A stretch of DNA of 64,000 nt, from NCBI GenBank assembly GCA_029775855.1, contig JARVJZ010000002.1:1-64000 (forward strand), read 5' to 3'. The notes beneath the pieces were generated by a model. The model had not been told where the DNA came from. It worked only from the letters and a program-made list of their open reading frames with translations, and made no database searches. Of the stretch, positions 1 to 64,000 are shown piece by piece. Position numbers and translations under genes: made by a program. How positions within the stretch are numbered: the stretch's first letter is position 1; each line of letters starts with the position of its first letter. The DNA is from Nitrososphaeria archaeon. GTDB taxonomy: Archaea > Thermoproteota > Nitrososphaeria > Nitrososphaerales > JAAOZN01.

Positions 1-79
1 TTCTCTATGTGAGATTCCGACTCTTTTTCTCGCTCCATTATATGGTTTTGGGTTTGATTTAAGGCTTTCTGCTGTTGGT

Positions 80-108
80 TGTGGTGCTACCCCCCATCTT
101 GCACCACA
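80..108. repeat. Inverted repeat downstream of the XRE-type regulator
   Basis: TGTGGTGC at 80-87 and GCACCACA at 101-108 form a perfect 8-bp stem around a 13-nt pyrimidine-rich loop. It lies just past the stop of the leftward gene ending at 133, so it could end that transcript, but no T-run follows on the minus strand. TATATAAA at 110-117 follows the repeat on the plus strand, with no rightward gene behind it. I see no gene in bases 1-132. Confidence 0.35.
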
Positions 109-132
109 CTATATAAAGGGGTAGCGGTGAAG

Positions 133-846
133 CTATTTAAGCGCGTTTGGTTGGCTTAGCTTACTTAACCTTGAAGCCAACTCAGATTCCTCGGCTATCT
201 GTGATAACCCTAGTATGATCCTCTCACGCCTAGCTAAGTCTATGGCGAGCGGATCTACTGCTTTGGGTCCATGTAGTATAACCATTCTCGGCTTGAGCTG
301 CGAGACCCTTATAGCTACAAGTGGAGACCTACCTAAACCCACCTTCGTAAATACAAGCACACGCTCCGTCGTCGAGCCGAAGATTCTGTAGAAGCCGAAG
401 CCAGAAAGCGAGTAGATGGTCCTTATGCTGTCAAGCACAGTATAGCCGTAGATTCGCCAACTGAGCAGATCTGAGCCAGCCAAAACCTGAGCCTCCAACG
501 CCTCAATAACCCTCGATGCTTCAACCGGCTCCTCATACTCTTCTGAAACCAGAATCGGCTCACGCTCAACAGCAACATCCAACTGGTTAAGCGTAGTCAA
601 ATGCCCCCCCTCTCTACCTAACTCAAGAAGAGACTGCAGATACCTTTTAACGAAGGCCACACCAGGAGAAGGGCGCCTACCATTCTCATAATCGCTCAGC
701 ACAGAAGGGGAGATATTCATCTTCTTAGCAAGGTCTACTTGCCTAATATTCAGCCTCAGCCTCCAACTCTTTAACGCTGCAGCCGGTCTTTCACTCATAA
801 CTATAGAGCCAGCTATCCTTAATATAGTGTCATCCAGCCGCTCCAC
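133..846 (-). CDS. XRE-family helix-turn-helix transcriptional regulator (COG1709-like)
   Basis: A 237-residue DNA-binding protein. Residues about 25-60 form a Cro/CI-type helix-turn-helix (RQVDLAKKMNISPSVLSDYE, followed by the usual N-G-R-R-P-S-P). Residues about 110-237 form a conserved archaeal C-terminal domain with no enzyme motif that I recognise. This layout matches the archaeal COG1709 regulators. The start is GTG at 846, 24 bases after the stop of herA on the same strand, so it may be the last gene of a nurA-herA-regulator transcript. Its targets cannot be read from the sequence; the herA-nurA unit is a possible one by position only. Confidence 0.8.
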   Translation of the reverse strand: MERLDDTILRIAGSIVMSERPAAALKSWRLRLNIRQVDLAKKMNISPSVLSDYENGRRPSPGVAFVKRYLQSLLELGREGGHLTTLNQLDVAVEREPILVSEEYEEPVEASRVIEALEAQVLAGSDLLSWRIYGYTVLDSIRTIYSLSGFGFYRIFGSTTERVLVFTKVGLGRSPLVAIRVSQLKPRMVILHGPKAVDPLAIDLARRERIILGLSQIAEESELASRLSKLSQPNALK

Positions 847-870
847 ACTTCGACTATCAACACACCCAAC

Positions 871-2355
871 TTATATGTCTGTCGAACCCCTCTTATTCAA
901 GAGGAGTGTCGGAAAAAAGAGCTTAGTCTCACCCTCCATCAAAGCGTCGACTTCGGCGCATCTAAACACTATAGGCAAGTTAACAGTCTGGCGCCCAACC
1001 GCTAAACAGTATCTTGGCGGTAGATGCTTAACCAAACTCTTCAAAGTCTCCCCATCCACCATACTCACCTTAGCTATAGCCTCAAGATCCCTCTCACTCG
1101 AAAAGTTAAAGAGAAAGATGTTATCCGCCTGCCTATAAACACACTCTTCTACAGCGTCAGGTTGATTTGTAATAAATGTGGTAAACAAACCTAAATGCCT
1201 CATCCTAGTCACAATATCCTCCCAATAAGTCTCCCGTAAATATAAGTGCGCCTCCTCAGCGAAAAGAAAGCAAGGAGGTATCCTCCCCTGCTCCAAGAGC
1301 TGAGTCAGCTTAGAGAGCAGAAACTCTACAACTATCCTCCTCAGAATAGGTGAGCATCTGTTCAAGACAACTATGAGAGCACCACCGTCTTCAATCTTAC
1401 TGAAAAGTGTTTCAACTTTACTCGCCTCATCCAAATCCGTTGCGATAAAACCAGTTGACGCTAAGGTTAGTAGCCTTGATAGCAGAGCGTCTTTAATGTG
1501 TTCATTTACTCTTCTGCTCGATATTGCTTCTATCAGCGTTGATAAGGTGAGCCTCCCATATTCAACCAGCTCATCCCAGATCCTCAGCAGCTCCCTTAGT
1601 GAAGTTGTTGGGAGATCTAAAGCGTGGCAGAGTATATCAGATATACCCTTCTTACCTATATAGTCCAGTGTGAATCTTAGGTTTCTGGTAGGCTCAAGCC
1701 TCATAATCCTATTACATATTGGTGAAGGCGTGCCATCAGAGTGATACCCTATTCCCTTGTATTCATCATTTATGTCCAGCACAACTACCTTCGCGTGGTG
1801 CTGAACCAGCTCCTTTACAAGAAGCTTTGCCAGATGTGATTTCCCAGAACCCTTCTTCCCAGTTATTATCGTTAAAGCGCCGTCAAGAGATTCTAAAGGT
1901 ATGTAAAAAGGAGACTGCTGACCAACCCTACCCAAATAAATAAGCCTACTCGAAGGTTGGCGAATCAATTCAAGCATCCTATCCAAAGGCATAAACTCAA
2001 CTTTAGATGACACACGAGAAGGCAAATGCTCAATACCAGGAGTAAATGAACCAGACTTCATAGAACCTCTGATCTTACATCTAAGCATAACAAGGTCTCT
2101 AACTATGTTAGAAAGTGGGGTGAAGCTTGAGACCTCCTCATCAACTTGAACATCCTCCTTCAAAACTTCTTCTCGGATAGCATCCATAAGCGAACTTTCA
2201 ACATTCAAATAGGTTTCTTCAACCACTTGAACCAATAAAGCTGAACCTAAATCATCCCAGATCAGCAAGAAGTCACCTACACTTATGTCTAGAGGTCTTC
2301 TGCTTAAGAGGTGCATTTCGTCACCACATTTTTCTAAAATCTTCATCAGACACAC
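871..2355 (-). CDS. herA: HerA-type hexameric DNA translocase ATPase
   Basis: A 494-residue P-loop ATPase of the HerA/FtsK class. It has an N-terminal HAS-like beta-barrel (about residues 15-100), a Walker A motif GKKGSGKS at about 166-173, and a Walker B-like segment CFLFAEEAHLY near 360. HerA acts with NurA nuclease, Mre11 and Rad50 in resecting double-strand breaks in archaea. The nurA stop (2356-2358) abuts the GTG start at 2355, so the two are translationally coupled. An in-frame ATG three codons later (2346) is an alternative start. The length is typical of HerA. Confidence is high because motif and partner gene agree. Confidence 0.92.
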   Translation of the reverse strand: MCLMKILEKCGDEMHLLSRRPLDISVGDFLLIWDDLGSALLVQVVEETYLNVESSLMDAIREEVLKEDVQVDEEVSSFTPLSNIVRDLVMLRCKIRGSMKSGSFTPGIEHLPSRVSSKVEFMPLDRMLELIRQPSSRLIYLGRVGQQSPFYIPLESLDGALTIITGKKGSGKSHLAKLLVKELVQHHAKVVVLDINDEYKGIGYHSDGTPSPICNRIMRLEPTRNLRFTLDYIGKKGISDILCHALDLPTTSLRELLRIWDELVEYGRLTLSTLIEAISSRRVNEHIKDALLSRLLTLASTGFIATDLDEASKVETLFSKIEDGGALIVVLNRCSPILRRIVVEFLLSKLTQLLEQGRIPPCFLFAEEAHLYLRETYWEDIVTRMRHLGLFTTFITNQPDAVEECVYRQADNIFLFNFSSERDLEAIAKVSMVDGETLKSLVKHLPPRYCLAVGRQTVNLPIVFRCAEVDALMEGETKLFFPTLLLNKRGSTDI

Positions 2356-3300
2356 CTACCTACTACGTTTTAATGAGCCTAAGAGAAGGGCCCTTCTCCC
2401 TCCTAGCTCAATTATGGGAGCTTCGACGCGCTTTGTAGCAACCTTAAGCGTCAAGACCTCTAACCTAGTGAAGACGGTAAGGTGATGAGCCAGCCTTAGG
2501 GACTCAGGATATCCTCTATAGTATCGATCTGAGGTGATTAGATCGGCGAAGACATCCTCAGCCTTTCTCCGAGAGATTAAATCTACTCTTAGCGTCAAAC
2601 CTTGCTCAGCTAAGCGAGCTACATAGACCCCACTCTCCCCATCTAAACCAGAGAAGCTGAGTTGGGATGCATAGATGAACCAAGGCGTGTCTGGTATAGC
2701 GTAGCCCCCAGATAACAACGCTACTATAGGAGGTAAGCGGCTATCTTTTGAAAACCCTACCAGATCTACCTCTCTGGATAAAGCCTCCGAAACCAACTTG
2801 CGTTTAAACTCCCTGAAGGGGCTGCCTAGAGGCTCATCTAGCACACCGTCTACAAGAATCATCTCGCTCTGCTGCTCCTCTAAGAGCCTCTTTATAATAC
2901 ACATCTCTAAGGCGCCTCTAACTACGCTTTCCACACGCTCTTGCGTGAAACTCTGCCCAACCACCGCATCTAAGTTGCTGAACTCTCGAACTATAGGGCT
3001 GCTTCTTATGCACAAGTATCCACCTTGAGGTTTATGTGTTATTACAGTGGCTCTTGCAGCAAGAGTAAGGTTGCTTGATGTCGCATTTAGGGTTATGCAA
3101 GTAGAATCTATGCTTGCGATTTTAAGAGGATTACCTAAGTTGCAAGGTATTTTAGTGGGTTGCACGCTATGGTTTAGTTGAGCTCGTTGTTCAAATGCAC
3201 TTGCTTCGGCTTTTGTGATGAGCTCCTCTAACAGCACTCTTAGGTCTTTTAGGAGCGTGGTTGAAGTAAGGTTTAATTGGTTGTTCATCTTGAGCAACAA
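2356..3300 (-). CDS. nurA: NurA 5'-3' nuclease
   Basis: A 314-residue NurA-domain protein, the nuclease partner of HerA in end resection. The first acidic motif is in KIASIDSTCITLNA (about residues 62-75) and a second is EMILVDGVLDEP (about 145-156). The late segment AHHLTVFTRLEVLTLKVATK matches the NurA C-terminal region. It lies directly upstream of herA with no gap. TTG at 3300 is the longest start; ATG at 3288 (M-N-N-Q) is an equally good choice. It is divergent from the small gene starting at 3370, and the two share a 69-bp promoter region. Confidence 0.88.
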   Translation of the reverse strand: MLLKMNNQLNLTSTTLLKDLRVLLEELITKAEASAFEQRAQLNHSVQPTKIPCNLGNPLKIASIDSTCITLNATSSNLTLAARATVITHKPQGGYLCIRSSPIVREFSNLDAVVGQSFTQERVESVVRGALEMCIIKRLLEEQQSEMILVDGVLDEPLGSPFREFKRKLVSEALSREVDLVGFSKDSRLPPIVALLSGGYAIPDTPWFIYASQLSFSGLDGESGVYVARLAEQGLTLRVDLISRRKAEDVFADLITSDRYYRGYPESLRLAHHLTVFTRLEVLTLKVATKRVEAPIIELGGRRALLLGSLKRSR

Positions 3301-3318
3301 TAGTTAGGTTCAGTAGGG

Positions 3319-3337
3319 AATATAAATGTTGCGCAAC
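3319..3337. promoter_or_regulatory. TATA element and 10-bp palindrome between nurA and the divergent wHTH-like gene
   Basis: AATATAAAT at about 3319-3327 reads as a TATA box in both directions. Immediately beside it, GTTGCGCAAC at 3328-3337 is a perfect palindrome. On the plus strand it would lie between the TATA box and the expected transcription start of the gene at 3370, where archaeal repressors often bind. That it is an operator is inference. Confidence 0.45.
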
Positions 3338-3369
3338 TTGAACAACATACAACAACAAGATGGTGAAAA

Positions 3370-3753
3370 TTGAGCGAAGAGCAAAAAAAGATAACCGTAA
3401 AACTAAGAAAAGGAGGCTGGGAAGTAGAGATAACATGCTCAGTAGACGAAGTAGAAAAAACCGTGAAAGCAGTACTATCAAGCATACCGGAAGCAGCCAT
3501 CCAAACAGAGACACTACATCAAGAAAAAAGAGGCGCCGTAACCTGCAAATCCATAATAGAGGGGCTTTGGCGCGAAGGCTACTTCCTAGAAGAGCGGACA
3601 CTATCAGATGTAGATCTGGAGTTAAGCAGAAGAGGCTACCATTATGATAAGACAGCGGTATCCCACACCTTAACAGACCTTGTTAGGGAAGGTATCCTAA
3701 CAAGGCTTGGAAACATGCGCAACTATCGTTATGTCCAGAAGAAGCCGCCTTAG
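3370..3753 (+). CDS. Small winged-helix-like protein, function unknown
   Basis: A 127-residue protein starting at TTG. Residues about 1-55 are charged, with an antiparallel-looking segment (KKITVKLRKGGWEVEITCSV). Residues about 56-125 look like a winged helix: a helix pair, KTAVSHTLTDLVREGILTRL as recognition helix, then a wing (GNMRNYRYV). I do not recognise a named family. It diverges from nurA-herA across a short shared promoter with a palindrome next to the TATA box, so autoregulation or control of nurA-herA is possible but unproven. Its stop is 6 bases before the end of the convergent cofE-like gene. Confidence 0.65.
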   Translation: MSEEQKKITVKLRKGGWEVEITCSVDEVEKTVKAVLSSIPEAAIQTETLHQEKRGAVTCKSIIEGLWREGYFLEERTLSDVDLELSRRGYHYDKTAVSHTLTDLVREGILTRLGNMRNYRYVQKKPP

Positions 3754-3759
3754 TGTTGT

Positions 3760-4620
3760 TTAACCCCTTTTCTTACTTGAAGCAGGTCTGCAGACTACGA
3801 TAGGGTAATGAGGGATAGATTCAAGCATACTCCAGCTTATTTCTGTAAGCCCCACGCTGAATCTATCTGAAGCGTCCCAAGCTGTTCTACCAGCACCAGA
3901 GCCCCTTATGTGATGAGCAGCCTCAGCCAACCTAAGAGCTTCTTCTGAACACAACAAAGAGCCCCATAAAGCTAAGGGTGTAGCAGTAGCTCTGGCTTTA
4001 ACCATTCTGCATAGCACATATGTTAAAAAGCCCCCAAAACCGTGTATATTTCTAATATAGGTTCTTCTTGGTGATAGGTGTAGCGAGCCTATAGTGTATG
4101 TCATATCTGTATCAACTATCATGACTGAAACACCTCTAATCCCTTTCGCCTCAAGATAACGCCCAATCTTCTCCGCTTCGCCCTTTGGATCTGGTAGAGG
4201 CAAGCAAGCATATGAGTAAGGTAAGTTGCTTACATCTATCCCCCCTTCAGAGCCATGCCGCAAAGCTTGAAGCAAACCAGCGTAGGATAAAGCAAGTTGT
4301 TTATGTTTAGCGCCTTCTACCTTCGGATACGCTCTCAACCTTAGGAGCGTTTTAGGTTTTAGGTGGCAGATGTAGCCAAGAAAGTATCCCCAGATTACTC
4401 TCATCCAGAAGGAGGCTATAAAATGTGCAGATGTAGTAGGCTGAATTTTGCTTTCATCAACGATAAGACCTTTAGCAGTAGATATGGCTTTCTCAGAGAT
4501 GACGATAACATCCCCTTCCTTCACAACCCCCTTCACACCTTTCAATATAGCGCTTAAGTAATCTTTGCTAGGTCTCCAATATTCTGTCCTAATAGGCTTA
4601 AAGAGCCAACGCTTGCTCAA
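3760..4620 (-). CDS. CofE-like gamma-glutamyl ligase paralog in the methanofuran gene cluster
   Basis: A 286-residue protein of the F420-0:glutamyl ligase fold. It keeps the family features KEGDVIVISEKAISTAKG (about residues 35-52), the glycine/SN motif GGIDVSN (about 126-132), and PLPDPKGEAEKIG, equivalent to the PPDPD segment of CofE. It is strongly divergent from the true CofE at 8281-9048: the region corresponding to the CofE D-T-x-G-R-P motif reads VDTDMTYTIG. It is the last gene of mfnD-mfnF-mfnE and overlaps mfnE by 4 bases (ATGA). Position suggests glutamate addition to methanofuran or tetrahydromethanopterin side chains rather than F420; that is inference. Confidence 0.7.
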   Translation of the reverse strand: MSKRWLFKPIRTEYWRPSKDYLSAILKGVKGVVKEGDVIVISEKAISTAKGLIVDESKIQPTTSAHFIASFWMRVIWGYFLGYICHLKPKTLLRLRAYPKVEGAKHKQLALSYAGLLQALRHGSEGGIDVSNLPYSYACLPLPDPKGEAEKIGRYLEAKGIRGVSVMIVDTDMTYTIGSLHLSPRRTYIRNIHGFGGFLTYVLCRMVKARATATPLALWGSLLCSEEALRLAEAAHHIRGSGAGRTAWDASDRFSVGLTEISWSMLESIPHYPIVVCRPASSKKRG

Positions 4621-5276
4621 GGGCTGACCCTAGTTCCAGTAGCCTTACCCTTGCTCAGAAGGCTTTTGAATCGCCAGTATTTTAGACCGTTCAGAACCCA
4701 GCAAATAAGGTTAAATCGTTTAACATAGCTAGATAGATTACTGTCTACACAACCGTAGCCAGATAATTCATCTGCGCGAACTTCTCTTATGAGAGAAGCT
4801 TCAGCGACCTTCTTAGGATCGTCTGTGAAAACCCCATCTACATCCTTAAGTAGTGTGAGAAGACTACAACCACACCTACCAGCTACATAGGCAGCTATAG
4901 AGTCTGATGTGACACTCCAGCTGGGCTCAAGAAAATCATCAAACAACATTTCACGCGATGGTAGGTAAATGCAAAGAACCCCTTTAGATGCAAGTGTCTT
5001 CGCTTCAATCAAGCTATATGTATACTTGCATTCTTGAACAAAACTGCTTAGCAGAAGCCCATACTGATCCATAGCGAGAATAGCCATTCTATGCGCAGTT
5101 AAGTCGTTTAAATGATAATTTAAAGCAGCCTCTCTAACCTTATCCGCAAAGCTTCCTCCCCCGGGCACAACTATCAAATTATGCTCGTTGGATAATTCTG
5201 CTAAAGTGTGCATCAGTTTACTGAGTTTAACTCTATAAGGTTCTAGACTTCCACCAACTTTTACAACTACATGCAA
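4617..5276 (-). CDS. mfnE: [5-(aminomethyl)furan-3-yl]methyl phosphate kinase, methanofuran synthesis
   Basis: A 219-residue amino-acid-kinase-fold protein (COG2054 type). The phosphate-binding glycine loops are VVVKVGGSLE (residues 3-12) and IVVPGGGSFAD (about 35-45); TSDSIAAYVAGRCGC and KDVDGVF match the kinase core. MfnE phosphorylates aminomethylfuran-methyl phosphate to the diphosphate that MfnF condenses with glutamyl-tyramine. It overlaps mfnF upstream by about 10 bases and the cofE-like gene downstream by 4, so the cluster is one transcript. Family placement is firm; the exact substrate follows from neighbours mfnD and mfnF. Confidence 0.85.
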   Translation of the reverse strand: MHVVVKVGGSLEPYRVKLSKLMHTLAELSNEHNLIVVPGGGSFADKVREAALNYHLNDLTAHRMAILAMDQYGLLLSSFVQECKYTYSLIEAKTLASKGVLCIYLPSREMLFDDFLEPSWSVTSDSIAAYVAGRCGCSLLTLLKDVDGVFTDDPKKVAEASLIREVRADELSGYGCVDSNLSSYVKRFNLICWVLNGLKYWRFKSLLSKGKATGTRVSP

Positions 5277-6331
5277 AGGTTTCCATCACCAACTAACTTA
5301 GATGCAGCGAGCCAAGCTAATGCTACAGCGGTTTCAGGTATATTTGGGTTTATAGATATGAGGTCTGACATCTCGTGAGGCTTAAGTTTAAGTTTAACAG
5401 CCGCTGGTTTGGCTAAAAAGCGCCTACCTATGCCTAGAGTTAAACATTTCTTAACTCGCCCCTTCACTTCTATCCTTGAGATGACTTTCTTGAGCGCCTC
5501 TGTGATCTGTTTTAACTGCAGACGGTATAGATAGGTAGCCATCTTATCTAGTGTCGTTTTGTTCAACATATCTATGTCTGCACATACGATTCTAGCAAGC
5601 CTAGCATAAGCTTCCTCTACACTCTTTCCCCTTCCGTCTGCAGTTTCAACCGTAAACTCTTCTCCGCCAATATGTTTTAGGATCAGATGTATGTCGCCCG
5701 TTGAGGCGAAGTATTCTGCTGAGACTGGGGTTAGTATGCCGTTTACTGGCACCCTCTTAGCTAAAGAGGCTAAGTTTGTTCGAAGCGCACCAGTATACAC
5801 TAGTTCACCGTTTTGTAGACGCTCTAGGTCGGTTCTACCTTTTGCTGCAACTTTTCCTCCTAATATGGGTATGATGTCTGTTGTCGTGCTTCCGACATCT
5901 ATCATTATGCAGTTCTTAAGGAGCTTACCCGCCATCCAAGCGGTTGCAAGCCAGTTAGCTCCCGCCACTTCAAGAAACGATTTGATGGCTTCATCTACGC
6001 CTATAAGGTTTCCTTGGTTGTTCAGAACATATACCTCCTTCTTTTGATAGGTTTTAACTGCGCAATGTAAGATATGCTCAACACCTTCACGCTTAGTCCG
6101 GTATACATCTGAGAGCTCCGCAGTCATGGTTAACGCTACAGCATCATACTCTGCACCAATAGTCTTGTTTACTTGATTGAGCGCCTCTACAAGCCTTTCC
6201 TTCCCTAGCTTCCAAATTGGAAAGTAGTGTGTGCACGCTGCTGTGAATCTGTGTACTTCACCAGCTTTGACCGCTGCGGCCTTAATATTTACTCCTCCGA
6301 TGTCAAGCGCTAAGATCATCAAAGTTGACAT
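5267..6331 (-). CDS. mfnF: ASKHA-fold methanofuran synthase subfamily MfnF
   Basis: About 354 residues of the hydantoinase/oxoprolinase-like ASKHA family known as the H4MPT-linked C1 transfer pathway protein (COG1548). Phosphate-1 motif is LALDIGGVNIKAA near the N-terminus, phosphate-2 motif is IMIDVGSTTTDIIPI near residue 140, and GIGRRFLAKPA lies near 310. MfnF joins the furan diphosphate to glutamyl-tyramine, forming the methanofuran ether core. Starts at TTG 6334, ATG 6331 and ATG 6319 are all in frame; 6319 gives the N-terminus closest to the conserved D-I-G-G. It overlaps mfnD upstream and mfnE downstream. Confidence 0.86.
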   Translation of the reverse strand: MSTLMILALDIGGVNIKAAAVKAGEVHRFTAACTHYFPIWKLGKERLVEALNQVNKTIGAEYDAVALTMTAELSDVYRTKREGVEHILHCAVKTYQKKEVYVLNNQGNLIGVDEAIKSFLEVAGANWLATAWMAGKLLKNCIMIDVGSTTTDIIPILGGKVAAKGRTDLERLQNGELVYTGALRTNLASLAKRVPVNGILTPVSAEYFASTGDIHLILKHIGGEEFTVETADGRGKSVEEAYARLARIVCADIDMLNKTTLDKMATYLYRLQLKQITEALKKVISRIEVKGRVKKCLTLGIGRRFLAKPAAVKLKLKPHEMSDLISINPNIPETAVALAWLAASKLVGDGNLCM

Positions 6332-7496
6332 CAACCTTGGCTTGGAACAGATTTATGTCGGCCTTGAGTTGTTGAAGTGAGTTTTCATAGCTGTCTCCTT
6401 TAGCCATGAGGAAGCAGCGTTTACCATTTCGCTTAATTGGGCTGCAGAGCACTTTAGCGTGTTCTACCTTGGATTGAGGTGGGAGGGTTGCTTTTATGAA
6501 GCTGACATAACCTTTTAATCTTAGAGGCGAGTTAGCGCTTTTAGCTGCCATTTTAATCATCAGATTTGCTACTCCCCCTTCTAAAACGCGGCTTAAACCT
6601 ATGTAGGATACGGTTATGCGGGGATTCACTTCGAGCACTAGAGGCTTATCTGCTAAAACCAGATCTACACCTACATATCCTTTTAATCCTTTGAATGCGT
6701 TTACGGCTTTTAAGGCTGCTTCAAAAGCTTTTTTGGTTAATTGGTGAGGTAGTGGGACAACACCACCTAGGTAGGTTGAAGCTTGGTTAGGCGAACCTAC
6801 TTTTATAAACTGTCTGTTTAGTGAGAGTGGTATGATATTGTCTTCAGATACGATTAGGCTTACACTCGCCGCTAAGCCTTTGCACCACTTCTGCACCACA
6901 ATTTTGCCTTCGGGGCTTATTTGGCGAGCTTTCTTAAAAGCTGCTTCAAGAACCCCTTCTTGCTCTACAATGCTCAAACCTTCGCAGCCAGCTCCAACCG
7001 CAGGCTTAACAGCTACTGGATACCCAATCTCACTACAAAACGCCTTAATCTCAGATGCTCTGGCGTCTACTTCAAAACAAGCAGATTTAGGTGCCTCTAA
7101 ACCGACTTCAGCCAACCTCTTAGCAAACCTACATTTATCCGAAACCGCACGAATCGAATCTGGTGATGAGTTAAGGAATTCAGCAGAGCTTATCTGTTCT
7201 AAAAGGGTTGGTAGGATGTATTCGGGTGCGATTAGAAGAATGTAATCAACGCTTTGGGAAAGTAGTTTAAGATTGTGTTCAAATGCGCTGCCCTCAGCAG
7301 ACCACAGTACCTTTACTGAATAGAGCTCGGATAAGGATCTAAAACTCTGATGTAATATTGTTGAGACAGAGACACCTGTGGCTAGAAAGTCATCGATCGT
7401 TGATTTGAGCATCGCGTAGCCTTCAAGTAGAAGTTCATCATCCAAATATGGGACTGAGCCGCTAAAATATTCTGCTATGCCAACTCTCAACGGCAT
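6303..7496 (-). CDS. mfnD: Tyramine-L-glutamate ligase (ATP-grasp), methanofuran synthesis
   Basis: A 397-residue ATP-grasp ligase of the COG1821 type. YPVAVKPAVGAGCEGLSIVE (about 155-174) is the ATP-binding lysine and glycine loop, and LVLEVNPRITVSYIGLSR is the metal-binding E-x-N signature. MfnD links tyramine to the gamma-carboxyl of glutamate, the first tail residue of methanofuran. ATG at 7496 is preceded by TATATATG-like sequence about 7513-7520 on the minus strand, giving a very short leader. It heads a four-gene transcript with mfnF, mfnE and the cofE-like gene. Confidence 0.85.
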   Translation of the reverse strand: MPLRVGIAEYFSGSVPYLDDELLLEGYAMLKSTIDDFLATGVSVSTILHQSFRSLSELYSVKVLWSAEGSAFEHNLKLLSQSVDYILLIAPEYILPTLLEQISSAEFLNSSPDSIRAVSDKCRFAKRLAEVGLEAPKSACFEVDARASEIKAFCSEIGYPVAVKPAVGAGCEGLSIVEQEGVLEAAFKKARQISPEGKIVVQKWCKGLAASVSLIVSEDNIIPLSLNRQFIKVGSPNQASTYLGGVVPLPHQLTKKAFEAALKAVNAFKGLKGYVGVDLVLADKPLVLEVNPRITVSYIGLSRVLEGGVANLMIKMAAKSANSPLRLKGYVSFIKATLPPQSKVEHAKVLCSPIKRNGKRCFLMAKGDSYENSLQQLKADINLFQAKVDVNFDDLSA

Positions 7497-7552
7497 CGCC
7501 TTAGCTTTAACATATATAGGCGTATTTTAAACATCCTCTAGCTCGCTTTGAT

Positions 7553-8284
7553 ATGAAGGTAATTCCCGTCATAGATATATTGGATGGGAAGGTTGTGCAC
7601 GCAGTGGCTGGTGAAAGGAGCCGCTACCAACCCATCAAAAGCGCAGTTGTTAATACACATGATCCTGTTGAAGTAGCTAGAGCGTTCAAAGAAAGACTTA
7701 AACGAGACACAATATATGTCGCTGATCTCGACGCCATTATAGGCTTGGGTGAAAACATAGACTTAGTGAAAAGAATAAAGCATTCCCTAAGTCTTACTGT
7801 AATGTTAGATGGCGGAGTAAGCAGTTTCGCTGAAGCCAATAGAATTATTCAGCAAGGTTTCGACTATTTGGTGCTGGGCATAGAAACGCTCCAAAGATTA
7901 GATGAGTTAAAGCAGATGATTAAATCACCTTTTGCAGAAAGAGTAATCACATCACTTGATGTAAAGGCTCAAAAAACCCTTTCAGAATGCGAGGAACTAA
8001 GGGGTTTAGACCCTATAGATGCTGCTAACATCTTATACCAAATCGGTGTAAAAAAGTTGATACTACTTGAGTTAGATAGAGTAGGCACATTAAAGGGACC
8101 GAACTTTAAACTCTTAGAGGAGTTATGTAGCACGCCCTTTAAAGAAGTCTTGGTTGGAGGAGGGGTTAGAAACAAACAAGACTTATTAAAATTAAAAGAA
8201 CTTAACATAAATGGGGTTCTTGTAGCAAGCGCGCTACACAACGGCGCTTTGAAGCTTGAAGATCTGCTTGATGTAGAAGATTAG
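7553..8284 (+). CDS. HisA-like TIM-barrel protein (COG1411) linked to C1 cofactor genes
   Basis: A 243-residue beta/alpha barrel related to phosphoribosyl-formimino-AICAR isomerase. The N-terminal catalytic-type Asp is in VIPVIDILDGKVVHAVAGE (Asp8), the second half carries TSLDVKAQ, and phosphate loops are LDGGVSS and LVGGGVRN. The usual histidine neighbours are absent, and sequence and context fit the archaeal COG1411 group rather than true HisA. It diverges from mfnD and overlaps cofE tail to tail by 4 bases. A role in methanofuran or methanopterin synthesis is suggested by position; the reaction is unknown to me. Confidence 0.75.
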   Translation: MKVIPVIDILDGKVVHAVAGERSRYQPIKSAVVNTHDPVEVARAFKERLKRDTIYVADLDAIIGLGENIDLVKRIKHSLSLTVMLDGGVSSFAEANRIIQQGFDYLVLGIETLQRLDELKQMIKSPFAERVITSLDVKAQKTLSECEELRGLDPIDAANILYQIGVKKLILLELDRVGTLKGPNFKLLEELCSTPFKEVLVGGGVRNKQDLLKLKELNINGVLVASALHNGALKLEDLLDVED

Positions 8285-9048
8285 CAGCTTTGCAGGAAGA
8301 TGTCGCGCTCTCTTCTTTTTTTGAGAGGCGCTGAAGTTGCATTAGGTTCTATCTCAACTTCAACCCCTCTAACTAAAGCCACGGGAATTCGCTCATTCAG
8401 CTCACCCATGACGAGCGCCGCTGCTGAAGCAATCTCATCAGCTATAGCAACCTTCTTTAATCGAAGCGTGTAGCCGAATATATCCCTCTTACCCCTTAGA
8501 TCTTTAACTGGTTTAAACCCTGAGACACCTATAGCCACATTTATGTCGCCTTTTCTAAACGGTCGACCACAGGTGTCTGAAACGATGACGCCGAGGCGTT
8601 TACCACAAAGCCTCTCTAAAGATTCTCTAATTTTAAGGGCTGAGCGGTCAGGGTCTTCTGGGAGGAGTGTTGCAGCTCTACCCCCAGATACGTTAGAGAG
8701 GTCAACGCCTGAATAAGAGTAGATCCAGCCGTGATTGGTTTCAGTTATAAGATGCCCTCTAATCTTCTTAACAACAGTCTTACATTCTCTGAGCGCCAAT
8801 TCAACAAAGCGTGGATCTCTTCTGCCTGCTTTAGCTACCTCTATAGCTGTAGGGCTAGGCGTTACACTACTTAACTTAACCACTCTACCTTCGGCTTTAG
8901 AGACCACCTTTTGCGACACTACAAGCACATCTCCATCTTCAAAGTTGATACCTTGCTTGAGAGCACAGTCGTATATCACCGTCGGCAGATCGTCACCTTG
9001 CTTTATCTCAGGCATCCCTTCAATACCTATAATCTCTACACGCTTCAA
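8281..9048 (-). CDS. cofE: Coenzyme F420-0:L-glutamate ligase
   Basis: A 255-residue CofE. Diagnostic segments are FEDGDVLVVSQKVVSKAEGR (about 37-56), the SGVDLSN motif (about 112-118), LLPEDPDRSA, and IVSDTCGRPFRKGDINVAIG (about 153-172). CofE adds glutamates to F420-0 using GTP, in the cytoplasm. The start is TTG at 9048. It lies downstream of mptN on the same strand with a 25-base gap. Length is normal for archaeal CofE. No other F420 synthesis gene is in this window. Confidence 0.92.
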   Translation of the reverse strand: MKRVEIIGIEGMPEIKQGDDLPTVIYDCALKQGINFEDGDVLVVSQKVVSKAEGRVVKLSSVTPSPTAIEVAKAGRRDPRFVELALRECKTVVKKIRGHLITETNHGWIYSYSGVDLSNVSGGRAATLLPEDPDRSALKIRESLERLCGKRLGVIVSDTCGRPFRKGDINVAIGVSGFKPVKDLRGKRDIFGYTLRLKKVAIADEIASAAALVMGELNERIPVALVRGVEVEIEPNATSAPLKKRRERDIFLQSC

Positions 9049-9073
9049 CTTCTATACGCAACCTTATAGGAGA

Positions 9074-9955
9074 TTACATCTTTACTTTATTGATAATGTA
9101 TTTAGCTATCTCCTCAGCCACGTTAACTTGGCTTACAGACTGCAACCCTCTGAATCCCGGTTGGCTATTTATTTCAGTTATGTATCTTCCATTCTTTGAT
9201 TCTAGAATGTCTACACCAGCGACTGAGCATCCGAGTGTATCTGCAGCCTTTAACGCTAACTCTGTCTGCTCGCTTGAGAGAGTTATTGCCACGGGTTTAG
9301 CTCCTTGGCTTACGTTGGTCTTCCAGCTTCTTGCTTTCCTACACATGGCTGCAACAACTTTATCGCCTATAACGAATGCTCTTATGTCGCTTTTCCCGTG
9401 TGGTATATACTCTTGAAGGTATAGGACGAAGTGATGGTAGTGGAGTAGGTTAAAGATTCTTCTTGCAACTTCGTAGTCTGAAATTCTGGTTATACCCATG
9501 CCCCTTGAGCCGAAGATAGGTTTAAGAATAACATCTTCACCCAACTCAACAAAGGCTTCAAGTGCTGCCTCTGGGTCTTCGGTGACCACGGTCTTAGGAA
9601 CTGGGATACCAGTAGAGTTAAGTATTGAGAGGGCGTAATACTTGTCTACACAACGCTCTATTGCTCTAGGCGGATTTACTATGTAAAGACCAGCTTCACT
9701 CAGCCTATGTAAAGTGTCCACTCTATACAGAACTTCATCTAGTGAACCTCTCCCAATAGGTCTTACCAGCAGCGCATCTAAATGTCTGCTAAGATCAACT
9801 TTACCCCTCTTCTCCACAATAGGGTCAAAGGATATTCTTGAGACAAGATCCGTAAACCAGAAGCAGTCCACTTCAACACCTAATTTAGCAAACGCCTTCC
9901 GCAGCTGAGTTGAGCACCAAGCCTCGGGGTTTCGTGTTAATATGCCGACTCTCAA
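9074..9955 (-). CDS. mptN: RimK-type ATP-grasp ligase, probable tetrahydromethanopterin glutamate ligase
   Basis: A 293-residue RimK-like ATP-grasp protein. The ATP-binding segment is DVILKPIFGSRGMGITRI (about 139-156), KSDIRAFVIGDKVVAAMCRK follows, and the metal site is YITEINSQPGFRGL (about 263-276). MptN attaches alpha-linked glutamate to H4MPT; the related CofF caps F420. Position directly after mch favours the H4MPT substrate. It differs from LysX and ArgX in this window, which carry longer E-V-N-x-T-x-E-F motifs. The start is TTG at 9955, 12 bases past mch. Function is well supported at family level only. Confidence 0.75.
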   Translation of the reverse strand: MRVGILTRNPEAWCSTQLRKAFAKLGVEVDCFWFTDLVSRISFDPIVEKRGKVDLSRHLDALLVRPIGRGSLDEVLYRVDTLHRLSEAGLYIVNPPRAIERCVDKYYALSILNSTGIPVPKTVVTEDPEAALEAFVELGEDVILKPIFGSRGMGITRISDYEVARRIFNLLHYHHFVLYLQEYIPHGKSDIRAFVIGDKVVAAMCRKARSWKTNVSQGAKPVAITLSSEQTELALKAADTLGCSVAGVDILESKNGRYITEINSQPGFRGLQSVSQVNVAEEIAKYIINKVKM

Positions 9956-9967
9956 AGGTTAAGCGCC

Positions 9968-10927
9968 TTACTGAATTAGCCCAATAGATTTTTTGAGCGT
10001 CTCTATGTTGATGTATCCAGCACTTATGGTTGAGCCGGTCTTGATGTTATTAACAGTTATTGAAGCTGGGGCAAAGAGACCTGGATCTATCTTGTAGAAG
10101 TCGTAGCCAGACTCCTTAAAGATCTCGTAAAACGGTCTACCGTAGGCTGGAGATGTAGAGGATGGCACCTTCTTAACGATCTCCTTTATCTCATCATCTG
10201 TATCGCAACTCACTTCAAAGTATGTGGCACCAGCATAGAGCAGCATATCATTAGTTCTACCCATAGCTTGAGCAAACTTGGGGTGAGAGGGTGCGATAGG
10301 CGCCCTACCGGAGCCGTAAAGCACCTTCTTTGGGTCAAAACCCACTTCAGTCAACTTATGCAGACCCATCTCAACGATTCTAGCTGAGATTTGGATGGAG
10401 CCAGCGATACTTGAGGTGGGCGCAACAGCAACATAGAGGTTCTTAGGCTCTACACCACAAGCTTGTGCAACAAAGTTAAGCGCCTCTACAGTCGGTAGAT
10501 TATCAGCCTCCAACACCAACACAGCTCTGTCGCAGCTGTCTTTGTAGGCGATCTTTTCATAGAGCTCTTTAGGTTTAAGAGCCAATGCTCTAGCCGGACC
10601 CGAACCCATCGCAAAGTATTTCCCAACCGAGATTCGCCAACCCGCAAATTGTGAACCGAGAAGCACGATAGCTGGTCTATCTACCTGCACATAGATCGTT
10701 GGCAGCTCTACACCACCATAGTCCGCTGAGCCAAGATTTACGCTTGCAAGCCCAGCCAAGCAGAGCTCGCTCAAATACTTCCCGGCTGCAAAGCCTCCTT
10801 TTGCCTTTACACCAGCATCTACAACGGTTGTGCCGTTCTCCATAACCTCTACTGATACATCGAGCACATCCTTCTCAGCAACCATTCTTTGGAAGACACC
10901 ATATGCACACGCATTAACACTAACCAT
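9968..10927 (-). CDS. mch: Methenyltetrahydromethanopterin cyclohydrolase
   Basis: About 319 residues of Mch, which interconverts N5-formyl- and N5,N10-methenyl-H4MPT. Recognisable segments are VEVMENGTTVVDAGVKAKGG, FAMGSGPARAL, YGSGRAPIAPSHPKFAQAMG and SSTSPAYGRPFYEIF. The strong Shine-Dalgarno GGAGGTG lies 8 bases before the ATG at 10927 (M-V-S-V-N), which is also the usual family N-terminus, so I prefer it to ATG 10933 or the longer GTG start at 10939. It follows fwdC closely, placing it in the fwdDBAC-mch-mptN-cofE transcript. Confidence 0.95.
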   Translation of the reverse strand: MVSVNACAYGVFQRMVAEKDVLDVSVEVMENGTTVVDAGVKAKGGFAAGKYLSELCLAGLASVNLGSADYGGVELPTIYVQVDRPAIVLLGSQFAGWRISVGKYFAMGSGPARALALKPKELYEKIAYKDSCDRAVLVLEADNLPTVEALNFVAQACGVEPKNLYVAVAPTSSIAGSIQISARIVEMGLHKLTEVGFDPKKVLYGSGRAPIAPSHPKFAQAMGRTNDMLLYAGATYFEVSCDTDDEIKEIVKKVPSSTSPAYGRPFYEIFKESGYDFYKIDPGLFAPASITVNNIKTGSTISAGYINIETLKKSIGLIQ

Positions 10928-10942
10928 ATCCATATTCACCTC

Positions 10943-11770
10943 CTAAAGTAAGTATGCCTCCCTATACTTAAGATGCGCATTTTTTGGAACAGAGATGAAG
11001 AGTTTACCATTTCCACCTTCAGTTATATCACCATAGAAAACATAGAATGGTCCCTGAACCTTTTCGCCATCTACTTTTGTGTTCGCTCTGATCTCGTCTA
11101 TGTTGAAGCTTGGGAGTATACTAGGCACATTACCTAAAACGACGATCTTGCCGTTTGTCATGGCTGCACCGAGTTTTGCACCTACATTTCCAGCAACGAA
11201 GATCGTGCCGCCTTGCATTCTAACCCCAGCGAAGACGTCAGCATTTCCACCTACCTTTATGGTTCCATCCTTCATCCAACAGCCTAACTCAGCGCCCGCA
11301 TTTCCTTTGATCACGATTAGACCCCCACGCATACCGCATCTAGTTCCCCAATAGCCTGAGCCAACAGCGTCGCCAGCATTACCGTTTACTTCTATCATCC
11401 CACCGCTCATCCCCATCCCTAAAAAGGCGTCAGCATCCCCATTTACCACTATGGTGCCGCCTGACATCTCAAACCCAACAAATGTGCCTACAGGTCCATT
11501 AATTGTAATCTTACCGGCAGACATATGCGCACCTATATGCCTAACCTTCCTTAAATCGCCCTCTATGATAAGGTGTAGGTCTGATGGGTTAGATGTTGAT
11601 TCGCCTTCAACTGTAAAGACCTCTGAAAGCTTAACAAGCCGATTTCCCCTCCAGGTTTCGAGGTTGAGTATCTCGTTGAAGGACTTCTTTGCTAAATTAT
11701 CTGGGGTTAACATCTCACCTTCAATAGGTGCTACAGATTGACCTTTCATCTTTAACTTGAGCTCAACCAT
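10943..11770 (-). CDS. fwdC: Formylmethanofuran dehydrogenase subunit C
   Basis: About 275 residues. The protein is a right-handed beta-helix of glycine-rich repeats, with the pattern GGxIxVxGxA recurring through residues about 80-220 (for example MSGGTIVVNGDADAFLGMG, then MSGGMIEVNGNAGDAVGSG). This is the FwdC/GltB-C fold that scaffolds the FwdA-FwdB complex. ATG at 11770 is preferred over the longer frame to 11818, because AAGGTGA sits just upstream and residues before it would overlap fwdA. It begins 8 bases after the fwdA stop. Confidence 0.93.
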   Translation of the reverse strand: MVELKLKMKGQSVAPIEGEMLTPDNLAKKSFNEILNLETWRGNRLVKLSEVFTVEGESTSNPSDLHLIIEGDLRKVRHIGAHMSAGKITINGPVGTFVGFEMSGGTIVVNGDADAFLGMGMSGGMIEVNGNAGDAVGSGYWGTRCGMRGGLIVIKGNAGAELGCWMKDGTIKVGGNADVFAGVRMQGGTIFVAGNVGAKLGAAMTNGKIVVLGNVPSILPSFNIDEIRANTKVDGEKVQGPFYVFYGDITEGGNGKLFISVPKNAHLKYREAYLL

Positions 11771-11778
11771 AATCACCT

Positions 11779-13479
11779 TCACCCCGCAGGCTCTAGTGGC
11801 TGTATAGGCGCTGAACAAGCTAAGTACGATTCAGGTATGTAGTAGTTTTCGTATCTGATTGTATAATAATCTTCAAAGAGCCGTTTAACCTCAGGTATCA
11901 CAGCATCTTCAATGTCTTGAGGCGCCTTTGTATTTACCCAATAGGTTCGCCCAACCGGTGCTGATACTATTTCACCCTCCTTTGCCACTATTTCACCATC
12001 TTTCATAGTCAAATAGGCTTTTGCAAAGGCTTGCCTAACAGTCTTGTAGTCTTTAGATGGGTTGACCTCCTTCGGGTTTATGTTGTAGACGGCAATATCA
12101 GCATCCGCACCTACACCAAGATGCCCCTTATTACTCAACCCAAGTATCTTGGCTGTAGCAGCCCTCGTTGAAATCGCAAGATCATAGAAGGTGTATTCCC
12201 TATCTATATCCTTAAGGTTAGTTCTGGCACGCGCCAACCGCGGCAACTTCTTCAAAACCTTTGCTCTAGCTTCCTTGCTCATAAGCCAAGAGAAGACGCG
12301 AGGATATTCTGTAAACGGTCCACCATTAGGATGGTCAGTAGTTATAAATACGCGCCAAGGATCTTCGATGAGTAAAGCCAATTCAAGACCTATCGCCCAC
12401 ATGACAGCGTGAACATAATTTGATCTGCTGTAGGTTATCGGCACAACACCAGCCCCAGTCTCCACTTCAACGTCAGCATTAGCCCACTTACCTCTAAGTA
12501 ATGTAAAGAGTTTATATTCAAACGGTCCGTCTGCGGTCATAGTTGTTGTGTCGCCAAATATCACTTGACCTATATCTATCGTAACATGTGGATTCTTATT
12601 CACATAGTCAGCTACTGCATCAGCACCCGATGAAAGCGAAAGATAGTCTACACCACCATAGGCGTTAAACTGCACATGCGTGAGATGTATAATAGGCCTA
12701 TCACCAGCGGCAAGATCCTTAACAGCATCCAAAGTCCTCAAAGTGGTTTTATAGTTTCCAGGCACACCTAATTGATTAGCGTGCACATGAATTGGATGAG
12801 GTAACCCAAGCATCTTATTGACCTTAACCAGCCCTCTAACAATCTCTCTCGGTGTTATTCCAAATCTTGGAACCTCTTGGTCAAAGTCTTGAACCGTTCC
12901 GCCCCACTTCCAAGCCTCTACTCCTCCTGGGTCTACTACCTTTATCGCGTAGCCTTTTACGCTGCGCATGAGCCAAGCAATGTATGCTGCGCACTCCTCT
13001 AACTTACCATCTCTAATATACTCCATAACAAACCAGTTGTTTCCGAATAATGGGAAGCAAGCTTTGTCCAATATGGGTATGTCATTCAACTCGTCGTGTG
13101 TGTGCACCGTCTTTAAGGGCGGCGTTGCAGGCTCAAAGACGGTTGTGTATCCTAAAGTTGCGTATCTGTAGCCTGTTGTAAAGATTGAGGGCACGGAGTG
13201 TCCTACGCCCGAGCGTCTAACGCCTTTCTTTACTTCGTAGTCTTTATAGTGGTCTTCTGGTCTGAAAAGTCTACCTATATTCACTTTTGAGCCCGCTATG
13301 TGTGAATGTAGGTCAACCCCACCTGGCATAACGAGCATATCTTTTACATCGATGACTTTAGCCTTAGATTCGTCAACCGATTCGACGATCTTTCCATCTT
13401 TGACCGCTATATCTTTACGCTCACAGTCTATCTTATTTGCCGGGTCGACTACATATCCATTCTTTAACAGATACTCCAC
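11779..13479 (-). CDS. fwdA: Formylmethanofuran dehydrogenase subunit A (amidohydrolase)
   Basis: A 566-residue amidohydrolase. GGVDLHSHIAG (His58, His60) is the first dinuclear metal site, VDPGGVEAWKWGG and HPIHVHANQLG provide further ligands, and TTDHPNGGPFTEYP holds the late Asp. FwdA moves formate, made by FwdB/D through an internal tunnel, onto methanofuran, or hydrolyses formyl-methanofuran in the oxidative direction. Length is standard. It lies between fwdB (6-base gap) and fwdC. Confidence 0.96.
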   Translation of the reverse strand: MEYLLKNGYVVDPANKIDCERKDIAVKDGKIVESVDESKAKVIDVKDMLVMPGGVDLHSHIAGSKVNIGRLFRPEDHYKDYEVKKGVRRSGVGHSVPSIFTTGYRYATLGYTTVFEPATPPLKTVHTHDELNDIPILDKACFPLFGNNWFVMEYIRDGKLEECAAYIAWLMRSVKGYAIKVVDPGGVEAWKWGGTVQDFDQEVPRFGITPREIVRGLVKVNKMLGLPHPIHVHANQLGVPGNYKTTLRTLDAVKDLAAGDRPIIHLTHVQFNAYGGVDYLSLSSGADAVADYVNKNPHVTIDIGQVIFGDTTTMTADGPFEYKLFTLLRGKWANADVEVETGAGVVPITYSRSNYVHAVMWAIGLELALLIEDPWRVFITTDHPNGGPFTEYPRVFSWLMSKEARAKVLKKLPRLARARTNLKDIDREYTFYDLAISTRAATAKILGLSNKGHLGVGADADIAVYNINPKEVNPSKDYKTVRQAFAKAYLTMKDGEIVAKEGEIVSAPVGRTYWVNTKAPQDIEDAVIPEVKRLFEDYYTIRYENYYIPESYLACSAPIQPLEPAG

Positions 13480-13485
13480 CTTATA

Positions 13486-14784
13486 TCACCTACCACCCTT
13501 AAGCTCACGCACACGCTTTAGAATCAAGTCAAGTATCTGCGTGTCAGGTAGTATACCTTCTGGCGGCTCAACAACCTTCTTAAGTATCATACCTACCCCA
13601 TCCATTCTATACGCTGTCCCACCTTCCTCTATTCCAACAAAAGCACAAGGTATGACTACATCAGCCATAAACGCGGTTAGCGAGATATGAGGATCTATGA
13701 CCGCAAGAGGTTTGCTGCAGAGGTGCTTCACTGCGTCCTTCGGTAGATTTGCTACTGGATCAGAGGCTACAACGAGTGTAGCATCATTATACCCTCTGCT
13801 CAGCACATCCACAGCTGTTGTGTCACCGGGTTCATATCTTGGGTACCCTCTACTGAAGTCTACAGCATAGGGGTAGCCAGTCTGCCAAGTGAAGACCTTA
13901 TTTGCTCCTGTTACATTATAATGGCCTCTCATAGGCATGATGGCGAACTTCGTCCAGCGATTAAGCTCACGCACCAAAGTTATCGCGCCATCTATATTCC
14001 TCTCTTTACCCTCGCTCATCGTCAAACCCAAGCCAAAGAAGAGCACACCAAATTCGCAGCTTCTCATGAGCTCAGCTAATTCCTCTATCTGCTCAACCGG
14101 CACACCAGCAACCTCTTGCTCTTCTATCTCCTCGTTCTGAAGCATCATCTTCAACGCAGCCATCAGCTCATAATCTTGATTCGGCTTGACTTGAATAAAG
14201 AGGTTAGCGTTGCGAGCGGTAGGAGTCTTCCTAACATCTACCACGACAACCTTTCTCTGCTCAGGCAACCTAAATCTTCCTTTCGAAAGCGAGCTATACC
14301 TTTTCATATGCCTTGTGTGGGCTGATGAGGGATTGCATCCCCAGTAGATGATCAAGTCTGCTCTTGCCCTAACTTCACCAAGAGAGCAAGTCGGCTCGCC
14401 GAAGTCTTGCACACCTAGTATACTGGGTCCGTGGCAGACTGTTGTAGTGTTATCTATAACCCCACCTACTTCCTCCGCCAATTCAACGCCCTTCTTTTGG
14501 GCTTCGCAAGAGGTGAGGCTCCAACCGTAGATCAGAGGGTATTCTGCTTCAACGAGTATTCTAGCTACACGCTCTATCGCTGCCTCAAGTGTTGTAGGTT
14601 TCAGCTCACCATCCACACGGATAAGGGGGGTAGTATTCCTATCTTTGTTGAAGTTAAGGAACTTAGATGTAGAGATTGCGCAATCCGTCCTAACTTTAAC
14701 TATCTTATTATCCTCAACATACACCTCATTATCATCACAGAGACTTCCACACCCAGGGCATAACACAGCGTTAATGACCTTCAT
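13486..14784 (-). CDS. fwdB: Formylmethanofuran dehydrogenase subunit B (Mo/W-pterin catalytic subunit)
   Basis: A 432-residue molybdopterin oxidoreductase. The N-terminal Cys motif C9-x2-C12-x3-C16-x18-C35 binds one [4Fe-4S]; Cys117 in TTVCHGPS is the metal ligand, here cysteine and not selenocysteine. CNPSSAHTRHMKRY is another family signature. It reduces CO2 to formate or oxidises formate. It needs the dinucleotide-binding subunit FwdD, encoded 3 bases upstream, and a molybdopterin for which moaC and moaB lie at 38.5-39.4 kb. No fwdE, F, G or H is nearby, so electron partners are encoded elsewhere. Confidence 0.95.
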   Translation of the reverse strand: MKVINAVLCPGCGSLCDDNEVYVEDNKIVKVRTDCAISTSKFLNFNKDRNTTPLIRVDGELKPTTLEAAIERVARILVEAEYPLIYGWSLTSCEAQKKGVELAEEVGGVIDNTTTVCHGPSILGVQDFGEPTCSLGEVRARADLIIYWGCNPSSAHTRHMKRYSSLSKGRFRLPEQRKVVVVDVRKTPTARNANLFIQVKPNQDYELMAALKMMLQNEEIEEQEVAGVPVEQIEELAELMRSCEFGVLFFGLGLTMSEGKERNIDGAITLVRELNRWTKFAIMPMRGHYNVTGANKVFTWQTGYPYAVDFSRGYPRYEPGDTTAVDVLSRGYNDATLVVASDPVANLPKDAVKHLCSKPLAVIDPHISLTAFMADVVIPCAFVGIEEGGTAYRMDGVGMILKKVVEPPEGILPDTQILDLILKRVRELKGGR

Positions 14785-14787
14785 CCT

Positions 14788-15177
14788 TCACTTCCTCCCA
14801 TACATCTTGACAAGCAGCTCCTTAAGCTCGGGCACAGATTCTCCAGGAGCAGGCTCAACTTCAACAGGTATACCTTTAAAGCTTGGCATACCAGTGCCCC
14901 CGGTTTTAGTGCCTATAAGCAGATTGGCGTACGGTCCGTAGGGTATGAAGACACTTCCTCTGTGAACAAGAGCTGATGAGGAGACCTTTAGAACTACGCT
15001 TCCATACTCTGTTGTCAACCTTACGCAGTCGCCTGGCTTTATATTAAGCATTTTTAGGTCTTCAGGATCCATTTGGCAAGTTGAGACTTCTTGAATGTAT
15101 TTGTCTGAGAATTTTCCAGCTTCTTTCCCAACGCCTTGAACTAGGCTTCTACCTGTTAAAAGTGTGAATCTTACCAA
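14788..15177 (-). CDS. fwdD: Formylmethanofuran dehydrogenase subunit D (molybdopterin dinucleotide-binding)
   Basis: A 129-residue Mo-cofactor dinucleotide-binding domain. It begins with LLTGRSLVQGVGKE, then CQMDPEDLKMLNIKPGDCVRL and a basic-hydrophobic barrel with FIPYGPYANLL. It completes the pterin pocket of FwdB. TTG at 15177 is the start. It is the first gene of the seven-gene leftward unit fwdD-B-A-C-mch-mptN-cofE, whose promoter must lie in the 174-bp gap to the divergent CitG-like gene. Confidence 0.93.
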   Translation of the reverse strand: MVRFTLLTGRSLVQGVGKEAGKFSDKYIQEVSTCQMDPEDLKMLNIKPGDCVRLTTEYGSVVLKVSSSALVHRGSVFIPYGPYANLLIGTKTGGTGMPSFKGIPVEVEPAPGESVPELKELLVKMYGRK

Positions 15178-15351
15178 AGTTGCTCTATCATTTTCTTTTA
15201 ATTAACCCTTTAATAGATTTTCGTTACCATAGTGTAAGTCTATTATTCAAGTTAACAGCAATAAGCAGATATATGCCAATAAAGCGTTAATACATATTGT
15301 TTTACAAAATTTTAAACCTTTTTCTAGAAGATGATATATGATTAAGTTAGG
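15178..15351. promoter_or_regulatory. Divergent promoter region of fwdD operon and CitG-like gene
   Basis: A 174-bp AT-rich gap between divergent starts. On the plus strand TTTTAAAC near 15310-15317 is a good TATA box about 38 bases before the TTG at 15352. On the minus strand TTAATTAAAAG near 15195-15205 serves fwdD. No structured RNA or repeat is apparent. Confidence 0.5.
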
Positions 15352-16329
15352 TTGGGTAAGGGTAGAGTGAAAGGTGTTGCGGACATAGCGCTCTGCGGCA
15401 CATTAGCATCGATGCTTGAAGTAGCAGGTTGGCCTAAGCCTGGGAACGTGCATAGAACCAGCTCTTTTGAGCCTAAATTTGAACGATTTTTATGTGGCGC
15501 AGCTATACTCTATACTCCCTTATTGAAAGCAGCCGAAGCTGGTTTCTTGGCTGCGAGCGAGGTTAAGATCAGCGGCTGGAAGTTTGGTGAATTGTTGACA
15601 CTTTCATACACCTTAGGGTTAGATTGGCATAGAGAGGGGAATACTAACTTGGGGACAGCGATGCTTCTTCTACCTCTTTCAGCGGGTGCTGGTTTACTCT
15701 TAGGCTCAGAAGGAAAGCTAGATTTTAAAGGTCTTCGTAGGGCTACTGAGACTATGCTTCAAGCGACTGATGTAAATGACGCACTTATATTCTATAAGTT
15801 GCTCAGAAAAATTGGAAAAAGATGGCTTGGAAGAGTGAAAGGCGGTGTAATCGATGTACTCGACCCAAGAGCATATGTAAAGATAAGAAGGTTAGGTTGC
15901 ACCTTCCTAGATCTAATGAAGATGTCTGCAGAGTGGGATAGTGTAGCTTATGAGTTGGCTCACTCTATGCCCATAACTTTTGAATTAACCTACCCAACTA
16001 TGGTTAAATATTATCGTGAAAGCGGCAACATAAATGTTGCAACAGTAAACACTTTCTTGACGATCTTAGCACAGAAGAGCGACACATTTATTGTCAGAAA
16101 GTTAAAGGCAGTGGGTGTAGATGGTGCTGAGGAGGAAGCAAAGAGGGTTTCTGAGATGGCTCGTGAGGCTTTGAAGTTAGGTGGCGTAGCGACTGAAGTC
16201 GGAAGAGAGAGGTTATTTAAGATGGATGAAGAGCTAAAGCGTAAAGGAGGGCTGTTAAACCCAGGCTCAACAGCTGATTTGGTTGCTGCTGGGTTGATGC
16301 TTCTCCTACTTTCTGGTGTGAAGATTTAG
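15352..16329 (+). CDS. CitG/MdcB-like triphosphoribosyl-dephospho-CoA synthase family protein
   Basis: A 325-residue protein of the COG1767 family. Typical segments are EVAGWPKPGNVHRTSSF (about 22-38), GLDWHREGNTNLGTAMLLLPLSAG (about 90-113) and the end GGLLNPGSTADLVAAGLML. In bacteria this family makes the prosthetic group of citrate or malonate lyases, but no lyase gene is present here. Archaeal members occur with H4MPT and methanofuran genes, and this one diverges from fwdD. A cofactor-building role in C1 metabolism is plausible but unproven. Start is TTG at 15352; ATGs just upstream are out of frame or blocked by stops. Confidence 0.75.
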   Translation: MGKGRVKGVADIALCGTLASMLEVAGWPKPGNVHRTSSFEPKFERFLCGAAILYTPLLKAAEAGFLAASEVKISGWKFGELLTLSYTLGLDWHREGNTNLGTAMLLLPLSAGAGLLLGSEGKLDFKGLRRATETMLQATDVNDALIFYKLLRKIGKRWLGRVKGGVIDVLDPRAYVKIRRLGCTFLDLMKMSAEWDSVAYELAHSMPITFELTYPTMVKYYRESGNINVATVNTFLTILAQKSDTFIVRKLKAVGVDGAEEEAKRVSEMAREALKLGGVATEVGRERLFKMDEELKRKGGLLNPGSTADLVAAGLMLLLLSGVKI

Positions 16330-17378
16330 TTTTTGAGTCTTACTGGTTTTAGGTAATCTTTTCCGTTCGCTTCAGGTGAGCCTATAACTAGCCGAAGATA
16401 CTTTTCGCCAGTCTTACGATTGACTTCTTCAACTTTTCCATATGCTACTATATCTTCACCTTCATAAGCTATGCTTCCGTAGAAGCCTTCGTATGACGAT
16501 ACCTTTGATATCTCCCAATTACGCTCCCCTTCTTCAACCCGAACGCTACTTACCTGGTACGTGTATGGTGTGTAGAGGTCTTCAACTACATGCTCTACAC
16601 TAGCCCTTATACGTGCAAACCCTAATCCCCTAAACCGCTCTGAACCATATACAAAATCTACTTCCCCATCTAGGCGTATCGGATGTATTGAAAAGGTTGT
16701 TCCTTTATAGAGCGCATACCCCCACTTTCTACTATAAATATATGCGGCTTCGCTTGCTGATATTGGATAAGCTTGAGCCTTCTCTGCACACCACCGCTCT
16801 AGATCTGAACCTTGTAAACGTGTTAAGCCAGATTGAGGCTCGTTGTATAAGGTTAAAAGTGCATCCCTCACCTTAAGGCTGTTTTCTCTGCCATACACAA
16901 CCAAGTCTATGTCTGAAAAGGATGGGTTATGGATCTTAAGTAGGATTGAGCCTGTTAACCCGAAGGCATCTTTTGGCACCCCGCTCCTTTCTGAGAGTAA
17001 GTTGACGAGGTTTAGGGTCTTTTCTTCGAGGGTATCATTAGGCCCTTTCGTTATGATTTCACTTAACCTACTGTTTGGTTTGTAGTGTCTTAAGATGTAT
17101 TTTTTGGGGATAGCGGATATCTTAAAGCCCATAACCCTAGAGTTAAAGACATATTGGGGGTAATGCTCCTCCAGCCACCTTATATTCTTAACAACTTCAG
17201 ATGCAGAGTAGTATTTCATCGCCCTCGAATAACGCATAGAGCCGCTTCCCCACTTACCATCAGCTGAGGGAAGATACTTTAGATACGCTATAACCCTATC
17301 CTTCGGATGCGCGTAGCCTACTACACAGAATATAAGACCCTCTTTAGTCTCTATGAACTCACGGTCCTTGTATTGCAA
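16326..17378 (-). CDS. Predicted nucleotidyltransferase (COG2413-like)
   Basis: A 350-residue archaeal protein with a Pol-beta-type nucleotidyltransferase motif: GLTGSILLKIHNPSFSDIDL, with Gly-Ser at 143-144 and the Asp pair at 156 and 158. The N-terminal 110 residues and the C-terminal region are specific to this archaeal group. The substrate is unknown. It lies one base after lysK, so it may be transcribed with the lysine genes, though nothing suggests a role there. It overlaps the CitG-like gene tail to tail by 4 bases. Confidence 0.7.
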   Translation of the reverse strand: MQYKDREFIETKEGLIFCVVGYAHPKDRVIAYLKYLPSADGKWGSGSMRYSRAMKYYSASEVVKNIRWLEEHYPQYVFNSRVMGFKISAIPKKYILRHYKPNSRLSEIITKGPNDTLEEKTLNLVNLLSERSGVPKDAFGLTGSILLKIHNPSFSDIDLVVYGRENSLKVRDALLTLYNEPQSGLTRLQGSDLERWCAEKAQAYPISASEAAYIYSRKWGYALYKGTTFSIHPIRLDGEVDFVYGSERFRGLGFARIRASVEHVVEDLYTPYTYQVSSVRVEEGERNWEISKVSSYEGFYGSIAYEGEDIVAYGKVEEVNRKTGEKYLRLVIGSPEANGKDYLKPVRLKN

Positions 17379-17379
17379 A

Positions 17380-18489
17380 CTACTTACTCCTCGTCAGATT
17401 AGCGAGTTCTAAGATGACTGCTTGGAAGATCTCTATACTTTGCAGAAACTCCTTAATTTCAATACCCTCTTTACGTGTATGTGACAGATGAGGGTTCCCA
17501 GGACCGTAGGTAACTACTGGTATCCTGAGTGTTGTGCCAAGTGTATTCATGTCACCTGTGCCAGTCTTGTTAATGAGTAGGGGTCTTTTACCTCTAATCT
17601 TCAAGATAGCTCTAACTAGCGCTCTGAGTATAGGTGAGTTTCTATCAGCTTCAAAAGGCTCGGTTTGGTCTAAGATCTGCATCTCGAACTTTGGAAAGGA
17701 GAGGTCGCGCTCAAATTTGCCAACAATCGCTTTAACATTATTTAAGATCTGAGTAGTTGTGTAATTTGGCGGTATCCTTATATCGACAGTTATAGAGCAT
17801 CGCCCGGGCATAACATTATGTGAAGAACCACCCCTTATCTTTGTGAGGCAAGAAGTTATAGATCTGTATCGGTCGCCGTCAACACCCTTCTCGGCAAAAG
17901 ACGCCTTTATAGCTTGCCAAACTTCAAGCAGCCTTTCAACCGCGTTTTCAGACATCCAAGGCGCACTAGCGTGCACACTAGGGGTTTCACAGATAAGTTT
18001 GAGCGCGAGCCTACCTTTATACCCTACTGTTATGTTATCAAGTCCACTTGGCTCTCCAAATATTGCGTAGTCAGCATCTATACCACGTCTAAGAAGCTCC
18101 TTTAACCCTAGACTATTACCCTCTTCATCACTAACCGCAGCCACGATAATCTTACCTACATCTTGTTTGTCAGCAACTTTAGATGCAGCTAGTATCATTG
18201 ACGCTAATGCTGACTTAGCGTCGCACGCGCCCCTACCGTATATGAAGCCTTTCGATATGCGTGTGGGTTGATATCCTGGGACTGTATCCATGTGTCCACA
18301 GAGTAGTAGTTTCGGGCTTCCAGAGCCTACTTCACCCACAACATTATTTACTTCATCAACAAATACGTTTTTGAAGCCTAGTTCTTTACTCATAGAATCT
18401 TTTAGAAAGAGGGCTAGCTCACGCTCCATTCTTGACGGCGAGTAAATCCTCAACATCTCTGTAAGGAAGCCTACTTCGTAGTTCATCAT
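17380..18489 (-). CDS. lysK: [LysW]-lysine/[LysW]-ornithine hydrolase
   Basis: A 369-residue M20 metallopeptidase. Metal and catalytic motifs are LLCGHMDTVPG (about 62-72), GRGACDAKSALASM (about 85-98) and AAVSDEEGNSLG (about 117-128). LysK releases lysine, and in many archaea ornithine, from the C-terminal glutamate of LysW. It is the third gene of lysW-lysX-lysK, 3 bases after lysX. Only one hydrolase is in this window, so it probably serves both the lysine and the arginine branch. Confidence 0.9.
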   Translation of the reverse strand: MMNYEVGFLTEMLRIYSPSRMERELALFLKDSMSKELGFKNVFVDEVNNVVGEVGSGSPKLLLCGHMDTVPGYQPTRISKGFIYGRGACDAKSALASMILAASKVADKQDVGKIIVAAVSDEEGNSLGLKELLRRGIDADYAIFGEPSGLDNITVGYKGRLALKLICETPSVHASAPWMSENAVERLLEVWQAIKASFAEKGVDGDRYRSITSCLTKIRGGSSHNVMPGRCSITVDIRIPPNYTTTQILNNVKAIVGKFERDLSFPKFEMQILDQTEPFEADRNSPILRALVRAILKIRGKRPLLINKTGTGDMNTLGTTLRIPVVTYGPGNPHLSHTRKEGIEIKEFLQSIEIFQAVILELANLTRSK

Positions 18490-18492
18490 CTC

Positions 18493-19341
18493 TTATTTAG
18501 CCTTCTCCACAAGGTAGTCTATGATGTGTGCCGGTATGTCTACGCCTGTTGCTGGGACGCTGTTTCTGAATTCAGTTGTGTTGTTAACCTCATGTACCAC
18601 TAGACCGTTAGGTGTCTCCATGCAGTCAACTCCAAATATTCCTTCTCCTATTGCGCGTGCAGCCTTTAAGCAGATGTCTTCAACCTCTTTAGATACGGGG
18701 CAGTTCAAAGCTTTACCGCCTCTTGATGTGTTTGTGCGCCAGCTTCCTTCAGCAGCCACTCGATAAATGGCTGCAACAACCCTATCTCCGACTACAAACG
18801 CACGGATATCTCTAGGTGGTCTATTTACTTTTTCCTGCAAGTAGTAGACTTGGTAAAGAGGGAACATATGTTCACGGTCTTCAAGCACAGCCTCAGCGGC
18901 TTCTTTATCGTTGACCAAAGCAAGGAGTCTACCCCAGCTACCTATAACAGGCTTGATTACAGCTGGGTATCCTAATTCTTCTAGCGCAGCCATAGAGCCT
19001 TCTGGTGTAAATGCAAGCATCGTTTTAGGTGTGGGAACACCAGCCCTTATGAGGGCAAGAGTTGTTAGGAGTTTGTTTCCAGCGGTTATAGCCTCGTGCA
19101 GCCCATTGACAACCTTAATTCCATGTGACTCAAGCAGCGCTGTTAGATGCAGACTTCTGAAGTAGCTTACGCATCTCTGTAGCACAATATCTCCATATTC
19201 TGCCTTGTTGATCTTTGCCAAGTTATAGTACTGGTCTTTACATTCGATAGGTCTTAGGTTGACGTTCTTCCGTTTAGATGCTTCGATTAGAGCCTTTTCT
19301 TCCCATCTTGCGGTGTCGTAGAGCATTGTTATCGTTGGCAT
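18493..19341 (-). CDS. lysX: Alpha-aminoadipate-LysW ligase
   Basis: A 282-residue RimK-type ATP-grasp ligase joining the amino group of alpha-aminoadipate to the C-terminal Glu of LysW. ATP site: YPAVIKPVIGSWGRLLAL (about 128-145); metal site and substrate loop: HEVNNTTEFRNSV (about 253-265). The N-T-T-E-F-x-N-S form is the one I associate with LysX, whereas the paralog at 25575 has N-S-T-V-E-F-R-G. ATG at 19341 follows the lysW stop by 19 bases. Adjacent homocitrate synthase, lysW and lysK support lysine specificity. Confidence 0.88.
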   Translation of the reverse strand: MPTITMLYDTARWEEKALIEASKRKNVNLRPIECKDQYYNLAKINKAEYGDIVLQRCVSYFRSLHLTALLESHGIKVVNGLHEAITAGNKLLTTLALIRAGVPTPKTMLAFTPEGSMAALEELGYPAVIKPVIGSWGRLLALVNDKEAAEAVLEDREHMFPLYQVYYLQEKVNRPPRDIRAFVVGDRVVAAIYRVAAEGSWRTNTSRGGKALNCPVSKEVEDICLKAARAIGEGIFGVDCMETPNGLVVHEVNNTTEFRNSVPATGVDIPAHIIDYLVEKAK

Positions 19342-19360
19342 ATGGGACCCCAGTGTGCGC

Positions 19361-19537
19361 TTATTCTCCCCAGTCTTCTCCCTCTACTTTAGCTGGTCTT
19401 ATGTCAATTTCTCCTCTGTCATTTCTGTAGACTTCATATGAGGCGCCGCAGTCTTGGCAGGTGACTATTTCACCTTCCAACACATCGTTAGGCAGCTTTA
19501 TTGTCGCGTCGCATTCGACACATTTCAAATCTTTCAC
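19361..19537 (-). CDS. lysW: LysW amino-group carrier protein (lysine branch)
   Basis: A 58-residue acidic carrier. It has a zinc ribbon with C-V-E-C near the N-terminus and C-Q-D-C-G at about 27-31, and ends in the diagnostic EDWGE, whose last Glu carries the biosynthetic intermediates. It sits between homocitrate synthase (start 10 bases after that stop) and lysX. The start is one of two adjacent GTG codons (19537 or 19540). It differs clearly from the second LysW at 26442-26612: the linker and the residues before EDWGE are unlike. Confidence 0.93.
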   Translation of the reverse strand: MKDLKCVECDATIKLPNDVLEGEIVTCQDCGASYEVYRNDRGEIDIRPAKVEGEDWGE

Positions 19538-19547
19538 CACCTCTGGA

Positions 19548-20774
19548 TTAGGGCTTCACCTTATTAACGGCTTCGTCCAACTCAAGTATTAGCCGCTCCA
19601 TCTCATCAGTCAATTCGACTTCAAACAAGTCTCCGCACATAAGATTTTTAAGCCCTCTTGCGGCGTTAAGAGCATCTTTTTCATCTGGCTCTAAACCCAG
19701 AAGCTTTAGTAGGAAAGCAGCTTCACTTTTACCAGAGAGTTCGCCGATTATTATGCGTCTTCTATTCCCAACAACTTTAGGTGGGATAAGCTCATATGCT
19801 GAACGTGCCCTTAACACAGCTGCAACATGAGTGCCGGCTTTATGCTTGTATGCATTTACACCAACTAGAGGGGTCATTGGATGCGTCTTTACACCAGTGT
19901 ATGACTCTACAAGCTGAGAGAGCTCAGTTAACATGTTTAGCCGCACATCAAGATTAGCGCCATAGAATATCTTTAGGGCAACAGCGGCTTCAGCAAGAGG
20001 CGTAATCCCTACACGCTCACCTAACCCATTTACTGTGACGTGTATCTGGTCAGCACCAGCTTCCACACCGGCTAAAGAATTTGCTAACGCTAATCCTAGG
20101 TCGTTGTGGCAGTGCAAATCTATTGGATTATGAACAACCTCTCTGATCATTCTAACCAGCTTGAACATGCCTTGTGGACGAAGAGCGCCGACTGTGTCTG
20201 GTAGACCTATTCTTGTAGCCCCAGCTTCAGCTACAGCCTTTGCAAAACGCTTCAGGAATTCTGGTTCAGCTCTACTGGCATCCTCTAATGTGAACCTCAT
20301 CTTTAACCCGTGGCTCTTAGCGTACTCTACAGCCTCAACAGACCTTCTTACAGCCTCTTCTCTTGAAACCTTCAGCTTATACTTTAGGTGTATATCTGAT
20401 GCGGAGTGATACATGGCTACCCATTTTGCATCACACTTTAATGCTTCATCTATATCAGATTTGAGCGCACGAATATGAGCAACAATATCTGCCTCCAAAC
20501 CCGCTTTGATAATCTCTTTTGTTGAGCGTTGATGGTCAGCTGAAACTATAGGGCTAATCTCTATAGCATCTACACCAAAGTAGTCAAGCATCCAAGCTAT
20601 CTGAAGCCTCTGCCTATGTGAGAAGGTTATCCCAGGAGCTTGCTCACCTTCTCTTAGGGTCGAGTCTAATAGGTGTATCTCTCTGGAGTCTCTAGGCGTT
20701 GTGTTGTATAGATGGGCGTATCCTAGATTCGCAAATTCACTTACTTCGTTCACCTTTTTCGTATTTGTTGCCAT
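19548..20774 (-). CDS. lysS: Homocitrate synthase (LeuA superfamily)
   Basis: A 408-residue DRE-TIM barrel acyltransferase. LLDSTLREGEQAPGITFS (about 35-52) is the first motif, HCHNDLGLALANSL (about 221-234) the metal-binding His motif, and NGLGERVGITPLAE the third. THPMTPLVGVNAYKHKAGTH is typical of homocitrate synthases. No long C-terminal LeuA regulatory domain is present. It condenses acetyl-CoA and 2-oxoglutarate at the start of the aminoadipate route. Position upstream of lysW-lysX-lysK supports this over 2-isopropylmalate synthase or citramalate synthase. Confidence 0.82.
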   Translation of the reverse strand: MATNTKKVNEVSEFANLGYAHLYNTTPRDSREIHLLDSTLREGEQAPGITFSHRQRLQIAWMLDYFGVDAIEISPIVSADHQRSTKEIIKAGLEADIVAHIRALKSDIDEALKCDAKWVAMYHSASDIHLKYKLKVSREEAVRRSVEAVEYAKSHGLKMRFTLEDASRAEPEFLKRFAKAVAEAGATRIGLPDTVGALRPQGMFKLVRMIREVVHNPIDLHCHNDLGLALANSLAGVEAGADQIHVTVNGLGERVGITPLAEAAVALKIFYGANLDVRLNMLTELSQLVESYTGVKTHPMTPLVGVNAYKHKAGTHVAAVLRARSAYELIPPKVVGNRRRIIIGELSGKSEAAFLLKLLGLEPDEKDALNAARGLKNLMCGDLFEVELTDEMERLILELDEAVNKVKP

Positions 20775-20830
20775 CTGGAGCCGACCGCAGTTAGTGGCTC
20801 ATCCATTTATATATTGTTTTTCGTATGGAT
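20775..20830 (-). promoter_or_regulatory. Promoter of the homocitrate synthase-lysWXK unit
   Basis: On the minus strand AATATATAAAT (about 20805-20815) is a strong TATA box about 35 bases upstream of the ATG at 20774. The leader carries a short inverted pair, GAGCC and GGCTC, separated by 13 bases (about 20778-20800). The Lrp-type regulator gene lies immediately upstream and is a candidate controller, as LysM is in Sulfolobus. Confidence 0.5.
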
Positions 20831-21241
20831 TCAACGAATAGTGCGCAGAATTATTACAGTATTCGAGGTTATTACCCCCTCTATCTTACGGATATCGTCG
20901 ATGCATTTGTTTATTTCTGCGATATTAGAAGCTGATATGAATACAGCTATATCGAACTGGCCTGTAATTTCGTGAACGACCTCAACATTCTTTAACTCCT
21001 TTAGCTTCTCGGAGACCTTTTGTGTAGGTGTTGATGAAGATACGGTCAGCAAAGTTATAGCGTTTGCCCCCCCAGTTTCAACTTCGATTGTGAACTTCTT
21101 TATCACACCAGATTGTATAAGGTTCTGTACTCTGCGCCTCACCGCAGCTTCGGATAACCCGACCGCTTCCCCTATCTTAATGTAGGGTGTTCTAGAATCC
21201 TTCTTTAAGATCTCTATGATCTTAAGGTCTATATCATCCAA
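20831..21241 (-). CDS. Lrp/AsnC-family transcriptional regulator, LysM-like
   Basis: A 136-residue Lrp-type regulator. The N-terminal helix-turn-helix is DSRTPYIKIGEAVGLSEAAV followed by RRRVQNLIQSG (about 15-45). The C-terminal RAM/ACT-like ligand domain (about 60-136) includes VVHEITGQFDIAVFI. It lies directly upstream of the lysine operon on the same strand. In Sulfolobus the Lrp protein LysM activates lysWXJK in response to lysine, so a similar role is likely here by context. Effector is not readable from sequence. Confidence 0.8.
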   Translation of the reverse strand: MDDIDLKIIEILKKDSRTPYIKIGEAVGLSEAAVRRRVQNLIQSGVIKKFTIEVETGGANAITLLTVSSSTPTQKVSEKLKELKNVEVVHEITGQFDIAVFISASNIAEINKCIDDIRKIEGVITSNTVIILRTIR

Positions 21242-21306
21242 CCTAATACACGCTACCCTAACTCTCTAATAACCTTACATATATTCTTAAGGAGGCTGTT
21301 AACAGA

Positions 21307-22470
21307 TCAAATATGTTCTTTTACCTCAATTATCTCAGCCTTTTCTACACTAGAGTCCACAGCATCTTTGAGGCTCAAATCAGCCTCGATAGCTTCTACG
21401 TCCTCAAGTTTAGCTTTTGTAACCGGGTGCTTTGCTATAAAGAGTGAGCAGCAATCTTTATAGGGTCTTACCGAGATCTCGAATGTTCCAATCTGCTTCG
21501 CTATATTGACTATCTCATTTTTATCGTAGGTTAGAAGCGGTCTAAGTATGGGTAGAGAAGACGCATGCTCTATCACAGCAAGATTTTCAAGCGTTTGCGA
21601 AGAAACCTGCGCTAAATTTTCACCACTACCTAACGCTACTATACCGTATTTGGAAGCGAGCTTCTCAGCAACTCTAACCATAAACCTTCTGAATAGGATC
21701 AGCCTATAACGTATGGGTGCCTGTAGGGCGGCTACTTCAAAGGGATAAAATGGTACGAAGAAGATTCGGGAGCCAAAAGAATATTTGTTCAGCACCTTCA
21801 CTAGATCCAGAACTTTAGCGTTCCATCTTTCATTGAACATTTGGAAGGCGTGGAAGTGGAGGAAGTCTACTTTACACCCCCTCTTCATAAGAAGCCAAGC
21901 TGCTACAGGAGAGTCGATGCCTCCAGATAGTAGGTGCAAAACATTGCCAGAGACGCCTACTGGTAAACCGCATAATCCCCTTATTTTTTTGGTAAAAATG
22001 TATGCTTTACCGTCTGCTATTTCAATGTAGATCTCTTTTTCTGGTTCCTTTAGAGAGACCTTTACGCCATAGGTGTTTATGAGGTGTGTGCCTAACTCTC
22101 GATTGAGATCGATGGATGTGAAAGGTATGTTCTTATCAGCCCTATTGGTGGAGACCTTTATCTTCTCATTTTTAGTGAAGGTGATATTTCTATCCACGCA
22201 TCTTTGTATGCTCTCTTTATCTGCTTCTGTCATGTAGCAGAAGGCGAACCATGATATGCCGAGGACCTTTTTTAGCGCGTCTTCGATTTTGGAAACATCT
22301 GATCTTTCATTCAGCTCTAACAAAATTCTGCCTTGAAGCTTCTTTATAGTAGCGTAGTCTTGGTTTGCAAGCGCCTTTTCGATGTTTTCGACTAGCTTCT
22401 TCTCGTAGAGGGGGCGATTCAGTCCTTTTAAAGCTATCTCGCCATAATGAATTAAAGCGTAATCAAACAC
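21307..22470 (-). CDS. thiI: ThiI tRNA 4-thiouridine synthetase
   Basis: A 387-residue protein with a ferredoxin-like plus THUMP region (residues about 1-165) and a PP-loop adenylation site LLSGGIDSPVAAWLLMKRGC (about 180-199). It adenylates U8 of tRNA for thiolation. The C-terminal rhodanese domain of bacterial ThiI is absent, as in many archaea, so sulfur delivery differs; a role in thiamine thiazole formation is then less certain. It interrupts the arg/lys cluster between lysJ/argD and the Lrp gene. Confidence 0.9.
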   Translation of the reverse strand: MFDYALIHYGEIALKGLNRPLYEKKLVENIEKALANQDYATIKKLQGRILLELNERSDVSKIEDALKKVLGISWFAFCYMTEADKESIQRCVDRNITFTKNEKIKVSTNRADKNIPFTSIDLNRELGTHLINTYGVKVSLKEPEKEIYIEIADGKAYIFTKKIRGLCGLPVGVSGNVLHLLSGGIDSPVAAWLLMKRGCKVDFLHFHAFQMFNERWNAKVLDLVKVLNKYSFGSRIFFVPFYPFEVAALQAPIRYRLILFRRFMVRVAEKLASKYGIVALGSGENLAQVSSQTLENLAVIEHASSLPILRPLLTYDKNEIVNIAKQIGTFEISVRPYKDCCSLFIAKHPVTKAKLEDVEAIEADLSLKDAVDSSVEKAEIIEVKEHI

Positions 22471-22509
22471 ATGTAGGAGAGGAAGAGGTATTTTTAAAAG
22501 TTTTAATTC

Positions 22510-23709
22510 TTAGCTCTGCAGCCTACTCCTATCTTCTTCAGCCAGCAGTTCATCTAAGACCATAAGACCGTGCTCTATTTCTTCTTCTGATATCACTAGC
22601 GGAGGGAGGAACCTTAAGATATTCTTTCCAGAATAGAGTAGGATTACACCCTTTTTAAGCGCTGAGAGTAAGATGTTCTTAACATCGAATCTCAGCTCCA
22701 AGGCGAGCATCAATCCTCTTCCCCTAACTTCTCTGACTACTTTGTGCCTCTCCCTAAGTTCTTCAAGCCCTTCCATCATCTTCTTTCCTAAGGTTTCAGC
22801 CCTCTTCGCTAAATCAAAGTCTCTTAGATAGCGGATAGTTGCTAAACCCGCTGCACAAGATAAGGGGTTGCCGCCGAAAGTGGAAGTGTGATCTCCGGGC
22901 TTGAACGCTGACATAACATTCTCTGTGGCGATAACCGCGCTTAAGGGGAAACCTCCACCAAGCCCTTTTGCTACACACATCACATCTGGTTTGGCTGATG
23001 TGTGTTGGTGCGCCCACATCTTCCCTGTTCTGGCTAAGCCGCTTTGGATCTCGTCGAAGATTAGTATGCAGCCTTTTTCGTTAGCGATTTTGCGTAAAGA
23101 TTCTAAGTAGCCTTCTGGTGCTGGGTGTATCCCGCTTTCGCCTTGAATAGGCTCGACGATGATTGCAGCTGTTTTATCTGATACAGTCTCATGAGCCTTC
23201 TGCCCATCACCATAAGGCACAAACTTAACATCAGTTAAAAGAGGTTCAAAAGGAGACCTATACTTAGGGTTCCATGTTATTGAGAGAGCACCTAGGGTTT
23301 TGCCGTGGAAAGCTCCTGATGTAGCTATGATCTCTCTTCTACCAGTTGCTTTTCGTGCTAGCTTTATCGCGCATTCAACCGCTTCAGCGCCGCTATTGCC
23401 AAGGTAGATCTTTGTCAGACCTTCTGGGCTTATGGATGCAAGTGCTTCTAGGAAGTCTGCCCTAACATCGTTGTAGAGAGAACCGTGGCAAGTTATCAGC
23501 TTAGAGGCTTGACTCTTGACCGCTTCTACTACATAGGGGTTGCAGTGCCCTACTATCGCTACACCGTAGCCTCCCATGAAGTCTATATACTCTTTTCCAT
23601 TGGCGTCCCAGATTTTAGCGCCTTCACCCTTGATTGCAGCGACAGGATATTTTTGGAAGACGGGTGCAAGGTATCTCTCTTCTTTTGCGATGATTGATGC
23701 TTCATCCAT
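22510..23709 (-). CDS. lysJ: [LysW]-aminoadipate/glutamate semialdehyde aminotransferase
   Basis: A 399-residue class III PLP aminotransferase of the ArgD/LysJ type. GNSGAEAVECAIKLARKATGR, IIVEPIQGESGIHPAP, LIFDEIQSGLARTGKMWAHQ and CVAKGLGGGFPLSAV (PLP lysine in this last one) are all present. It makes LysW-bound lysine from the semialdehyde, and LysW-bound ornithine in the arginine branch. It overlaps the kinase gene upstream by 8 bases. Only one such gene is in the window, so dual use is likely. Confidence 0.88.
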   Translation of the reverse strand: MDEASIIAKEERYLAPVFQKYPVAAIKGEGAKIWDANGKEYIDFMGGYGVAIVGHCNPYVVEAVKSQASKLITCHGSLYNDVRADFLEALASISPEGLTKIYLGNSGAEAVECAIKLARKATGRREIIATSGAFHGKTLGALSITWNPKYRSPFEPLLTDVKFVPYGDGQKAHETVSDKTAAIIVEPIQGESGIHPAPEGYLESLRKIANEKGCILIFDEIQSGLARTGKMWAHQHTSAKPDVMCVAKGLGGGFPLSAVIATENVMSAFKPGDHTSTFGGNPLSCAAGLATIRYLRDFDLAKRAETLGKKMMEGLEELRERHKVVREVRGRGLMLALELRFDVKNILLSALKKGVILLYSGKNILRFLPPLVISEEEIEHGLMVLDELLAEEDRSRLQS

Positions 23710-24511
23710 TGTAAATCACTGTGCATCCTTCACCTTTTAACGCTGTTGAAATAGGGTTATCGATTACTCCTGAGGCTATGATGCTTTCTTTGACGCCCAT
23801 CTGTATAGCCTCTAGAGATGCAAAAACTTTCTTCTCCATTCCAAAGCCTATCTTAGGTAGTAGGTTCTTTGCCTCTGCTGCGGTGATTCTTTCAACAAGT
23901 TTGCCTTCTAATATAAGCCCTTTCACATCGGTCAAAAAGATTACTTTGTCAGCCTTCACGCCTCCAGCAATATATGCAGCCGCTCTATCGCCGTCAACAT
24001 TAAGAAACTCGTATTCATCACCAAGCGCTACCGGCGAAATTACTGGTAGGTAGTTTCTTTCAAGGAGGAGGTTTAGTAGGGTTGCTTCGACGCTCTTTAT
24101 CTTGCCGGTGTAGCCTCCGTCTATGATCCTCTTTCTGCCGTTTTCATCTACGATGATTAGTTTCTTCTTACGCTCAGCCCTTATTAATGCAGCGTCGACA
24201 CCAGATAGTCCTACTGCTGGGATGCCTATGCGTTGTAGCGCAGAAACTATCTCTTTATTCATCTTGCCCGACATAACCATGTTGTAGATTAATACGGTTT
24301 CCAAGTCTGTGTATCTGCTTCTAATACCCTCTGGTGAAACGATGAACTTCTGCTCTTTACCTAGTTTCTCAGCTATCTCAGTAACCTCCTTACCACCACC
24401 GTGCACCAAGATCAGCCTATTTGTAGATGCGGTAGCCTTTAGATCTTGTAGGATGTTAGGGTTCACACCTTCACCTAATATGCTACCCCCAACCTTGACT
24501 ACTATCAGCAT
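23702..24511 (-). CDS. lysZ: [LysW]-aminoadipate/glutamate kinase
   Basis: A 269-residue amino acid kinase of the ArgB/LysZ group. Glycine loops are VVKVGGSILGEG (residues 4-15) and LVHGGGKEVTEIAEKLG (about 35-51); VDGDRAAAYIAGGVKADKVI and LTDVKGLI complete the active site. It phosphorylates the side-chain carboxyl of the LysW-bound substrate. The arrangement argX-argC/lysY-argB/lysZ-argD/lysJ is that of dual-function clusters in thaumarchaea and Sulfolobus relatives. Confidence 0.88.
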   Translation of the reverse strand: MLIVVKVGGSILGEGVNPNILQDLKATASTNRLILVHGGGKEVTEIAEKLGKEQKFIVSPEGIRSRYTDLETVLIYNMVMSGKMNKEIVSALQRIGIPAVGLSGVDAALIRAERKKKLIIVDENGRKRIIDGGYTGKIKSVEATLLNLLLERNYLPVISPVALGDEYEFLNVDGDRAAAYIAGGVKADKVIFLTDVKGLILEGKLVERITAAEAKNLLPKIGFGMEKKVFASLEAIQMGVKESIIASGVIDNPISTALKGEGCTVIYNG

Positions 24512-24517
24512 CTTATC

Positions 24518-25570
24518 TCACACTGGGTGCAACCCGCCTACTTTAAGACCAGCGCGTTCATCAAAGCCAGCCATAACATTCATACACTGTACAGCTGAGC
24601 CGGCTGCGCCTTTCATGAGATTATCTGTTGCTGAGAGCAGCACAAGTCTGTTAGCGTGCTCATCTAACTCAAATCCTATGTCACAGAAGTTAGAGCCTAC
24701 TACAACCTTCGGATCTGGGTATCTGTAGAGACCTTTTCGATCTCTAACAAACCTTATGAAAGGTTCTTCCTTGTAGAAGCCGCGAAGTGTCTTCCAGACC
24801 TCTGGCACGGTTATCTGCCTCTTAGGGTAAGTGTGAATAGTGCATAGTATACCTCTAACTATATTTACTGCGTGCGGCGACATAGATACTACCACCTTTT
24901 CGTTTGCGAGTAGGCTCAACTCCTGCTCTATTTCAGCGGTGTGCCTATGCCCAACTGGCTTATACGGTCTGATGACACCATACCGTTCAGCGTGATGTGT
25001 CCCTAAAGTAGGTTTTGTGCCCCCACCAGATGAGCCTATCTTCGAATCTACTACTATGTGCTTCCTATCGATAAGATCAGCCTTGACGAAGGGTGCTAAA
25101 GCGAGTATAGAAGTAACAGCCATACATCCTGGGCAGGCTACAAACCTTGTATTCCTTATTTCATCCCGATAGAGCTCAGGCACACCATAGACAAAGCGCT
25201 TTAAGAGTTCTGGATAGGGATGCTTATACCCATACCATTTCTCATAGTCTTCGGGGTTGCGAAGTCTAAAGTCTGCGCTTAAGTCTATGACCTTTAAGCC
25301 GCTTTCTATTAACCTAGGCATGACCTTGACTGATTCTCCGTGTGGCACTGCTGTGAAGACTAAGTCGCAGTTTGACGCTATCTGTTCTGCTGAGGGATCT
25401 GTGAACTGTAAGTCAGTTAAGCCTCTTAAGTTAGGATGAACCCTAAACACATATTCCCCGCTATACTTCCTTGATGTAGCATACACTACATCAACCTTTT
25501 CATGTTGAAGGAGAATCCTTAGCAACTCTCCGCCAACATACCCTGAGCCGCCTACTACACCTACCTTCAA
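24518..25570 (-). CDS. lysY: [LysW]-aminoadipate/glutamyl phosphate reductase
   Basis: A 350-residue NADPH-dependent semialdehyde dehydrogenase. The N-terminal Rossmann loop is GVVGGSGYVGGELLRILLQH (residues 3-22), the catalytic cysteine is in RFVACPGCMAVTSILALAP (second Cys at about 150), and GHRHTAEIEQEL carries the catalytic His. It reduces the acyl phosphate made by LysZ. It lies between the kinase and argX with 6- and 4-base gaps, so the unit is co-transcribed. Confidence 0.9.
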   Translation of the reverse strand: MKVGVVGGSGYVGGELLRILLQHEKVDVVYATSRKYSGEYVFRVHPNLRGLTDLQFTDPSAEQIASNCDLVFTAVPHGESVKVMPRLIESGLKVIDLSADFRLRNPEDYEKWYGYKHPYPELLKRFVYGVPELYRDEIRNTRFVACPGCMAVTSILALAPFVKADLIDRKHIVVDSKIGSSGGGTKPTLGTHHAERYGVIRPYKPVGHRHTAEIEQELSLLANEKVVVSMSPHAVNIVRGILCTIHTYPKRQITVPEVWKTLRGFYKEEPFIRFVRDRKGLYRYPDPKVVVGSNFCDIGFELDEHANRLVLLSATDNLMKGAAGSAVQCMNVMAGFDERAGLKVGGLHPV

Positions 25571-25574
25571 TTTC

Positions 25575-26435
25575 TCACCTTCTAATAAGCTCTAAAGCGT
25601 AATCTATTATCGCGTCAGCTATACTAACACTACTAGCGCTTTGCGCACCCCTAAATTCAACAGTGGAGTTGACCTCGTGCACCAATAACCCGTTTGGACT
25701 CTCCATCATATCCACCCCAAGCACACCACCACCCACAGCCTCAGCTGCCTTTAAAGCAATCTCCTCCAATTCTTTAGATATGGGGCAAGGCTCAGTTGTG
25801 CCCCCTCTTGCAACATTTGTCCTCCATTCTCCAGCAGCGGCTACACGGTAAACCGCAGCTACAAGCCGCTCTCCTATAACTATGCATCTGATATCTCTAG
25901 GTGGGCGTTTAACCTTCTCCTGCACATAAAATATCTGATTTAACGGACCATTCAATTGGCTTCTGAGCTCGATGACCGCCTCTGCCTCCTCCTTATCGCG
26001 TAGTGCAACAACCATTCTCCCCCAGCTACCTACTAGAGGCTTTAACACAACTGGATACCCTATTTCTTCAGCAGCTTTTAGAGCAGACTCTGGTGTGAAT
26101 GTGATGGCGGTCTTAGGTGTAGGCACACCAGCTTGAATCAACATTAGTGTTGTCCAGAGTTTGTTGCCACAGACTTCTGAAACCGAAGCTTTATTCAAAA
26201 CTCTTAGACCCTTACTCTCTAAGCAAGCTGAGGCGTATGTGCCCCTTGTGTGGCTTATGCACCTCTGCAAGACAACTTCACCATAGACTTCACTGGTTCT
26301 GGACTCATTAAGGTTGAATATAACATTCTTAACATCGACTTCTTTAACATCAATGCCCTTTGACCTCGCGCTCTTTAGTAGCTCCTTTTCATCCCAGCGT
26401 ATACGGTCGTAGAGTAGGGTTAGGGTTGTTGCCAT
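25575..26435 (-). CDS. argX: Glutamate-LysW ligase
   Basis: A 286-residue ATP-grasp ligase, paralog of lysX at 18493. The ATP segment is YPVVLKPLVGSWGRMVVAL, and the substrate loop reads HEVNSTVEFRGAQ in place of the N-T-T-E-F-R-N-S form of LysX. That difference, plus position next to argG and the second lysW, supports glutamate as substrate, making this the first step of LysW-dependent ornithine synthesis. ATG at 26435 starts 6 bases after the lysW stop. Substrate choice is inferred from motif and context. Confidence 0.85.
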   Translation of the reverse strand: MATTLTLLYDRIRWDEKELLKSARSKGIDVKEVDVKNVIFNLNESRTSEVYGEVVLQRCISHTRGTYASACLESKGLRVLNKASVSEVCGNKLWTTLMLIQAGVPTPKTAITFTPESALKAAEEIGYPVVLKPLVGSWGRMVVALRDKEEAEAVIELRSQLNGPLNQIFYVQEKVKRPPRDIRCIVIGERLVAAVYRVAAAGEWRTNVARGGTTEPCPISKELEEIALKAAEAVGGGVLGVDMMESPNGLLVHEVNSTVEFRGAQSASSVSIADAIIDYALELIRR

Positions 26436-26441
26436 TCCCGT

Positions 26442-26612
26442 TTATTCTCCCCAGTCTTCACTCATGCTTTCTGCCGGTTTTAGAGATACCCCATCTTCAC
26501 CTTTAACAACTTCGTAGTTTAGGCCGCAGTCTGGACAAGTCACGATCTCTCCAGAAACCGCATCATCAGGCACGTTTATCTGGGCATCACATTCGCTACA
26601 TTTTGCTTCCAT
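26442..26612 (-). CDS. lysW: Second LysW amino-group carrier protein (arginine branch)
   Basis: A 56-residue carrier with zinc-ribbon motifs C-S-E-C (5-8) and C-P-D-C-G (26-30) and the terminal EDWGE. The ATG at 26612 is preceded by a strong GGAGGTGA site inside the 3' end of argG, and the stop is 6 bases before argX. The sequence differs from the lysine-branch LysW at many positions, so this is a separate paralog and not a recent copy. Its place between argG and argX suggests it carries glutamate-derived intermediates. Confidence 0.93.
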   Translation of the reverse strand: MEAKCSECDAQINVPDDAVSGEIVTCPDCGLNYEVVKGEDGVSLKPAESMSEDWGE

Positions 26613-26614
26613 TT

Positions 26615-27826
26615 TTATTCACCTCCTTTCTTTTCTTCAAACAACTTATAGGCTGCTGTGGAGGGCAGACCCCATAGGTTTATGAATCCTTCTGCAGCTT
26701 TTTGCTGGAAGGTTGAGGTCTTGTCGTAGGTTGCTAGTTTGACATCGTATAATGATCTTCTGGCGCTTCTACCTACAACCCTTAGACCGCCTTTGTAGAG
26801 TTTTAATCTTACGCTACCGTCCAAAACTTTTTGTGTTGAATCTATGAATGCGTCGAGGTTCTTTCGGAGTGGGTCAACCCAGAGCCCAGTGTAGACTAGC
26901 CAAGCCCATTCTCTGTCGACTAATTCTTTGAATGTAAGTTGATGCCTAGTAAGCACCATCTTCTCAAGATCTTTATGCGCTTCTATGATACATATGGCTG
27001 CTGGGCATTCGTAGACTTCTCTTGACTTTATCCCAACCAACCTATCTTCTATATGATCTATTACACCAACACCGTGCAAACCAGCCTTTTCGTTAAGAGC
27101 AGTTATCATCTGAACAGAATCCGTTTCAGAGCCATCGATAGAGACAGGCACACCTTTCTCAAACCTTATTTCTATGTAGCTGGGCTCATCCGGTGTCTTA
27201 GATAGCGGTTTAACCCATTCGAACGCATCTTCAGGCGGCTCAAAATCCGGCTGCTCAAGTGGGCCGCTTTCTATTGACCGACCCCAGAGGTTTTGATCGA
27301 TGCTGAAGATTGACTTCTTTGCTTCAATAGGCACACCGTGCTCTTTTGCATATTGTATCTCTTCCTCTCTAGATAAGTTCCATTCACGCACTGGCGCTAT
27401 GATCTTTAAGTTTGGGTCAAGAGCCTTTATTGTGATATCAAATCTGACTTGGTCGTTACCCTTTCCTGTGCAGCCGTGTGCTATAGCGTCTGCATTCTCT
27501 TTATGCGCAATCTCAACAAGTTTGCTTGCTATTAGTGGCCTAGCTAAGGCGGTTGAGAGAGGGTATTTGCCTTCGTATAGCCCGTTTGCTTTTATAGATG
27601 GGTAAATGTAGTCTTTTACAAACTCTTTTTTAGCATCTATGTTATAGTGTTTATCAACGCCAATCTTCTTGGCTTTCTCCGCTATAGCTGCCATATCCTC
27701 TTGCTGTCCTACATCTACAGTTACAGAAACTACCCTAGCGTTGTACTTCTCTTCAAGCCACTTTATGGCTACAGAGGTGTCCAATCCTCCCGAATACGCT
27801 AGTATTACTTTGGTCAAGGCGTGCAT
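26615..27826 (-). CDS. argG: Argininosuccinate synthase
   Basis: About 403 residues. The N-terminal PP-loop is VILAYSGGLDTSVAIKWLEEK, and AHGCTGKGNDQVRFDI, VREWNLSREEEIQYAKEHG and FSIDQNLWGRSIESG are standard ArgG signatures. It ligates citrulline and aspartate. ATG at 27826 is preferred; an in-frame TTG at 27832 is two codons upstream. It begins the leftward argG-lysW-argX-lysY-lysZ-lysJ unit and is divergent from the ACT protein and argH. Confidence 0.95.
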   Translation of the reverse strand: MHALTKVILAYSGGLDTSVAIKWLEEKYNARVVSVTVDVGQQEDMAAIAEKAKKIGVDKHYNIDAKKEFVKDYIYPSIKANGLYEGKYPLSTALARPLIASKLVEIAHKENADAIAHGCTGKGNDQVRFDITIKALDPNLKIIAPVREWNLSREEEIQYAKEHGVPIEAKKSIFSIDQNLWGRSIESGPLEQPDFEPPEDAFEWVKPLSKTPDEPSYIEIRFEKGVPVSIDGSETDSVQMITALNEKAGLHGVGVIDHIEDRLVGIKSREVYECPAAICIIEAHKDLEKMVLTRHQLTFKELVDREWAWLVYTGLWVDPLRKNLDAFIDSTQKVLDGSVRLKLYKGGLRVVGRSARRSLYDVKLATYDKTSTFQQKAAEGFINLWGLPSTAAYKLFEEKKGGE

Positions 27827-27843
27827 ACTCAATTAATGGTAAC

Positions 27844-27851
27844 ATTTATAT
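27844..27851. promoter_or_regulatory. Shared TATA region of divergent argG and ACT-argH units
   Basis: ATTTATAT in the gap of about 57 bases is the only good TATA-like element. It lies about 33-40 bases upstream of the rightward ATG at 27884 and about 20-25 bases upstream of the leftward ATG at 27826, so argG would be nearly leaderless. One bidirectional site would tie the two halves of arginine synthesis together. Confidence 0.45.
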
Positions 27852-27883
27852 CTTTTTTGGCACTTATCGTATCAGATTAGGAC

Positions 27884-28603
27884 ATGGTTGACTCGATTTT
27901 GGTCAAGCCAACTATCATGCAAGTATTGAGGGATGTTATTGATGGCGACCTCTCTATTCAAGATGCGCTCTATAGAGGATATGGCAACTTAACTGCTATA
28001 GCTAGAGTTTTGAAGCCGCTTGTTGAAGAGAGGCTTGGTCGGGCTGTTAAAGTTGAGAGCTTAGTCACATCGCTTAAGAGGCTCAGGGGAAGGTATAAAG
28101 TCTTATCAAAAGATATTCTCACAGTAGTCATGAATAGCACAGTAAGTGTTCGCACAGATGTCGCTAAGGTTTCGGTAGAAAAGAGAAAGAAGACCCTTGA
28201 AGCAGTCGGAGAAATACTTCTAAGCTACAGGGAGGAGTTTCTCCAGATTTCTGAGAGTATAGATGCGATTACCTTACTCTTTGACCAAAGACTTTACAGC
28301 GAAGTGGTTAAGCTTTTCAGAAACGATGAAATACTTGAAAGCAGCACGAACTTAGCAGCGATAATAGTTAGAAGCCCTATTGAAATAATAAAGACGCCTG
28401 GTTGTGCTGCTTCATTTATTACACAACTCTCAAGAAGGCACATAAATATAGAGGATACAATAAGCTGCTATACTGACACCATAATAGTGGTAAGCATGGT
28501 TGATGCTGGGAGGGCTTTTACAGCGCTAACAGAGTACATAGCTTATGCAAGAAGGTTAAAGGAGAGTACTGCTAAACAGAGGAAGGTTGAACAGCGTGAG
28601 TAA
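27884..28603 (+). CDS. ACT-domain predicted regulator of amino acid metabolism (COG2150-like)
   Basis: A 239-residue archaeal protein. The N-terminal about 75 residues are helical and may bind DNA or partners (AIARVLKPLVEERLGRAVKV). The C-terminal half includes an ACT-type fold around residues 155-225 (LAAIIVRSPIEIIKTPG, then INIEDTISCYTDTIIVVSM). It begins at ATG 27884 and overlaps argH by 17 bases. Position between argG and argH suggests it senses arginine, lysine or a related amino acid; the ligand is not known. Confidence 0.72.
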   Translation: MVDSILVKPTIMQVLRDVIDGDLSIQDALYRGYGNLTAIARVLKPLVEERLGRAVKVESLVTSLKRLRGRYKVLSKDILTVVMNSTVSVRTDVAKVSVEKRKKTLEAVGEILLSYREEFLQISESIDAITLLFDQRLYSEVVKLFRNDEILESSTNLAAIIVRSPIEIIKTPGCAASFITQLSRRHINIEDTISCYTDTIIVVSMVDAGRAFTALTEYIAYARRLKESTAKQRKVEQRE

Positions 28604-30098
28604 AAGCTTCTTAAGAAGAGGTAGACTGCCAACTGAGATGGATAAGCAGGCATTAGAGTATACGAGCTCCATAGCGGTCGATAAAGAGATCTTTGAGGCA
28701 GACCTTAAGGTGACTGAAGCTCATGTTGCGATGCTTATTAATCAGAAGATAATTCCTTCCGAAGCCGGTGCAAAGATACTTTCTGCGCTAGCTAAGATAA
28801 GGGCTCAAGGGTATAATGAGCTAGCGAAGAGCAGCTTCGAAGATATACATGAAGCGATAGAATCTAAGGTTATAGAGATGGTTGGTGAGCATCAAGGTGG
28901 GTGGGTTCATACCGGCAGATCGAGGAACGACGAAGTAGCTACTTGCCTTAGAATTAGATTGAGGGAGTATCTTATAGAGATCTCAGAAAGCCTCATTAAC
29001 TTACTACAAACACTATTAGAGAAAGCTCGGAGTGAAAAAGACGCATTAGCACCAGCGTTTACTCACACTCAGATAGCCCAACCTACAACTTTCGGGCACA
29101 TACTATTAGCGCACTTTAACGCTTTAGCACGGAACCTAACCAGATTGCTTGAAGTCTACAACAGAGTAAACCAATCACCACTAGGTTCAGGTGCTTTAAC
29201 AACCACAAGCTACAACATAGATAGGCGACTAACAGCAGACCTCCTCGGCTTCAATAACATACTAGACAACTCTATTGATGCAGTAGGTTCAAGAGACTTT
29301 ATCTTAGAAGCTATGGCTACATACACACTCCTAGCTACAGATATAAGCAGACTTTGTGAAGAGTTGATACTCTTTAGCTCAGACGGCTACAGAATGGTTG
29401 AGTTGGCTGACGAGTATTCTTCGACAAGCAGCATAATGCCTCAGAAGAAAAATCCAGACACAGCAGAAGTAGCCCGCGCCAGATGTGCTCAGATAGTGGG
29501 TATGCTCACAGCAGCATTCACGCTCTGCAAAGGGCTGCCGTTTTCATATAACAGAGACCTACAAGAGCTTAACAAACTACTCTGGCACAGCTCTAGAACG
29601 ATCTTAGATACACTTAAGATAGTTGAGAAGATTGTTGCTACACTTAAGGTTAATAGAAGTAGGATGAGGCAGCTCGTAGAGCAGAGCTATTCAACTACTA
29701 CCGAGTTGGCTGATACAATCGTAAGAGAAAGTGGAATACCATTCAGAGCAGCGCATACAATAGTAGGTTTGGCGGTTAAAAAAGCGTTAGAGAAAGGTAT
29801 TGAACCCAATAAACTAAACCTCAAAATGATAAACACATGCTCCAAGAAGGTCTTAGGTCGCGCCTTAAATATATCTGAGGAGGCTATTAGAAACGCACTA
29901 GACCCCGCCACATTCATTAGCCGACGACGCGTAGAAGGTGGTCCAGCATTAGAGACGCTTAGCAAAGCTTTCAGCGATAAACAGCTCTGGTTGAAAGAGA
30001 AAATCGCCTTAATTAAAAAAGTAAAAACTGAGTTAGAAAAAGCAGACAACAAGCTTAGAAAAACAGTGGCAGAATACACCACACCTACAGTATCCTAA
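28587..30098 (+). CDS. argH: Argininosuccinate lyase
   Basis: A 503-residue fumarase/aspartase-superfamily lyase. Signatures are GWVHTGRSRNDEVATCLRIR (about 109-128), AFTHTQIAQPTTFGH, and the catalytic-serine loop SSTSSIMPQKKNPD (about 278-291). It splits argininosuccinate to arginine and fumarate. TTG at 28587 and GTG at 28596 are both in frame near a GAGG site, and either may be used. It is coupled to the ACT gene by overlap. The 3' end overlaps the convergent MvaD-like gene by 14 bases. Confidence 0.94.
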   Translation: MNSVSKSFLRRGRLPTEMDKQALEYTSSIAVDKEIFEADLKVTEAHVAMLINQKIIPSEAGAKILSALAKIRAQGYNELAKSSFEDIHEAIESKVIEMVGEHQGGWVHTGRSRNDEVATCLRIRLREYLIEISESLINLLQTLLEKARSEKDALAPAFTHTQIAQPTTFGHILLAHFNALARNLTRLLEVYNRVNQSPLGSGALTTTSYNIDRRLTADLLGFNNILDNSIDAVGSRDFILEAMATYTLLATDISRLCEELILFSSDGYRMVELADEYSSTSSIMPQKKNPDTAEVARARCAQIVGMLTAAFTLCKGLPFSYNRDLQELNKLLWHSSRTILDTLKIVEKIVATLKVNRSRMRQLVEQSYSTTTELADTIVRESGIPFRAAHTIVGLAVKKALEKGIEPNKLNLKMINTCSKKVLGRALNISEEAIRNALDPATFISRRRVEGGPALETLSKAFSDKQLWLKEKIALIKKVKTELEKADNKLRKTVAEYTTPTVS

Positions 30099-31107
30099 CT
30101 TCACCGCCAACAACAGACTCGATTACACTAACCCCTAAAGAGAGAAGTCTAGATTTAACATAACTCAAATCCTCGGGATAAGTGTTCACGAAGACAGAAG
30201 GACCAGTCTGCATGGAGAAGAAGACAGCCTTACCCTCTTGTCGAAGCTCTCGCACACACTTAATCACTTTTAAAGATTGGGGTTCATAGACTATTAGCCC
30301 TTGTCTACCTGTTTGGATAAGCGCGTGTAGCTCAAGAGTATCCCTCTCAGCTAACATGCCTACCCGCACTAGGTCACCTTCCAGAATAGCGCGATGTATC
30401 TCCTCAACCCTATTCTGAGCAGACCTTACACGCACTTCAAAGAATGGTGAAGCAGTAACATCCTCGTGCACAACATCAGTCCTAATACTCGATTGAACAG
30501 GCACAACCAACATCCCAAGGTCAAGTGTAGACCTGTCTCCTATCTGCACAGCGTATGACGATTGATCATCTACACCAGCATACCACCTAGCGTAACCCCC
30601 AACTGCACTCTTACAAGCAGAGCCAGCAAGAAGCCGAGCCAACCTAGATATGAGAGTTATATCCCAACCTCGCTCTTTGGCTAAGCCGGATGCAGAGTAA
30701 GCGGCTGCTGCGAGGGCTGCTCCTCCTGAAGATGAAAAACCAAGCCCCTTCGACTCACTGTATGTTAGGCTGTTAACTGAAATCACTTTAGCGCGGTAAG
30801 TTATACCGCTGAGCTGCCTTACCTTATCTAGAACTATTTGGCACCTCCTCAACTCCTGTTGAGACGCTTTTACACCATTGATCCAAAATTCATCATCGGC
30901 AAATTCCCCAAATTCGACTTCAGTTTCCGTCCAGAGCGCTTCAACATTTACAGAGATACTATCGTGATAAGGTATGCGTAGAATTCGGTCTCTTAACCCG
31001 TGATACTTAACCAACCCCTGCATTGGATGAGCCCTAGCCTTAGCCTTCAACCAATCAACTATACGGAGAAGCGTTCTAAAAATATGGCGTCTAAACCTCC
31101 ACCTCAA
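30085..31107 (-). CDS. MvaD-like GHMP-fold protein (mevalonate phosphate decarboxylase family) with altered active site
   Basis: A 340-residue protein of the diphosphomevalonate decarboxylase family. HPMQGLVKYHGLRDRILRIP keeps the catalytic-type Lys (Lys34); GLGFSSSGGAALA is the ATP loop; GSACKSAVGGYARWYAG matches S-G-S-A-C-R-S-x-x-G-G. The conserved late Asp of decarboxylases (M-D-A-G-P-N) is replaced: here FSMQTGPSVFV, Gln300. It may therefore be a mevalonate kinase-type member or use another residue. Start is uncertain: TTG 31107 gives a 19-residue basic extension, and TTG 31050 gives the family length. It is not the beta-RFAP synthase branch of GHMP proteins. Confidence 0.75.
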   Translation of the reverse strand: MRWRFRRHIFRTLLRIVDWLKAKARAHPMQGLVKYHGLRDRILRIPYHDSISVNVEALWTETEVEFGEFADDEFWINGVKASQQELRRCQIVLDKVRQLSGITYRAKVISVNSLTYSESKGLGFSSSGGAALAAAAYSASGLAKERGWDITLISRLARLLAGSACKSAVGGYARWYAGVDDQSSYAVQIGDRSTLDLGMLVVPVQSSIRTDVVHEDVTASPFFEVRVRSAQNRVEEIHRAILEGDLVRVGMLAERDTLELHALIQTGRQGLIVYEPQSLKVIKCVRELRQEGKAVFFSMQTGPSVFVNTYPEDLSYVKSRLLSLGVSVIESVVGGEVRIL

Positions 31108-31513
31108 TGAGAAGAAAACCTACCGAGTTCGCGGTCTTCAAGACACCCACAATCTCCCTCGGAATATCAGCCGCAGCTACATTCGCTCTAATCGCGAGCG
31201 TCCTTGGGCATACATATTCGCTTCGTCTAATAACAACATCTTCCTCATGTGTGAGTATCAAATTAGGTGAACCTTCTGCTGAGAAACTGAACACCAACCC
31301 ACCTACCATAAGAGTAAAGGATATAGAAGACGCTCTCCTTAAGGCGTCTTTGAATGTTTGATCCAGATCTACACAAGCCTTATCAGCGCCAACGCCGATG
31401 ATGCAGTCTCCTCTATGTGTGAGGTGCGTAGATTTTGTGATTTCGAGGGTTGTCTTGTGTGTTGCACAGATATTCCTATGCCCGCTGAACTTGATGCGCT
31501 CGAAAACCCTCAA
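31091..31513 (-). CDS. DUF371 archaeal conserved protein (COG2090)
   Basis: A 140-residue protein of an archaea-wide family without assigned function. Typical features are GHRNICATHKTTLEITKSTH (about 11-30), LTHRGDCIIGVGADKAC and the late EYVCPRTLAIRANVAAADIPRE. It overlaps the MvaD-like gene by 17 bases, so the two are probably co-translated. It diverges from psmA across a 65-bp promoter gap. No catalytic motif can be identified with confidence. Confidence 0.82.
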   Translation of the reverse strand: MRVFERIKFSGHRNICATHKTTLEITKSTHLTHRGDCIIGVGADKACVDLDQTFKDALRRASSISFTLMVGGLVFSFSAEGSPNLILTHEEDVVIRRSEYVCPRTLAIRANVAAADIPREIVGVLKTANSVGFLLIEVEV

Positions 31514-31535
31514 TCCTTACACCTTAATGTCAATG

Positions 31536-31542
31536 TTTAAAT
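31536..31542 (+). promoter_or_regulatory. TATA box of psmA
   Basis: TTTAAAT at 31536-31542 lies about 40 bases before the psmA ATG at 31579, which predicts a leader of roughly 13 bases. TTTTAAG follows at 31548 and could be an alternative. Confidence 0.45.
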
Positions 31543-31578
31543 TTACCTTTTAAGAAAGGATAGATAAGGGATATTATT

Positions 31579-32313
31579 ATGTTTCCGGCAGCGGCAGGCT
31601 ATGATAGAGCAATTACAGTATTCTCACCAGACGGTAGGTTATATCAAGTAGAATACGCGATAGAAACTGTAAGAAGAGGCACTCTGGCGGTTGGAATAAA
31701 GGCAGCAAATGGTGTCGTACTAGCTGTAGAAGAGAAGACCAGAAAACTTCAGAGCCAAACTAACGCACAGAAGATCTTTCAAGTCGATGAACATATAGCT
31801 GTAGCAGCGGCTGGCTACATACCAGACGCGAGGGTTCAAGTAGACCAAGCGAGGATATTTGCTCAGAGCAATAGGCTCGTCTATGATGAGCCAGCTGAAG
31901 TCGAGACTATAGCCAGAAGAATAGCTGATATATGCCAGCAGTTTACACAATACGCAGGTGTCAGACCATTTGGTGTCTCACTTATTATAGCTGGTGTAGA
32001 TCGAAATGGGCCCTCACTCTATCTAACAGATCCAAGCGGAACCTATCTTGGATATGAAGCTGTAGCGATTGGTGCTGGAAGCGACCAAGTTATGGAATAC
32101 CTTGAACAGAACTATCAGCCTAACAAAAAGCTCGAAGAAATGTGCATACTCGCAATAGAAGCAATTTACACTGTAAGCGAAGATAAATCTGGAATAAAAC
32201 ACATAAAGATAGCAGTAGTAGATACCGCATCAAAGAAGATGCGTTTCCTTACAGAGAAAGAAATAGAAGAGCTAGCCAGCAAAGCTAGAAATCGCGAAAA
32301 ACCTAAGCAATAA
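31579..32313 (+). CDS. psmA: Proteasome alpha subunit
   Basis: A 244-residue 20S proteasome alpha subunit. The N-terminus AGYDRAITVFSPDGRLYQVE is the alpha-type signature that gates the pore, and RRGTLAVGIKAANGVVLAVE leads into the core sandwich. Seven copies form each outer ring. It is followed after 76 bases by the SDO1-exosome operon, the standard archaeal order. The C-terminus is charged (SKARNREKPKQ). Start ATG and length are as expected. Confidence 0.97.
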   Translation: MFPAAAGYDRAITVFSPDGRLYQVEYAIETVRRGTLAVGIKAANGVVLAVEEKTRKLQSQTNAQKIFQVDEHIAVAAAGYIPDARVQVDQARIFAQSNRLVYDEPAEVETIARRIADICQQFTQYAGVRPFGVSLIIAGVDRNGPSLYLTDPSGTYLGYEAVAIGAGSDQVMEYLEQNYQPNKKLEEMCILAIEAIYTVSEDKSGIKHIKIAVVDTASKKMRFLTEKEIEELASKARNREKPKQ

Positions 32314-32339
32314 ACTACATTGAAAACTTAAGGAACCAA

Positions 32340-32347
32340 TTTATATA
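32340..32347 (+). promoter_or_regulatory. TATA box of the SDO1-exosome-eL43-Pcc1 operon
   Basis: TTTATATA at 32340-32347, preceded by an A-rich BRE-like AACCAA, is a near-ideal archaeal promoter. Transcription should begin near 32370, about 20 bases before the ATG at 32390. Confidence 0.6.
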
Positions 32348-32389
32348 GCCTACCCTATTATCTTCTGCCTAAGTAGAAGGGTTAAAAGC

Positions 32390-33082
32390 ATGTCTACAAA
32401 ATATACTATAGTTCGGCTCACATTAGGTGGTGAGCATTTTGAGATACTAGTAAATCCTGACGCTGCGTTAAATTACAAGATGGGTAAAAGTATACCGCCT
32501 TCCCAAGTAATAGCTGTTGATGAAATTTACTCAGATGCTTCAAAAGGTTTGCGTGTATCTTCAGAAAAGCTTCAGAAGTACTTCCAGACGACCAACATAA
32601 CGCAAGCAGCAGTAATAATTCTGAATAAAGGGGAACTCCAGCTAACTACTGAGCAGAGAAGGAAACTTGTTAGTGATAAAAAGAAGCAGATAATAGAGAT
32701 CATATCTAGAAACTACATCGACCCTAGGACAGGGTTACCACACCCTCCTCTAAGAATAGAGCAAGCGCTCCAAGAAGCGAAGGTATCTATCGACCCATTT
32801 AAAAGCGCTGAAGAGCAGACCAAGACAATAGTAGAGCAGTTGAGAACCATCCTTCCACTTAAATCAGAAAGAATCAGACTTTTAATCAGAGTACCCCCTC
32901 AATATGCGCCTCAAAGCGTAGGTATAATAAAGAATTATGGTGAAATAGTTAAAGAAGAATGGGGGGAAGACGGCTCTATGACAGCAGTGGTAGACATACC
33001 AGCAGGTATACATTCAACACTAGTAGATAAACTCGGTTCAGCAACAAAAGGCTCAGCCCAAATATCAGTAGCAAAGGTTTAA
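32390..33082 (+). CDS. sdo1: SBDS/SDO1 ribosome maturation protein
   Basis: A 230-residue SBDS-family protein with the three usual domains: N-terminal FYSH domain (about 1-90, with [17 protein letters not shown]), helical middle domain (about 95-165, with [20 protein letters not shown] and [16 protein letters not shown]), and ferredoxin-like C-terminal domain. In eukaryotes it releases the anti-association factor aIF6/eIF6 from the large subunit. It heads the exosome operon and ends 5 bases before rrp4. Confidence 0.95.
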
Positions 33083-33087
33083 CGAAA

Positions 33088-33786
33088 ATGCCCGAAGTCA
33101 AAAGAAAATATGTTATACCAGGTGAGCTGATAACCGAAGGCAACTACAGAATTATAGCTAACGTAATCAAAAGAGGCAACAAGTTCTACTCAACTAGAAT
33201 AGGCTTAGCAGAGTATGGACAAGAAGGTGTAAAGGTCATACCGCTAACAGGACCGTATGTTCCGAAGGTAGATGACCTTGTGATAGGTAAGATCGTAGAT
33301 TACTCAGCCTTCGCTTGGGAAGTAGATATCAACTCCTGCTTCATGGCTTATCTACCTGCTAGAAATGTATATGGTAAAAATTTTACACCTGGGCAAGAAT
33401 CGCTAGTTAAGCGGTTTAATATAGGTGATTTGATAGCAGCTGTTGTTACAGCCTTTGATCGGACAAGAGACCCTATACTCTCGGTCGCTGGTCCTGGTTT
33501 GGGTAAAATCTCGAAGGGTGAAGTGGTTAAGATATCGCCTACTAAGGTTCCTAGGCTTATAGGTAAGAAGGGGTCTATGATAAGGACAATAGAGTCTGGG
33601 ACTGGTTGTAAACTTATGATAGGACAGAACGGTATAGTAGTTTTGAGTGGGAAGCCCGAAGGGATAATAAAGGCTGTGAAGGCGATAAGGCTGGTTGAGG
33701 AGGAGGCGCATTTAGCTGATTTAACGCAGAAGGTTCAAGCTATGCTCGGGATTAAAGAGGAGGGGGGTAAAGAAGGAGATGGGTAA
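33088..33786 (+). CDS. rrp4: Exosome RNA-binding subunit Rrp4
   Basis: A 232-residue cap subunit of the archaeal RNA exosome. It has an N-terminal domain ([16 protein letters not shown]), an S1 domain (about 60-135, [20 protein letters not shown]) and a KH domain (about 145-215, [20 protein letters not shown]). It threads RNA into the Rrp41-Rrp42 ring. It overlaps rrp41 by 8 bases, in line with coupled translation. Confidence 0.95.
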
Positions 33787-34504
33787 ACTGATAAACAATG
33801 GAATACGACTAGATGGTAGAAGAGTAGATGAACTTAGACCATATAAACTTGAGGTGGGTGTACTAAAGAACGCAGACGGCTCAGCATACATAGAGCTAGG
33901 AAAGAACAAGATCATAGTAGCTGTCTACGGACCAAAAGAGGTGCACCCTAAGCATATAGCTCTACCTGATAGATGTGTAATTAGATGTAGATATCATATG
34001 TCACCCTTCTCAACTGATGTAAGGAAGACACCAGCTCCTTCGAGGAGAGAGATAGAGATCTCAAAGGTGATTAGAGAAGCACTTGAACCCACTATATTAG
34101 TTGAAGAGTATCCGAGAACTGCGATAGATATCTTCTTAGAGGTGCTTCAATCTGACGGTGGCTCAAGGTGTGCTGGAATAACCGCTGCCGCGCTTGCTTT
34201 AGCAGACGCTGGCATAAGCATGTGCGACCTTGTGGTTGCTTGCGCAGCTGGGAAGGTGGATGGCACTATGGTTTTAGATCTAAGTGATATTGAGGATAAA
34301 GAGGGGGAAGCGGATATGCCAGTAGCAGTTATGCCTAACCTTGGCATAATAACTTTACTACAGCTTGACGGTATACTTACACACGAAGAGTTTAAGCAGG
34401 GAATAGACTTGGCTCTAGAGGGCTGTAGAAGGCTACATGAGGCTCAACGCAAAGCTCTGATGGACAGATACTTCAAAACAGCCCCTAATCAAGAGGTTGA
34501 ATAG
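33779..34504 (+). CDS. rrp41: Exosome catalytic subunit Rrp41
   Basis: A 241-residue RNase PH-fold phosphorolytic exonuclease. [40 protein letters not shown] and [20 protein letters not shown] are catalytic-subunit signatures; the active-site Asp lies in [10 protein letters not shown]. It degrades RNA 3'-5' with phosphate and can make tails in reverse. ATG at 33779 follows GGAG inside rrp4. It overlaps rrp42 by 8 bases. Confidence 0.96.
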
Positions 34505-35333
34505 TTTGGCTGCGGCTAAGAAGTCGTTCATAATGGAGCATCTAAGGAAGGCTCATATGATAGAACTGCTAGCAAAAGGGAGACGGCTAGATGGAAGAGA
34601 ACTTTTAGACTACAGACCCATAGAGATAAAGTGCAACATCATCCAGAAGGCAAACGGCTCAGCTCAAGTCAACTTAGGCAACACTCAAGTTATAGCCGGC
34701 GTGAAGATAGAGGTTGGAGCACCCTTCCCAGACACACCAGATAAAGGGTTGCTGGTTGTAAACGCTGAAATCCTACCCTTAGCATCACCCTACGCTGAAC
34801 CCGGGCCGCCTGATGAAGAAGCAATTGAACTCTCAAGGGTAGTTGATAGGGGTGTAAGAGAATCCGGCATGATTGATCTATCCAAGCTTGTGCTCATACC
34901 AGGGCAGAAGGTTAGGGCAGTGTTTGTGGATGTCAGCGTGTTAAATGTTGATGGGAATCTTATTGACGCTACTAGCTACGCTGTTGTTTCTGCGCTTATG
35001 ACTACAAAGATGCCTGTGTTAGAGGTCTCTGAGGGTGGAGGGATAGTTGAGAAGGCGGAGTATATTCCGCTTCCCTTTTCTACAATACCTGTTTCTGTCA
35101 CATTCGCTAGAATAGGTGATTCATTGATTGTTGACCCAGACTCAGAGGAGGAGTCTGTTATGGATGCTAGGATAACTTTAACTACCGTCGAAGGCGGTCA
35201 TCTATGCGCTGGGCAGAAAGGGTTGGCTGGTGGATTAACATATGAGCAGATTATGTTTGCAGCCGAGACCGCTAAAATTAAAGGGCAAGAGATAAGAGAG
35301 GTCATTAAGAAGGCGGTGGCTAGCGTTGGTTAG
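34497..35333 (+). CDS. rrp42: Exosome subunit Rrp42
   Basis: A 278-residue RNase PH-fold partner of Rrp41. [20 protein letters not shown] and [20 protein letters not shown] open the fold, and [20 protein letters not shown] is typical of the non-catalytic Rrp42. It structures the hexameric ring and contributes to RNA binding. Start TTG at 34497 or TTG at 34506, both inside rrp41. The 3' end overlaps eL43 by 8 bases. Confidence 0.95.
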
Positions 35334-35535
35334 AGGCAAAGAGAAGCTGCTTAAAGGCTTAGGGATAAAGTATGGCAGAACCCTAAGGATGAGATACAGT
35401 AGAATATACTTTCTACTTAAGAGCAAAAGAAGATGTCCTTCCTGCGGCGCTCTAAAGATGCGCCGTAAAGTTAGTGGTATCTGGTGCTGCTTAAAATGTG
35501 GGCATGAAGTTGCCGGAGGAGCATACGATTTCTAA
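35326..35535 (+). CDS. rpl37ae: Large subunit ribosomal protein eL43 (L37Ae)
   Basis: A 69-residue zinc-ribbon ribosomal protein. C-P-S-C-G at about 37-41 and the second pair in GIWCCLKCGHEVAGGAYDF (about 51-69) are the standard eL43 motifs. TTG start at 35326 overlaps the end of rrp42. It sits in its usual archaeal place after the exosome genes. The RNA polymerase subunit gene rpoP, which often follows, is not found here; pcc1 follows directly. Confidence 0.93.
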   Translation: MVRGKEKLLKGLGIKYGRTLRMRYSRIYFLLKSKRRCPSCGALKMRRKVSGIWCCLKCGHEVAGGAYDF

Positions 35536-35779
35536 TATTAACATAGCAGCCACCATACAAATAACTTCTGTAAAAGAGGAGACCTCAGCCATCTACAAGG
35601 CGCTCCTTCCAGAAGCTGGTGTTGAGAGTAGGCGTAGAGCATCTATCAACTTGAAACATGAAGATAGGTGCTTGACGATTGAAATTAGTGCCCAAGATCT
35701 ATCTACTCTAAGGGCGCTAGTAGGCTCATACCTTAGGCTGGTAAAAGCGGCGTCAACAGTAATAGAAAAGGTAAAATAA
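35504..35779 (+). CDS. pcc1: KEOPS complex subunit Pcc1
   Basis: About 91 residues of the small Pcc1 fold. Its features are a beta strand IAATIQI, a helix, YKALLPEAGVESRRRASIN, then LTIEISAQDLSTLRALVGSYLRLVKAA. Pcc1 dimerises the KEOPS complex that makes t6A on tRNA. The start lies inside eL43: GTG 35498 and ATG 35504 are in frame, while a GGAGGAG site at about 35514-35520 is followed only by an ATT codon at 35528, so the real initiation point is unclear. Confidence 0.82.
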   Translation: MKLPEEHTISNINIAATIQITSVKEETSAIYKALLPEAGVESRRRASINLKHEDRCLTIEISAQDLSTLRALVGSYLRLVKAASTVIEKVK

Positions 35780-35865
35780 TACAAAAGATGTGAGCGTAAA
35801 ACTTAAAGTCGAGCCCAAGTCATCTAAACATAGACCCGCGGTAGCTCAGCTTGGTAGAGCTTCCG

Positions 35866-35885
35866 ACCCTTCAGAAGGGGGAGAC
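35866..35885 (+). other. tRNA-Tyr intron 1, 20 nt, non-canonical position 30/31
   Basis: A bulge-helix-bulge fits exactly. The central 4-bp helix is CTTC 35860-35863 with GGAG 35880-35883 (one G-U). The bulges are CG|A (35864-35866) and AC|G (35884-35886), each cut after its second base. The inner stem is CCCTT 35867-35871 with AAGGG 35875-35879, closed by loop CAG. The outer helix is short (35858-35859 with 35887-35888). Confidence 0.85.
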
Positions 35886-35892
35886 GCTGTAG

Positions 35893-35936
35893 TGGCTTGC
35901 CTAGGCAAGCCTCACCAGCCTACCAAGCTCACAGAT
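35893..35936 (+). other. tRNA-Tyr intron 2, 44 nt, canonical position 37/38
   Basis: Central helix CTGT 35887-35890 with ACAG 35931-35934; bulges AG|T (35891-35893) and AT|A (35935-35937); outer helix is the anticodon stem TCCGG/CCGGA once intron 1 is gone. Inside the intron GGCTTGCC and GGCAAGCC (35894-35911) form a perfect inverted repeat, and GCTTG can instead pair with CAAGC at 35924-35928. Confidence 0.88.
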
Positions 35937-35946
35937 ACCGGAGTGT

Positions 35947-35974
35947 CGCAGGTTCAAATCCTGCCCGCGGGACC
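35947..35974 (+). repeat. attL: tRNA-Tyr 3' end copy
   Basis: A 28-nt segment covering the last variable-loop base, the T-arm and the 3' acceptor strand, plus CC. It is repeated at 37303-37330 with 27 of 28 bases identical (position 35970 G versus 37326 A). It is the left junction of the integrated element and completes the functional tRNA gene. Confidence 0.85.
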
Positions 35975-36054
35975 TAACCTTTTCATTATCCGTATACCTA
36001 GTCATACGATTTGAGAATAAAGAAGAGTTTAACTCAACAGCAGATTGCTGACCT

Positions 36055-36198
36055 TTGCTTTACTCAAAACTTAAGTTGGAGATTGAGTCGAAGATACTTG
36101 AACTCTTCAAGGAGATTCTAAGCTTGCCAGAGAGTGATAAAAGGGCTATAATCAATGCCTACCTTAAGATTAAAGAGAGAAGCGAAAGGGGAGACTAG
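36055..36198 (+). CDS. Possible 47-residue protein in the integrated element
   Basis: A short frame from TTG 36055 to TAG 36198. The product is strongly helical and charged (LELFKEILSLPESDKRAIIN, then a basic tail KIKERSERGD). I recognise no family. It could be the degraded end of an older gene, for example a regulator or recombinase. No clear Shine-Dalgarno site is seen, and the codon content alone does not prove coding. Confidence 0.25.
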   Translation: MLYSKLKLEIESKILELFKEILSLPESDKRAIINAYLKIKERSERGD

Positions 36199-36212
36199 AA
36201 AGATCGTAAATG

Positions 36213-36219
36213 TTTAAAT
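36213..36219 (+). promoter_or_regulatory. TATA box of mntA-hepT
   Basis: TTTAAAT at 36213-36219 predicts transcription start near 36240-36243. This favours the ATG at 36249 as the mntA start, with an almost leaderless message, over the ATGs at 36237 and 36240. Confidence 0.5.
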
Positions 36220-36248
36220 TTGGTTGATCTTAATTTATGATGTGTAAT

Positions 36249-36542
36249 ATGAAAAGTCTTGAAGAGATAAAAAGGATTTTAGCAGAGCATAAAGAAGAGT
36301 TAAGACAAAAATATAAGGTAAAAGAGATAGGGATCTTTGGTTCTTTTGTTAGAGGCGAGCACAGAAAAAAAAGCGATATTGACCTATTGGTCGAGTTTGA
36401 AGAATCCCCAAGCCTCTTTGAATTTATGGATTTGGAAGAATACTTGAGTAAAATGCTTGGGTTAAAGGTTGACCTTGTCTCAAAAGCTGCTTTAAAACCG
36501 AGAATCGGAGAATATATTTTAAAAGAAGTCGTTTATTTATGA
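36249..36542 (+). CDS. mntA: MntA-type nucleotidyltransferase antitoxin
   Basis: About 97 residues, a minimal nucleotidyltransferase. IGIFGSFVRGEHRKKSDIDL contains the G-S pair and the two catalytic Asp residues (about 43 and 45 from the chosen start). MntA antitoxins AMPylate a tyrosine of the HEPN toxin and so silence it. It overlaps hepT by 4 bases. The start was chosen by TATA spacing; ATG 36237 is also in frame. The gene lies inside the tRNA-Tyr element and is its best preserved cargo. Confidence 0.88.
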   Translation: MKSLEEIKRILAEHKEELRQKYKVKEIGIFGSFVRGEHRKKSDIDLLVEFEESPSLFEFMDLEEYLSKMLGLKVDLVSKAALKPRIGEYILKEVVYL

Positions 36543-36883
36543 GGAAAAGAGATTATAGGGATTACCTCAAAGACATAATTGATTCAATCAATGATATTGA
36601 GGATTTCACTAAAAACATGAATTTTGAAGAGTTTGCTAAAGATAAAAAGACGATAAACGCTGTGGTAAGGGGCATTGAAGTTATAGGAGAGGCAGCCAAA
36701 CACATACCTAGATCAATTAGAGACAAATATCCTTCCATCCCTTGGAAGAAGATGGCTGGAATGAGAGATAAAATGATTCATGAGTATTTTGGTGTTGATA
36801 TCAAAATCTTATGGAAGACGATAAAAAAGGATATTCCACAACTCAAGCCACTAATACAGAATGTTTTAGAAAGCCTTTGTTAA
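36539..36883 (+). CDS. hepT: HepT-type HEPN ribonuclease toxin (DUF86)
   Basis: A 114-residue HEPN protein. The catalytic motif R-x4-H-x-Y is intact in MRDKMIHEYF (Arg76, His81, Tyr83), and Tyr83 is the residue modified by MntA in studied pairs. VVRGIEVIGEAAKHIP is a second family hallmark. HepT cleaves RNA, often tRNA, when freed from MntA. The start overlaps mntA. With full-length motifs the pair should still work, which may explain why it survives in a decayed element. Confidence 0.88.
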   Translation: MRKRDYRDYLKDIIDSINDIEDFTKNMNFEEFAKDKKTINAVVRGIEVIGEAAKHIPRSIRDKYPSIPWKKMAGMRDKMIHEYFGVDIKILWKTIKKDIPQLKPLIQNVLESLC

Positions 36884-36985
36884 AATTGTAACGGGTTATT
36901 GAAAAAGAGATTTGTAAGAAATATAGGTCAGACAACCTTGAACTTTCCCGAACTTTATTACCTTCTCTAAGTCTAATTCCATCTC

Positions 36986-37255
36986 TCAGCCTCTAGAGGC
37001 TCTTAGGATGCTTGACCATTTACAAAGGCAATCATTTACAATCTCGAAAATAGGCTTTGAAAGCTGATATGTGGTTAGTGACGTGATGAGAGGAGCAGCT
37101 TTCCTTTTTCTCTCGATGTAGTTAATATCTCTATCAATGCCAGAAACCATTCTTTTCAAAAAGGCTTCAACCCATCGAACATATTGACCAACAGTTCCTT
37201 TGCCTAAATCCAAGTTTGCCTGAGTGAACAGCCTGAAATCTCTTAAATCTTCCAC
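36986..37255 (-). pseudogene. N-terminal fragment of a tyrosine recombinase/integrase
   Basis: An 89-residue frame starting at GTG 37255. Residues 1-50 look like the SAM-like core-binding domain of archaeal integrases (FTQANLDLGKGTVGQYVRWV, then EAFLKRMVSGIDRDINYI). After about residue 55 the sequence stops resembling the family and ends early; none of the catalytic R, H-x-x-R or Y residues is present. Its start is 47 bases from the right att repeat, the usual position for an integrase. The rest of the gene is not found in the element. Confidence 0.6.
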
Positions 37256-37302
37256 TATTTTCTATTATTCTCTTATCAAGGTTTTCAGCCTCGAAATTGT
37301 GC

Positions 37303-37330
37303 CGCAGGTTCAAATCCTGCCCGCGAGACC
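37303..37330 (+). repeat. attR: residual 3' end of the original tRNA-Tyr
   Basis: It matches 35947-35974 at 27 of 28 positions. It holds the T-arm and acceptor 3' strand but no 5' half, so it cannot make a tRNA. Eighteen bases on, the convergent MBL gene ends, giving the original chromosomal arrangement tRNA-Tyr then MBL gene. Confidence 0.85.
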
Positions 37331-37348
37331 AAGCTCAACAAAAGATCT

Positions 37349-38206
37349 CTATATTTTGAGCGTGTCTCCTGTCCGAAGGGGTTTGCATCTTTCTTTGAAG
37401 GTTTTGAGGAGGGTGCAGGTTGCGTTTAGGCCGGTGCAATGGCAAGGAGCCAAGAGTTTTGGGTTAAGCTGCTGAAGCTCTTCTGCAGTTAAGTCTATCT
37501 GTTTGTTATCTGCTTTTTCTAAGTGGAAGCCTCCAGCTACCAAGTGGATTTCTTTTATTGTGGTTAGGCGTTGAGCTTGTTTGACGGTGTTGATTATTCC
37601 TGAGTGAGCGCAGCCTGAAATAACTGTAATACCTTTACCTTCAACTTCTATTATGAGTGCTTGGTCATCTGGTAAGTTGTCTTCGATGAAACGCTCCTCT
37701 TCTATTGTGTGAAAGTTAGTTGTTTTCTCAAAGGGTGTGTTTCGTTCAATTTCGCCGCTAGTTAAGACGCCTTTTGCAAGTGTGATTGGGTTCTTCGCTA
37801 GGAGCATTATACCTCCAGCTTCCTCTGCTTCTGCCTGCTTGAAAGGTAGACCTATGTATTTCAGATGCGGCTCAACTCTGAGCTTAGGCTTGAATATGTT
37901 TGGATGTGCGATTATTGGAATCTTTTTCCCTATTTTCTTCAACACGGATAGGAGGGCAGATGTGTGGTCATAATGGCCGTGGCTAAGAAAGATCAAGTCT
38001 ACTGCGCTTAGGTCGATGTTCATGGCGTCGATGTTATAAAGAACTGTTTCAGAAGAGGGGCCGGTGTCAAACAATATCGTCATCTTATTTGAACCGTCTA
38101 AATCAACTTTGACAAGCAGACTTAAACCGTGCTGAGCTGTTAGTTTCGGTTTATCCATAGAAGTAGAGTTTTCTATGATGGTGGTAAGCTCTAAGCCTTT
38201 GACCAT
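37349..38206 (-). CDS. MBL-fold metallohydrolase of the dihydropterin phosphate synthase-like group (COG1237)
   Basis: About 285 residues. LSHGHYDHTSAL is the metal motif H-x-H-x-D-H; SGCAHSGIINTV and APCHCTGLNA supply later ligands. Database members of this group are often named 7,8-dihydropterin-6-yl-methyl-4-(ribofuranosyl)aminobenzene 5'-phosphate synthase, a step in methanopterin synthesis, though evidence for the MBL members is thin. That would suit the C1 genes at 4-16 kb. ATG at 38206 has GGAG just upstream and gives the family N-terminus; the frame extends to 38281 but adds 25 unmatched residues. Confidence 0.78.
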   Translation of the reverse strand: MVKGLELTTIIENSTSMDKPKLTAQHGLSLLVKVDLDGSNKMTILFDTGPSSETVLYNIDAMNIDLSAVDLIFLSHGHYDHTSALLSVLKKIGKKIPIIAHPNIFKPKLRVEPHLKYIGLPFKQAEAEEAGGIMLLAKNPITLAKGVLTSGEIERNTPFEKTTNFHTIEEERFIEDNLPDDQALIIEVEGKGITVISGCAHSGIINTVKQAQRLTTIKEIHLVAGGFHLEKADNKQIDLTAEELQQLNPKLLAPCHCTGLNATCTLLKTFKERCKPLRTGDTLKI

Positions 38207-38463
38207 ACTCTCCACAGCGGATAGGTGCGTATTCAAACTTTTTGCAGCATAGGCTGTGTTTGTAGTAAGTTGGTTGATCAAGAGAGCGCTTTTGAAAGAT
38301 GGTGTATTCCCTTTATGTTGCTTTGCAGATCGAAACGTGTTCAGAAAGATAGTCGGGTTTTCTTCTTTTTGTTGCTCAGAAAGTCGAAGCTACTCTTATC
38401 GTTGCTTTAATTTTATGAAGAGAAGCCGACAGAGATAAATCTCTTAAAGTGATAGTGTAGCAT

Positions 38464-38916
38464 GTGGGGCGTTTGGCTGTTAAGATGGTTGATATACACG
38501 CAAAGGATGTGGTTTACCGTGAGGCTGTAGCTGAAGGTAAGATTATCCTTAGACCAGAGACGGTAGCCCTTATACGCGCTGGAAAGGTTGAGAAGGGTGA
38601 TCCGGTGCAGATCGCTACCCTAGCTGGCATACAAGCTTCTAAGTTTACATCGCTACTTATGCCTCTATGCCATCCTCTTAAGATTGAGAGCACAGATGTT
38701 AGAGTTGAAGTTGAGGACTGGGGGGTTAAGGTTTCCGCTAAGGTTGCTGCTACAGAGAAGACTGGCGTCGAAATGGAGGCTCTTACCTCTGTTGCAACCG
38801 CGCTTCTCAATATATGGGATGTGGTGAAGATGTATGAGAAGGATAAAGATGGACAGTATCCTTACACAGCCATCAAAGAGATAAGAGTGGTAAGTAAGGT
38901 GAAGAGGAAGATTTGA
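38464..38916 (+). CDS. moaC: Cyclic pyranopterin monophosphate synthase
   Basis: A 150-residue MoaC. LMPLCHPLKIESTDV, EKTGVEMEALTSVATALLNI and WDVVKMYEKD are conserved; Asp and Lys of the active site lie in the last two. It turns the GTP-derived 3',8-cyclo product into cPMP for molybdopterin, needed by FwdB. GTG at 38464 or ATG at 38485 (M-V-D-I, the usual motif) can start it. It overlaps moaB by 4 bases. Confidence 0.94.
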   Translation: MGRLAVKMVDIHAKDVVYREAVAEGKIILRPETVALIRAGKVEKGDPVQIATLAGIQASKFTSLLMPLCHPLKIESTDVRVEVEDWGVKVSAKVAATEKTGVEMEALTSVATALLNIWDVVKMYEKDKDGQYPYTAIKEIRVVSKVKRKI

Positions 38917-39437
38917 AGCCGCACGAAGAGCATCGAAGCAGAGGTAAGAAGAGCATATCAATCTCGGTCATAACAGTAAGCACATCCAGATACGAAAAGA
39001 TTAAGGAGAAGAAGCCTTTCACAGACGAATCAGCAGACAGAGCCGAAAAACTAATCAAAGAATCTGGATTCAACTTAAAGAGCAGAAAGGTTGTGGACGA
39101 CCATAAAGGGCTGATAAGGCTTGAAGTTCTAAAGAGCATATACGAAGAAGGATGCGACGCTGTAATACTCACAGGTGGCACAGGACTCTCAAGCAGAGAT
39201 GTCACAGTGGAGGCAATAAGACCACTCTTAGACAAGGAGCTAGAAGGCTTCCCAGAAATCTTCAGAACAGAGAGCTTTAAGAGCGTAGGCTCAGCCGCCT
39301 ACCTAACCAGAACGGTCGCAGGCAGCCTAGACGGTAGGCTCATATTCTGCTTACCCGGCTCACCAGACGCTGTGGAGCTTGGGCTTAAACTTCTTCTCCC
39401 CGAGCTGCCACACGCTCTTTACATAGCGGGAACATAG
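38913..39437 (+). CDS. moaB: Molybdopterin adenylyltransferase MoaB/MogA
   Basis: A 174-residue protein of the MoaB/Mog fold. SISISVITVSTSRYEKIKEK begins the domain, AVILTGGTGLSSRDVTVEAI is the nucleotide loop, and IFCLPGSPDAVELGLKLLLP ends it. It adenylates molybdopterin before metal insertion. It is co-transcribed with moaC and abuts thiL (shared base 39437). Confidence 0.93.
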   Translation: MKPHEEHRSRGKKSISISVITVSTSRYEKIKEKKPFTDESADRAEKLIKESGFNLKSRKVVDDHKGLIRLEVLKSIYEEGCDAVILTGGTGLSSRDVTVEAIRPLLDKELEGFPEIFRTESFKSVGSAAYLTRTVAGSLDGRLIFCLPGSPDAVELGLKLLLPELPHALYIAGT

Positions 39438-40438
39438 TGTTGAGGGAAAATCCAGACGAACTCAGCATCATTAAAGAGTTTATTGAGGTAATCGGTCAAC
39501 CTAAACAAATATACTCGAAGATAGGGGATGACGTAGCGCATATACCTTCTGGTAAAGGTAGGGTTGTTGTAAAGTGTGATATGCTTGTCGGCGAGACCGA
39601 TGTGCCTCAAGGCATGACTTATAGAGAAGCAGCACGCAAGGCTCTCGCAAGCGTGGTAAGCGACTTTGCAGCAAAAGGTGTCAAACCAAACGCAGCTTTA
39701 GTAAGCCTAGGTATACCCCCAACACTAACAATTGCAGATATTAGAGAACTCGCTCTAGGCGTAAGAGATGCTAGAGAGGAATTTAAATTTGAATTCTTAG
39801 GAGGGGATACAAATCAAGCCAAAGACCTCATCATAGACTGCATACTGTTAGGCTACGCTAAGCACATCATAGGTAGAGCCGGCGCGAAGGTAGGTGATAT
39901 TGTGGCTGTCACGGGAGATTTTGGCTATACAGGAGCAGGCTTATACGCACTTTCAAAATACGGTAGAGTGGCTGAGGGATTCGCGGAAAAAGCCATCTCA
40001 ACTGTGCTAAAGCCTAAACCCCCACTTGAGCTAGGATTGATGCTCGCTGAGAGAAGGCTTATGTCCTCAAGCATAGATTCAAGCGACGGTTTAGCCCTAT
40101 CACTCTATACGCTATCTGAAGCAAGCAACGTCAAGATAGTCGTTTTTGATCTGCCAGCTCCAGAAGGGCTACGAGAATTCGCTGAAGAAAACGGTTTAAG
40201 TTTGGAGGAACTTGTCTTCTACTCAGGCGAAGAGTATGAGATAGTCTTCACAGCGCATGAAGATAAGTTAGATAAGATAAAGCGTTTAGCAGAGAGCTTA
40301 GGTAAGCCTATTAAGGCTATAGGTAGAGTTGAACAAGGAAAGCCGGTAGTAGAATATGTAACCTTAGGTAAAAAGAAGATTCTAGAGAGAAGAGGTTGGA
40401 TACACCTCTCAGCAAAACGTAATAAAAATAAGGTCTGA
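39437..40438 (+). CDS. thiL: Thiamine-monophosphate kinase
   Basis: A 333-residue PurM-fold kinase. KIGDDVAHIPSGKGRVVVKC, CDMLVGETDVP and ALASVVSDFAAKGVKPNAAL bind metal and ATP, and SSIDSSDGLALSL and FYSGEEYEIVFTA are late motifs. It converts thiamine phosphate to the diphosphate cofactor. The start codon overlaps the last base of moaB. A hairpin lies right at its stop. Confidence 0.93.
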   Translation: MLRENPDELSIIKEFIEVIGQPKQIYSKIGDDVAHIPSGKGRVVVKCDMLVGETDVPQGMTYREAARKALASVVSDFAAKGVKPNAALVSLGIPPTLTIADIRELALGVRDAREEFKFEFLGGDTNQAKDLIIDCILLGYAKHIIGRAGAKVGDIVAVTGDFGYTGAGLYALSKYGRVAEGFAEKAISTVLKPKPPLELGLMLAERRLMSSSIDSSDGLALSLYTLSEASNVKIVVFDLPAPEGLREFAEENGLSLEELVFYSGEEYEIVFTAHEDKLDKIKRLAESLGKPIKAIGRVEQGKPVVEYVTLGKKKILERRGWIHLSAKRNKNKV

Positions 40439-40458
40439 GTCGGCTGCAAGAGCCGACT
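40438..40458. terminator. Hairpin between convergent thiL and TRAM genes
   Basis: AGTCGGCT (40438-40445) and AGCCGACT (40451-40458) form an 8-bp stem with loop GCAAG. The flanking CT/AG bases extend it past one mismatch. It begins on the last base of the thiL stop and lies between convergent genes, so it may act as a two-way terminator or mRNA 3' end. No T-run follows. Confidence 0.4.
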
Positions 40459-40480
40459 GAGAGTTATCCACTTAGCGTTT

Positions 40481-40738
40481 CTACACGACTTGTGCTATTG
40501 CATAGTTTGGTCTGATTTGTGTGATTCTGATCTTCACTGTATCGCCTTGCTTTGTATTAGGTATGAATACGACATAGCCTTCGATTCTTACGAGCCCGTC
40601 TCCTCTTTTACTGACCTCTGAGACAGTGACCTCGAGTTCTTCGCCTAGCTTTACTGGCTTAGGTTTGAAGAAGACTTTTGGGATTCTCTGTCTTCTACTT
40701 TCGCGTTCACCTTCATGTTGTTCTACGTCTTCAGCCAA
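40481..40738 (-). CDS. TRAM-domain RNA-binding protein
   Basis: An 85-residue protein. After an acidic start (MAEDVEQHEGE), residues about 25-85 form a single TRAM domain: VKLGEELEVTVSEVSKRGDG, then VRIEGYVVFIPNTKQGDTVK. Stand-alone TRAM proteins are abundant in some archaea, where they act as RNA chaperones resembling bacterial cold-shock proteins. It is convergent with thiL and divergent from trmI. Confidence 0.88.
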   Translation of the reverse strand: MAEDVEQHEGERESRRQRIPKVFFKPKPVKLGEELEVTVSEVSKRGDGLVRIEGYVVFIPNTKQGDTVKIRITQIRPNYAIAQVV

Positions 40739-40800
40739 CCTTATTACGTCCTTTTCCTTCGACCCAATAGAGGGGCGTAAAGGATATTTAAAGTTAAGTA

Positions 40801-41652
40801 GTGCAAACGAAGGGGATGGAAGAGGTAATTTCAGAAGGTGATGACGTGCTTCTATATCTCAGCGGGGATAAGCGTTGGCTCGTCAAGGTTAAGGTAGATA
40901 AGAAGGTGCATACACACGCAGGCTATATAGAAGGCTCTAACATAATAGGAAAACGCTATGGGGAGGCTGTCAAATCTAACCTTGGAAGAAACTTTTGGCT
41001 CCTTAAACCCACTGTGGAAGACTATGTGCTTAAATGCGAGAGGAAGACCCAAGTAGTCTACCCAAAAGATATGGGGTTAATAGCGGCAAAAACAGGGCTT
41101 ACTTCAGGAAGTATAGTTGTAGAAGCTGGAACAGGTAGTGGCGCTCTTACGATGTTCCTAGCTAATATCGTTAAACCGACTGGGCATGTCTATTCGATGG
41201 AGTTGAAAGAAGAGTTTCTTGATGTAGCTCGGAGGAATCTAAAGAGAAGTGGGCTGCTAGATTATGTGACCTTAAGCCTAGGCGATGCTTCTCAAGGCTT
41301 TGGTGTGATAGATGCGGATGTCGCGGTTATTGATGTAGGTGACCCTTGGCGTCTCGTTGAATCTGCGTGGCGTGCTCTTAAAGGCGCTGGGAAGATAGTT
41401 TCAATTTCGCCTACTATGAATCAGGTTGAGAAGACCTATGAGGCGCTGCTTAGAACTGGGTTTGTTGATGTTGAATGTGTAGAGGTGCTTGTTAGAAGCA
41501 TGCAAGTTAAGAGTGGTGCAACCAGACCTTCTACCAGAATGATAGGGCATACAGCATACCTAACATTTGCACGGAAGGTTTTCGGAGATGAAAAAACATT
41601 AAAAGAAGGAGATACTGAGTCGATAGGTGTGGTGTCTGATGAAGAAGGATAG
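40801..41652 (+). CDS. trmI: tRNA (adenine-N1) methyltransferase TrmI
   Basis: A 283-residue Rossmann methyltransferase. The N-terminal beta domain (about 1-75) precedes the SAM loop VVEAGTGSGALTMFLANIV (about 102-120). DADVAVIDVGDPWRLVESAW is the catalytic loop, with D-x-x-x-P-W typical of TrmI, and TRPSTRMIGHTAYLTFARK ends the domain. It methylates A57/A58 in the T-loop of tRNAs. It overlaps the downstream membrane gene by about 14-26 bases. Confidence 0.9.
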   Translation: MQTKGMEEVISEGDDVLLYLSGDKRWLVKVKVDKKVHTHAGYIEGSNIIGKRYGEAVKSNLGRNFWLLKPTVEDYVLKCERKTQVVYPKDMGLIAAKTGLTSGSIVVEAGTGSGALTMFLANIVKPTGHVYSMELKEEFLDVARRNLKRSGLLDYVTLSLGDASQGFGVIDADVAVIDVGDPWRLVESAWRALKGAGKIVSISPTMNQVEKTYEALLRTGFVDVECVEVLVRSMQVKSGATRPSTRMIGHTAYLTFARKVFGDEKTLKEGDTESIGVVSDEEG

Positions 41653-42211
41653 CGTCGAAGACGCCGCATTTATCCTCTACATCTTCCCAATCTTAATTAA
41701 CGGAGCTTATGGGCTTTGGAGCTGGATCGCTGGAGGTGCAGATTTAGATGCGCTGCAAAAAGTCTACCTCAACATCACTAGAGAGCCTATTATCTTCTTA
41801 GCCGGTTTACTTGCCGTATGTGTGGCTGTGCTCCTGGATACTAAATACTTGGGCTCTTTAGAGGATATAGATAGGCGTGTGACAAGATTAGCTTACTTCT
41901 GCTTTATAACAGCTTTAATAATAGCTATTGTCTCAACTGGATTTAACATAGCAAGCAGCTTAACCCTATTTCTTCAAGGAAGGTATGCCTTAATCTTTCC
42001 AGCTCTCTTAGTCTTGCTTAGCTTACTTATGAGATTAAGAGGCTTAAGTTTAGGCTTCTCTAATGGCGTGTTTAGAGGTATATCTCTTATTCTTCTTCTT
42101 ATTTCGCCGTTGACGCTCTATATACTGTGGAGGCTAGGTGCTGCTTGGTATATCATATTTGCTGTGCCGTTCATTCTCATAATTGCCTCAATAGGGTTAA
42201 TGAAGCGTTGA
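41639..42211 (+). CDS. Integral membrane protein, function unknown
   Basis: About 190 residues with five predicted membrane segments (near residues 10-30, 50-67, 85-107, 120-134 and 150-188). Charged loops include LGSLEDIDRRVTRLAY. I recognise no family. ATG at 41639 lies inside the 3' end of trmI and suits coupled translation; a GTG at 41627 is in frame. Its stop is adjacent to that of the convergent endoQ gene. Confidence 0.6.
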   Translation: MKKDSVEDAAFILYIFPILINGAYGLWSWIAGGADLDALQKVYLNITREPIIFLAGLLAVCVAVLLDTKYLGSLEDIDRRVTRLAYFCFITALIIAIVSTGFNIASSLTLFLQGRYALIFPALLVLLSLLMRLRGLSLGFSNGVFRGISLILLLISPLTLYILWRLGAAWYIIFAVPFILIIASIGLMKR

Positions 42212-43474
42212 CTAAGACCAATCATCTAGAGTCCCTTTCAACTTCTTCTTTTCCTTAAGCTGCGGGAATTCTATTTCACCATAAACACCATCAAACCCGG
42301 GTTTGATTTGAACAGTATTCTCTCTGACCGCTTTTAACGCTGATGCTACCTCGACCCCAGCTATTTTGCTAATCGCTTCGTAAGGTGCTTGAAACGCTGC
42401 TCTAAATTCGCTTCCGAAGGATTCGATAAGCATCTTATATTTGGTTTGAACGGCTTTGCTGAAGGTCGATGCACCTACAGCGCTGCCTATGATCTCTTCA
42501 AGTGGAAGCATATATTTGTAGTCTGGAGAGCCTTCTGGTTTATAGCCTAGCGCTCTGTCAGCTAACTCTTCTACCCTCTGCTCTACACCTAGCGTCATCT
42601 TCTTGCCACACTTTGGGCATATGCCTTTCAACTTTATCGCATCTTGTGGAGGCATAGATATGTTGCACGCTCTGTGCCCAGTCCAATGGTATTTGCCGTA
42701 TTGGGGGTAGGTTTCTATTGTGTACTTCAACTTGCTTCTGCCAATTTTTCTTATGGCGTTTATTATCTCTTTGTAGCTAAGATTGGTCAATTCGAATACA
42801 TTCGCTTCTCTACCTAGCCTATGTGGGAGGGGTGAATGTGAGTCGCTGTTTGAGACCAGTAGATATTTGTCGAGGCGGCTTAGTCTCCAGTTCATAAGCG
42901 GGTCGCTGGATAGCCCTGTCTCTAACGCGTGTATTTTATCAACTCTATCTTGATAGCACTCCTCTACTAGGTTAAAGCCGCTTACAGAGCCGAAGAGGCT
43001 CCACCAAGGTGTCCAGATGTGAGCTGGTATGACTTCAACCTCATTTGAGACCGACAAGGTAAGGTCTATAAGCTCAGCTGCGGTTATGTTAAGAGTAGGG
43101 CGTCCATCTTGCTCTATATTTCCTTTAGTTTTAAGTACATCTGACAGCTGCTTAGCTTCATCTAAAGACGGTAGCAGTATGAGGTGATGTATTCTCCTAC
43201 TCTTACCCTCGTATTCAAATACGGTAGCGACTTCTACTGTAGGCATAAACCTTGGGCTCTCCGATGCGCTTTTACTAACATATAATCCACCTTCTTCTTG
43301 CATGAGCTCCTCCTCAAGTTCTTGAATCCACTTTGGATGCACAGCATCGCCAGTCCCTATGAGGTCTAATCCCTTTATCTTACCGTAATATACAAGTGCG
43401 CTTATCCTCATGTCTTCACTGGTAGCTGCGCTGAATCTTGAATGTATATGTAGATCAGCGACTATCTCCATCAT
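42212..43474 (-). CDS. endoQ: Endonuclease Q (PHP-domain nuclease for deaminated bases)
   Basis: A 420-residue COG1379 protein. The PHP active site uses DLHIHSRFS, RRIHHLILLP and SNSDSHSPLP; a zinc ribbon includes RACNIS and CPKCGKKM (about 266-284). EndoQ cuts 5' of uracil, hypoxanthine and AP sites in DNA, first described in Thermococcales. The last residues LKGTLDDWS resemble an archaeal PCNA-interacting peptide, in keeping with PCNA stimulation known for EndoQ. It lies near polB, but on the other strand. Confidence 0.88.
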   Translation of the reverse strand: MMEIVADLHIHSRFSAATSEDMRISALVYYGKIKGLDLIGTGDAVHPKWIQELEEELMQEEGGLYVSKSASESPRFMPTVEVATVFEYEGKSRRIHHLILLPSLDEAKQLSDVLKTKGNIEQDGRPTLNITAAELIDLTLSVSNEVEVIPAHIWTPWWSLFGSVSGFNLVEECYQDRVDKIHALETGLSSDPLMNWRLSRLDKYLLVSNSDSHSPLPHRLGREANVFELTNLSYKEIINAIRKIGRSKLKYTIETYPQYGKYHWTGHRACNISMPPQDAIKLKGICPKCGKKMTLGVEQRVEELADRALGYKPEGSPDYKYMLPLEEIIGSAVGASTFSKAVQTKYKMLIESFGSEFRAAFQAPYEAISKIAGVEVASALKAVRENTVQIKPGFDGVYGEIEFPQLKEKKKLKGTLDDWS

Positions 43475-43516
43475 AAATCTCTGCTAACAACTCGCATATC
43501 AACCTTCTTTACGATG

Positions 43517-44962
43517 TTAGTAGGCTCTTGCGAAGTATGCTGTGATCTTAGCCTCTTTACCGCAGTATACACATCTTTGGATAGAAGGGTCTCCTTCAAA
43601 GGGCACAACTCTTATATCCGCACCAGTATCCTCTTTGATAGAAGCTTCACAAGCTTGGTCTCCGCACCAACCCGCTTTAATAAAACCACCCTTAGTTGAT
43701 AAGATCCGCTTAAACTCATCGTAGGAGTCAGCGGTTGAAGATAGTTCTTTAAGCATAGACTCCGCCCTAGCTTTGAGCCTTTTTTGCAGCTCTTCAAGCA
43801 GAGCCTTAGCCCTCTCAGCGGCACTACTCTCATCAACTTCTACCCTTTTGCCCGTATCTCTTAAGGCGAAGGTAACTGTGTGCTTCTCAAGGTCTCTTGG
43901 GCCTATTTCAAGCCTAAGCGGCACGCCTTTTAACTCCCAGTCGTTGAACTTCCAACCTGGGGTATATTCTTCTCTATCATCGCAGAAGGCTCTTATACCG
44001 TTCTGCTGAAGTGTAGTGGTGATTTCCTTTGCTTTAGAGGCAAGCTTTTCGTTAGGTTTGTCCTTATAGAAAATGGGTATGACAACGACTTGTATGGGTG
44101 CTATTTTTGGTGGGAGTATCAGACCTTTGTCATCGCCGTGAACCATTATGACCGCTCCAATAAGCCTCCAAGAGACACCCCAAGAGGTCTGCCAGACATA
44201 GTGCTCTTGCTTATCTTGACCTAGATATTTGATTTCAAAGACCTTTGAGAAGTTCTGCCCTAAGTTATGTGAGGTGCCCATTTGAAGGGCTTTACCATCA
44301 GGCATAATCGCTTCTAAGGTTGTAGTGTAGAGCGCACCAACGAACTTTTCGCGCTCAGTCTTACAGCCAGCCAGCACGGGTATAGCAAGATACTCTTCAA
44401 TAAACCATTTGTAGAGGTTAAGGATCTTCATCGTCTCCTCATCCGCTTCCTCTTTTGTTGCGTGTGCGGTATGTCCTTCTTGCCAAAGAAACTCCGAAGT
44501 CCTTAGAAATGGCTTGGTGGATTTGATTTCAGCCCTCATAACAGAGTTCCAGAAGTTTAGAAGCAGAGGCAGATCTCTCCAACTTCTAATCCATTTGGAG
44601 TAGGAACTGTATGCTATAGTCTCAGATGTAGGTCTAACAGCAAGCCTTTCGCCTAACCTATTGTCACCAGCTTCAGTAACCCAAAAGACCTCTGGTACAA
44701 ACCCCTTAAAATGCTCAGCTTCCCGCTTCAGTATGCTCTCAGGTATAAGCGCTGGGAAGTATGCGTTTCTATGCCCTAGTTTCTTGAATTCGCAGTCTAA
44801 GACACTCTGTATTATCTCCCAGATCTGGTATCCATATGGTCTCAGCACCATGAAGCCTTTGGCTGAAGCGTAGTCTGCTAATTCAGCCTTTAAGACCACT
44901 TGGTTATACCACTCTGAGAAGTCCTCAGCCTTCTTAACTGTTATCCCTATCTCCTTACTCAA
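43517..44962 (-). CDS. proS: Prolyl-tRNA synthetase, archaeal/eukaryotic type
   Basis: A 481-residue class II synthetase. GYQIWEIIQSVLDCEFKKLG and PTSETIAYSSYSKWIRSWRD are motif-1/2 regions; FLRTSEFLWQEGHTAHATKE is the archaeal-type signature, and MQMGTSHNLGQNFSKVF-like sequence (here ALQMGTSHNLGQNFSK) follows. The C-terminal zinc region has WCGDQACEASIKEDTG and CVYCGKEAK, and the protein ends in Tyr as the family does. No editing insertion is present. The nearest start is ATG at 44962. Confidence 0.96.
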   Translation of the reverse strand: MSKEIGITVKKAEDFSEWYNQVVLKAELADYASAKGFMVLRPYGYQIWEIIQSVLDCEFKKLGHRNAYFPALIPESILKREAEHFKGFVPEVFWVTEAGDNRLGERLAVRPTSETIAYSSYSKWIRSWRDLPLLLNFWNSVMRAEIKSTKPFLRTSEFLWQEGHTAHATKEEADEETMKILNLYKWFIEEYLAIPVLAGCKTEREKFVGALYTTTLEAIMPDGKALQMGTSHNLGQNFSKVFEIKYLGQDKQEHYVWQTSWGVSWRLIGAVIMVHGDDKGLILPPKIAPIQVVVIPIFYKDKPNEKLASKAKEITTTLQQNGIRAFCDDREEYTPGWKFNDWELKGVPLRLEIGPRDLEKHTVTFALRDTGKRVEVDESSAAERAKALLEELQKRLKARAESMLKELSSTADSYDEFKRILSTKGGFIKAGWCGDQACEASIKEDTGADIRVVPFEGDPSIQRCVYCGKEAKITAYFARAY

Positions 44963-44981
44963 CGCTATGCACCCAAATATG

Positions 44982-45362
44982 TCAGTCTGATTTGGCTACT
45001 GAGTAGCTGGGTCTATAAAATGCTTTTAATGTGATGATCAAGTATATCGCTGCTGCCAAAAGATACCCTACTGTTGAGACAACACCTATAGATACAAGAC
45101 CTATTTGAATAAGAATAGAGGAAGCATAAGCCATGTATGCAAATAGTATGAGATTGTAGAGGCTTGCAGCTGTGTAGAAGCTCCAGCTGTAGCCTGAAAC
45201 AAAGCCTTTAAGCATCAACCCCCCAGCAGCAACCGAAATCAAGCCTACGCCCAAGGTGTGTAGACTGCTTTCAGATGAAAGCGAGGATAAGATCCAAAAT
45301 AGTCCTGTGATTATGAGTATTATAGCGGTTAATGGAAGTGATCTGAGTCTACTTGTCTTCAA
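44982..45362 (-). CDS. Small integral membrane protein, function unknown
   Basis: A 126-residue protein with four likely membrane helices (about 10-28, 34-54, 62-80 and 85-115) and short loops; the C-terminus is polar (RPSYSVAKSD). No family recognised. It lies 19 bases upstream of proS on the same strand and may share its transcript. It has no visible enzymatic residue. Confidence 0.55.
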   Translation of the reverse strand: MKTSRLRSLPLTAIILIITGLFWILSSLSSESSLHTLGVGLISVAAGGLMLKGFVSGYSWSFYTAASLYNLILFAYMAYASSILIQIGLVSIGVVSTVGYLLAAAIYLIITLKAFYRPSYSVAKSD

Positions 45363-45504
45363 CGCCGCACAGAGTATCGAGTAGGATAAGGAGATTTAAC
45401 TTTTTCCTAACAGTAGATGCTAGACTGAAAAGTGAAATAGAAGAAGGCGGCTAGGCGATTAAGATATATCAAACGCATATGGAGTAGGATATGGCTGGTT
45501 AATA

Positions 45505-48051
45505 TTGGAAGGTAGAGAGGGAAGCCTATCTGAAAAGATCAAGGAACTAACTTCACACACCACATCTATACCTCCCTCTGTCCTCCTTTCAGCAACATAT
45601 GACGGTGAGAAGAAGAAGGCTGTGCTCAAATTTTACCACGAAAAGACTGGCAGAATATACTTCTGGTATGACACAACTGGGCATAAACCCTACTGCTACA
45701 CTAGACTAAAACCCTCTGAGTTAGGTGTGCTAGAGGGGAGAAATGATGTAGTCGAGCTCAGGGTTGAGCGAAAGACCGACCTTCTTAAGGATACGGAAGT
45801 AGAAGTTACCCGTATAGTAGCAACTGACCCTCTTGCCATAGGCGGCCCAAGTAAATCTAGTATACGCGATGTGATAGACGCTTGGGAAGCGGACATAAAG
45901 TACTATGAAAACTATCTATACGACAGCAACCTAATATGCGGCGCATATTATACTGTGGAAGAATCGATAAAACCTATCAAATATGAAATCCCAAGCTCGG
46001 TGGAGCGTAGACTTCAAAAGATCTTAGAAGAGGCAGACCCCGATTTAAGGGACTATATCTGCGAGTGGGCGTCGCTCTTAAGCCAGCCTCTCCCACATCT
46101 GCGTCGAGTATCCTTAGATATAGAGGTTCTTGCATCTGAAGCGAACCGAATACCTAACCCAGAAGAAGCTGCTCAACAGGTTATAGCCGCCGCTATGGTT
46201 GGAGACGATGGTTTAAAGAAGGTTCTTGTTCTAAAGCGCAACGATGATGCAGTTGCTGCACCACTTATAGGAGAAGGCGTGGTCTTTAAACTCTATGAGA
46301 ATGAGAGTGATTTGATAAGAGAAGTCTTTTCCACAATTCTACAATACCCAATTCTAGTCACTTTTAATGGAGACCAATTCGATTTAAACTACCTCTACCA
46401 TAGGGCGCAAAGGCTTGGCTTCTCAAAGGATGAGATTCCTATTACACTTGGGCGTGATGTCTCATACATTAAGCATGGTGTCCATATAGATCTTTACAAG
46501 ACCTTTAACAACAGATCTCTACAGATATACGCTTTTGGGGGCAAGTATGTTGAACATACCCTAGGTGCTGTTGCCGAGGCTCTACTTGAAGAAAGCAAGA
46601 TAGATTTCGAAGGGGAGATAAGCGAACTTTCAGCAGAAGAACTTGCTAGATACTGTTATAACGATGCACATCTAGCTATGAGACTTACAACCTTCAAAGG
46701 CGAACTTCTCTGCAAACTTTTGATTGTGCTCTGCAGAATCGCTAAGATGCCTTTGGATGATGTTTCGAGGTTAGGTGTTTCAAACTGGATTCGAAGTATG
46801 CTCTTCTTTGAGCATAGAAGAAGAAATATTCTGATACCTAAACAAAGAGAACTTGAGGAGAAAGGCGGAGCAGCTACCACAGCCATAATCAAAGGTAAGA
46901 AGTATAAAGGAGGCGTGGTAATCGAACCTAAAGCCGGAGTTTATTTTGATGTCAGCGTGCTTGACTTCGCAAGCCTATATCCAAGTATAATCAAAGTCTA
47001 CAACCTATCTTACGAGACCGTTAGATGCATACACGAAGAATGCAGAAGCAACATCGTCCCTGAAACTAACCACTGGACATGTAAGAAGAAAAGGGGCATA
47101 ACCTCGCTTCTAATAGGATCTCTACGGGATCTTCGAGTCAACTACTATAAGCATCTTGCCAAAGAACGCTCCCTCTCAGAGGACGATAGGGAACTATATG
47201 GTATCGTCTCACAAGCACTTAAAGTTATTTTGAACGCAAGCTACGGCGTTATGGGCGCTGAAATCTTTCCCCTCTATTGCTTGCCAGTAGCAGAGGCAAC
47301 AGCAGCCTTAGGAAGATATGTAATTAATAGAACAATAGAGAAGAGCCATGAACTTGGAATAGAAGTTATCTACGGAGATACAGACTCCCTCTTCCTAAGA
47401 AGCCCCAACCCAGATCAACTCGATGCGATAAAGAAGTGGGCTGAATCCGAACTCAACATAGAACTCGAACTCGATAAAACCTACAGATATGTTGCATTCA
47501 GCCAACGTAAGAAGAACTACATGGGAGTGCTTACAGATGGGAAAGTAGACGTTAAAGGACTCACAGGCAAAAAGAGCCACATCCCCGCCTTCATTAAACA
47601 AGCATTCTACGACTCACTAAAGATACTAAGTGAAGTTAAGACGAAAGAAGACTTCGACAAAGCCAAAGACAGCATCAGAGAACTTCTAAGAAAAAGATAC
47701 CTAGACCTAAAAAACAGAAGAATTCCCCTCCAAGATCTGGCTTTCAACGTAATGATAGGAAAAGCACCAGATAAATACACTGAAACCACACCCCAGCACG
47801 TAAGGGCTGCGAAGCTTCTTATGGCAAAAGGCAAAGAAGTGAAGGCTGGTGAAATCATAGCGTACGTTAAGACCATAACACCCCCAGGAGTAAAACCGAT
47901 CTCAATGGCTACTCCTGATGAGGTGGATACTGTGAAGTATCTTGAGCAGCTTAAGAGCACCTTTGACCAGATCTTAGACGCCCTAGGTTACGAGTTTAAC
48001 GAAATCATGGGTGTAACAAAGTTAGAAGAATATTTCTGGGGCGGCTCATAG
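45505..48051 (+). CDS. polB: Family B DNA polymerase
   Basis: An 848-residue replicative-type DNA polymerase with proofreading. Exo I is SLDIEVLASEANRIP (about 203-217), Exo II is FNGDQFDLNYLYHRA, and Exo III is YCYNDAHLAMRL. Polymerase motifs are A (DFASLYPSIIKVYN), B (KVILNASYGVMGAE) and C (IYGDTDSLFLR). All catalytic acids are present, so it is active, unlike inactivated PolB paralogs. No intein is seen. The start is TTG at 45505; the ATG at 45491 is stopped after three codons. Confidence 0.96.
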   Translation: MEGREGSLSEKIKELTSHTTSIPPSVLLSATYDGEKKKAVLKFYHEKTGRIYFWYDTTGHKPYCYTRLKPSELGVLEGRNDVVELRVERKTDLLKDTEVEVTRIVATDPLAIGGPSKSSIRDVIDAWEADIKYYENYLYDSNLICGAYYTVEESIKPIKYEIPSSVERRLQKILEEADPDLRDYICEWASLLSQPLPHLRRVSLDIEVLASEANRIPNPEEAAQQVIAAAMVGDDGLKKVLVLKRNDDAVAAPLIGEGVVFKLYENESDLIREVFSTILQYPILVTFNGDQFDLNYLYHRAQRLGFSKDEIPITLGRDVSYIKHGVHIDLYKTFNNRSLQIYAFGGKYVEHTLGAVAEALLEESKIDFEGEISELSAEELARYCYNDAHLAMRLTTFKGELLCKLLIVLCRIAKMPLDDVSRLGVSNWIRSMLFFEHRRRNILIPKQRELEEKGGAATTAIIKGKKYKGGVVIEPKAGVYFDVSVLDFASLYPSIIKVYNLSYETVRCIHEECRSNIVPETNHWTCKKKRGITSLLIGSLRDLRVNYYKHLAKERSLSEDDRELYGIVSQALKVILNASYGVMGAEIFPLYCLPVAEATAALGRYVINRTIEKSHELGIEVIYGDTDSLFLRSPNPDQLDAIKKWAESELNIELELDKTYRYVAFSQRKKNYMGVLTDGKVDVKGLTGKKSHIPAFIKQAFYDSLKILSEVKTKEDFDKAKDSIRELLRKRYLDLKNRRIPLQDLAFNVMIGKAPDKYTETTPQHVRAAKLLMAKGKEVKAGEIIAYVKTITPPGVKPISMATPDEVDTVKYLEQLKSTFDQILDALGYEFNEIMGVTKLEEYFWGGS

Positions 48052-48093
48052 TTTAATCTTTAAGAATCGTTATATGCTGGGGTTTAGAGAGGA

Positions 48094-48657
48094 GTGGCTG
48101 GAGATAAAAAGGGCTTGATTATACCCGGGGATAAACTTGCAGTCATAGAGGAGTTTGAAGCTGGAGAAGGCACCTATGTAGATGATGGTGTGATAAGAGC
48201 AAACACTTTAGGCGTAGTTCATAAGAACTTTGCAGAAAGAAGAATAGAGGTTAAGCGTAAAAAGACCGTTAAAATACCAAAAGCTGGCGATATAATAATC
48301 GGTCAAGTAGAATCTGCGCAGGCTTCCGACATAAGCATAAGGATACACTTTTTAAACAATGAGCCGTCTCAAAAAGGGTTTGTCGGTATGCTCCTTCTGC
48401 GTGAGGATGAAAATAAGGTTGGCAAAAACAAAATACCGTGCAAAGTAGGCGACTTAGTCAGAGCCAAAGTATCCGCTAATGTGGATATGATCATAATCTT
48501 AAGCTTACTTTGCTCTAACTGTGGTGTAATTTATGCTGTTTGCAGCGTCTGTGGTGGTAAGTTGGTTAAAATGGATACAAGGTTAAAGTGTGTCGAATGC
48601 GGTAATATAGAGCACAGATTAGTCGCACCAGACTATGGTCTGGTCAAGTTTCCTTAA
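48094..48657 (+). CDS. csl4: Exosome RNA-binding subunit Csl4
   Basis: A 187-residue Csl4. It has an N-terminal barrel (LIIPGDKLAVIEEFEAGEGT), an S1 domain (about 62-140, GDIIIGQVESAQASDISIRI) and a C-terminal zinc ribbon with CSNC, CSVCG and CVECG. It is the alternative cap subunit to Rrp4 and links DnaG to the exosome. It lies 12 kb from the other exosome genes, downstream of polB. The GTG start at 48094 follows a GAGGA site. Confidence 0.93.
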   Translation: MAGDKKGLIIPGDKLAVIEEFEAGEGTYVDDGVIRANTLGVVHKNFAERRIEVKRKKTVKIPKAGDIIIGQVESAQASDISIRIHFLNNEPSQKGFVGMLLLREDENKVGKNKIPCKVGDLVRAKVSANVDMIIILSLLCSNCGVIYAVCSVCGGKLVKMDTRLKCVECGNIEHRLVAPDYGLVKFP

Positions 48658-48742
48658 TTCTACCCCTACCAGACGTTTACTTTATCTTTCAAAGACTTAA
48701 AGGTTTTATTTGCGTGCGTCGAGGGGTTTATGGTTAGCCTAG

Positions 48743-49663
48743 ATGAGTATCGCGGATAAGCCTCCAGCATACATTTGGTTCAACGGTTCGATCAAGCAGT
48801 GGAGTGAAGCGAAGATACCTATACTTACTCACGCCCTACATTATGGCACAGCGGTCTTTGAAGGAATTCGAGCATACCCATCTGCCGATAACCTAAACAT
48901 CTTTAGGCTTAGGGAGCATCTGGAAAGGTTATTTTACTCCGCTAAGATCTACTACCTTAACTTAAACTACAGTGTTGATGATCTTATTCAAGCCACAATA
49001 GAGGTGATTAGAAGTAACGGGTTTAGAGGTAGGACATATATTCGCCCAATAGTGTTTGTGGGTTTTGGCGGTATAGGTTTAGACTACACAGGTTTCCCTG
49101 TAGACATTGCTATTATCGCAGTTCCATTTGAGAGATACTTCCATAAGTCTGCGGTAAGGGCTAAGGTGTCAAGTTGGAGGAGAATATCCAATGAAGCAAA
49201 CCCTCCTTTAGCCAAGGCTTCTGGGAATTATCTTAACTCCGCATTGGCTAAGCAAGAGGCTATAAGAGACGGATACGATGAAGCGATACTGCTTGATCAA
49301 AGGGGGTATGTAGCAGAAGGCACAGGCGAAAACATATTTCTCATAAAAGATGGTATAGCATATACACCGCCTATCAATTCAAGCATACTTATCGGCATCA
49401 CAAGAGACACAACGATAAAACTACTTACAGACCTAAACTACAAGGTTGTTGAAAGAGATATAGAGAGAAGCGAACTCTACATATGCGACGAAGCGTTCTT
49501 CTGCGGCACAGCTGCAGAGATAACACCCATAGTGGAAATAGACAAGAGAAGAGTAGGGAATGGTGAGATAGGGCCTATCACAAGGCAGATTAAAGAAGCT
49601 TATCTTGATGTTGTCGAGGGTAGAAACAAGAAGTATGCACACTGGCTCACAGCGGTCTACTAA
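48743..49663 (+). CDS. ilvE: Branched-chain amino acid aminotransferase
   Basis: A 306-residue class IV PLP aminotransferase. HYGTAVFEGIRAYP, YIRPIVFVGFGGIG, ASGNYLNSALAKQEA (PLP lysine) and GYVAEGTGENIFLIKDG are diagnostic. It converts branched-chain keto acids with glutamate. The ATG at 48743 matches the family N-terminus (PPAYIWFNGSIKQWSEA). It overlaps pheA by 29 bases. No other ilv or leu gene is in the window. Confidence 0.93.
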   Translation: MSIADKPPAYIWFNGSIKQWSEAKIPILTHALHYGTAVFEGIRAYPSADNLNIFRLREHLERLFYSAKIYYLNLNYSVDDLIQATIEVIRSNGFRGRTYIRPIVFVGFGGIGLDYTGFPVDIAIIAVPFERYFHKSAVRAKVSSWRRISNEANPPLAKASGNYLNSALAKQEAIRDGYDEAILLDQRGYVAEGTGENIFLIKDGIAYTPPINSSILIGITRDTTIKLLTDLNYKVVERDIERSELYICDEAFFCGTAAEITPIVEIDKRRVGNGEIGPITRQIKEAYLDVVEGRNKKYAHWLTAVY

Positions 49664-50480
49664 ACTTGTTGTAGCCTTCCAAGGGGAGAGAGGCGCATAT
49701 AGCGAGGAAGCAGCCTTAGCATACTTCGGCTCACATATAGAGTTTCTGCCTTGCAGAACCTTACGACTGGTATTTGAGGCTGTAGAGGGTGGTAGAGCAG
49801 ATGTAGGTATGGTTCCTGTGGAGAATTCTCTTGAGGGTGCTATTTCAGAGACCTACGACCTTCTTATAGCAAGCAATCTTAGTGTATGTGGCGAATACAA
49901 CCTAAGAGTGAGACACTGCTTAATCACAAATAGGGGAGTGAAGTTAGAAGATATTAAGAGGGTGTATTCACATCCTCAGGCGCTCGCTCAGTGTAGAAGA
50001 TTCTTAGAAAAGATTGGTGCTGAGCTTATACCTTATTATGATACCGCTGGCAGTGCATATATGTTAAAGAAAGATGGGTTGATGGATACCGCGGCTGTAG
50101 CGAGTAAAAGGGCTGCTGAAATCTATAATCTCCAGATACTCGCCGAATCAATAGAAGATAGTCCAAACAACTATACCCGTTTCCTTGTTATAGGTAAAGC
50201 AGACCATGAGCCTACCAGTAGGGATAAGACTTCTTTAGTCTTCACAACCAAGCATGTTCCAGGCGCACTCTACGCTGCGTTAGGCGTCTTCGCTAAAAGA
50301 ATGATAAACTTGACGAAGATAGAGTCGAGACCTACAAAGCAGACACCTTGGGAATACAACTTCTTCGTGGATTTAGAGGGGCATAGGTTAAATGCAAACG
50401 TGTCCGAGGCTTTGGAGGAACTCAAGTCTTATACGCTTTCCATCAAGATTCTAGGCTCTTACCCAAAGGCTGAACAGTAA
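49635..50480 (+). CDS. pheA: Prephenate dehydratase with ACT domain
   Basis: About 281 residues. The catalytic domain spans VAFQGERGAYSEEAALAYFG, VGMVPVENSLEGAISETYDL and AESIEDSPNNYTRFLVIG (the T-R-F catalytic motif). The C-terminal ACT domain, around LVFTTKHVPGALYAALGVFA and the E-S-R-P motif, gives phenylalanine feedback control. It makes phenylpyruvate. ATG at 49635 is preferred; the frame begins upstream at 49605 inside ilvE. Confidence 0.93.
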   Translation: MHTGSQRSTKLVVAFQGERGAYSEEAALAYFGSHIEFLPCRTLRLVFEAVEGGRADVGMVPVENSLEGAISETYDLLIASNLSVCGEYNLRVRHCLITNRGVKLEDIKRVYSHPQALAQCRRFLEKIGAELIPYYDTAGSAYMLKKDGLMDTAAVASKRAAEIYNLQILAESIEDSPNNYTRFLVIGKADHEPTSRDKTSLVFTTKHVPGALYAALGVFAKRMINLTKIESRPTKQTPWEYNFFVDLEGHRLNANVSEALEELKSYTLSIKILGSYPKAEQ

Positions 50481-50515
50481 ACTTAACTACTACATAAACC
50501 ACTACTTTAGCTGAA

Positions 50516-51268
50516 TTGAGGATCTGGTGGCAAGACCCCATACCTAAGCAGCCTTGGGTGGATAAGTATCATAGTTGGATTAAAGAAGCTGCCGGCTTGA
50601 TATGTGAGGCGGATAATGTGGTTGACATCTACTCTTTAGAGAAAGGCTACCCTTCGCCTACACCATCCTATCCACACCTCTATAACAGCCTACAGATCGT
50701 TAAGAGCATACATAGGGCTGAAGAGCAAGGTTATGATGCTGTTGTGCTTGGATGTATGCTGCAAGGCGGCTTAAAGGAGGCTAGATCCATAGTAAACATA
50801 CCTGTAGTGGGTGCTTTTGAGTCAGCAGCTTGGCTGGCAACAATATTAGGTCGGAAGTTTTCAGTGTTAGTCACCGATAGGTCTGTTAAACATATCGCTG
50901 AGGAGCTGGTCGAGCAATATGGGTTAGAGCGGCGAGTTGCAAGCATAAGGTGCTTAGAGGGCGGCACATTTAAGATGATGATGACTGAAACTGAAAGCTA
51001 CCTACAAGTGGTTTCAACCGCGATTAAAAGGCTCAGCGAGGAAGACGGTGCTGAGGTGGTCATACCTTTCTGCACAATAACTGGAGCATTGCTTGCATCA
51101 AGGAAGTTGTTAAATTCATTTGAAATTCCAATCGCCGAGCCTGTATCCGCATCTCTAAAGGTGGCTGAGGCTATGAGTAAGCTAGGTAAGAGCTTTAACT
51201 TGAGTGTATGTAGGAAGAGCGTGTATATGAAGCCACCTAAGTCTTTCTTAGATAAGATACCCCTTTAA
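50516..51268 (+). CDS. Asp/Glu/hydantoin racemase-family protein
   Basis: A 250-residue protein of the two-cysteine racemase fold. The paired catalytic cysteines are Cys80 in VVLGCMLQGG and Cys186 in VIPFCTITGA. VPVVGAFESAAW-like sequence (IPVVGAFESAAWLA) is the usual motif between them. The family includes hydantoin, allantoin, aspartate and maleate enzymes, so the substrate is open. It sits between pheA and convergent lysC, 35 bases after pheA. The start is TTG at 50516. Confidence 0.75.
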   Translation: MRIWWQDPIPKQPWVDKYHSWIKEAAGLICEADNVVDIYSLEKGYPSPTPSYPHLYNSLQIVKSIHRAEEQGYDAVVLGCMLQGGLKEARSIVNIPVVGAFESAAWLATILGRKFSVLVTDRSVKHIAEELVEQYGLERRVASIRCLEGGTFKMMMTETESYLQVVSTAIKRLSEEDGAEVVIPFCTITGALLASRKLLNSFEIPIAEPVSASLKVAEAMSKLGKSFNLSVCRKSVYMKPPKSFLDKIPL

Positions 51269-52662
51269 CCGCCTAGGTTCAGATCATCATGTATCGCTTT
51301 TAGAGCGGTCAACGCATCCTTCTCCTTTACAACGAAGGATATGCTGAGCTCAGACGAGCCTTGAGCAATCATCCTTATGTTTACCCCTCTCTTGGCTACG
51401 GCACCAAAGATCCTTGCAGCAACCCCGGGTGTGCCTTGCATACCAGCACCTATAGCCGCTACTACAGAGACATCGTCTTCAGCGTGAACTTCAGAGACAA
51501 CCCCTTTACCCAAAAGAGCCAACTCTAACGCTGTGACAGCTTTATGAAGCTTGCTGCGATTAACTACAACACTAATGTTTGATTCGGATATGCTTTGTGA
51601 GATCATTAGGATGTTTACACCGCTCTTCGAGAGGATATCAAATATCTTCGCCGCTGTACCCAGTTTGCCTACCATCCCCGCTCCGCTGACCGTTATAAGA
51701 CCTACATCCTTCACCAGAGCAAGCGCTTTAACTACCTCACCTTCTTTAAGCTGCGTAGTGGAAGTTATGAGCGTCCCCGCATTCTCTTCTGCAAAGGTAT
51801 TCTTCACCCTAACTGGGATGCCTTCTTCTGCTATCGGCTCTATCGCTCTTGGATGTATCGCCTTGGCTCCAAGCGCAGTCATCTCACGCGCCTCTGCGTA
51901 GGATATTTGAGGCACAGTCTTCGCATTAGGTATTAGCTTCGGATCTGCAGTCATTATGCCATCTACATCAGTCCACAACCAGACTTCATCTGCCTTTACC
52001 GCTGCCGCTATTAGCGTTGCTGTGAGATCTGAGCCGCCTCGCCCTAAAGTAGTTATCTCTCTGTTCTGCGTCTCCCCTATAAATCCGGTTACAACTGGAA
52101 TTATATTCTGCTCAAGCAGCGGGTTGAGCTTACTCCTAATCCTAGATTTAGAAGCTTCAAAGAGCGGCGTTGCCTCACCAAAGGCTTCGTCTGTAAGTAT
52201 ACCAGCTTCTCCACCTTGAAGACGCAAACAGTCAACCCTAAGATCTTTAAGCGTGTGCTCCAAAAGTATACTTGATAATCTTTCGCCGTAAGAAAGGATT
52301 AGGTCTCTCGTTCTCGGTGTTACTTCCTTCAGCAAGGTTGATGCTGTCATAACTTTTTCAAGTTCTGTAAGGAGTTTAGATACCTCTTCTTGTGCTGCTG
52401 CCCTTAAATTATCGCTTTTTATAATATTTGTAGCTTCTATATGGATTGCACGTAAGACCTCTAAATGCTCTCTTATCGCTTCTCTGTTTCCGTTCTTTGC
52501 TAACTCGGTAAGCACAAGTAGCTTGTCGGTAACATCATCCATAGCTGATACAACCACAATGAGACTGTGGTTCTGCTTGTAGCGCTCGATTATACTGCCA
52601 CACCTTAGGATTCTACTACCATCCGCTAAGGATGAGCCTCCAAACTTCATTACAATCTTCAT
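51265..52662 (-). CDS. lysC: Aspartate kinase with two ACT domains
   Basis: A 465-residue aspartokinase. KFGGSSLADGSRIL is the ATP/aspartate loop, TLGRGGSDLTATLIAAAVKA and WTDVDGIMTADPKLIPNAK are the kinase signatures, and two ACT domains occupy about 315-465 (VGLITVSGAGMVGKLGTAAK and VVAAIGAGMQGTPGVAARIF). It feeds threonine and methionine; lysine here comes by the aminoadipate route, so threonine is the expected inhibitor. It overlaps hom by 4 bases. Confidence 0.95.
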   Translation of the reverse strand: MKIVMKFGGSSLADGSRILRCGSIIERYKQNHSLIVVVSAMDDVTDKLLVLTELAKNGNREAIREHLEVLRAIHIEATNIIKSDNLRAAAQEEVSKLLTELEKVMTASTLLKEVTPRTRDLILSYGERLSSILLEHTLKDLRVDCLRLQGGEAGILTDEAFGEATPLFEASKSRIRSKLNPLLEQNIIPVVTGFIGETQNREITTLGRGGSDLTATLIAAAVKADEVWLWTDVDGIMTADPKLIPNAKTVPQISYAEAREMTALGAKAIHPRAIEPIAEEGIPVRVKNTFAEENAGTLITSTTQLKEGEVVKALALVKDVGLITVSGAGMVGKLGTAAKIFDILSKSGVNILMISQSISESNISVVVNRSKLHKAVTALELALLGKGVVSEVHAEDDVSVVAAIGAGMQGTPGVAARIFGAVAKRGVNIRMIAQGSSELSISFVVKEKDALTALKAIHDDLNLGG

Positions 52663-53681
52663 TCATACCACCTCTGCGCCATTCGGTATTTAACTTCAAG
52701 CAGATCTCTTAAGATCGCGCTTGCTGTCTCCATGCCACCTGCACCCTTACCTATTATTATTTCGTCACCAGCATACTGTGAGACAAATCTAACAGCGTTC
52801 AATGTGCCGGATATGCAAATAGGGTCGTTGCGATTTATCAGCCTAGGTTTCACATCGATTCGCTCCGCTACTCTACCAACAAGCTTTATGCTTTTACCTT
52901 TTTTCTTCGCCTCTTCTATATCACTCTTCGTGACGTGAGTGATGCCTTCTACACTAAGATCTTTAAGAGTAACCCCTCTTCCCATAAGCCAATTTGCTAT
53001 AATCACAGTCTTGCATGCGGTATCCCAGCCTTCAACATCCAAAGTTGGGTCAGCCTCAGCGTATCCCAGCCTCTGCGCTTCTTTTAGGGCTTCTTCAAAA
53101 CTTTTACCCTCAGCCTCCATTGAAGAGAGTATGTAGTTTGTTGTGCCATTCAATATACCTTCAACCATAACCAACTTGTCAGAAGCTAAACACCTTTTAC
53201 CAAAGTCTAGAATAGGTGTTCCCCCTCCTACTGTGCCGCTGAAGAGCAGAGCCACATTATTGTATCTAGATAACTCAATGAGCTCAGGTAGAGCCAAAGC
53301 TAGCGGACCCTTATTGGTCGTTATAACATTACGCTTAAGCTTAAGAGCATATTCAATATGTGATAAACCTGGTTGGGCGGTCTTTATGTTGGTTGGTGTG
53401 GTTTCGACTACAACATCCAGATCCAAGTTTGATATCAAATCTAAGGCTGAAGCATCTTTCTTACCATGTTTAGATGCCGCTACCGTGCCCTCTCTCTTCT
53501 TGACCTCTAAGACCTCTGCTAGATCGAGCTCTGGATTGGCTACAGCAGCCCCACCTTTATCGACAACACCCACGATCCTAGGGTTAAGACCGTGAACCTT
53601 CACAAGCTCATTCCTTCTCTCCAATATGAGCTTAGCGAAACTCTGCCCCACTACACCGAACCCTATGAGCAATATACGCAT
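52659..53681 (-). CDS. hom: Homoserine dehydrogenase
   Basis: A 340-residue NAD(P)-dependent enzyme. The Rossmann loop is ILLIGFGVVGQSFAKLIL; VVETTPTNIKTAQPGLSHIE, VITTNKGPLALALPELIELS, GILNGTTNYILSSM and LGYAEADPTLDVEGWDTACK are all typical. No ACT domain is present, as in many archaea. ATG at 53681 heads the hom-lysC unit. The thrB-thrC unit for the next steps starts 1.8 kb upstream on the other strand, beyond a radical SAM gene. Confidence 0.95.
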   Translation of the reverse strand: MRILLIGFGVVGQSFAKLILERRNELVKVHGLNPRIVGVVDKGGAAVANPELDLAEVLEVKKREGTVAASKHGKKDASALDLISNLDLDVVVETTPTNIKTAQPGLSHIEYALKLKRNVITTNKGPLALALPELIELSRYNNVALLFSGTVGGGTPILDFGKRCLASDKLVMVEGILNGTTNYILSSMEAEGKSFEEALKEAQRLGYAEADPTLDVEGWDTACKTVIIANWLMGRGVTLKDLSVEGITHVTKSDIEEAKKKGKSIKLVGRVAERIDVKPRLINRNDPICISGTLNAVRFVSQYAGDEIIIGKGAGGMETASAILRDLLEVKYRMAQRWYE

Positions 53682-54035
53682 ACCAACACAACCTCTTTAC
53701 ACACCCCTATTATGCTTTAAGCAAGATATATACGTGACAAGACCACTTCTGTAGTCTTTAAAAGAAAATCTTATCGATTTTCTCTGTGTTATGAATTAAG
53801 GATAAAGCTCATTGGCCAAAAAGACTTAACCCCCCTTATTCTTGTTCGTTAGTCTAAAATTTTAGCTCTAATTAGTAAATACAAGAAAATTAGTTCTACT
53901 TGCTTCAGTAGATATACTTGAAACAGATGTTCTACTTTTAACAATTCATCCATATTAGGTTTGTACTTCTAACATAGCCAAATTTATTCATATGCCAAGT
54001 AGCCTATATCATCGGCAGCATTATATCAACACGGT
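53682..54035. other. 354-bp AT-rich intergenic stretch with a hairpin
   Basis: No credible gene is seen on either strand. AGAAAATC (53764-53771) and GATTTTCT (53777-53784) form an 8-bp stem with loop TTATC, about 85 bases upstream of hom. It may end the leftward radical SAM transcript or lie in the hom leader. T-rich tracts flank it. Confidence 0.5.
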
Positions 54036-55211
54036 TTATGCACACCAATTTATTAGCGAAGAATAATATGTCCTATTATCAACGTAAAAGAATTTGCCCA
54101 AAATATCTCTGAAAGATTCCTCTAGTGGTATATTTTTTTTACCTCTTTCGGATGCGTACTTTGCATCATACCATTGTTCTTTAAAGATTTGTGCTCCTTG
54201 ACGTAAAGCTCTTCGAGCAAAAGGATATGCGTGCACATCATCTTTAATACCGTACATAGGCATCTTGTTAAAAAGTGGACCAAAGTTTTTACTAGCATAA
54301 CTTGTAAATTTAGAGTAGAGTTCTTTAAAATTATCAGACCAGAAATCTGGATGATATATAGGTTTATTATCTTTAAAAATTATAGTTATTCTTTCTTTTG
54401 AAGATGTGCTAAGTAAATATGTTTCATTTACACCAAAACCAGCGATGACTGTAGGTCGAAAGTTTGGAAGTTCGTTAGATATTTCTAATAGATTATAAAA
54501 AGCCCTAATATTATAATCAAAAAGGTCTGAAGAAGAGCATGCTTCAAGATTCCACCCGAAAAGAGACTTGAACAGAGCTAATTCATCCGCAGATCTATTT
54601 TGCGATTGCGTTATTAGTTCAAACTCTTGTACGTTGGTTCCTTTAATGGATATTTCTATGCATACTTTTACATTTTGGTTAACTTGATACAGTTCATTTA
54701 GCTTTTCCCTTAACAAATTACTATTTTCTTTTTTTCGCCCTACAAATATACCGTTGGTTTGAATTATTATTCCATTGTTAAACTTTTTACTATCCTTTTT
54801 ACTGACTTCTATGAGAACATTAAAAAGGAATTTAATGTAATCCTCATTAAGAAGAGGCTCGCCACCAAGAATTCTTAACCAATTATAACTCTGATAATTC
54901 TTAGGATATTCTATGCCCAAGTAATCAGAAACTAGTCTACTTACGTCAGATATGCGAGTAACCCTACGATTTTTTTGGAATCTATCAACCCAAGCATAAT
55001 CTGACGCAAAGCAAGGGCCACATTTTAGGCAACAACCAGCGAATCTTAGTGCAATTTCATAAGGCGCACCACCGCACCTTTGAATCGCAAACGTCTTATT
55101 ATAGCCTTTAAAACCTGTATCTGTCTCGTTTCCGAGATCTTTTTGAAGAGCCAAAAAAACATTTTGAGTATAGTTTCCATTTAAAGTGAATTGCTTGGTT
55201 GGAGAACTCAA
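54036..55211 (-). CDS. Orphan radical SAM protein
   Basis: A 391-residue radical SAM enzyme. Cys60-x3-Cys64-x2-Cys67 (in FAGCCLKCGPCFAS) binds the [4Fe-4S]-SAM cluster, and ILGGEPLL (G-G-E-P at 116-119) is the SAM-binding motif; IIIQTNGIFVG matches the next barrel strand. No SPASM or TWITCH cysteine cluster is present in the C-terminal half. The substrate is unknown. The gene is visibly more AT-rich than its neighbours and stands alone between the divergent hom and thrB units, which points to transfer. TTG at 55211 is preceded by AAGGTG and by a TATA-like ATAAAATTT near 55242-55250. Confidence 0.85.
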   Translation of the reverse strand: MSSPTKQFTLNGNYTQNVFLALQKDLGNETDTGFKGYNKTFAIQRCGGAPYEIALRFAGCCLKCGPCFASDYAWVDRFQKNRRVTRISDVSRLVSDYLGIEYPKNYQSYNWLRILGGEPLLNEDYIKFLFNVLIEVSKKDSKKFNNGIIIQTNGIFVGRKKENSNLLREKLNELYQVNQNVKVCIEISIKGTNVQEFELITQSQNRSADELALFKSLFGWNLEACSSSDLFDYNIRAFYNLLEISNELPNFRPTVIAGFGVNETYLLSTSSKERITIIFKDNKPIYHPDFWSDNFKELYSKFTSYASKNFGPLFNKMPMYGIKDDVHAYPFARRALRQGAQIFKEQWYDAKYASERGKKNIPLEESFRDILGKFFYVDNRTYYSSLINWCA

Positions 55212-55495
55212 AGCACCTTGTATAATCGCTATGCTTCCTAATAAATTTTATGTATTGTTAAAAATATGTATGAATCTTTACATATAAGTATAAACGTTAC
55301 ATGAATGACAAAATTTAAGATTTGATAATTTAGAAAAGCTCCTGAAGAATAAATCAAAACACGCTATAAGAAAGATTCAAAAAGAAGACTTTTAGGCATA
55401 TACGTTAAGGAAACAGAAATGTGACATATCTTTATATTCTCTTTTTTCAAAGTAAAGCTAAATAATAATTAAACCAAAACATAAGGCGACACCGT
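55212..55495. promoter_or_regulatory. AT-rich divergent promoter region of the radical SAM gene and thrB
   Basis: 284 bp with no gene visible. ATAAAATTTATT near 55240-55251 is a leftward TATA box for the radical SAM gene. On the right, AAATAATAATTAAA near 55460-55473 is the likely thrB promoter. A small precursor peptide was looked for and not found. Confidence 0.45.
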
Positions 55496-56434
55496 TTGAG
55501 CTTAAAAAGTATAGCTGTTAGATCACCAGCGACAAGCGCAAACCTAGGACCTGGATTTGACGTCTTTGGAATAGCGTTAAGTGAGCCCTATGACGCTGTG
55601 AAGGTTGCAAAGATAGAGGAGAGAGGGATCGAGGTTACTGTGGGGGGAAAGTTCAGTGAAGGCATACCGGAGAAAGTTGAGGAAAACTCAGCTGGATTAG
55701 CGGCGAAATCTCTTCTTACCCATTTTAATATTAAAGAAGGGGTGCGTATTGAGGTTGAGAAGGGTGTGAAGCCTGGGATGGGGCTTGGTAGCAGCGCAGC
55801 TTCCGCTGTGGCGGCGGTTTACGCACTTAACAAACTCTTTAACCTTAATTTAAGTAGGCGTGAGTTGATTATGTTCTCAGCGCAGGGCGAGAGAGCTTCG
55901 GCTGGGTCTGCTCACGCGGATAATGTTTCAGCAGCGCTCTTAGGCGGCTTCGTGATAGTAAAACCGCATCTTTACGAGGCACAATCTATAGAGCCTCCAA
56001 GCAACCTTGCTCTTTGTGTAGCTGTGCCTGAGGTTAAGCCCCCTCCCAAGAAGACTGGTGTTGCTAGAAGCATCTTACCTCGAAGTGTGAGTTTGATTAA
56101 AGCTGTTCACAACACATCTATGGCGTGCTGGATGGTTGCTTCCCTCACAAAGGGTGATGTTTCTGAGTTTGGTAGAGCTATGCAAGATCTCGTTGTCGAG
56201 CCAAGGAGGGCTAAGATGGTGCCTGGCTACTCTGAAGTTAAGAGATTGGCGTTAGAAGCTGGGGCTGCTGGTGTTGTGATAAGCGGAGCTGGTCCAACGA
56301 TGCTTGCAGTTGTGGATAAGAGGGCTGCTAATCCTGAGGATGTGGCTGAGGCTATGCGTCGAGGATTTGAATCTGTAGGTTTGGCTTCACACTGCTTTGT
56401 CACTACACCAGGTAAAGGTGCTTCTATCATTTGA
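55496..56434 (+). CDS. thrB: Homoserine kinase
   Basis: A 312-residue GHMP kinase. RSPATSANLGPGFDVFGIAL is the N-terminal motif, KPGMGLGSSAASAVAAVYAL the ATP loop (G-L-G-S-S-A), and VVISGAGPTMLAVVDK the C-terminal motif. It phosphorylates homoserine. TTG at 55496 starts it. The stop overlaps the TTG start of thrC (TTGA), giving tight coupling. Confidence 0.95.
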   Translation: MSLKSIAVRSPATSANLGPGFDVFGIALSEPYDAVKVAKIEERGIEVTVGGKFSEGIPEKVEENSAGLAAKSLLTHFNIKEGVRIEVEKGVKPGMGLGSSAASAVAAVYALNKLFNLNLSRRELIMFSAQGERASAGSAHADNVSAALLGGFVIVKPHLYEAQSIEPPSNLALCVAVPEVKPPPKKTGVARSILPRSVSLIKAVHNTSMACWMVASLTKGDVSEFGRAMQDLVVEPRRAKMVPGYSEVKRLALEAGAAGVVISGAGPTMLAVVDKRAANPEDVAEAMRRGFESVGLASHCFVTTPGKGASII

Positions 56435-57693
56435 ACGGATTTTACTTCTCATGTATAGGCTGTGGAGCTACTTTCTCATTAAGCGAAAACATCTACAGCT
56501 GCTCTAGATGTGGTGATCTGATTCAAATAGAGGTGCCCATAGATGATGTTAAAGAGAAGATAGACCTTAGAGCCCTAAGAAGGCTTCCTATATCGGTATG
56601 GAAGTATGCACCTCTCTTACCAATAGCCGATTTGTCAAAAGTTGTCACACTACATGAAGGTGGCACTGGGCTGCATCACTGTCGCAGACTAGGCTCACTA
56701 CTGGGTTTAGAACACCTCTATGTGAAAAATGAGGGCGAGAACCCAACAGGCTCATTTAAGGATCGAGGCATGACTGTAGGCATAACTAGGGCATTAGAAA
56801 TGGGTGCAAGAAGCGTCATCTGCGCCTCAACAGGCAACACAGCAGCATCTTTAGCAGCCTACAGCGCTAAAGCTGGGCTAAATAGAATCGTCTTAATACC
56901 TTCAGGCAAGATAGCCTACGGTAAGCTCGCTCAAGCAATAGTATACGGTGCGCAGATAGTTCAGATTAAAGGTAACTTTGACGAAGCATTGAAGCTGGTC
57001 TTTGAGATCTGCAGTAGGAATCGGGAGATTTACCTCCTAAACTCCGTTAACCCCTTCCGAATCGAGGGGCAGAAGACCCTTGCATACGAGGTCTGCGACC
57101 AGCTAAATAGACACCCAGACTACTTTATCATCCCAGTTGGAAACGCAGGGAACATCAGTGCGGCTTGGAAGGGCTTTACAGAATACTACAACCTTGATCA
57201 AATCGAAGCCAAGCCGAAGATGGTTGGGGTTCAAGCAGAAGGTGCGGCACCAATAGCCGAAGCGGTAGCTAAAAGAAGTTTAACCATAACGAGCATCAAT
57301 AAACCAGAAACCATAGCTACAGCTATAAGGATAGGAGCACCAGTGAGCTGGAAGAAGGCGTTAAGAGCAATTTATGACTCAGAGGGCACAGCATTAACAG
57401 TAAGCGATGAAGAAATACTTGAGGCACAGAGCCTATTAGCTAGAGTTGAAGGGCTATTTGTAGAGCCGGCGAGTGCAGCACCCATCGCTGCGTTAAAAAA
57501 ACTGAGGGAAGAAAGCTACTTCTCTAAAGAAGATTATGTGGTCTGCGTCACCACTGGGCACGGGCTTAAAGACCCAGATGTCATAAGTAGACTTTACGAG
57601 AAGCCTGTTGAGGTTGAAGCTGAAGTCAGCAGCATAGAGCGGATATTAGGCCTAGCTAAAACAGCAGAAACCTTAGCCGCACAGTACACATAG
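56431..57693 (+). CDS. thrC: Threonine synthase
   Basis: A 420-residue PLP enzyme. An N-terminal zinc-ribbon-like segment has C-I-G-C-G and C-S-R-C-G (about 8-35). ENPTGSFKDRGMTVGITRAL carries the PLP lysine, ASTGNTAASLAAYSAKAGL the phosphate loop, and FVEPASAAPIAALKKL the late motif. It makes threonine from phosphohomoserine. TTG at 56431 overlaps thrB. Its 3' end is convergent with the subtilase gene, 17 bases apart. Confidence 0.95.
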   Translation: MNGFYFSCIGCGATFSLSENIYSCSRCGDLIQIEVPIDDVKEKIDLRALRRLPISVWKYAPLLPIADLSKVVTLHEGGTGLHHCRRLGSLLGLEHLYVKNEGENPTGSFKDRGMTVGITRALEMGARSVICASTGNTAASLAAYSAKAGLNRIVLIPSGKIAYGKLAQAIVYGAQIVQIKGNFDEALKLVFEICSRNREIYLLNSVNPFRIEGQKTLAYEVCDQLNRHPDYFIIPVGNAGNISAAWKGFTEYYNLDQIEAKPKMVGVQAEGAAPIAEAVAKRSLTITSINKPETIATAIRIGAPVSWKKALRAIYDSEGTALTVSDEEILEAQSLLARVEGLFVEPASAAPIAALKKLREESYFSKEDYVVCVTTGHGLKDPDVISRLYEKPVEVEAEVSSIERILGLAKTAETLAAQYT

Positions 57694-57710
57694 CGGAGCT
57701 AATCTTCCCT

Positions 57711-60700
57711 CTACACACCTAATTTTCCTTGAGTTGTGAAGTATGTTGTATGTGAAGGTTTAGAAGCATACTCTACTTCAACCAAGGCTAGTTTACTCCA
57801 CGCTGATGACGCTACATCCACATCAAATAAGAGTTTGAAGTAGAGCCAAGTGAAGTCATCCGGCACTTCATATAGATTAGACTCACCTAACACAATTAGC
57901 CTCCCACCTTCGTTTGATGTGTATGCTGCCATAACAACACCAGAGGAGCCAGGTATGTAAGGTATATATGCAGTTGCCAATGGTGTGCTGGCTTCATCCA
58001 AAGTAAGTGTAAGGGCTGAGTATAGTGGCACAACATCGCTAGATCTTAGCTGCTTAAGGCTAGTAAGGGGGTTCAAGAAGCCGTCTATAAAGTTCTGGCG
58101 TGCCTCCAGATTGAATTGTGTTAGAGAAGCGGATTCAAATCCGACATCTAGGTGTATGATGAGCCCTAAGCCTTTTTTGAGGATAGAAGGGAGCAGACTG
58201 CGCCTATAATTATGTAGTTCAGCGTCGTGCAGCACCACAACATCATATTCACCAGATAATAAAGTAGACCAAGGATCGTCTTCTCCTCTGTCGTTAAGGG
58301 TTTGCCAAAGTGAATCCACATCTACACCATTTTCTGAAAGAAAACGCCACCATCCAAAGACATCTAAACCCTGAAAAGAACCGCCCCAAAGGCGCTCAAC
58401 ATCTTGCGGATAGTAGATGCTGTTTTGAATCAGACCTTGAAAGACATCGTCAAAGACCATCTTAATTTTAGGTTGCTTAACTTCAATAAATATCTCGCTT
58501 AAAGCTAAAATCTTAGAACCGTTATTTAACAGAACTTCACCTTGATATACTCCTATTTTCGCAGATGGAGGGATGATGATCTGTAGGGCTACTGAAGTAA
58601 AGCCACCTATCCTTCCTACGCCAACTAAGTGACCTCGACTATAGTCATACCCATATTTGTAGAGGTATGGCACAGGATCAACATTATCTCCAACTTTGTG
58701 ATGAAGAGTTAAATGCGCTGCATCAGAAAATGAAACCAACACAGAGACATTACCCCTAAGCTCAAGAACAGCATCTAGCTGCTCAGTTGTATAAACCCCC
58801 AACTTAATGACCTTAAAGTCTCCTGGGTAGAGCGTTATAAGAGGAGGTGTAAATGAATCTATTCGACTGGGTGTAAGGAAAGTGAAAAGCGGAGAAACAC
58901 CTGTTCTATTCAATTTAGGTAGAACAAGTATCTCTGCTTCGACCAAATTATTTGAGTTGATAACATCATTCCCAAGCGACCAAGCCTCTAAACGGAGAGT
59001 GATGCGCTCAGCAGCCTTACCGATACTAACATTTAAACTGTGTTCAAAGGAAGTGCTCTCATGAGGTTTTAATATCAATGTCTTTACTATGTTTAAAAGT
59101 AGGCGCCCATCAAAAGAAGCCTTTAACTTTAGAAGCACCTCTTCATCGTATGCCCCGAAGTTTGACACCTCAGCGATAAACCTAACTAAACTCTGATTAA
59201 GTGTATATACAGGATACCTTAGCCTAACGCCAACCTCGTGTACCTTAACCTTTGGTTGTCCTTGTTGTGTCATAAGCCAACGGGCAGCGTTTAGTGCGAA
59301 GAGTTTGTTGTCTGAGGCGTTTATGTATTTGTTGTTAAGGAGGTCGTCATCAGCTATGACTAAGACTCGTCCTCCGTTGGTAGAGTTCTCCCAAGCTGCT
59401 ATCCCGATGAAGAAGGGGTCATATGCTATTGCTTCAGCGCCTCCCCTTATCAAAAGGCTTGCAGTGGGGTTCCCAAATTCAAGTGCACTAACATTAGTTG
59501 TGAGAGTGTGTTTAGCTATTTTAGTTGATATCCCCCCTCCACCTGCATTACTCCATCGTATGCCGTATGGCTCTGTGAATCTATCATAACTTTTACTCAA
59601 CAGATCCCCAACGAAAAGTAGACTCCCTCCATCAGCCACGAATCTATGTATCAAGCTCGTGTTGTATGCTGGACTTGATAGATCCTCTGGTTGAGGTATA
59701 AAAAGAAGATGAAAGCTACTCAAATCCACATCAGCAAGATTATTCCGCACGGGAAGTTTGGTTATCTCAGCCCCTTTCTCCTTCAAGAGGTTAAGGAAGA
59801 CGCTAAAGTTAGAGTCAGAGCCTATCGTGATAACCCTAGCTCCTATAAGAGGATCTCCAGCCTCCAGACTCGGTGTAGCATCTCTAATTTCAATCGTAGC
59901 ACCATATGATTTATACAAGTGGTTAGCGCTCTTAGCGGCTTCAAACGCACCTTTCACATCAAGTAACCCAGCGCCTTGAAACATCTGGTCAAGATGCAGA
60001 GATTTGGCGCCCTTCATTAGAGCAGCCTTGACACCTAAAGCGCTTATCCCTGGAAAGGCTTGGATTAGCAGCGCAGCAGCACCGGCAACTTGAGGAGTAG
60101 ACATGGATGTACCCCACATCTCCACATAAGCAGGCTCATCTTTCTTAGAGTAGAAGGCGTTAGCGCCGAGCACCGCTGCACCTACAGCCAATATATCTGG
60201 TTTCGAAGTTATCTCAAATGGCGTTGGGCCTCTACTGCTAAAATAAGTAAGTTCGCCCGTCTCATAGACCGCACCTACAGATATAGCGCTTGGCGAAGTG
60301 GCTGGGCTTAAGATAGAGTATAAGCCTGGTCCGCTGTTTCCAGCAGCAACGCACACGACAACGTTATTCTTCACAGCTTCTTCAACCGCTCTTGCCAGCG
60401 GATCTTCAAATGGAGATGTAGTTGGCGTGCCTCCTAAGCTTAAGTTTATCACGTCAGCGCCGTGCTTAACCGCCCATTCTATCCCAGCTATGATATCAGA
60501 TTCATACGCTAAACCACTCTCGTTGAAAACCTTAATATTATACAGATAGGCTTCAGGTGCTACACCCCTTTGAGTATAGGGTGCAATAGTGGCATTCAAG
60601 AACCTTGTTGAGGCGAAAGTAGTTTTGAAGCCTCTACTACCAGAAGCACCAGTTCCAGCAGCGATACTAGCCACATGAGTCCCATGCCCAATCACATCCC

Positions 60701-61328
60701 TAGTATCGTTAGAGCCTCCTGGTAGAAAAGCTATTTCAGCTAAGATCTTTGGGTCGTCTGTCAGAGGGTCGTCATCCAGATCATCAAGATCAGGATGATT
60801 CTTATCTATGCCCGTGTCGATTATTGCTATTACTACCCCTCTACCTTTATAGCCTTCAGCCCAGACTTTATCAGCCCCTATCAGAGTCGAGGTTTCGTTA
60901 AGCAGCGCAGGGAAACTACCCAAATGAGGATAAACTACGCCTGGAATAAAACTCTGTTGGGAAGTCGTCTTTTTTAACACTTGTAGGTTGAAGACTCTAT
61001 CTGGTTGAATACTTAACCCCTTAACTTCATTTAACTTATTAAATGGAACCTCAACCGCATAATATGGTATAAGAGAGAAACGTCGTAAAACAGTCGACCC
61101 CTCTGGTAAATTCACTTCTTTAGAGCTGTCTACACGGATAAGCAGTCTAACAGTGTCGCCAACTTTAGATAAATGGAGAAGAGGGGCGTCATTTACCAAA
61201 TTTTCTGGTAGAATCGGTAGAGGCGCTTCTAATAGTTGAGCGCCTATAGGCTCTATGAACACATTTAACGATAAGAGAAGTATCAAAGTTAATGGTAGAG
61301 AATAGCCAAAAACCTTTCTAATCAACAA
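57711..61328 (-). CDS. Large secreted subtilisin-like serine protease (S8)
   Basis: A 1205-residue secreted protease. Residues 1-30 are a signal peptide (basic start, hydrophobic LPLTLILLLSLNVFI, A-x-A-like end). A propeptide-like region spans about 50-115. The S8 domain has Asp171 (IAIIDTGIDKNHPDL), His215 (GHGTHVA) and Ser408 (WGTSMSTPQVAG), a complete triad. Residues about 480-700 resemble a class-I glutamine-amidotransferase-like or DUF4350-type fold (VITIGSDSNFS, LLFVGDLL), followed by beta-rich domains. No C-terminal anchor or sorting signal is visible, so it is probably released or held by the surface layer. Confidence 0.92.
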   Translation of the reverse strand: MLIRKVFGYSLPLTLILLLSLNVFIEPIGAQLLEAPLPILPENLVNDAPLLHLSKVGDTVRLLIRVDSSKEVNLPEGSTVLRRFSLIPYYAVEVPFNKLNEVKGLSIQPDRVFNLQVLKKTTSQQSFIPGVVYPHLGSFPALLNETSTLIGADKVWAEGYKGRGVVIAIIDTGIDKNHPDLDDLDDDPLTDDPKILAEIAFLPGGSNDTRDVIGHGTHVASIAAGTGASGSRGFKTTFASTRFLNATIAPYTQRGVAPEAYLYNIKVFNESGLAYESDIIAGIEWAVKHGADVINLSLGGTPTTSPFEDPLARAVEEAVKNNVVVCVAAGNSGPGLYSILSPATSPSAISVGAVYETGELTYFSSRGPTPFEITSKPDILAVGAAVLGANAFYSKKDEPAYVEMWGTSMSTPQVAGAAALLIQAFPGISALGVKAALMKGAKSLHLDQMFQGAGLLDVKGAFEAAKSANHLYKSYGATIEIRDATPSLEAGDPLIGARVITIGSDSNFSVFLNLLKEKGAEITKLPVRNNLADVDLSSFHLLFIPQPEDLSSPAYNTSLIHRFVADGGSLLFVGDLLSKSYDRFTEPYGIRWSNAGGGGISTKIAKHTLTTNVSALEFGNPTASLLIRGGAEAIAYDPFFIGIAAWENSTNGGRVLVIADDDLLNNKYINASDNKLFALNAARWLMTQQGQPKVKVHEVGVRLRYPVYTLNQSLVRFIAEVSNFGAYDEEVLLKLKASFDGRLLLNIVKTLILKPHESTSFEHSLNVSIGKAAERITLRLEAWSLGNDVINSNNLVEAEILVLPKLNRTGVSPLFTFLTPSRIDSFTPPLITLYPGDFKVIKLGVYTTEQLDAVLELRGNVSVLVSFSDAAHLTLHHKVGDNVDPVPYLYKYGYDYSRGHLVGVGRIGGFTSVALQIIIPPSAKIGVYQGEVLLNNGSKILALSEIFIEVKQPKIKMVFDDVFQGLIQNSIYYPQDVERLWGGSFQGLDVFGWWRFLSENGVDVDSLWQTLNDRGEDDPWSTLLSGEYDVVVLHDAELHNYRRSLLPSILKKGLGLIIHLDVGFESASLTQFNLEARQNFIDGFLNPLTSLKQLRSSDVVPLYSALTLTLDEASTPLATAYIPYIPGSSGVVMAAYTSNEGGRLIVLGESNLYEVPDDFTWLYFKLLFDVDVASSAWSKLALVEVEYASKPSHTTYFTTQGKLGV

Positions 61329-61417
61329 CCCAAAAAGGAAGATACACTATGCAAGTAGATAAAGATTAGGCGAAGAGGTGCAGATAAGGTTAATAAAACA
61401 AAACACTCAACCCAGCA

Positions 61418-62989
61418 GTGAGCACCATGAGCGAGAATGTTAAGAAGATCCTAGAGAAGGTTGAGGAACTCAAGAAAAGAAAAGAAACCATCAAACTAGG
61501 CGGAGGTCCAGAAAGAATAGCCAAACAACATGCAGAAGGAAGGCTTACAGCCAGAGAAAGACTCGACGCATTCTTCGACCCGGGCACATTCGTAGAAATA
61601 GATGCCTTCGGAAGAACGATAGGCCGAGAACTAGGAATGGATAAGGTGAATCTACCTGGAGATGGTGTGATTATAGGCTACGGGTTGGTTGACGGCAGAC
61701 CAGTAGCAGCTATGGCTCAAGACTACACGTGCTTAGCTGGGACGATGGGTGAGATGCACGGTAGGAAGATCGTTAAAATAACCAAATTAGCTGCTGAATG
61801 GAATATCCCCATAGTGGGTTTCAACGAATCTGCTGGTGCTAGACTGCAAGAGTTCCTCGAAGTCTCTAGAACATACGGCGAATGGTTCTACTATACTTCA
61901 ATATATTCCGGTGTAATACCTCAGATAGCGGTTATGATGGGTGTGGTCGCTGGAGGGCAGTCTTACCAGCCAGGTTTAAGCGACTTCATATTCATGACGA
62001 AGAACTCTGCAGCATTTATCGCCGGCCCTCCCCTAGTCGAAGCTGTAACTGGAGAGAAGGTTTCGGTTGAAGATCTTGGTGGAGCTCAGATGCACGCTTC
62101 AGTCAGCGGAGTGTGCCACGTGCTCGCTGAAGACGAGATCGACTGCATAAATAAGGTTAGGGAGCTCCTTAGCTATTTGCCATCTAATAATAGGCAGAAG
62201 CCTCCTTGGGTGCCTACTGGCGACGACCCTAATAGGACTTGTGAAGCGCTATATGAGATAGTGCCAGCAAACCCCAAGATACCTTACGATATGCATAACG
62301 TAATCTATGAAATTGTTGATAACGGTAGGTTCTTTGAGATACATCGCGATTACGCCAAGAGTATGATAGTAGGATTTGCTAGATTTAACGGCTACAGCGT
62401 TGGTATAGTTGCTAACAACCCACTTTATCTTGCTGGAGGAATAGATGTCTGGGCAGCAGAAAAGGCTGCTAGATTCATAAGATTCTGTGATGCATTCAAT
62501 ATACCCCTAGTCTACCTAGTGAGCACACCAGCCTACATAGTGGGCTCAGTTCAAGAGCGGCTAGGCATGATTTACAGAGGAGCAACACTTCTACACGCAA
62601 CATCAGAGGCTACCGTCCCTAAGATCACAGTAATAATAGGCTGGGCCTATGCTGGCGCTTACATAGCCATGGGGTCAAAGTATCTTGCAGCAGACCTTGT
62701 CTATGCTTGGCCTACAGCAGAGATCGGTCTAGTCGCAGCAGAAGGCGTTGTTAACGTAGTTTACAGAAAGGAGATAGCAGCAGCACCAAACCCCGAAGAA
62801 GAAAGAAAGAAGAGGGAAGAGGAGTTCAGAGAAACATTCATGAAGATCTACTACCCAGCATCATACCAGCACGTAGATGATGTAATAGATCCAAAAGACA
62901 CGAGAATAATAATCATAAAGTCTCTAGAAGCTTTGAAGTATAAGAGGCAGAAGCTTCCATGGAAGAAGCATAACAACATGCCTCTATAA
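61418..62989 (+). CDS. Biotin-dependent acyl-CoA carboxylase, carboxyltransferase (beta) subunit
   Basis: A 523-residue carboxyltransferase with N- and C-crotonase halves. GGGPERIAKQHAEGRLTARE and GFNESAGARLQE are typical of PccB-type subunits. The C-half differs from PccB: LVSTPAYIVGSVQE stands where P-G-F-L-P-G-T-x-Q-E is usual, and YAGAYIAMGSK has Ile where propionyl-specific enzymes have Asp (G-A-Y-D). That position affects acyl-chain choice in actinobacterial enzymes. It could carboxylate acetyl- or propionyl-CoA or belong to a decarboxylase. No biotin carboxylase or carrier gene is adjacent. Confidence 0.85.
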   Translation: MSTMSENVKKILEKVEELKKRKETIKLGGGPERIAKQHAEGRLTARERLDAFFDPGTFVEIDAFGRTIGRELGMDKVNLPGDGVIIGYGLVDGRPVAAMAQDYTCLAGTMGEMHGRKIVKITKLAAEWNIPIVGFNESAGARLQEFLEVSRTYGEWFYYTSIYSGVIPQIAVMMGVVAGGQSYQPGLSDFIFMTKNSAAFIAGPPLVEAVTGEKVSVEDLGGAQMHASVSGVCHVLAEDEIDCINKVRELLSYLPSNNRQKPPWVPTGDDPNRTCEALYEIVPANPKIPYDMHNVIYEIVDNGRFFEIHRDYAKSMIVGFARFNGYSVGIVANNPLYLAGGIDVWAAEKAARFIRFCDAFNIPLVYLVSTPAYIVGSVQERLGMIYRGATLLHATSEATVPKITVIIGWAYAGAYIAMGSKYLAADLVYAWPTAEIGLVAAEGVVNVVYRKEIAAAPNPEEERKKREEEFRETFMKIYYPASYQHVDDVIDPKDTRIIIIKSLEALKYKRQKLPWKKHNNMPL

Positions 62990-62998
62990 AGCAGCTTA

Positions 62999-63895
62999 GT
63001 GGTAGGCTTGGCGGGCGAAGCTATAATCTTCGCCATTCTAGCCGGCCTACTATTCGCTATAGCTAACATGTTCATGAGGGTGGGGGTCATTAAGGGAGAC
63101 CCTGTTTACGGGACAGCAGTCTCTACATTAACAGGTTCGATGATACTTGGTATAACGCTGGTTATGTTGAATCAGATTACAGCGGTTTTAACGTTAGGTG
63201 TATTCGATTTGGTGCTCTTTGCTGTTGCTGGTTTGCTTAACTTCACAGTATCTAGAACACTTTTCTTTGTAAGCAGCAGTATAATAGGTGTCGCCAGAGC
63301 CCAGCCTATAATTAGCTTAAACTCTATAGTTGCGGTGGTAGTGGGGCTGACGTTTCTTGCTGAGAAACTTACGTTAAGCGAGGGGTTAAGTGTGATCTTT
63401 ATGCTCTCTGGACTGATTTTGATATCTTTAAGTAATCCTGAGAAGAGAAGAGTCTCTCAAAGCAAATTTTATGCAGGCTTGTTATACGCATTAATAGGCT
63501 CTATAGCTGTTGGCTTTAGCCCTATACTTATCGCCATAGGTTTCAGAAGCGGTGCGCAACCAATTGTGGGTATTTCGATCTCCTATTTCTTTGCTTCACT
63601 AGGCTGGGGTTTAGTGCTTCTCTTTGGGCGTTGGTTAAGATTTCCCGGCGAGGGTAGAAAGGTTATCCGCCCATTTGTTATACAAGGCTTCTTTGTGACT
63701 TTAGCTCAGCTTAACAGATACTTTTCCATATACTTTGGTCCAGTTGTGTTGGTGACGCCAATATTTACGAGCGTATCTCCAATCCTCACAGCATTATTTG
63801 CTTACATCTTTCTTCAGAGAATCGAGCAAGTTAACTTTAGAGTTTGGTTATCGATAGCCTTTGTGGTATTAGGAATATATTTGGCATCTACTTAA
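62999..63895 (+). CDS. DMT-superfamily (EamA) transporter
   Basis: A 298-residue membrane protein with ten predicted helices in two EamA repeats (about 5-140 and 155-297). ARAQPIISLNSIVAVVVGLT and VTPIFTSVSPILTALFAYIF are the repeat-end motifs, where P-x-x-x-x-L/A precedes a long helix. Such proteins export amino acids, nucleotides or other small metabolites; the substrate is unknown. GTG at 62999 lies 9 bases after the carboxylase stop, suggesting co-transcription. Confidence 0.85.
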   Translation: MVGLAGEAIIFAILAGLLFAIANMFMRVGVIKGDPVYGTAVSTLTGSMILGITLVMLNQITAVLTLGVFDLVLFAVAGLLNFTVSRTLFFVSSSIIGVARAQPIISLNSIVAVVVGLTFLAEKLTLSEGLSVIFMLSGLILISLSNPEKRRVSQSKFYAGLLYALIGSIAVGFSPILIAIGFRSGAQPIVGISISYFFASLGWGLVLLFGRWLRFPGEGRKVIRPFVIQGFFVTLAQLNRYFSIYFGPVVLVTPIFTSVSPILTALFAYIFLQRIEQVNFRVWLSIAFVVLGIYLAST

Positions 63896-64000
63896 TCTCT
63901 TAAATTACTGTTGTTAAACTAAAGCAAGTTTGGAAGAATTGAGCTAAATAGATCACAGAGTATTATCCGTGTAAATTTAGCTGCTAAGTAAAATTTTTAT
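63896..64000. other. Terminal intergenic segment
   Basis: 105 AT-rich bases after the transporter stop. TTAAATTAC and TTTTTAT-type tracts are present, but no gene, hairpin or RNA is evident before the window ends. Confidence 0.4.

Follow-up and report, generated by a model that had tools for sequence, protein, structure and literature searches.

The window analysed here, meaning the whole stretch of 64,000 nt, carries on its plus strand a tRNA-Tyr(GUA) gene at positions 35835 to 35972 that is interrupted by two introns. The Rfam family RF00005 matches this interval with 44.8 bits and an intron-sized insertion. ARAGORN calls no tRNA at 35835-35972, and the gene is absent from the output of a whole-genome RF00005 scan. 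The host genome measures 1.51 Mb in 6 contigs, is 98% complete, and has Nitrososphaerales or Nitrososphaeria MAGs as its named relatives. This is the only tRNA-Tyr(GUA) found in the 1.5-Mb genome, and an intact second copy, raised in the original prediction as a possible counter-case, does not occur among the exon-pattern matches. We take it to be the one functional tRNA-Tyr gene of this relative of the Nitrososphaerales; its features are as follows.

35802-35808, plus strand: TATA-like CTTAAAG about 30 nt upstream (sequence and alignment; present in both congeneric genomes)
35835-35972, plus strand: tRNA-Tyr(GUA) gene, 138 nt unspliced (RF00005 match; spliced cloverleaf)
35849-35857, plus strand: D-loop bases G15-G22 (GCTTGGTAG), suggested as the 5' strand of the lower stem P1 (covariation, folding)
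35860-35863, plus strand: core of bulge-helix-bulge motif 1 (BHB-1), exon strand CTTC (pair list)
35866-35885, plus strand: intron 1, position 30/31, 20 nt (BHB, cloverleaf; compensatory change within the genus)
35880-35883, plus strand: BHB-1 core, intron strand GGAG (GGAG or a near variant in the listed 30/31 introns)
35886-35892, plus strand: exon 2, bases 31-37, GCTGTAG, with U35 at 35890 (spliced structure)
35887-35890, plus strand: BHB-2 core, exon strand CTGT (pair list)
35893-35936, plus strand: intron 2, position 37/38, 44 nt (BHB, cloverleaf; motif conserved in the phylum)
35894-35911, plus strand: hairpin GGCTTGC-CTAG-GCAAGCC, proposed upper stem P2 (predicted fold)
35916-35919, plus strand: intron CAGC, proposed 3' guide, pairing with G31-G34 beside U35 (conservation, pairing)
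35920-35928, plus strand: intron stretch CTACCAAGC, complementary to the D-loop, proposed 3' strand of P1 (covariation, folding)
35931-35934, plus strand: BHB-2 core, intron strand ACAG, of which ACA (35931-35933) doubles as the ACA box of the proposed guide

With exon 1 at 35835-35865, bases 31-37 at 35886-35892 and exon 3 at 35937-35972, removing the 20 nt that follow base 30 and the 44 nt that follow base 37 leaves a 74-nt cloverleaf in which all stems are paired, with a 5-bp anticodon stem (UCCGG/CCGGA) and the anticodon GUA. An intron finder that used sequence, BHB and cloverleaf rules only returned identical introns (30/31, 20 nt; 37/38, 44 nt), so the two predicted introns, and the placement of the first at 30/31, are borne out by the cloverleaf and by this blind search alike. 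The pair lists show a 4-bp core with 3-nt bulges on either side at both junctions. BHB-1 has the core CUUC/GGAG (one U.G pair), the bulges CG^A and AC^G, a 5-bp inner helix (CCCUU/AAGGG) and a 2-bp outer helix built with C32 and U33. BHB-2 has the core CUGU/ACAG and the bulges AG^U and AU^A; the anticodon stem serves as its outer helix and is available only once intron 1 has been removed. Bases 35887-35888 are indeed common to both motifs, as had been claimed. Two congeneric genomes retain both introns, with intron 1 measuring 19, 20 and 23 nt among these and the window, and within the genus the inner helix of intron 1 changes to CCCGC/GCGGG in a compensatory manner while the BHB bases are unchanged. 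This retention and the compensatory change place the introns beyond chance.

Downstream of the gene, a second tRNA-Tyr 3' end without a 5' part lies at window positions 37299-37330, with 30 of 32 bases identical to 35943-35974, and looks like an attachment site left behind by the insertion of an element at the tRNA gene. Between the gene and this copy lie 1.3 kb with a nucleotidyltransferase/HepT-like pair at 36237-36883, in which an MNT-type nucleotidyltransferase (PF01909) is followed by a HepT-like RNase (PF01934) with a 4-base overlap; it is likely a toxin-antitoxin module.

With respect to the splicing machinery, the genome encodes two EndA homologues, a catalytic alpha and a structural beta subunit, with the alpha subunit showing the conserved Tyr, His and Lys region when aligned to A. 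pernix 3p1z and the beta subunit lacking the His. Alpha K39-P40-K41 aligns with K44-P45-R46, the Lys-Pro-Lys/Arg motif of the crenarchaea-specific loop in A. pernix (PMC12397907). Judged by these class-defining features, the endonuclease is of the (alpha-beta)2 type with the crenarchaea-specific loop, and the suggestion that a broad-specificity enzyme serves this gene is upheld by the K39-P40-K41 alpha subunit together with the second, structural subunit. Introns are present in about 18 of the roughly 35-40 recovered host tRNA genes, some with two, in a count of loci only that is incomplete and whose uncertain assignments are chiefly tRNA-Ser, tRNA-Leu and one labelled GCC. Endonuclease type and intron count agree with the known link between (alpha-beta)2-type enzymes and intron-rich tRNA sets (PMC4090602, PMC12397907). 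Other tRNA genes of the host with one or two introns (e.g., loci L023, L025, L030 and L081 of genome G000) were missed or misread by ARAGORN, and tRNA annotation in the clade is likely incomplete.

The 30/31 site had been presented as unusual, a view that does not survive comparison across the phylum. The same site is used in 44 of 95 Thermoproteota tRNA-Tyr genes, from 18 of 29 families, and not in the other 51, the count having been freed, by reading the list, of sequences ending in other exon bases that the automatic tally also took. These introns share a fixed 5' A and a fixed 3' GGAGAN or near variants, with a variable inner helix, and 30/31 is among the listed noncanonical tRNA intron positions (PMC4090602). 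Intron 1 is, on this comparison of sequences, an inherited and widespread intron. Inspection also shows an apparent third intron, in the D-loop or T-loop, in f7, f14 and one f13 genus; the loci with three apparent introns, those at 30/31 and 37/38 included, are L125-L127, L134, L135, L150 and L151.

The earlier reading is incomplete with respect to intron 2, for it overlooks both the conservation of this sequence across the phylum and its ability to pair with D-arm and anticodon region. The window intron contains CAGC-CUACCAAGC-UC-ACA, in the general form CAGC-CUACCAAGC-NN-ACA, with CAGC complementary to G31-G34, directly before U35, and CUACCAAGC complementary to D-loop G15-G22. In the window fold, U35 and A36 are the sole bases separating the guide helix from the upper stem region. 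The strict motif pattern occurs in the 37/38 intron in 117 of 398 phylum genomes, nearly all in a tRNA-Tyr context. In the home order nearly all fetched genes have the motif, including the set fetched by exon pattern only, with genome G033 as a partial exception. Across about 30 families, CAGC-N11-ACA and the D-loop complementarity are kept; the element is lacking in families f20 and f42 and in the DPANN genomes examined.

We observe that D-loop base 17 and its intron partner (Y17:R) change together. Among 95 genes there are 67 C-G, 27 U-A and one U.G pair with no mismatches, in a set whose phylum sequences were preselected by the motif pattern for ACA and RGC, not for the Y17:R match. The pair switches inside families f9, f13 and f50, and well-supported branches of the order protein tree force at least 3 switches, a number too small for significance at 0.05 in a sign test. 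Pairing in the 13-pair structure reaches 99.1% in a 44-row alignment and falls to 17-53% once the partner is slid by 1-3 bases, and double-change cells number 16 compared with 6.1 in shuffles (0 of 500 shuffles as high). Furthermore, families f58 and f74 have an altered D-arm, GCTCAATGG (GCUCAAUGG), and a matching intron, CCATTGAGC (CCAUUGAGC), in a complete re-pairing with ACA at 14 nt, and both were retrieved in a set assembled without using the intron. This re-pairing is, in our reading of the alignments, the strongest single evidence for selection on the D-arm:intron helix. A local intron hairpin GCC..GGC as the cause of conservation was rejected, with its 5' C fixed and the 3' partner tracking the D-loop. 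Guide CAGC and target GCUG are invariant in the motif set, and that helix is thus without covariation support. Taken together, these observations support the intron 2 structure well.

In its predicted ground state the precursor adopts the D-loop:intron conformer, at -66.4 kcal/mol and with a z score of -4.9 against shuffles, and the D-loop:intron helix has a probability above 0.5 in 54 of 65 precursors. The core and inner helix of BHB-1 can form alongside this dominant fold at a cost of about 1 kcal/mol (-65.4); for BHB-2 the penalty is about 16 kcal/mol before intron 1 removal and 13 after, all energies being thermodynamic predictions for 37 C only. Coexistence of BHB-1 with the fold and the much weaker BHB-2 fit ordered splicing, an earlier claim that is plausible in the form of intron 1 being cut before intron 2, to the extent that predicted 37 C energies can say.

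The layout of intron 2 resembles that of an H/ACA guide in several respects. The ACA box of archaeal H/ACA RNAs lies 14-16 nt from the target (PMC7991803), and in the window it lies 15 nt from the U35 junction; the same 14-16 nt spacing is seen in 95 of 96 genes, the exception being G033, with the phylum part of the set preselected by the search pattern. In most genes the ACA also starts the BHB core strand, which is compatible with splicing alone. In 30 of 95 genes from 14 families, the two are separated by 1-18 extra bases with the ACA still at 14-16 nt, and on this ground we rejected the idea that the ACA is there only on account of the BHB core; 11 of these 30 (families f2, f9, f16 and f17) come from the order set, and some of the others from the ACA-requiring pattern. 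A candidate 3' guide is present in CAGC, which is complementary to G31-G34 and does not vary among the 44 aligned rows, and a lower stem P1 with covariation is present, but formed with the target's own D-arm rather than inside the guide. The window shows no 5' guide, the target strand continuing straight into the upper stem, and no K-turn or K-loop in that stem, which is a simple hairpin. Rfam reports no H/ACA family in ten related loci. A box C/D guide was rejected on reading intron 2, which contains no C box RUGAUGA or D box CUGA. Nop10, an H/ACA protein, is found in the genome.

K-turn-like asymmetric loops are seen, by inspection, only in other families. Introns of families f41, f49, f60, f65 and f21 show a K-turn-like hairpin and then, beside the splice site, a guide-like CAGCCG or CGGCCGAG, with no D-arm pairing; in loci L257-L273 (these families and f51) this guide-like sequence can pair with the anticodon stem as far as G34. 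Introns of the L257-L273 type may represent a second guide architecture; in f41, f49, f60, f65 and f21 the guide alone is not significant, with shuffled introns equalling it in 11-40% of trials. Family f51 combines a K-turn-like hairpin intron with D-loop pairing and an AUA box, and in f20 and f42 neither the D-arm pairing element nor the K-turn-type layout is clearly seen.

We propose that intron 2 is a cis-acting, single-guide H/ACA-like element with which Cbf5 would convert U35 to pseudouridine (Psi35) before splicing, a reading to which we assign a probability of a little under 60%. CAGC would pair with G31-G34, CUACCAAGC and the D-loop would form the lower stem, and the hairpin would serve as the upper stem, with Cbf5 acting on U35 while intron 2 is still present. 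In the window the same ACA would afterwards form part of a strand of the intron 2 BHB, so that U35 would be modified while the guide is still in place. As far as the 37 C energies indicate, modification probably comes first, followed by the splicing of intron 1 and then of intron 2. Intron 2 would have been retained through evolution owing to its fold-back on its own tRNA. We see even odds for the wider statement that across much of Thermoproteota the tRNA-Tyr intron is a cis H/ACA-type guide that borrows its target's D-arm as lower stem, so that the anticodon would be modified before splicing, with the window ACA being both guide box and splice-motif strand.

The enzyme usually credited with Psi35 is aPus7/TruD. 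It is encoded in the host genome, and Psi35 may therefore come from TruD. TruD-lacking families f9, f13, f16, f17, f22 and f36 retain the element, and it is present in 14 of the 14 TruD-lacking order genomes with a recovered tRNA-Tyr (f9, f13, f16 and f17), with a diverged box in G033. Since nearly all genes of the home order have the motif, its relation to TruD absence is uninformative there. TruD/aPus7 is missing from the whole of order families f9 and f13 and from several others.

The same pairings could be read without any guide activity, as a folding or timing device that keeps the precursor in a single conformer, has intron 1 cut first and prevents premature use of the tRNA. Such a device would suit the energies, with the conserved conformer by far the most stable (-66.4 kcal/mol), BHB-1 nearly unaffected (-65.4) and BHB-2 16 kcal/mol weaker. 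We nevertheless hold it to be rather unlikely: the conformer is equally conserved in the 51 of 95 genes that have no 30/31 intron to put first, and timing leaves unexplained both an ACA at 14-16 nt outside the BHB and a pairing that ends exactly at U35. An intron structure that is recognized by stand-alone aPus7/TruD, in the way that the eukaryotic pre-tRNA-Tyr intron serves Pus7, strikes us as improbable. U33-G34-U35-A36-R37 matches the sequence that Pus7 modifies, the host genome encodes TruD, and intron-dependent Psi35 formation by Pus7 is known in eukaryotes (PMC11408192), yet the six TruD-lacking families keep the element and recognition by aPus7 has no need for an ACA at a fixed distance.

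There is very little to recommend a return to the original view alone, in which the interest lies in the 30/31 site and the mutually exclusive BHBs and intron 2 is otherwise neutral. The motifs and their common bases are real, but 30/31 introns are common in tRNA-Tyr, and neutrality is strongly disfavoured by CAGC-N11-ACA and D-loop complementarity persisting in some 30 families. Just as hard to credit is an excised intron 2 acting in trans on other tRNA-Tyr molecules, be it as an antisense RNA or as a guide. Circularisation of tRNA introns is possible in archaea, and a title in the reference list of the same review (PMC11408192) presents the tRNA-Trp intron guide as intron-encoded yet trans-acting; against this, the precursor is predicted to fold in cis in its ground state, and in a mature tRNA the D-arm and anticodon stem would first need to be opened.

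The retention of a tRNA-Tyr intron by archaea and eukaryotes has long called for an explanation. A conserved pairing that brings U35 to a position like that at an H/ACA active site would supply a selective reason in archaea, parallel to the tRNA-Trp C/D guide and to eukaryotic intron-dependent Psi35 and, if true, would link modification order to splicing order. Atypical H/ACA-like sRNAs of Pyrobaculum, reportedly described by Bernick in 2012, are said to have a single 3' guide and reduced canonical features, to keep the K-turn and often to be without ACA. The single 3' guide and the reduced features are common to these and the window element, which differs in having an ACA and no K-turn; the introns of f41, f49, f60, f65 and f21 resemble the Pyrobaculum type more. 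We know of no described H/ACA RNA in which the 5' strand of P1 is the target's own D-arm.

The box C/D guide in the archaeal pre-tRNA-Trp intron (PMC6313347), which directs Cm34 and Um39, likewise makes a tRNA intron a guide for its own anticodon region, whereas here we see an H/ACA-like layout that would be directed at U35 of tRNA-Tyr, with a D-arm lower stem and no C/D boxes seen. In Sulfolobus solfataricus a separate, trans-acting H/ACA sRNA guides Psi35 of pre-tRNA-Tyr (Muller 2009, as related in PMC7991803); the target base is the same and the enzyme probably the same, but the guide is a separate RNA there and would sit in the target's own intron here. tRNA-Trp is the sole archaeal case named in the consulted passages of a 2024 review of intron-dependent tRNA modification (PMC11408192), and our literature search, with most subscription papers outside its coverage, found no description of a tRNA-Tyr intron as guide. 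The original prediction named Thermoproteales and some other TACK archaea as the main groups with several introns in one tRNA. The comparison with such multi-intron genes (PMC4090602) stands, with BHB introns at 30/31 and 37/38 and an (alpha-beta)2 endonuclease with crenarchaea-specific loop in both, but the host is a Nitrososphaerales relative, not a member of Thermoproteales, and its intron 2 has a conserved tRNA-pairing element. This element is what is new here; the two-intron state itself is common for the gene in the phylum.
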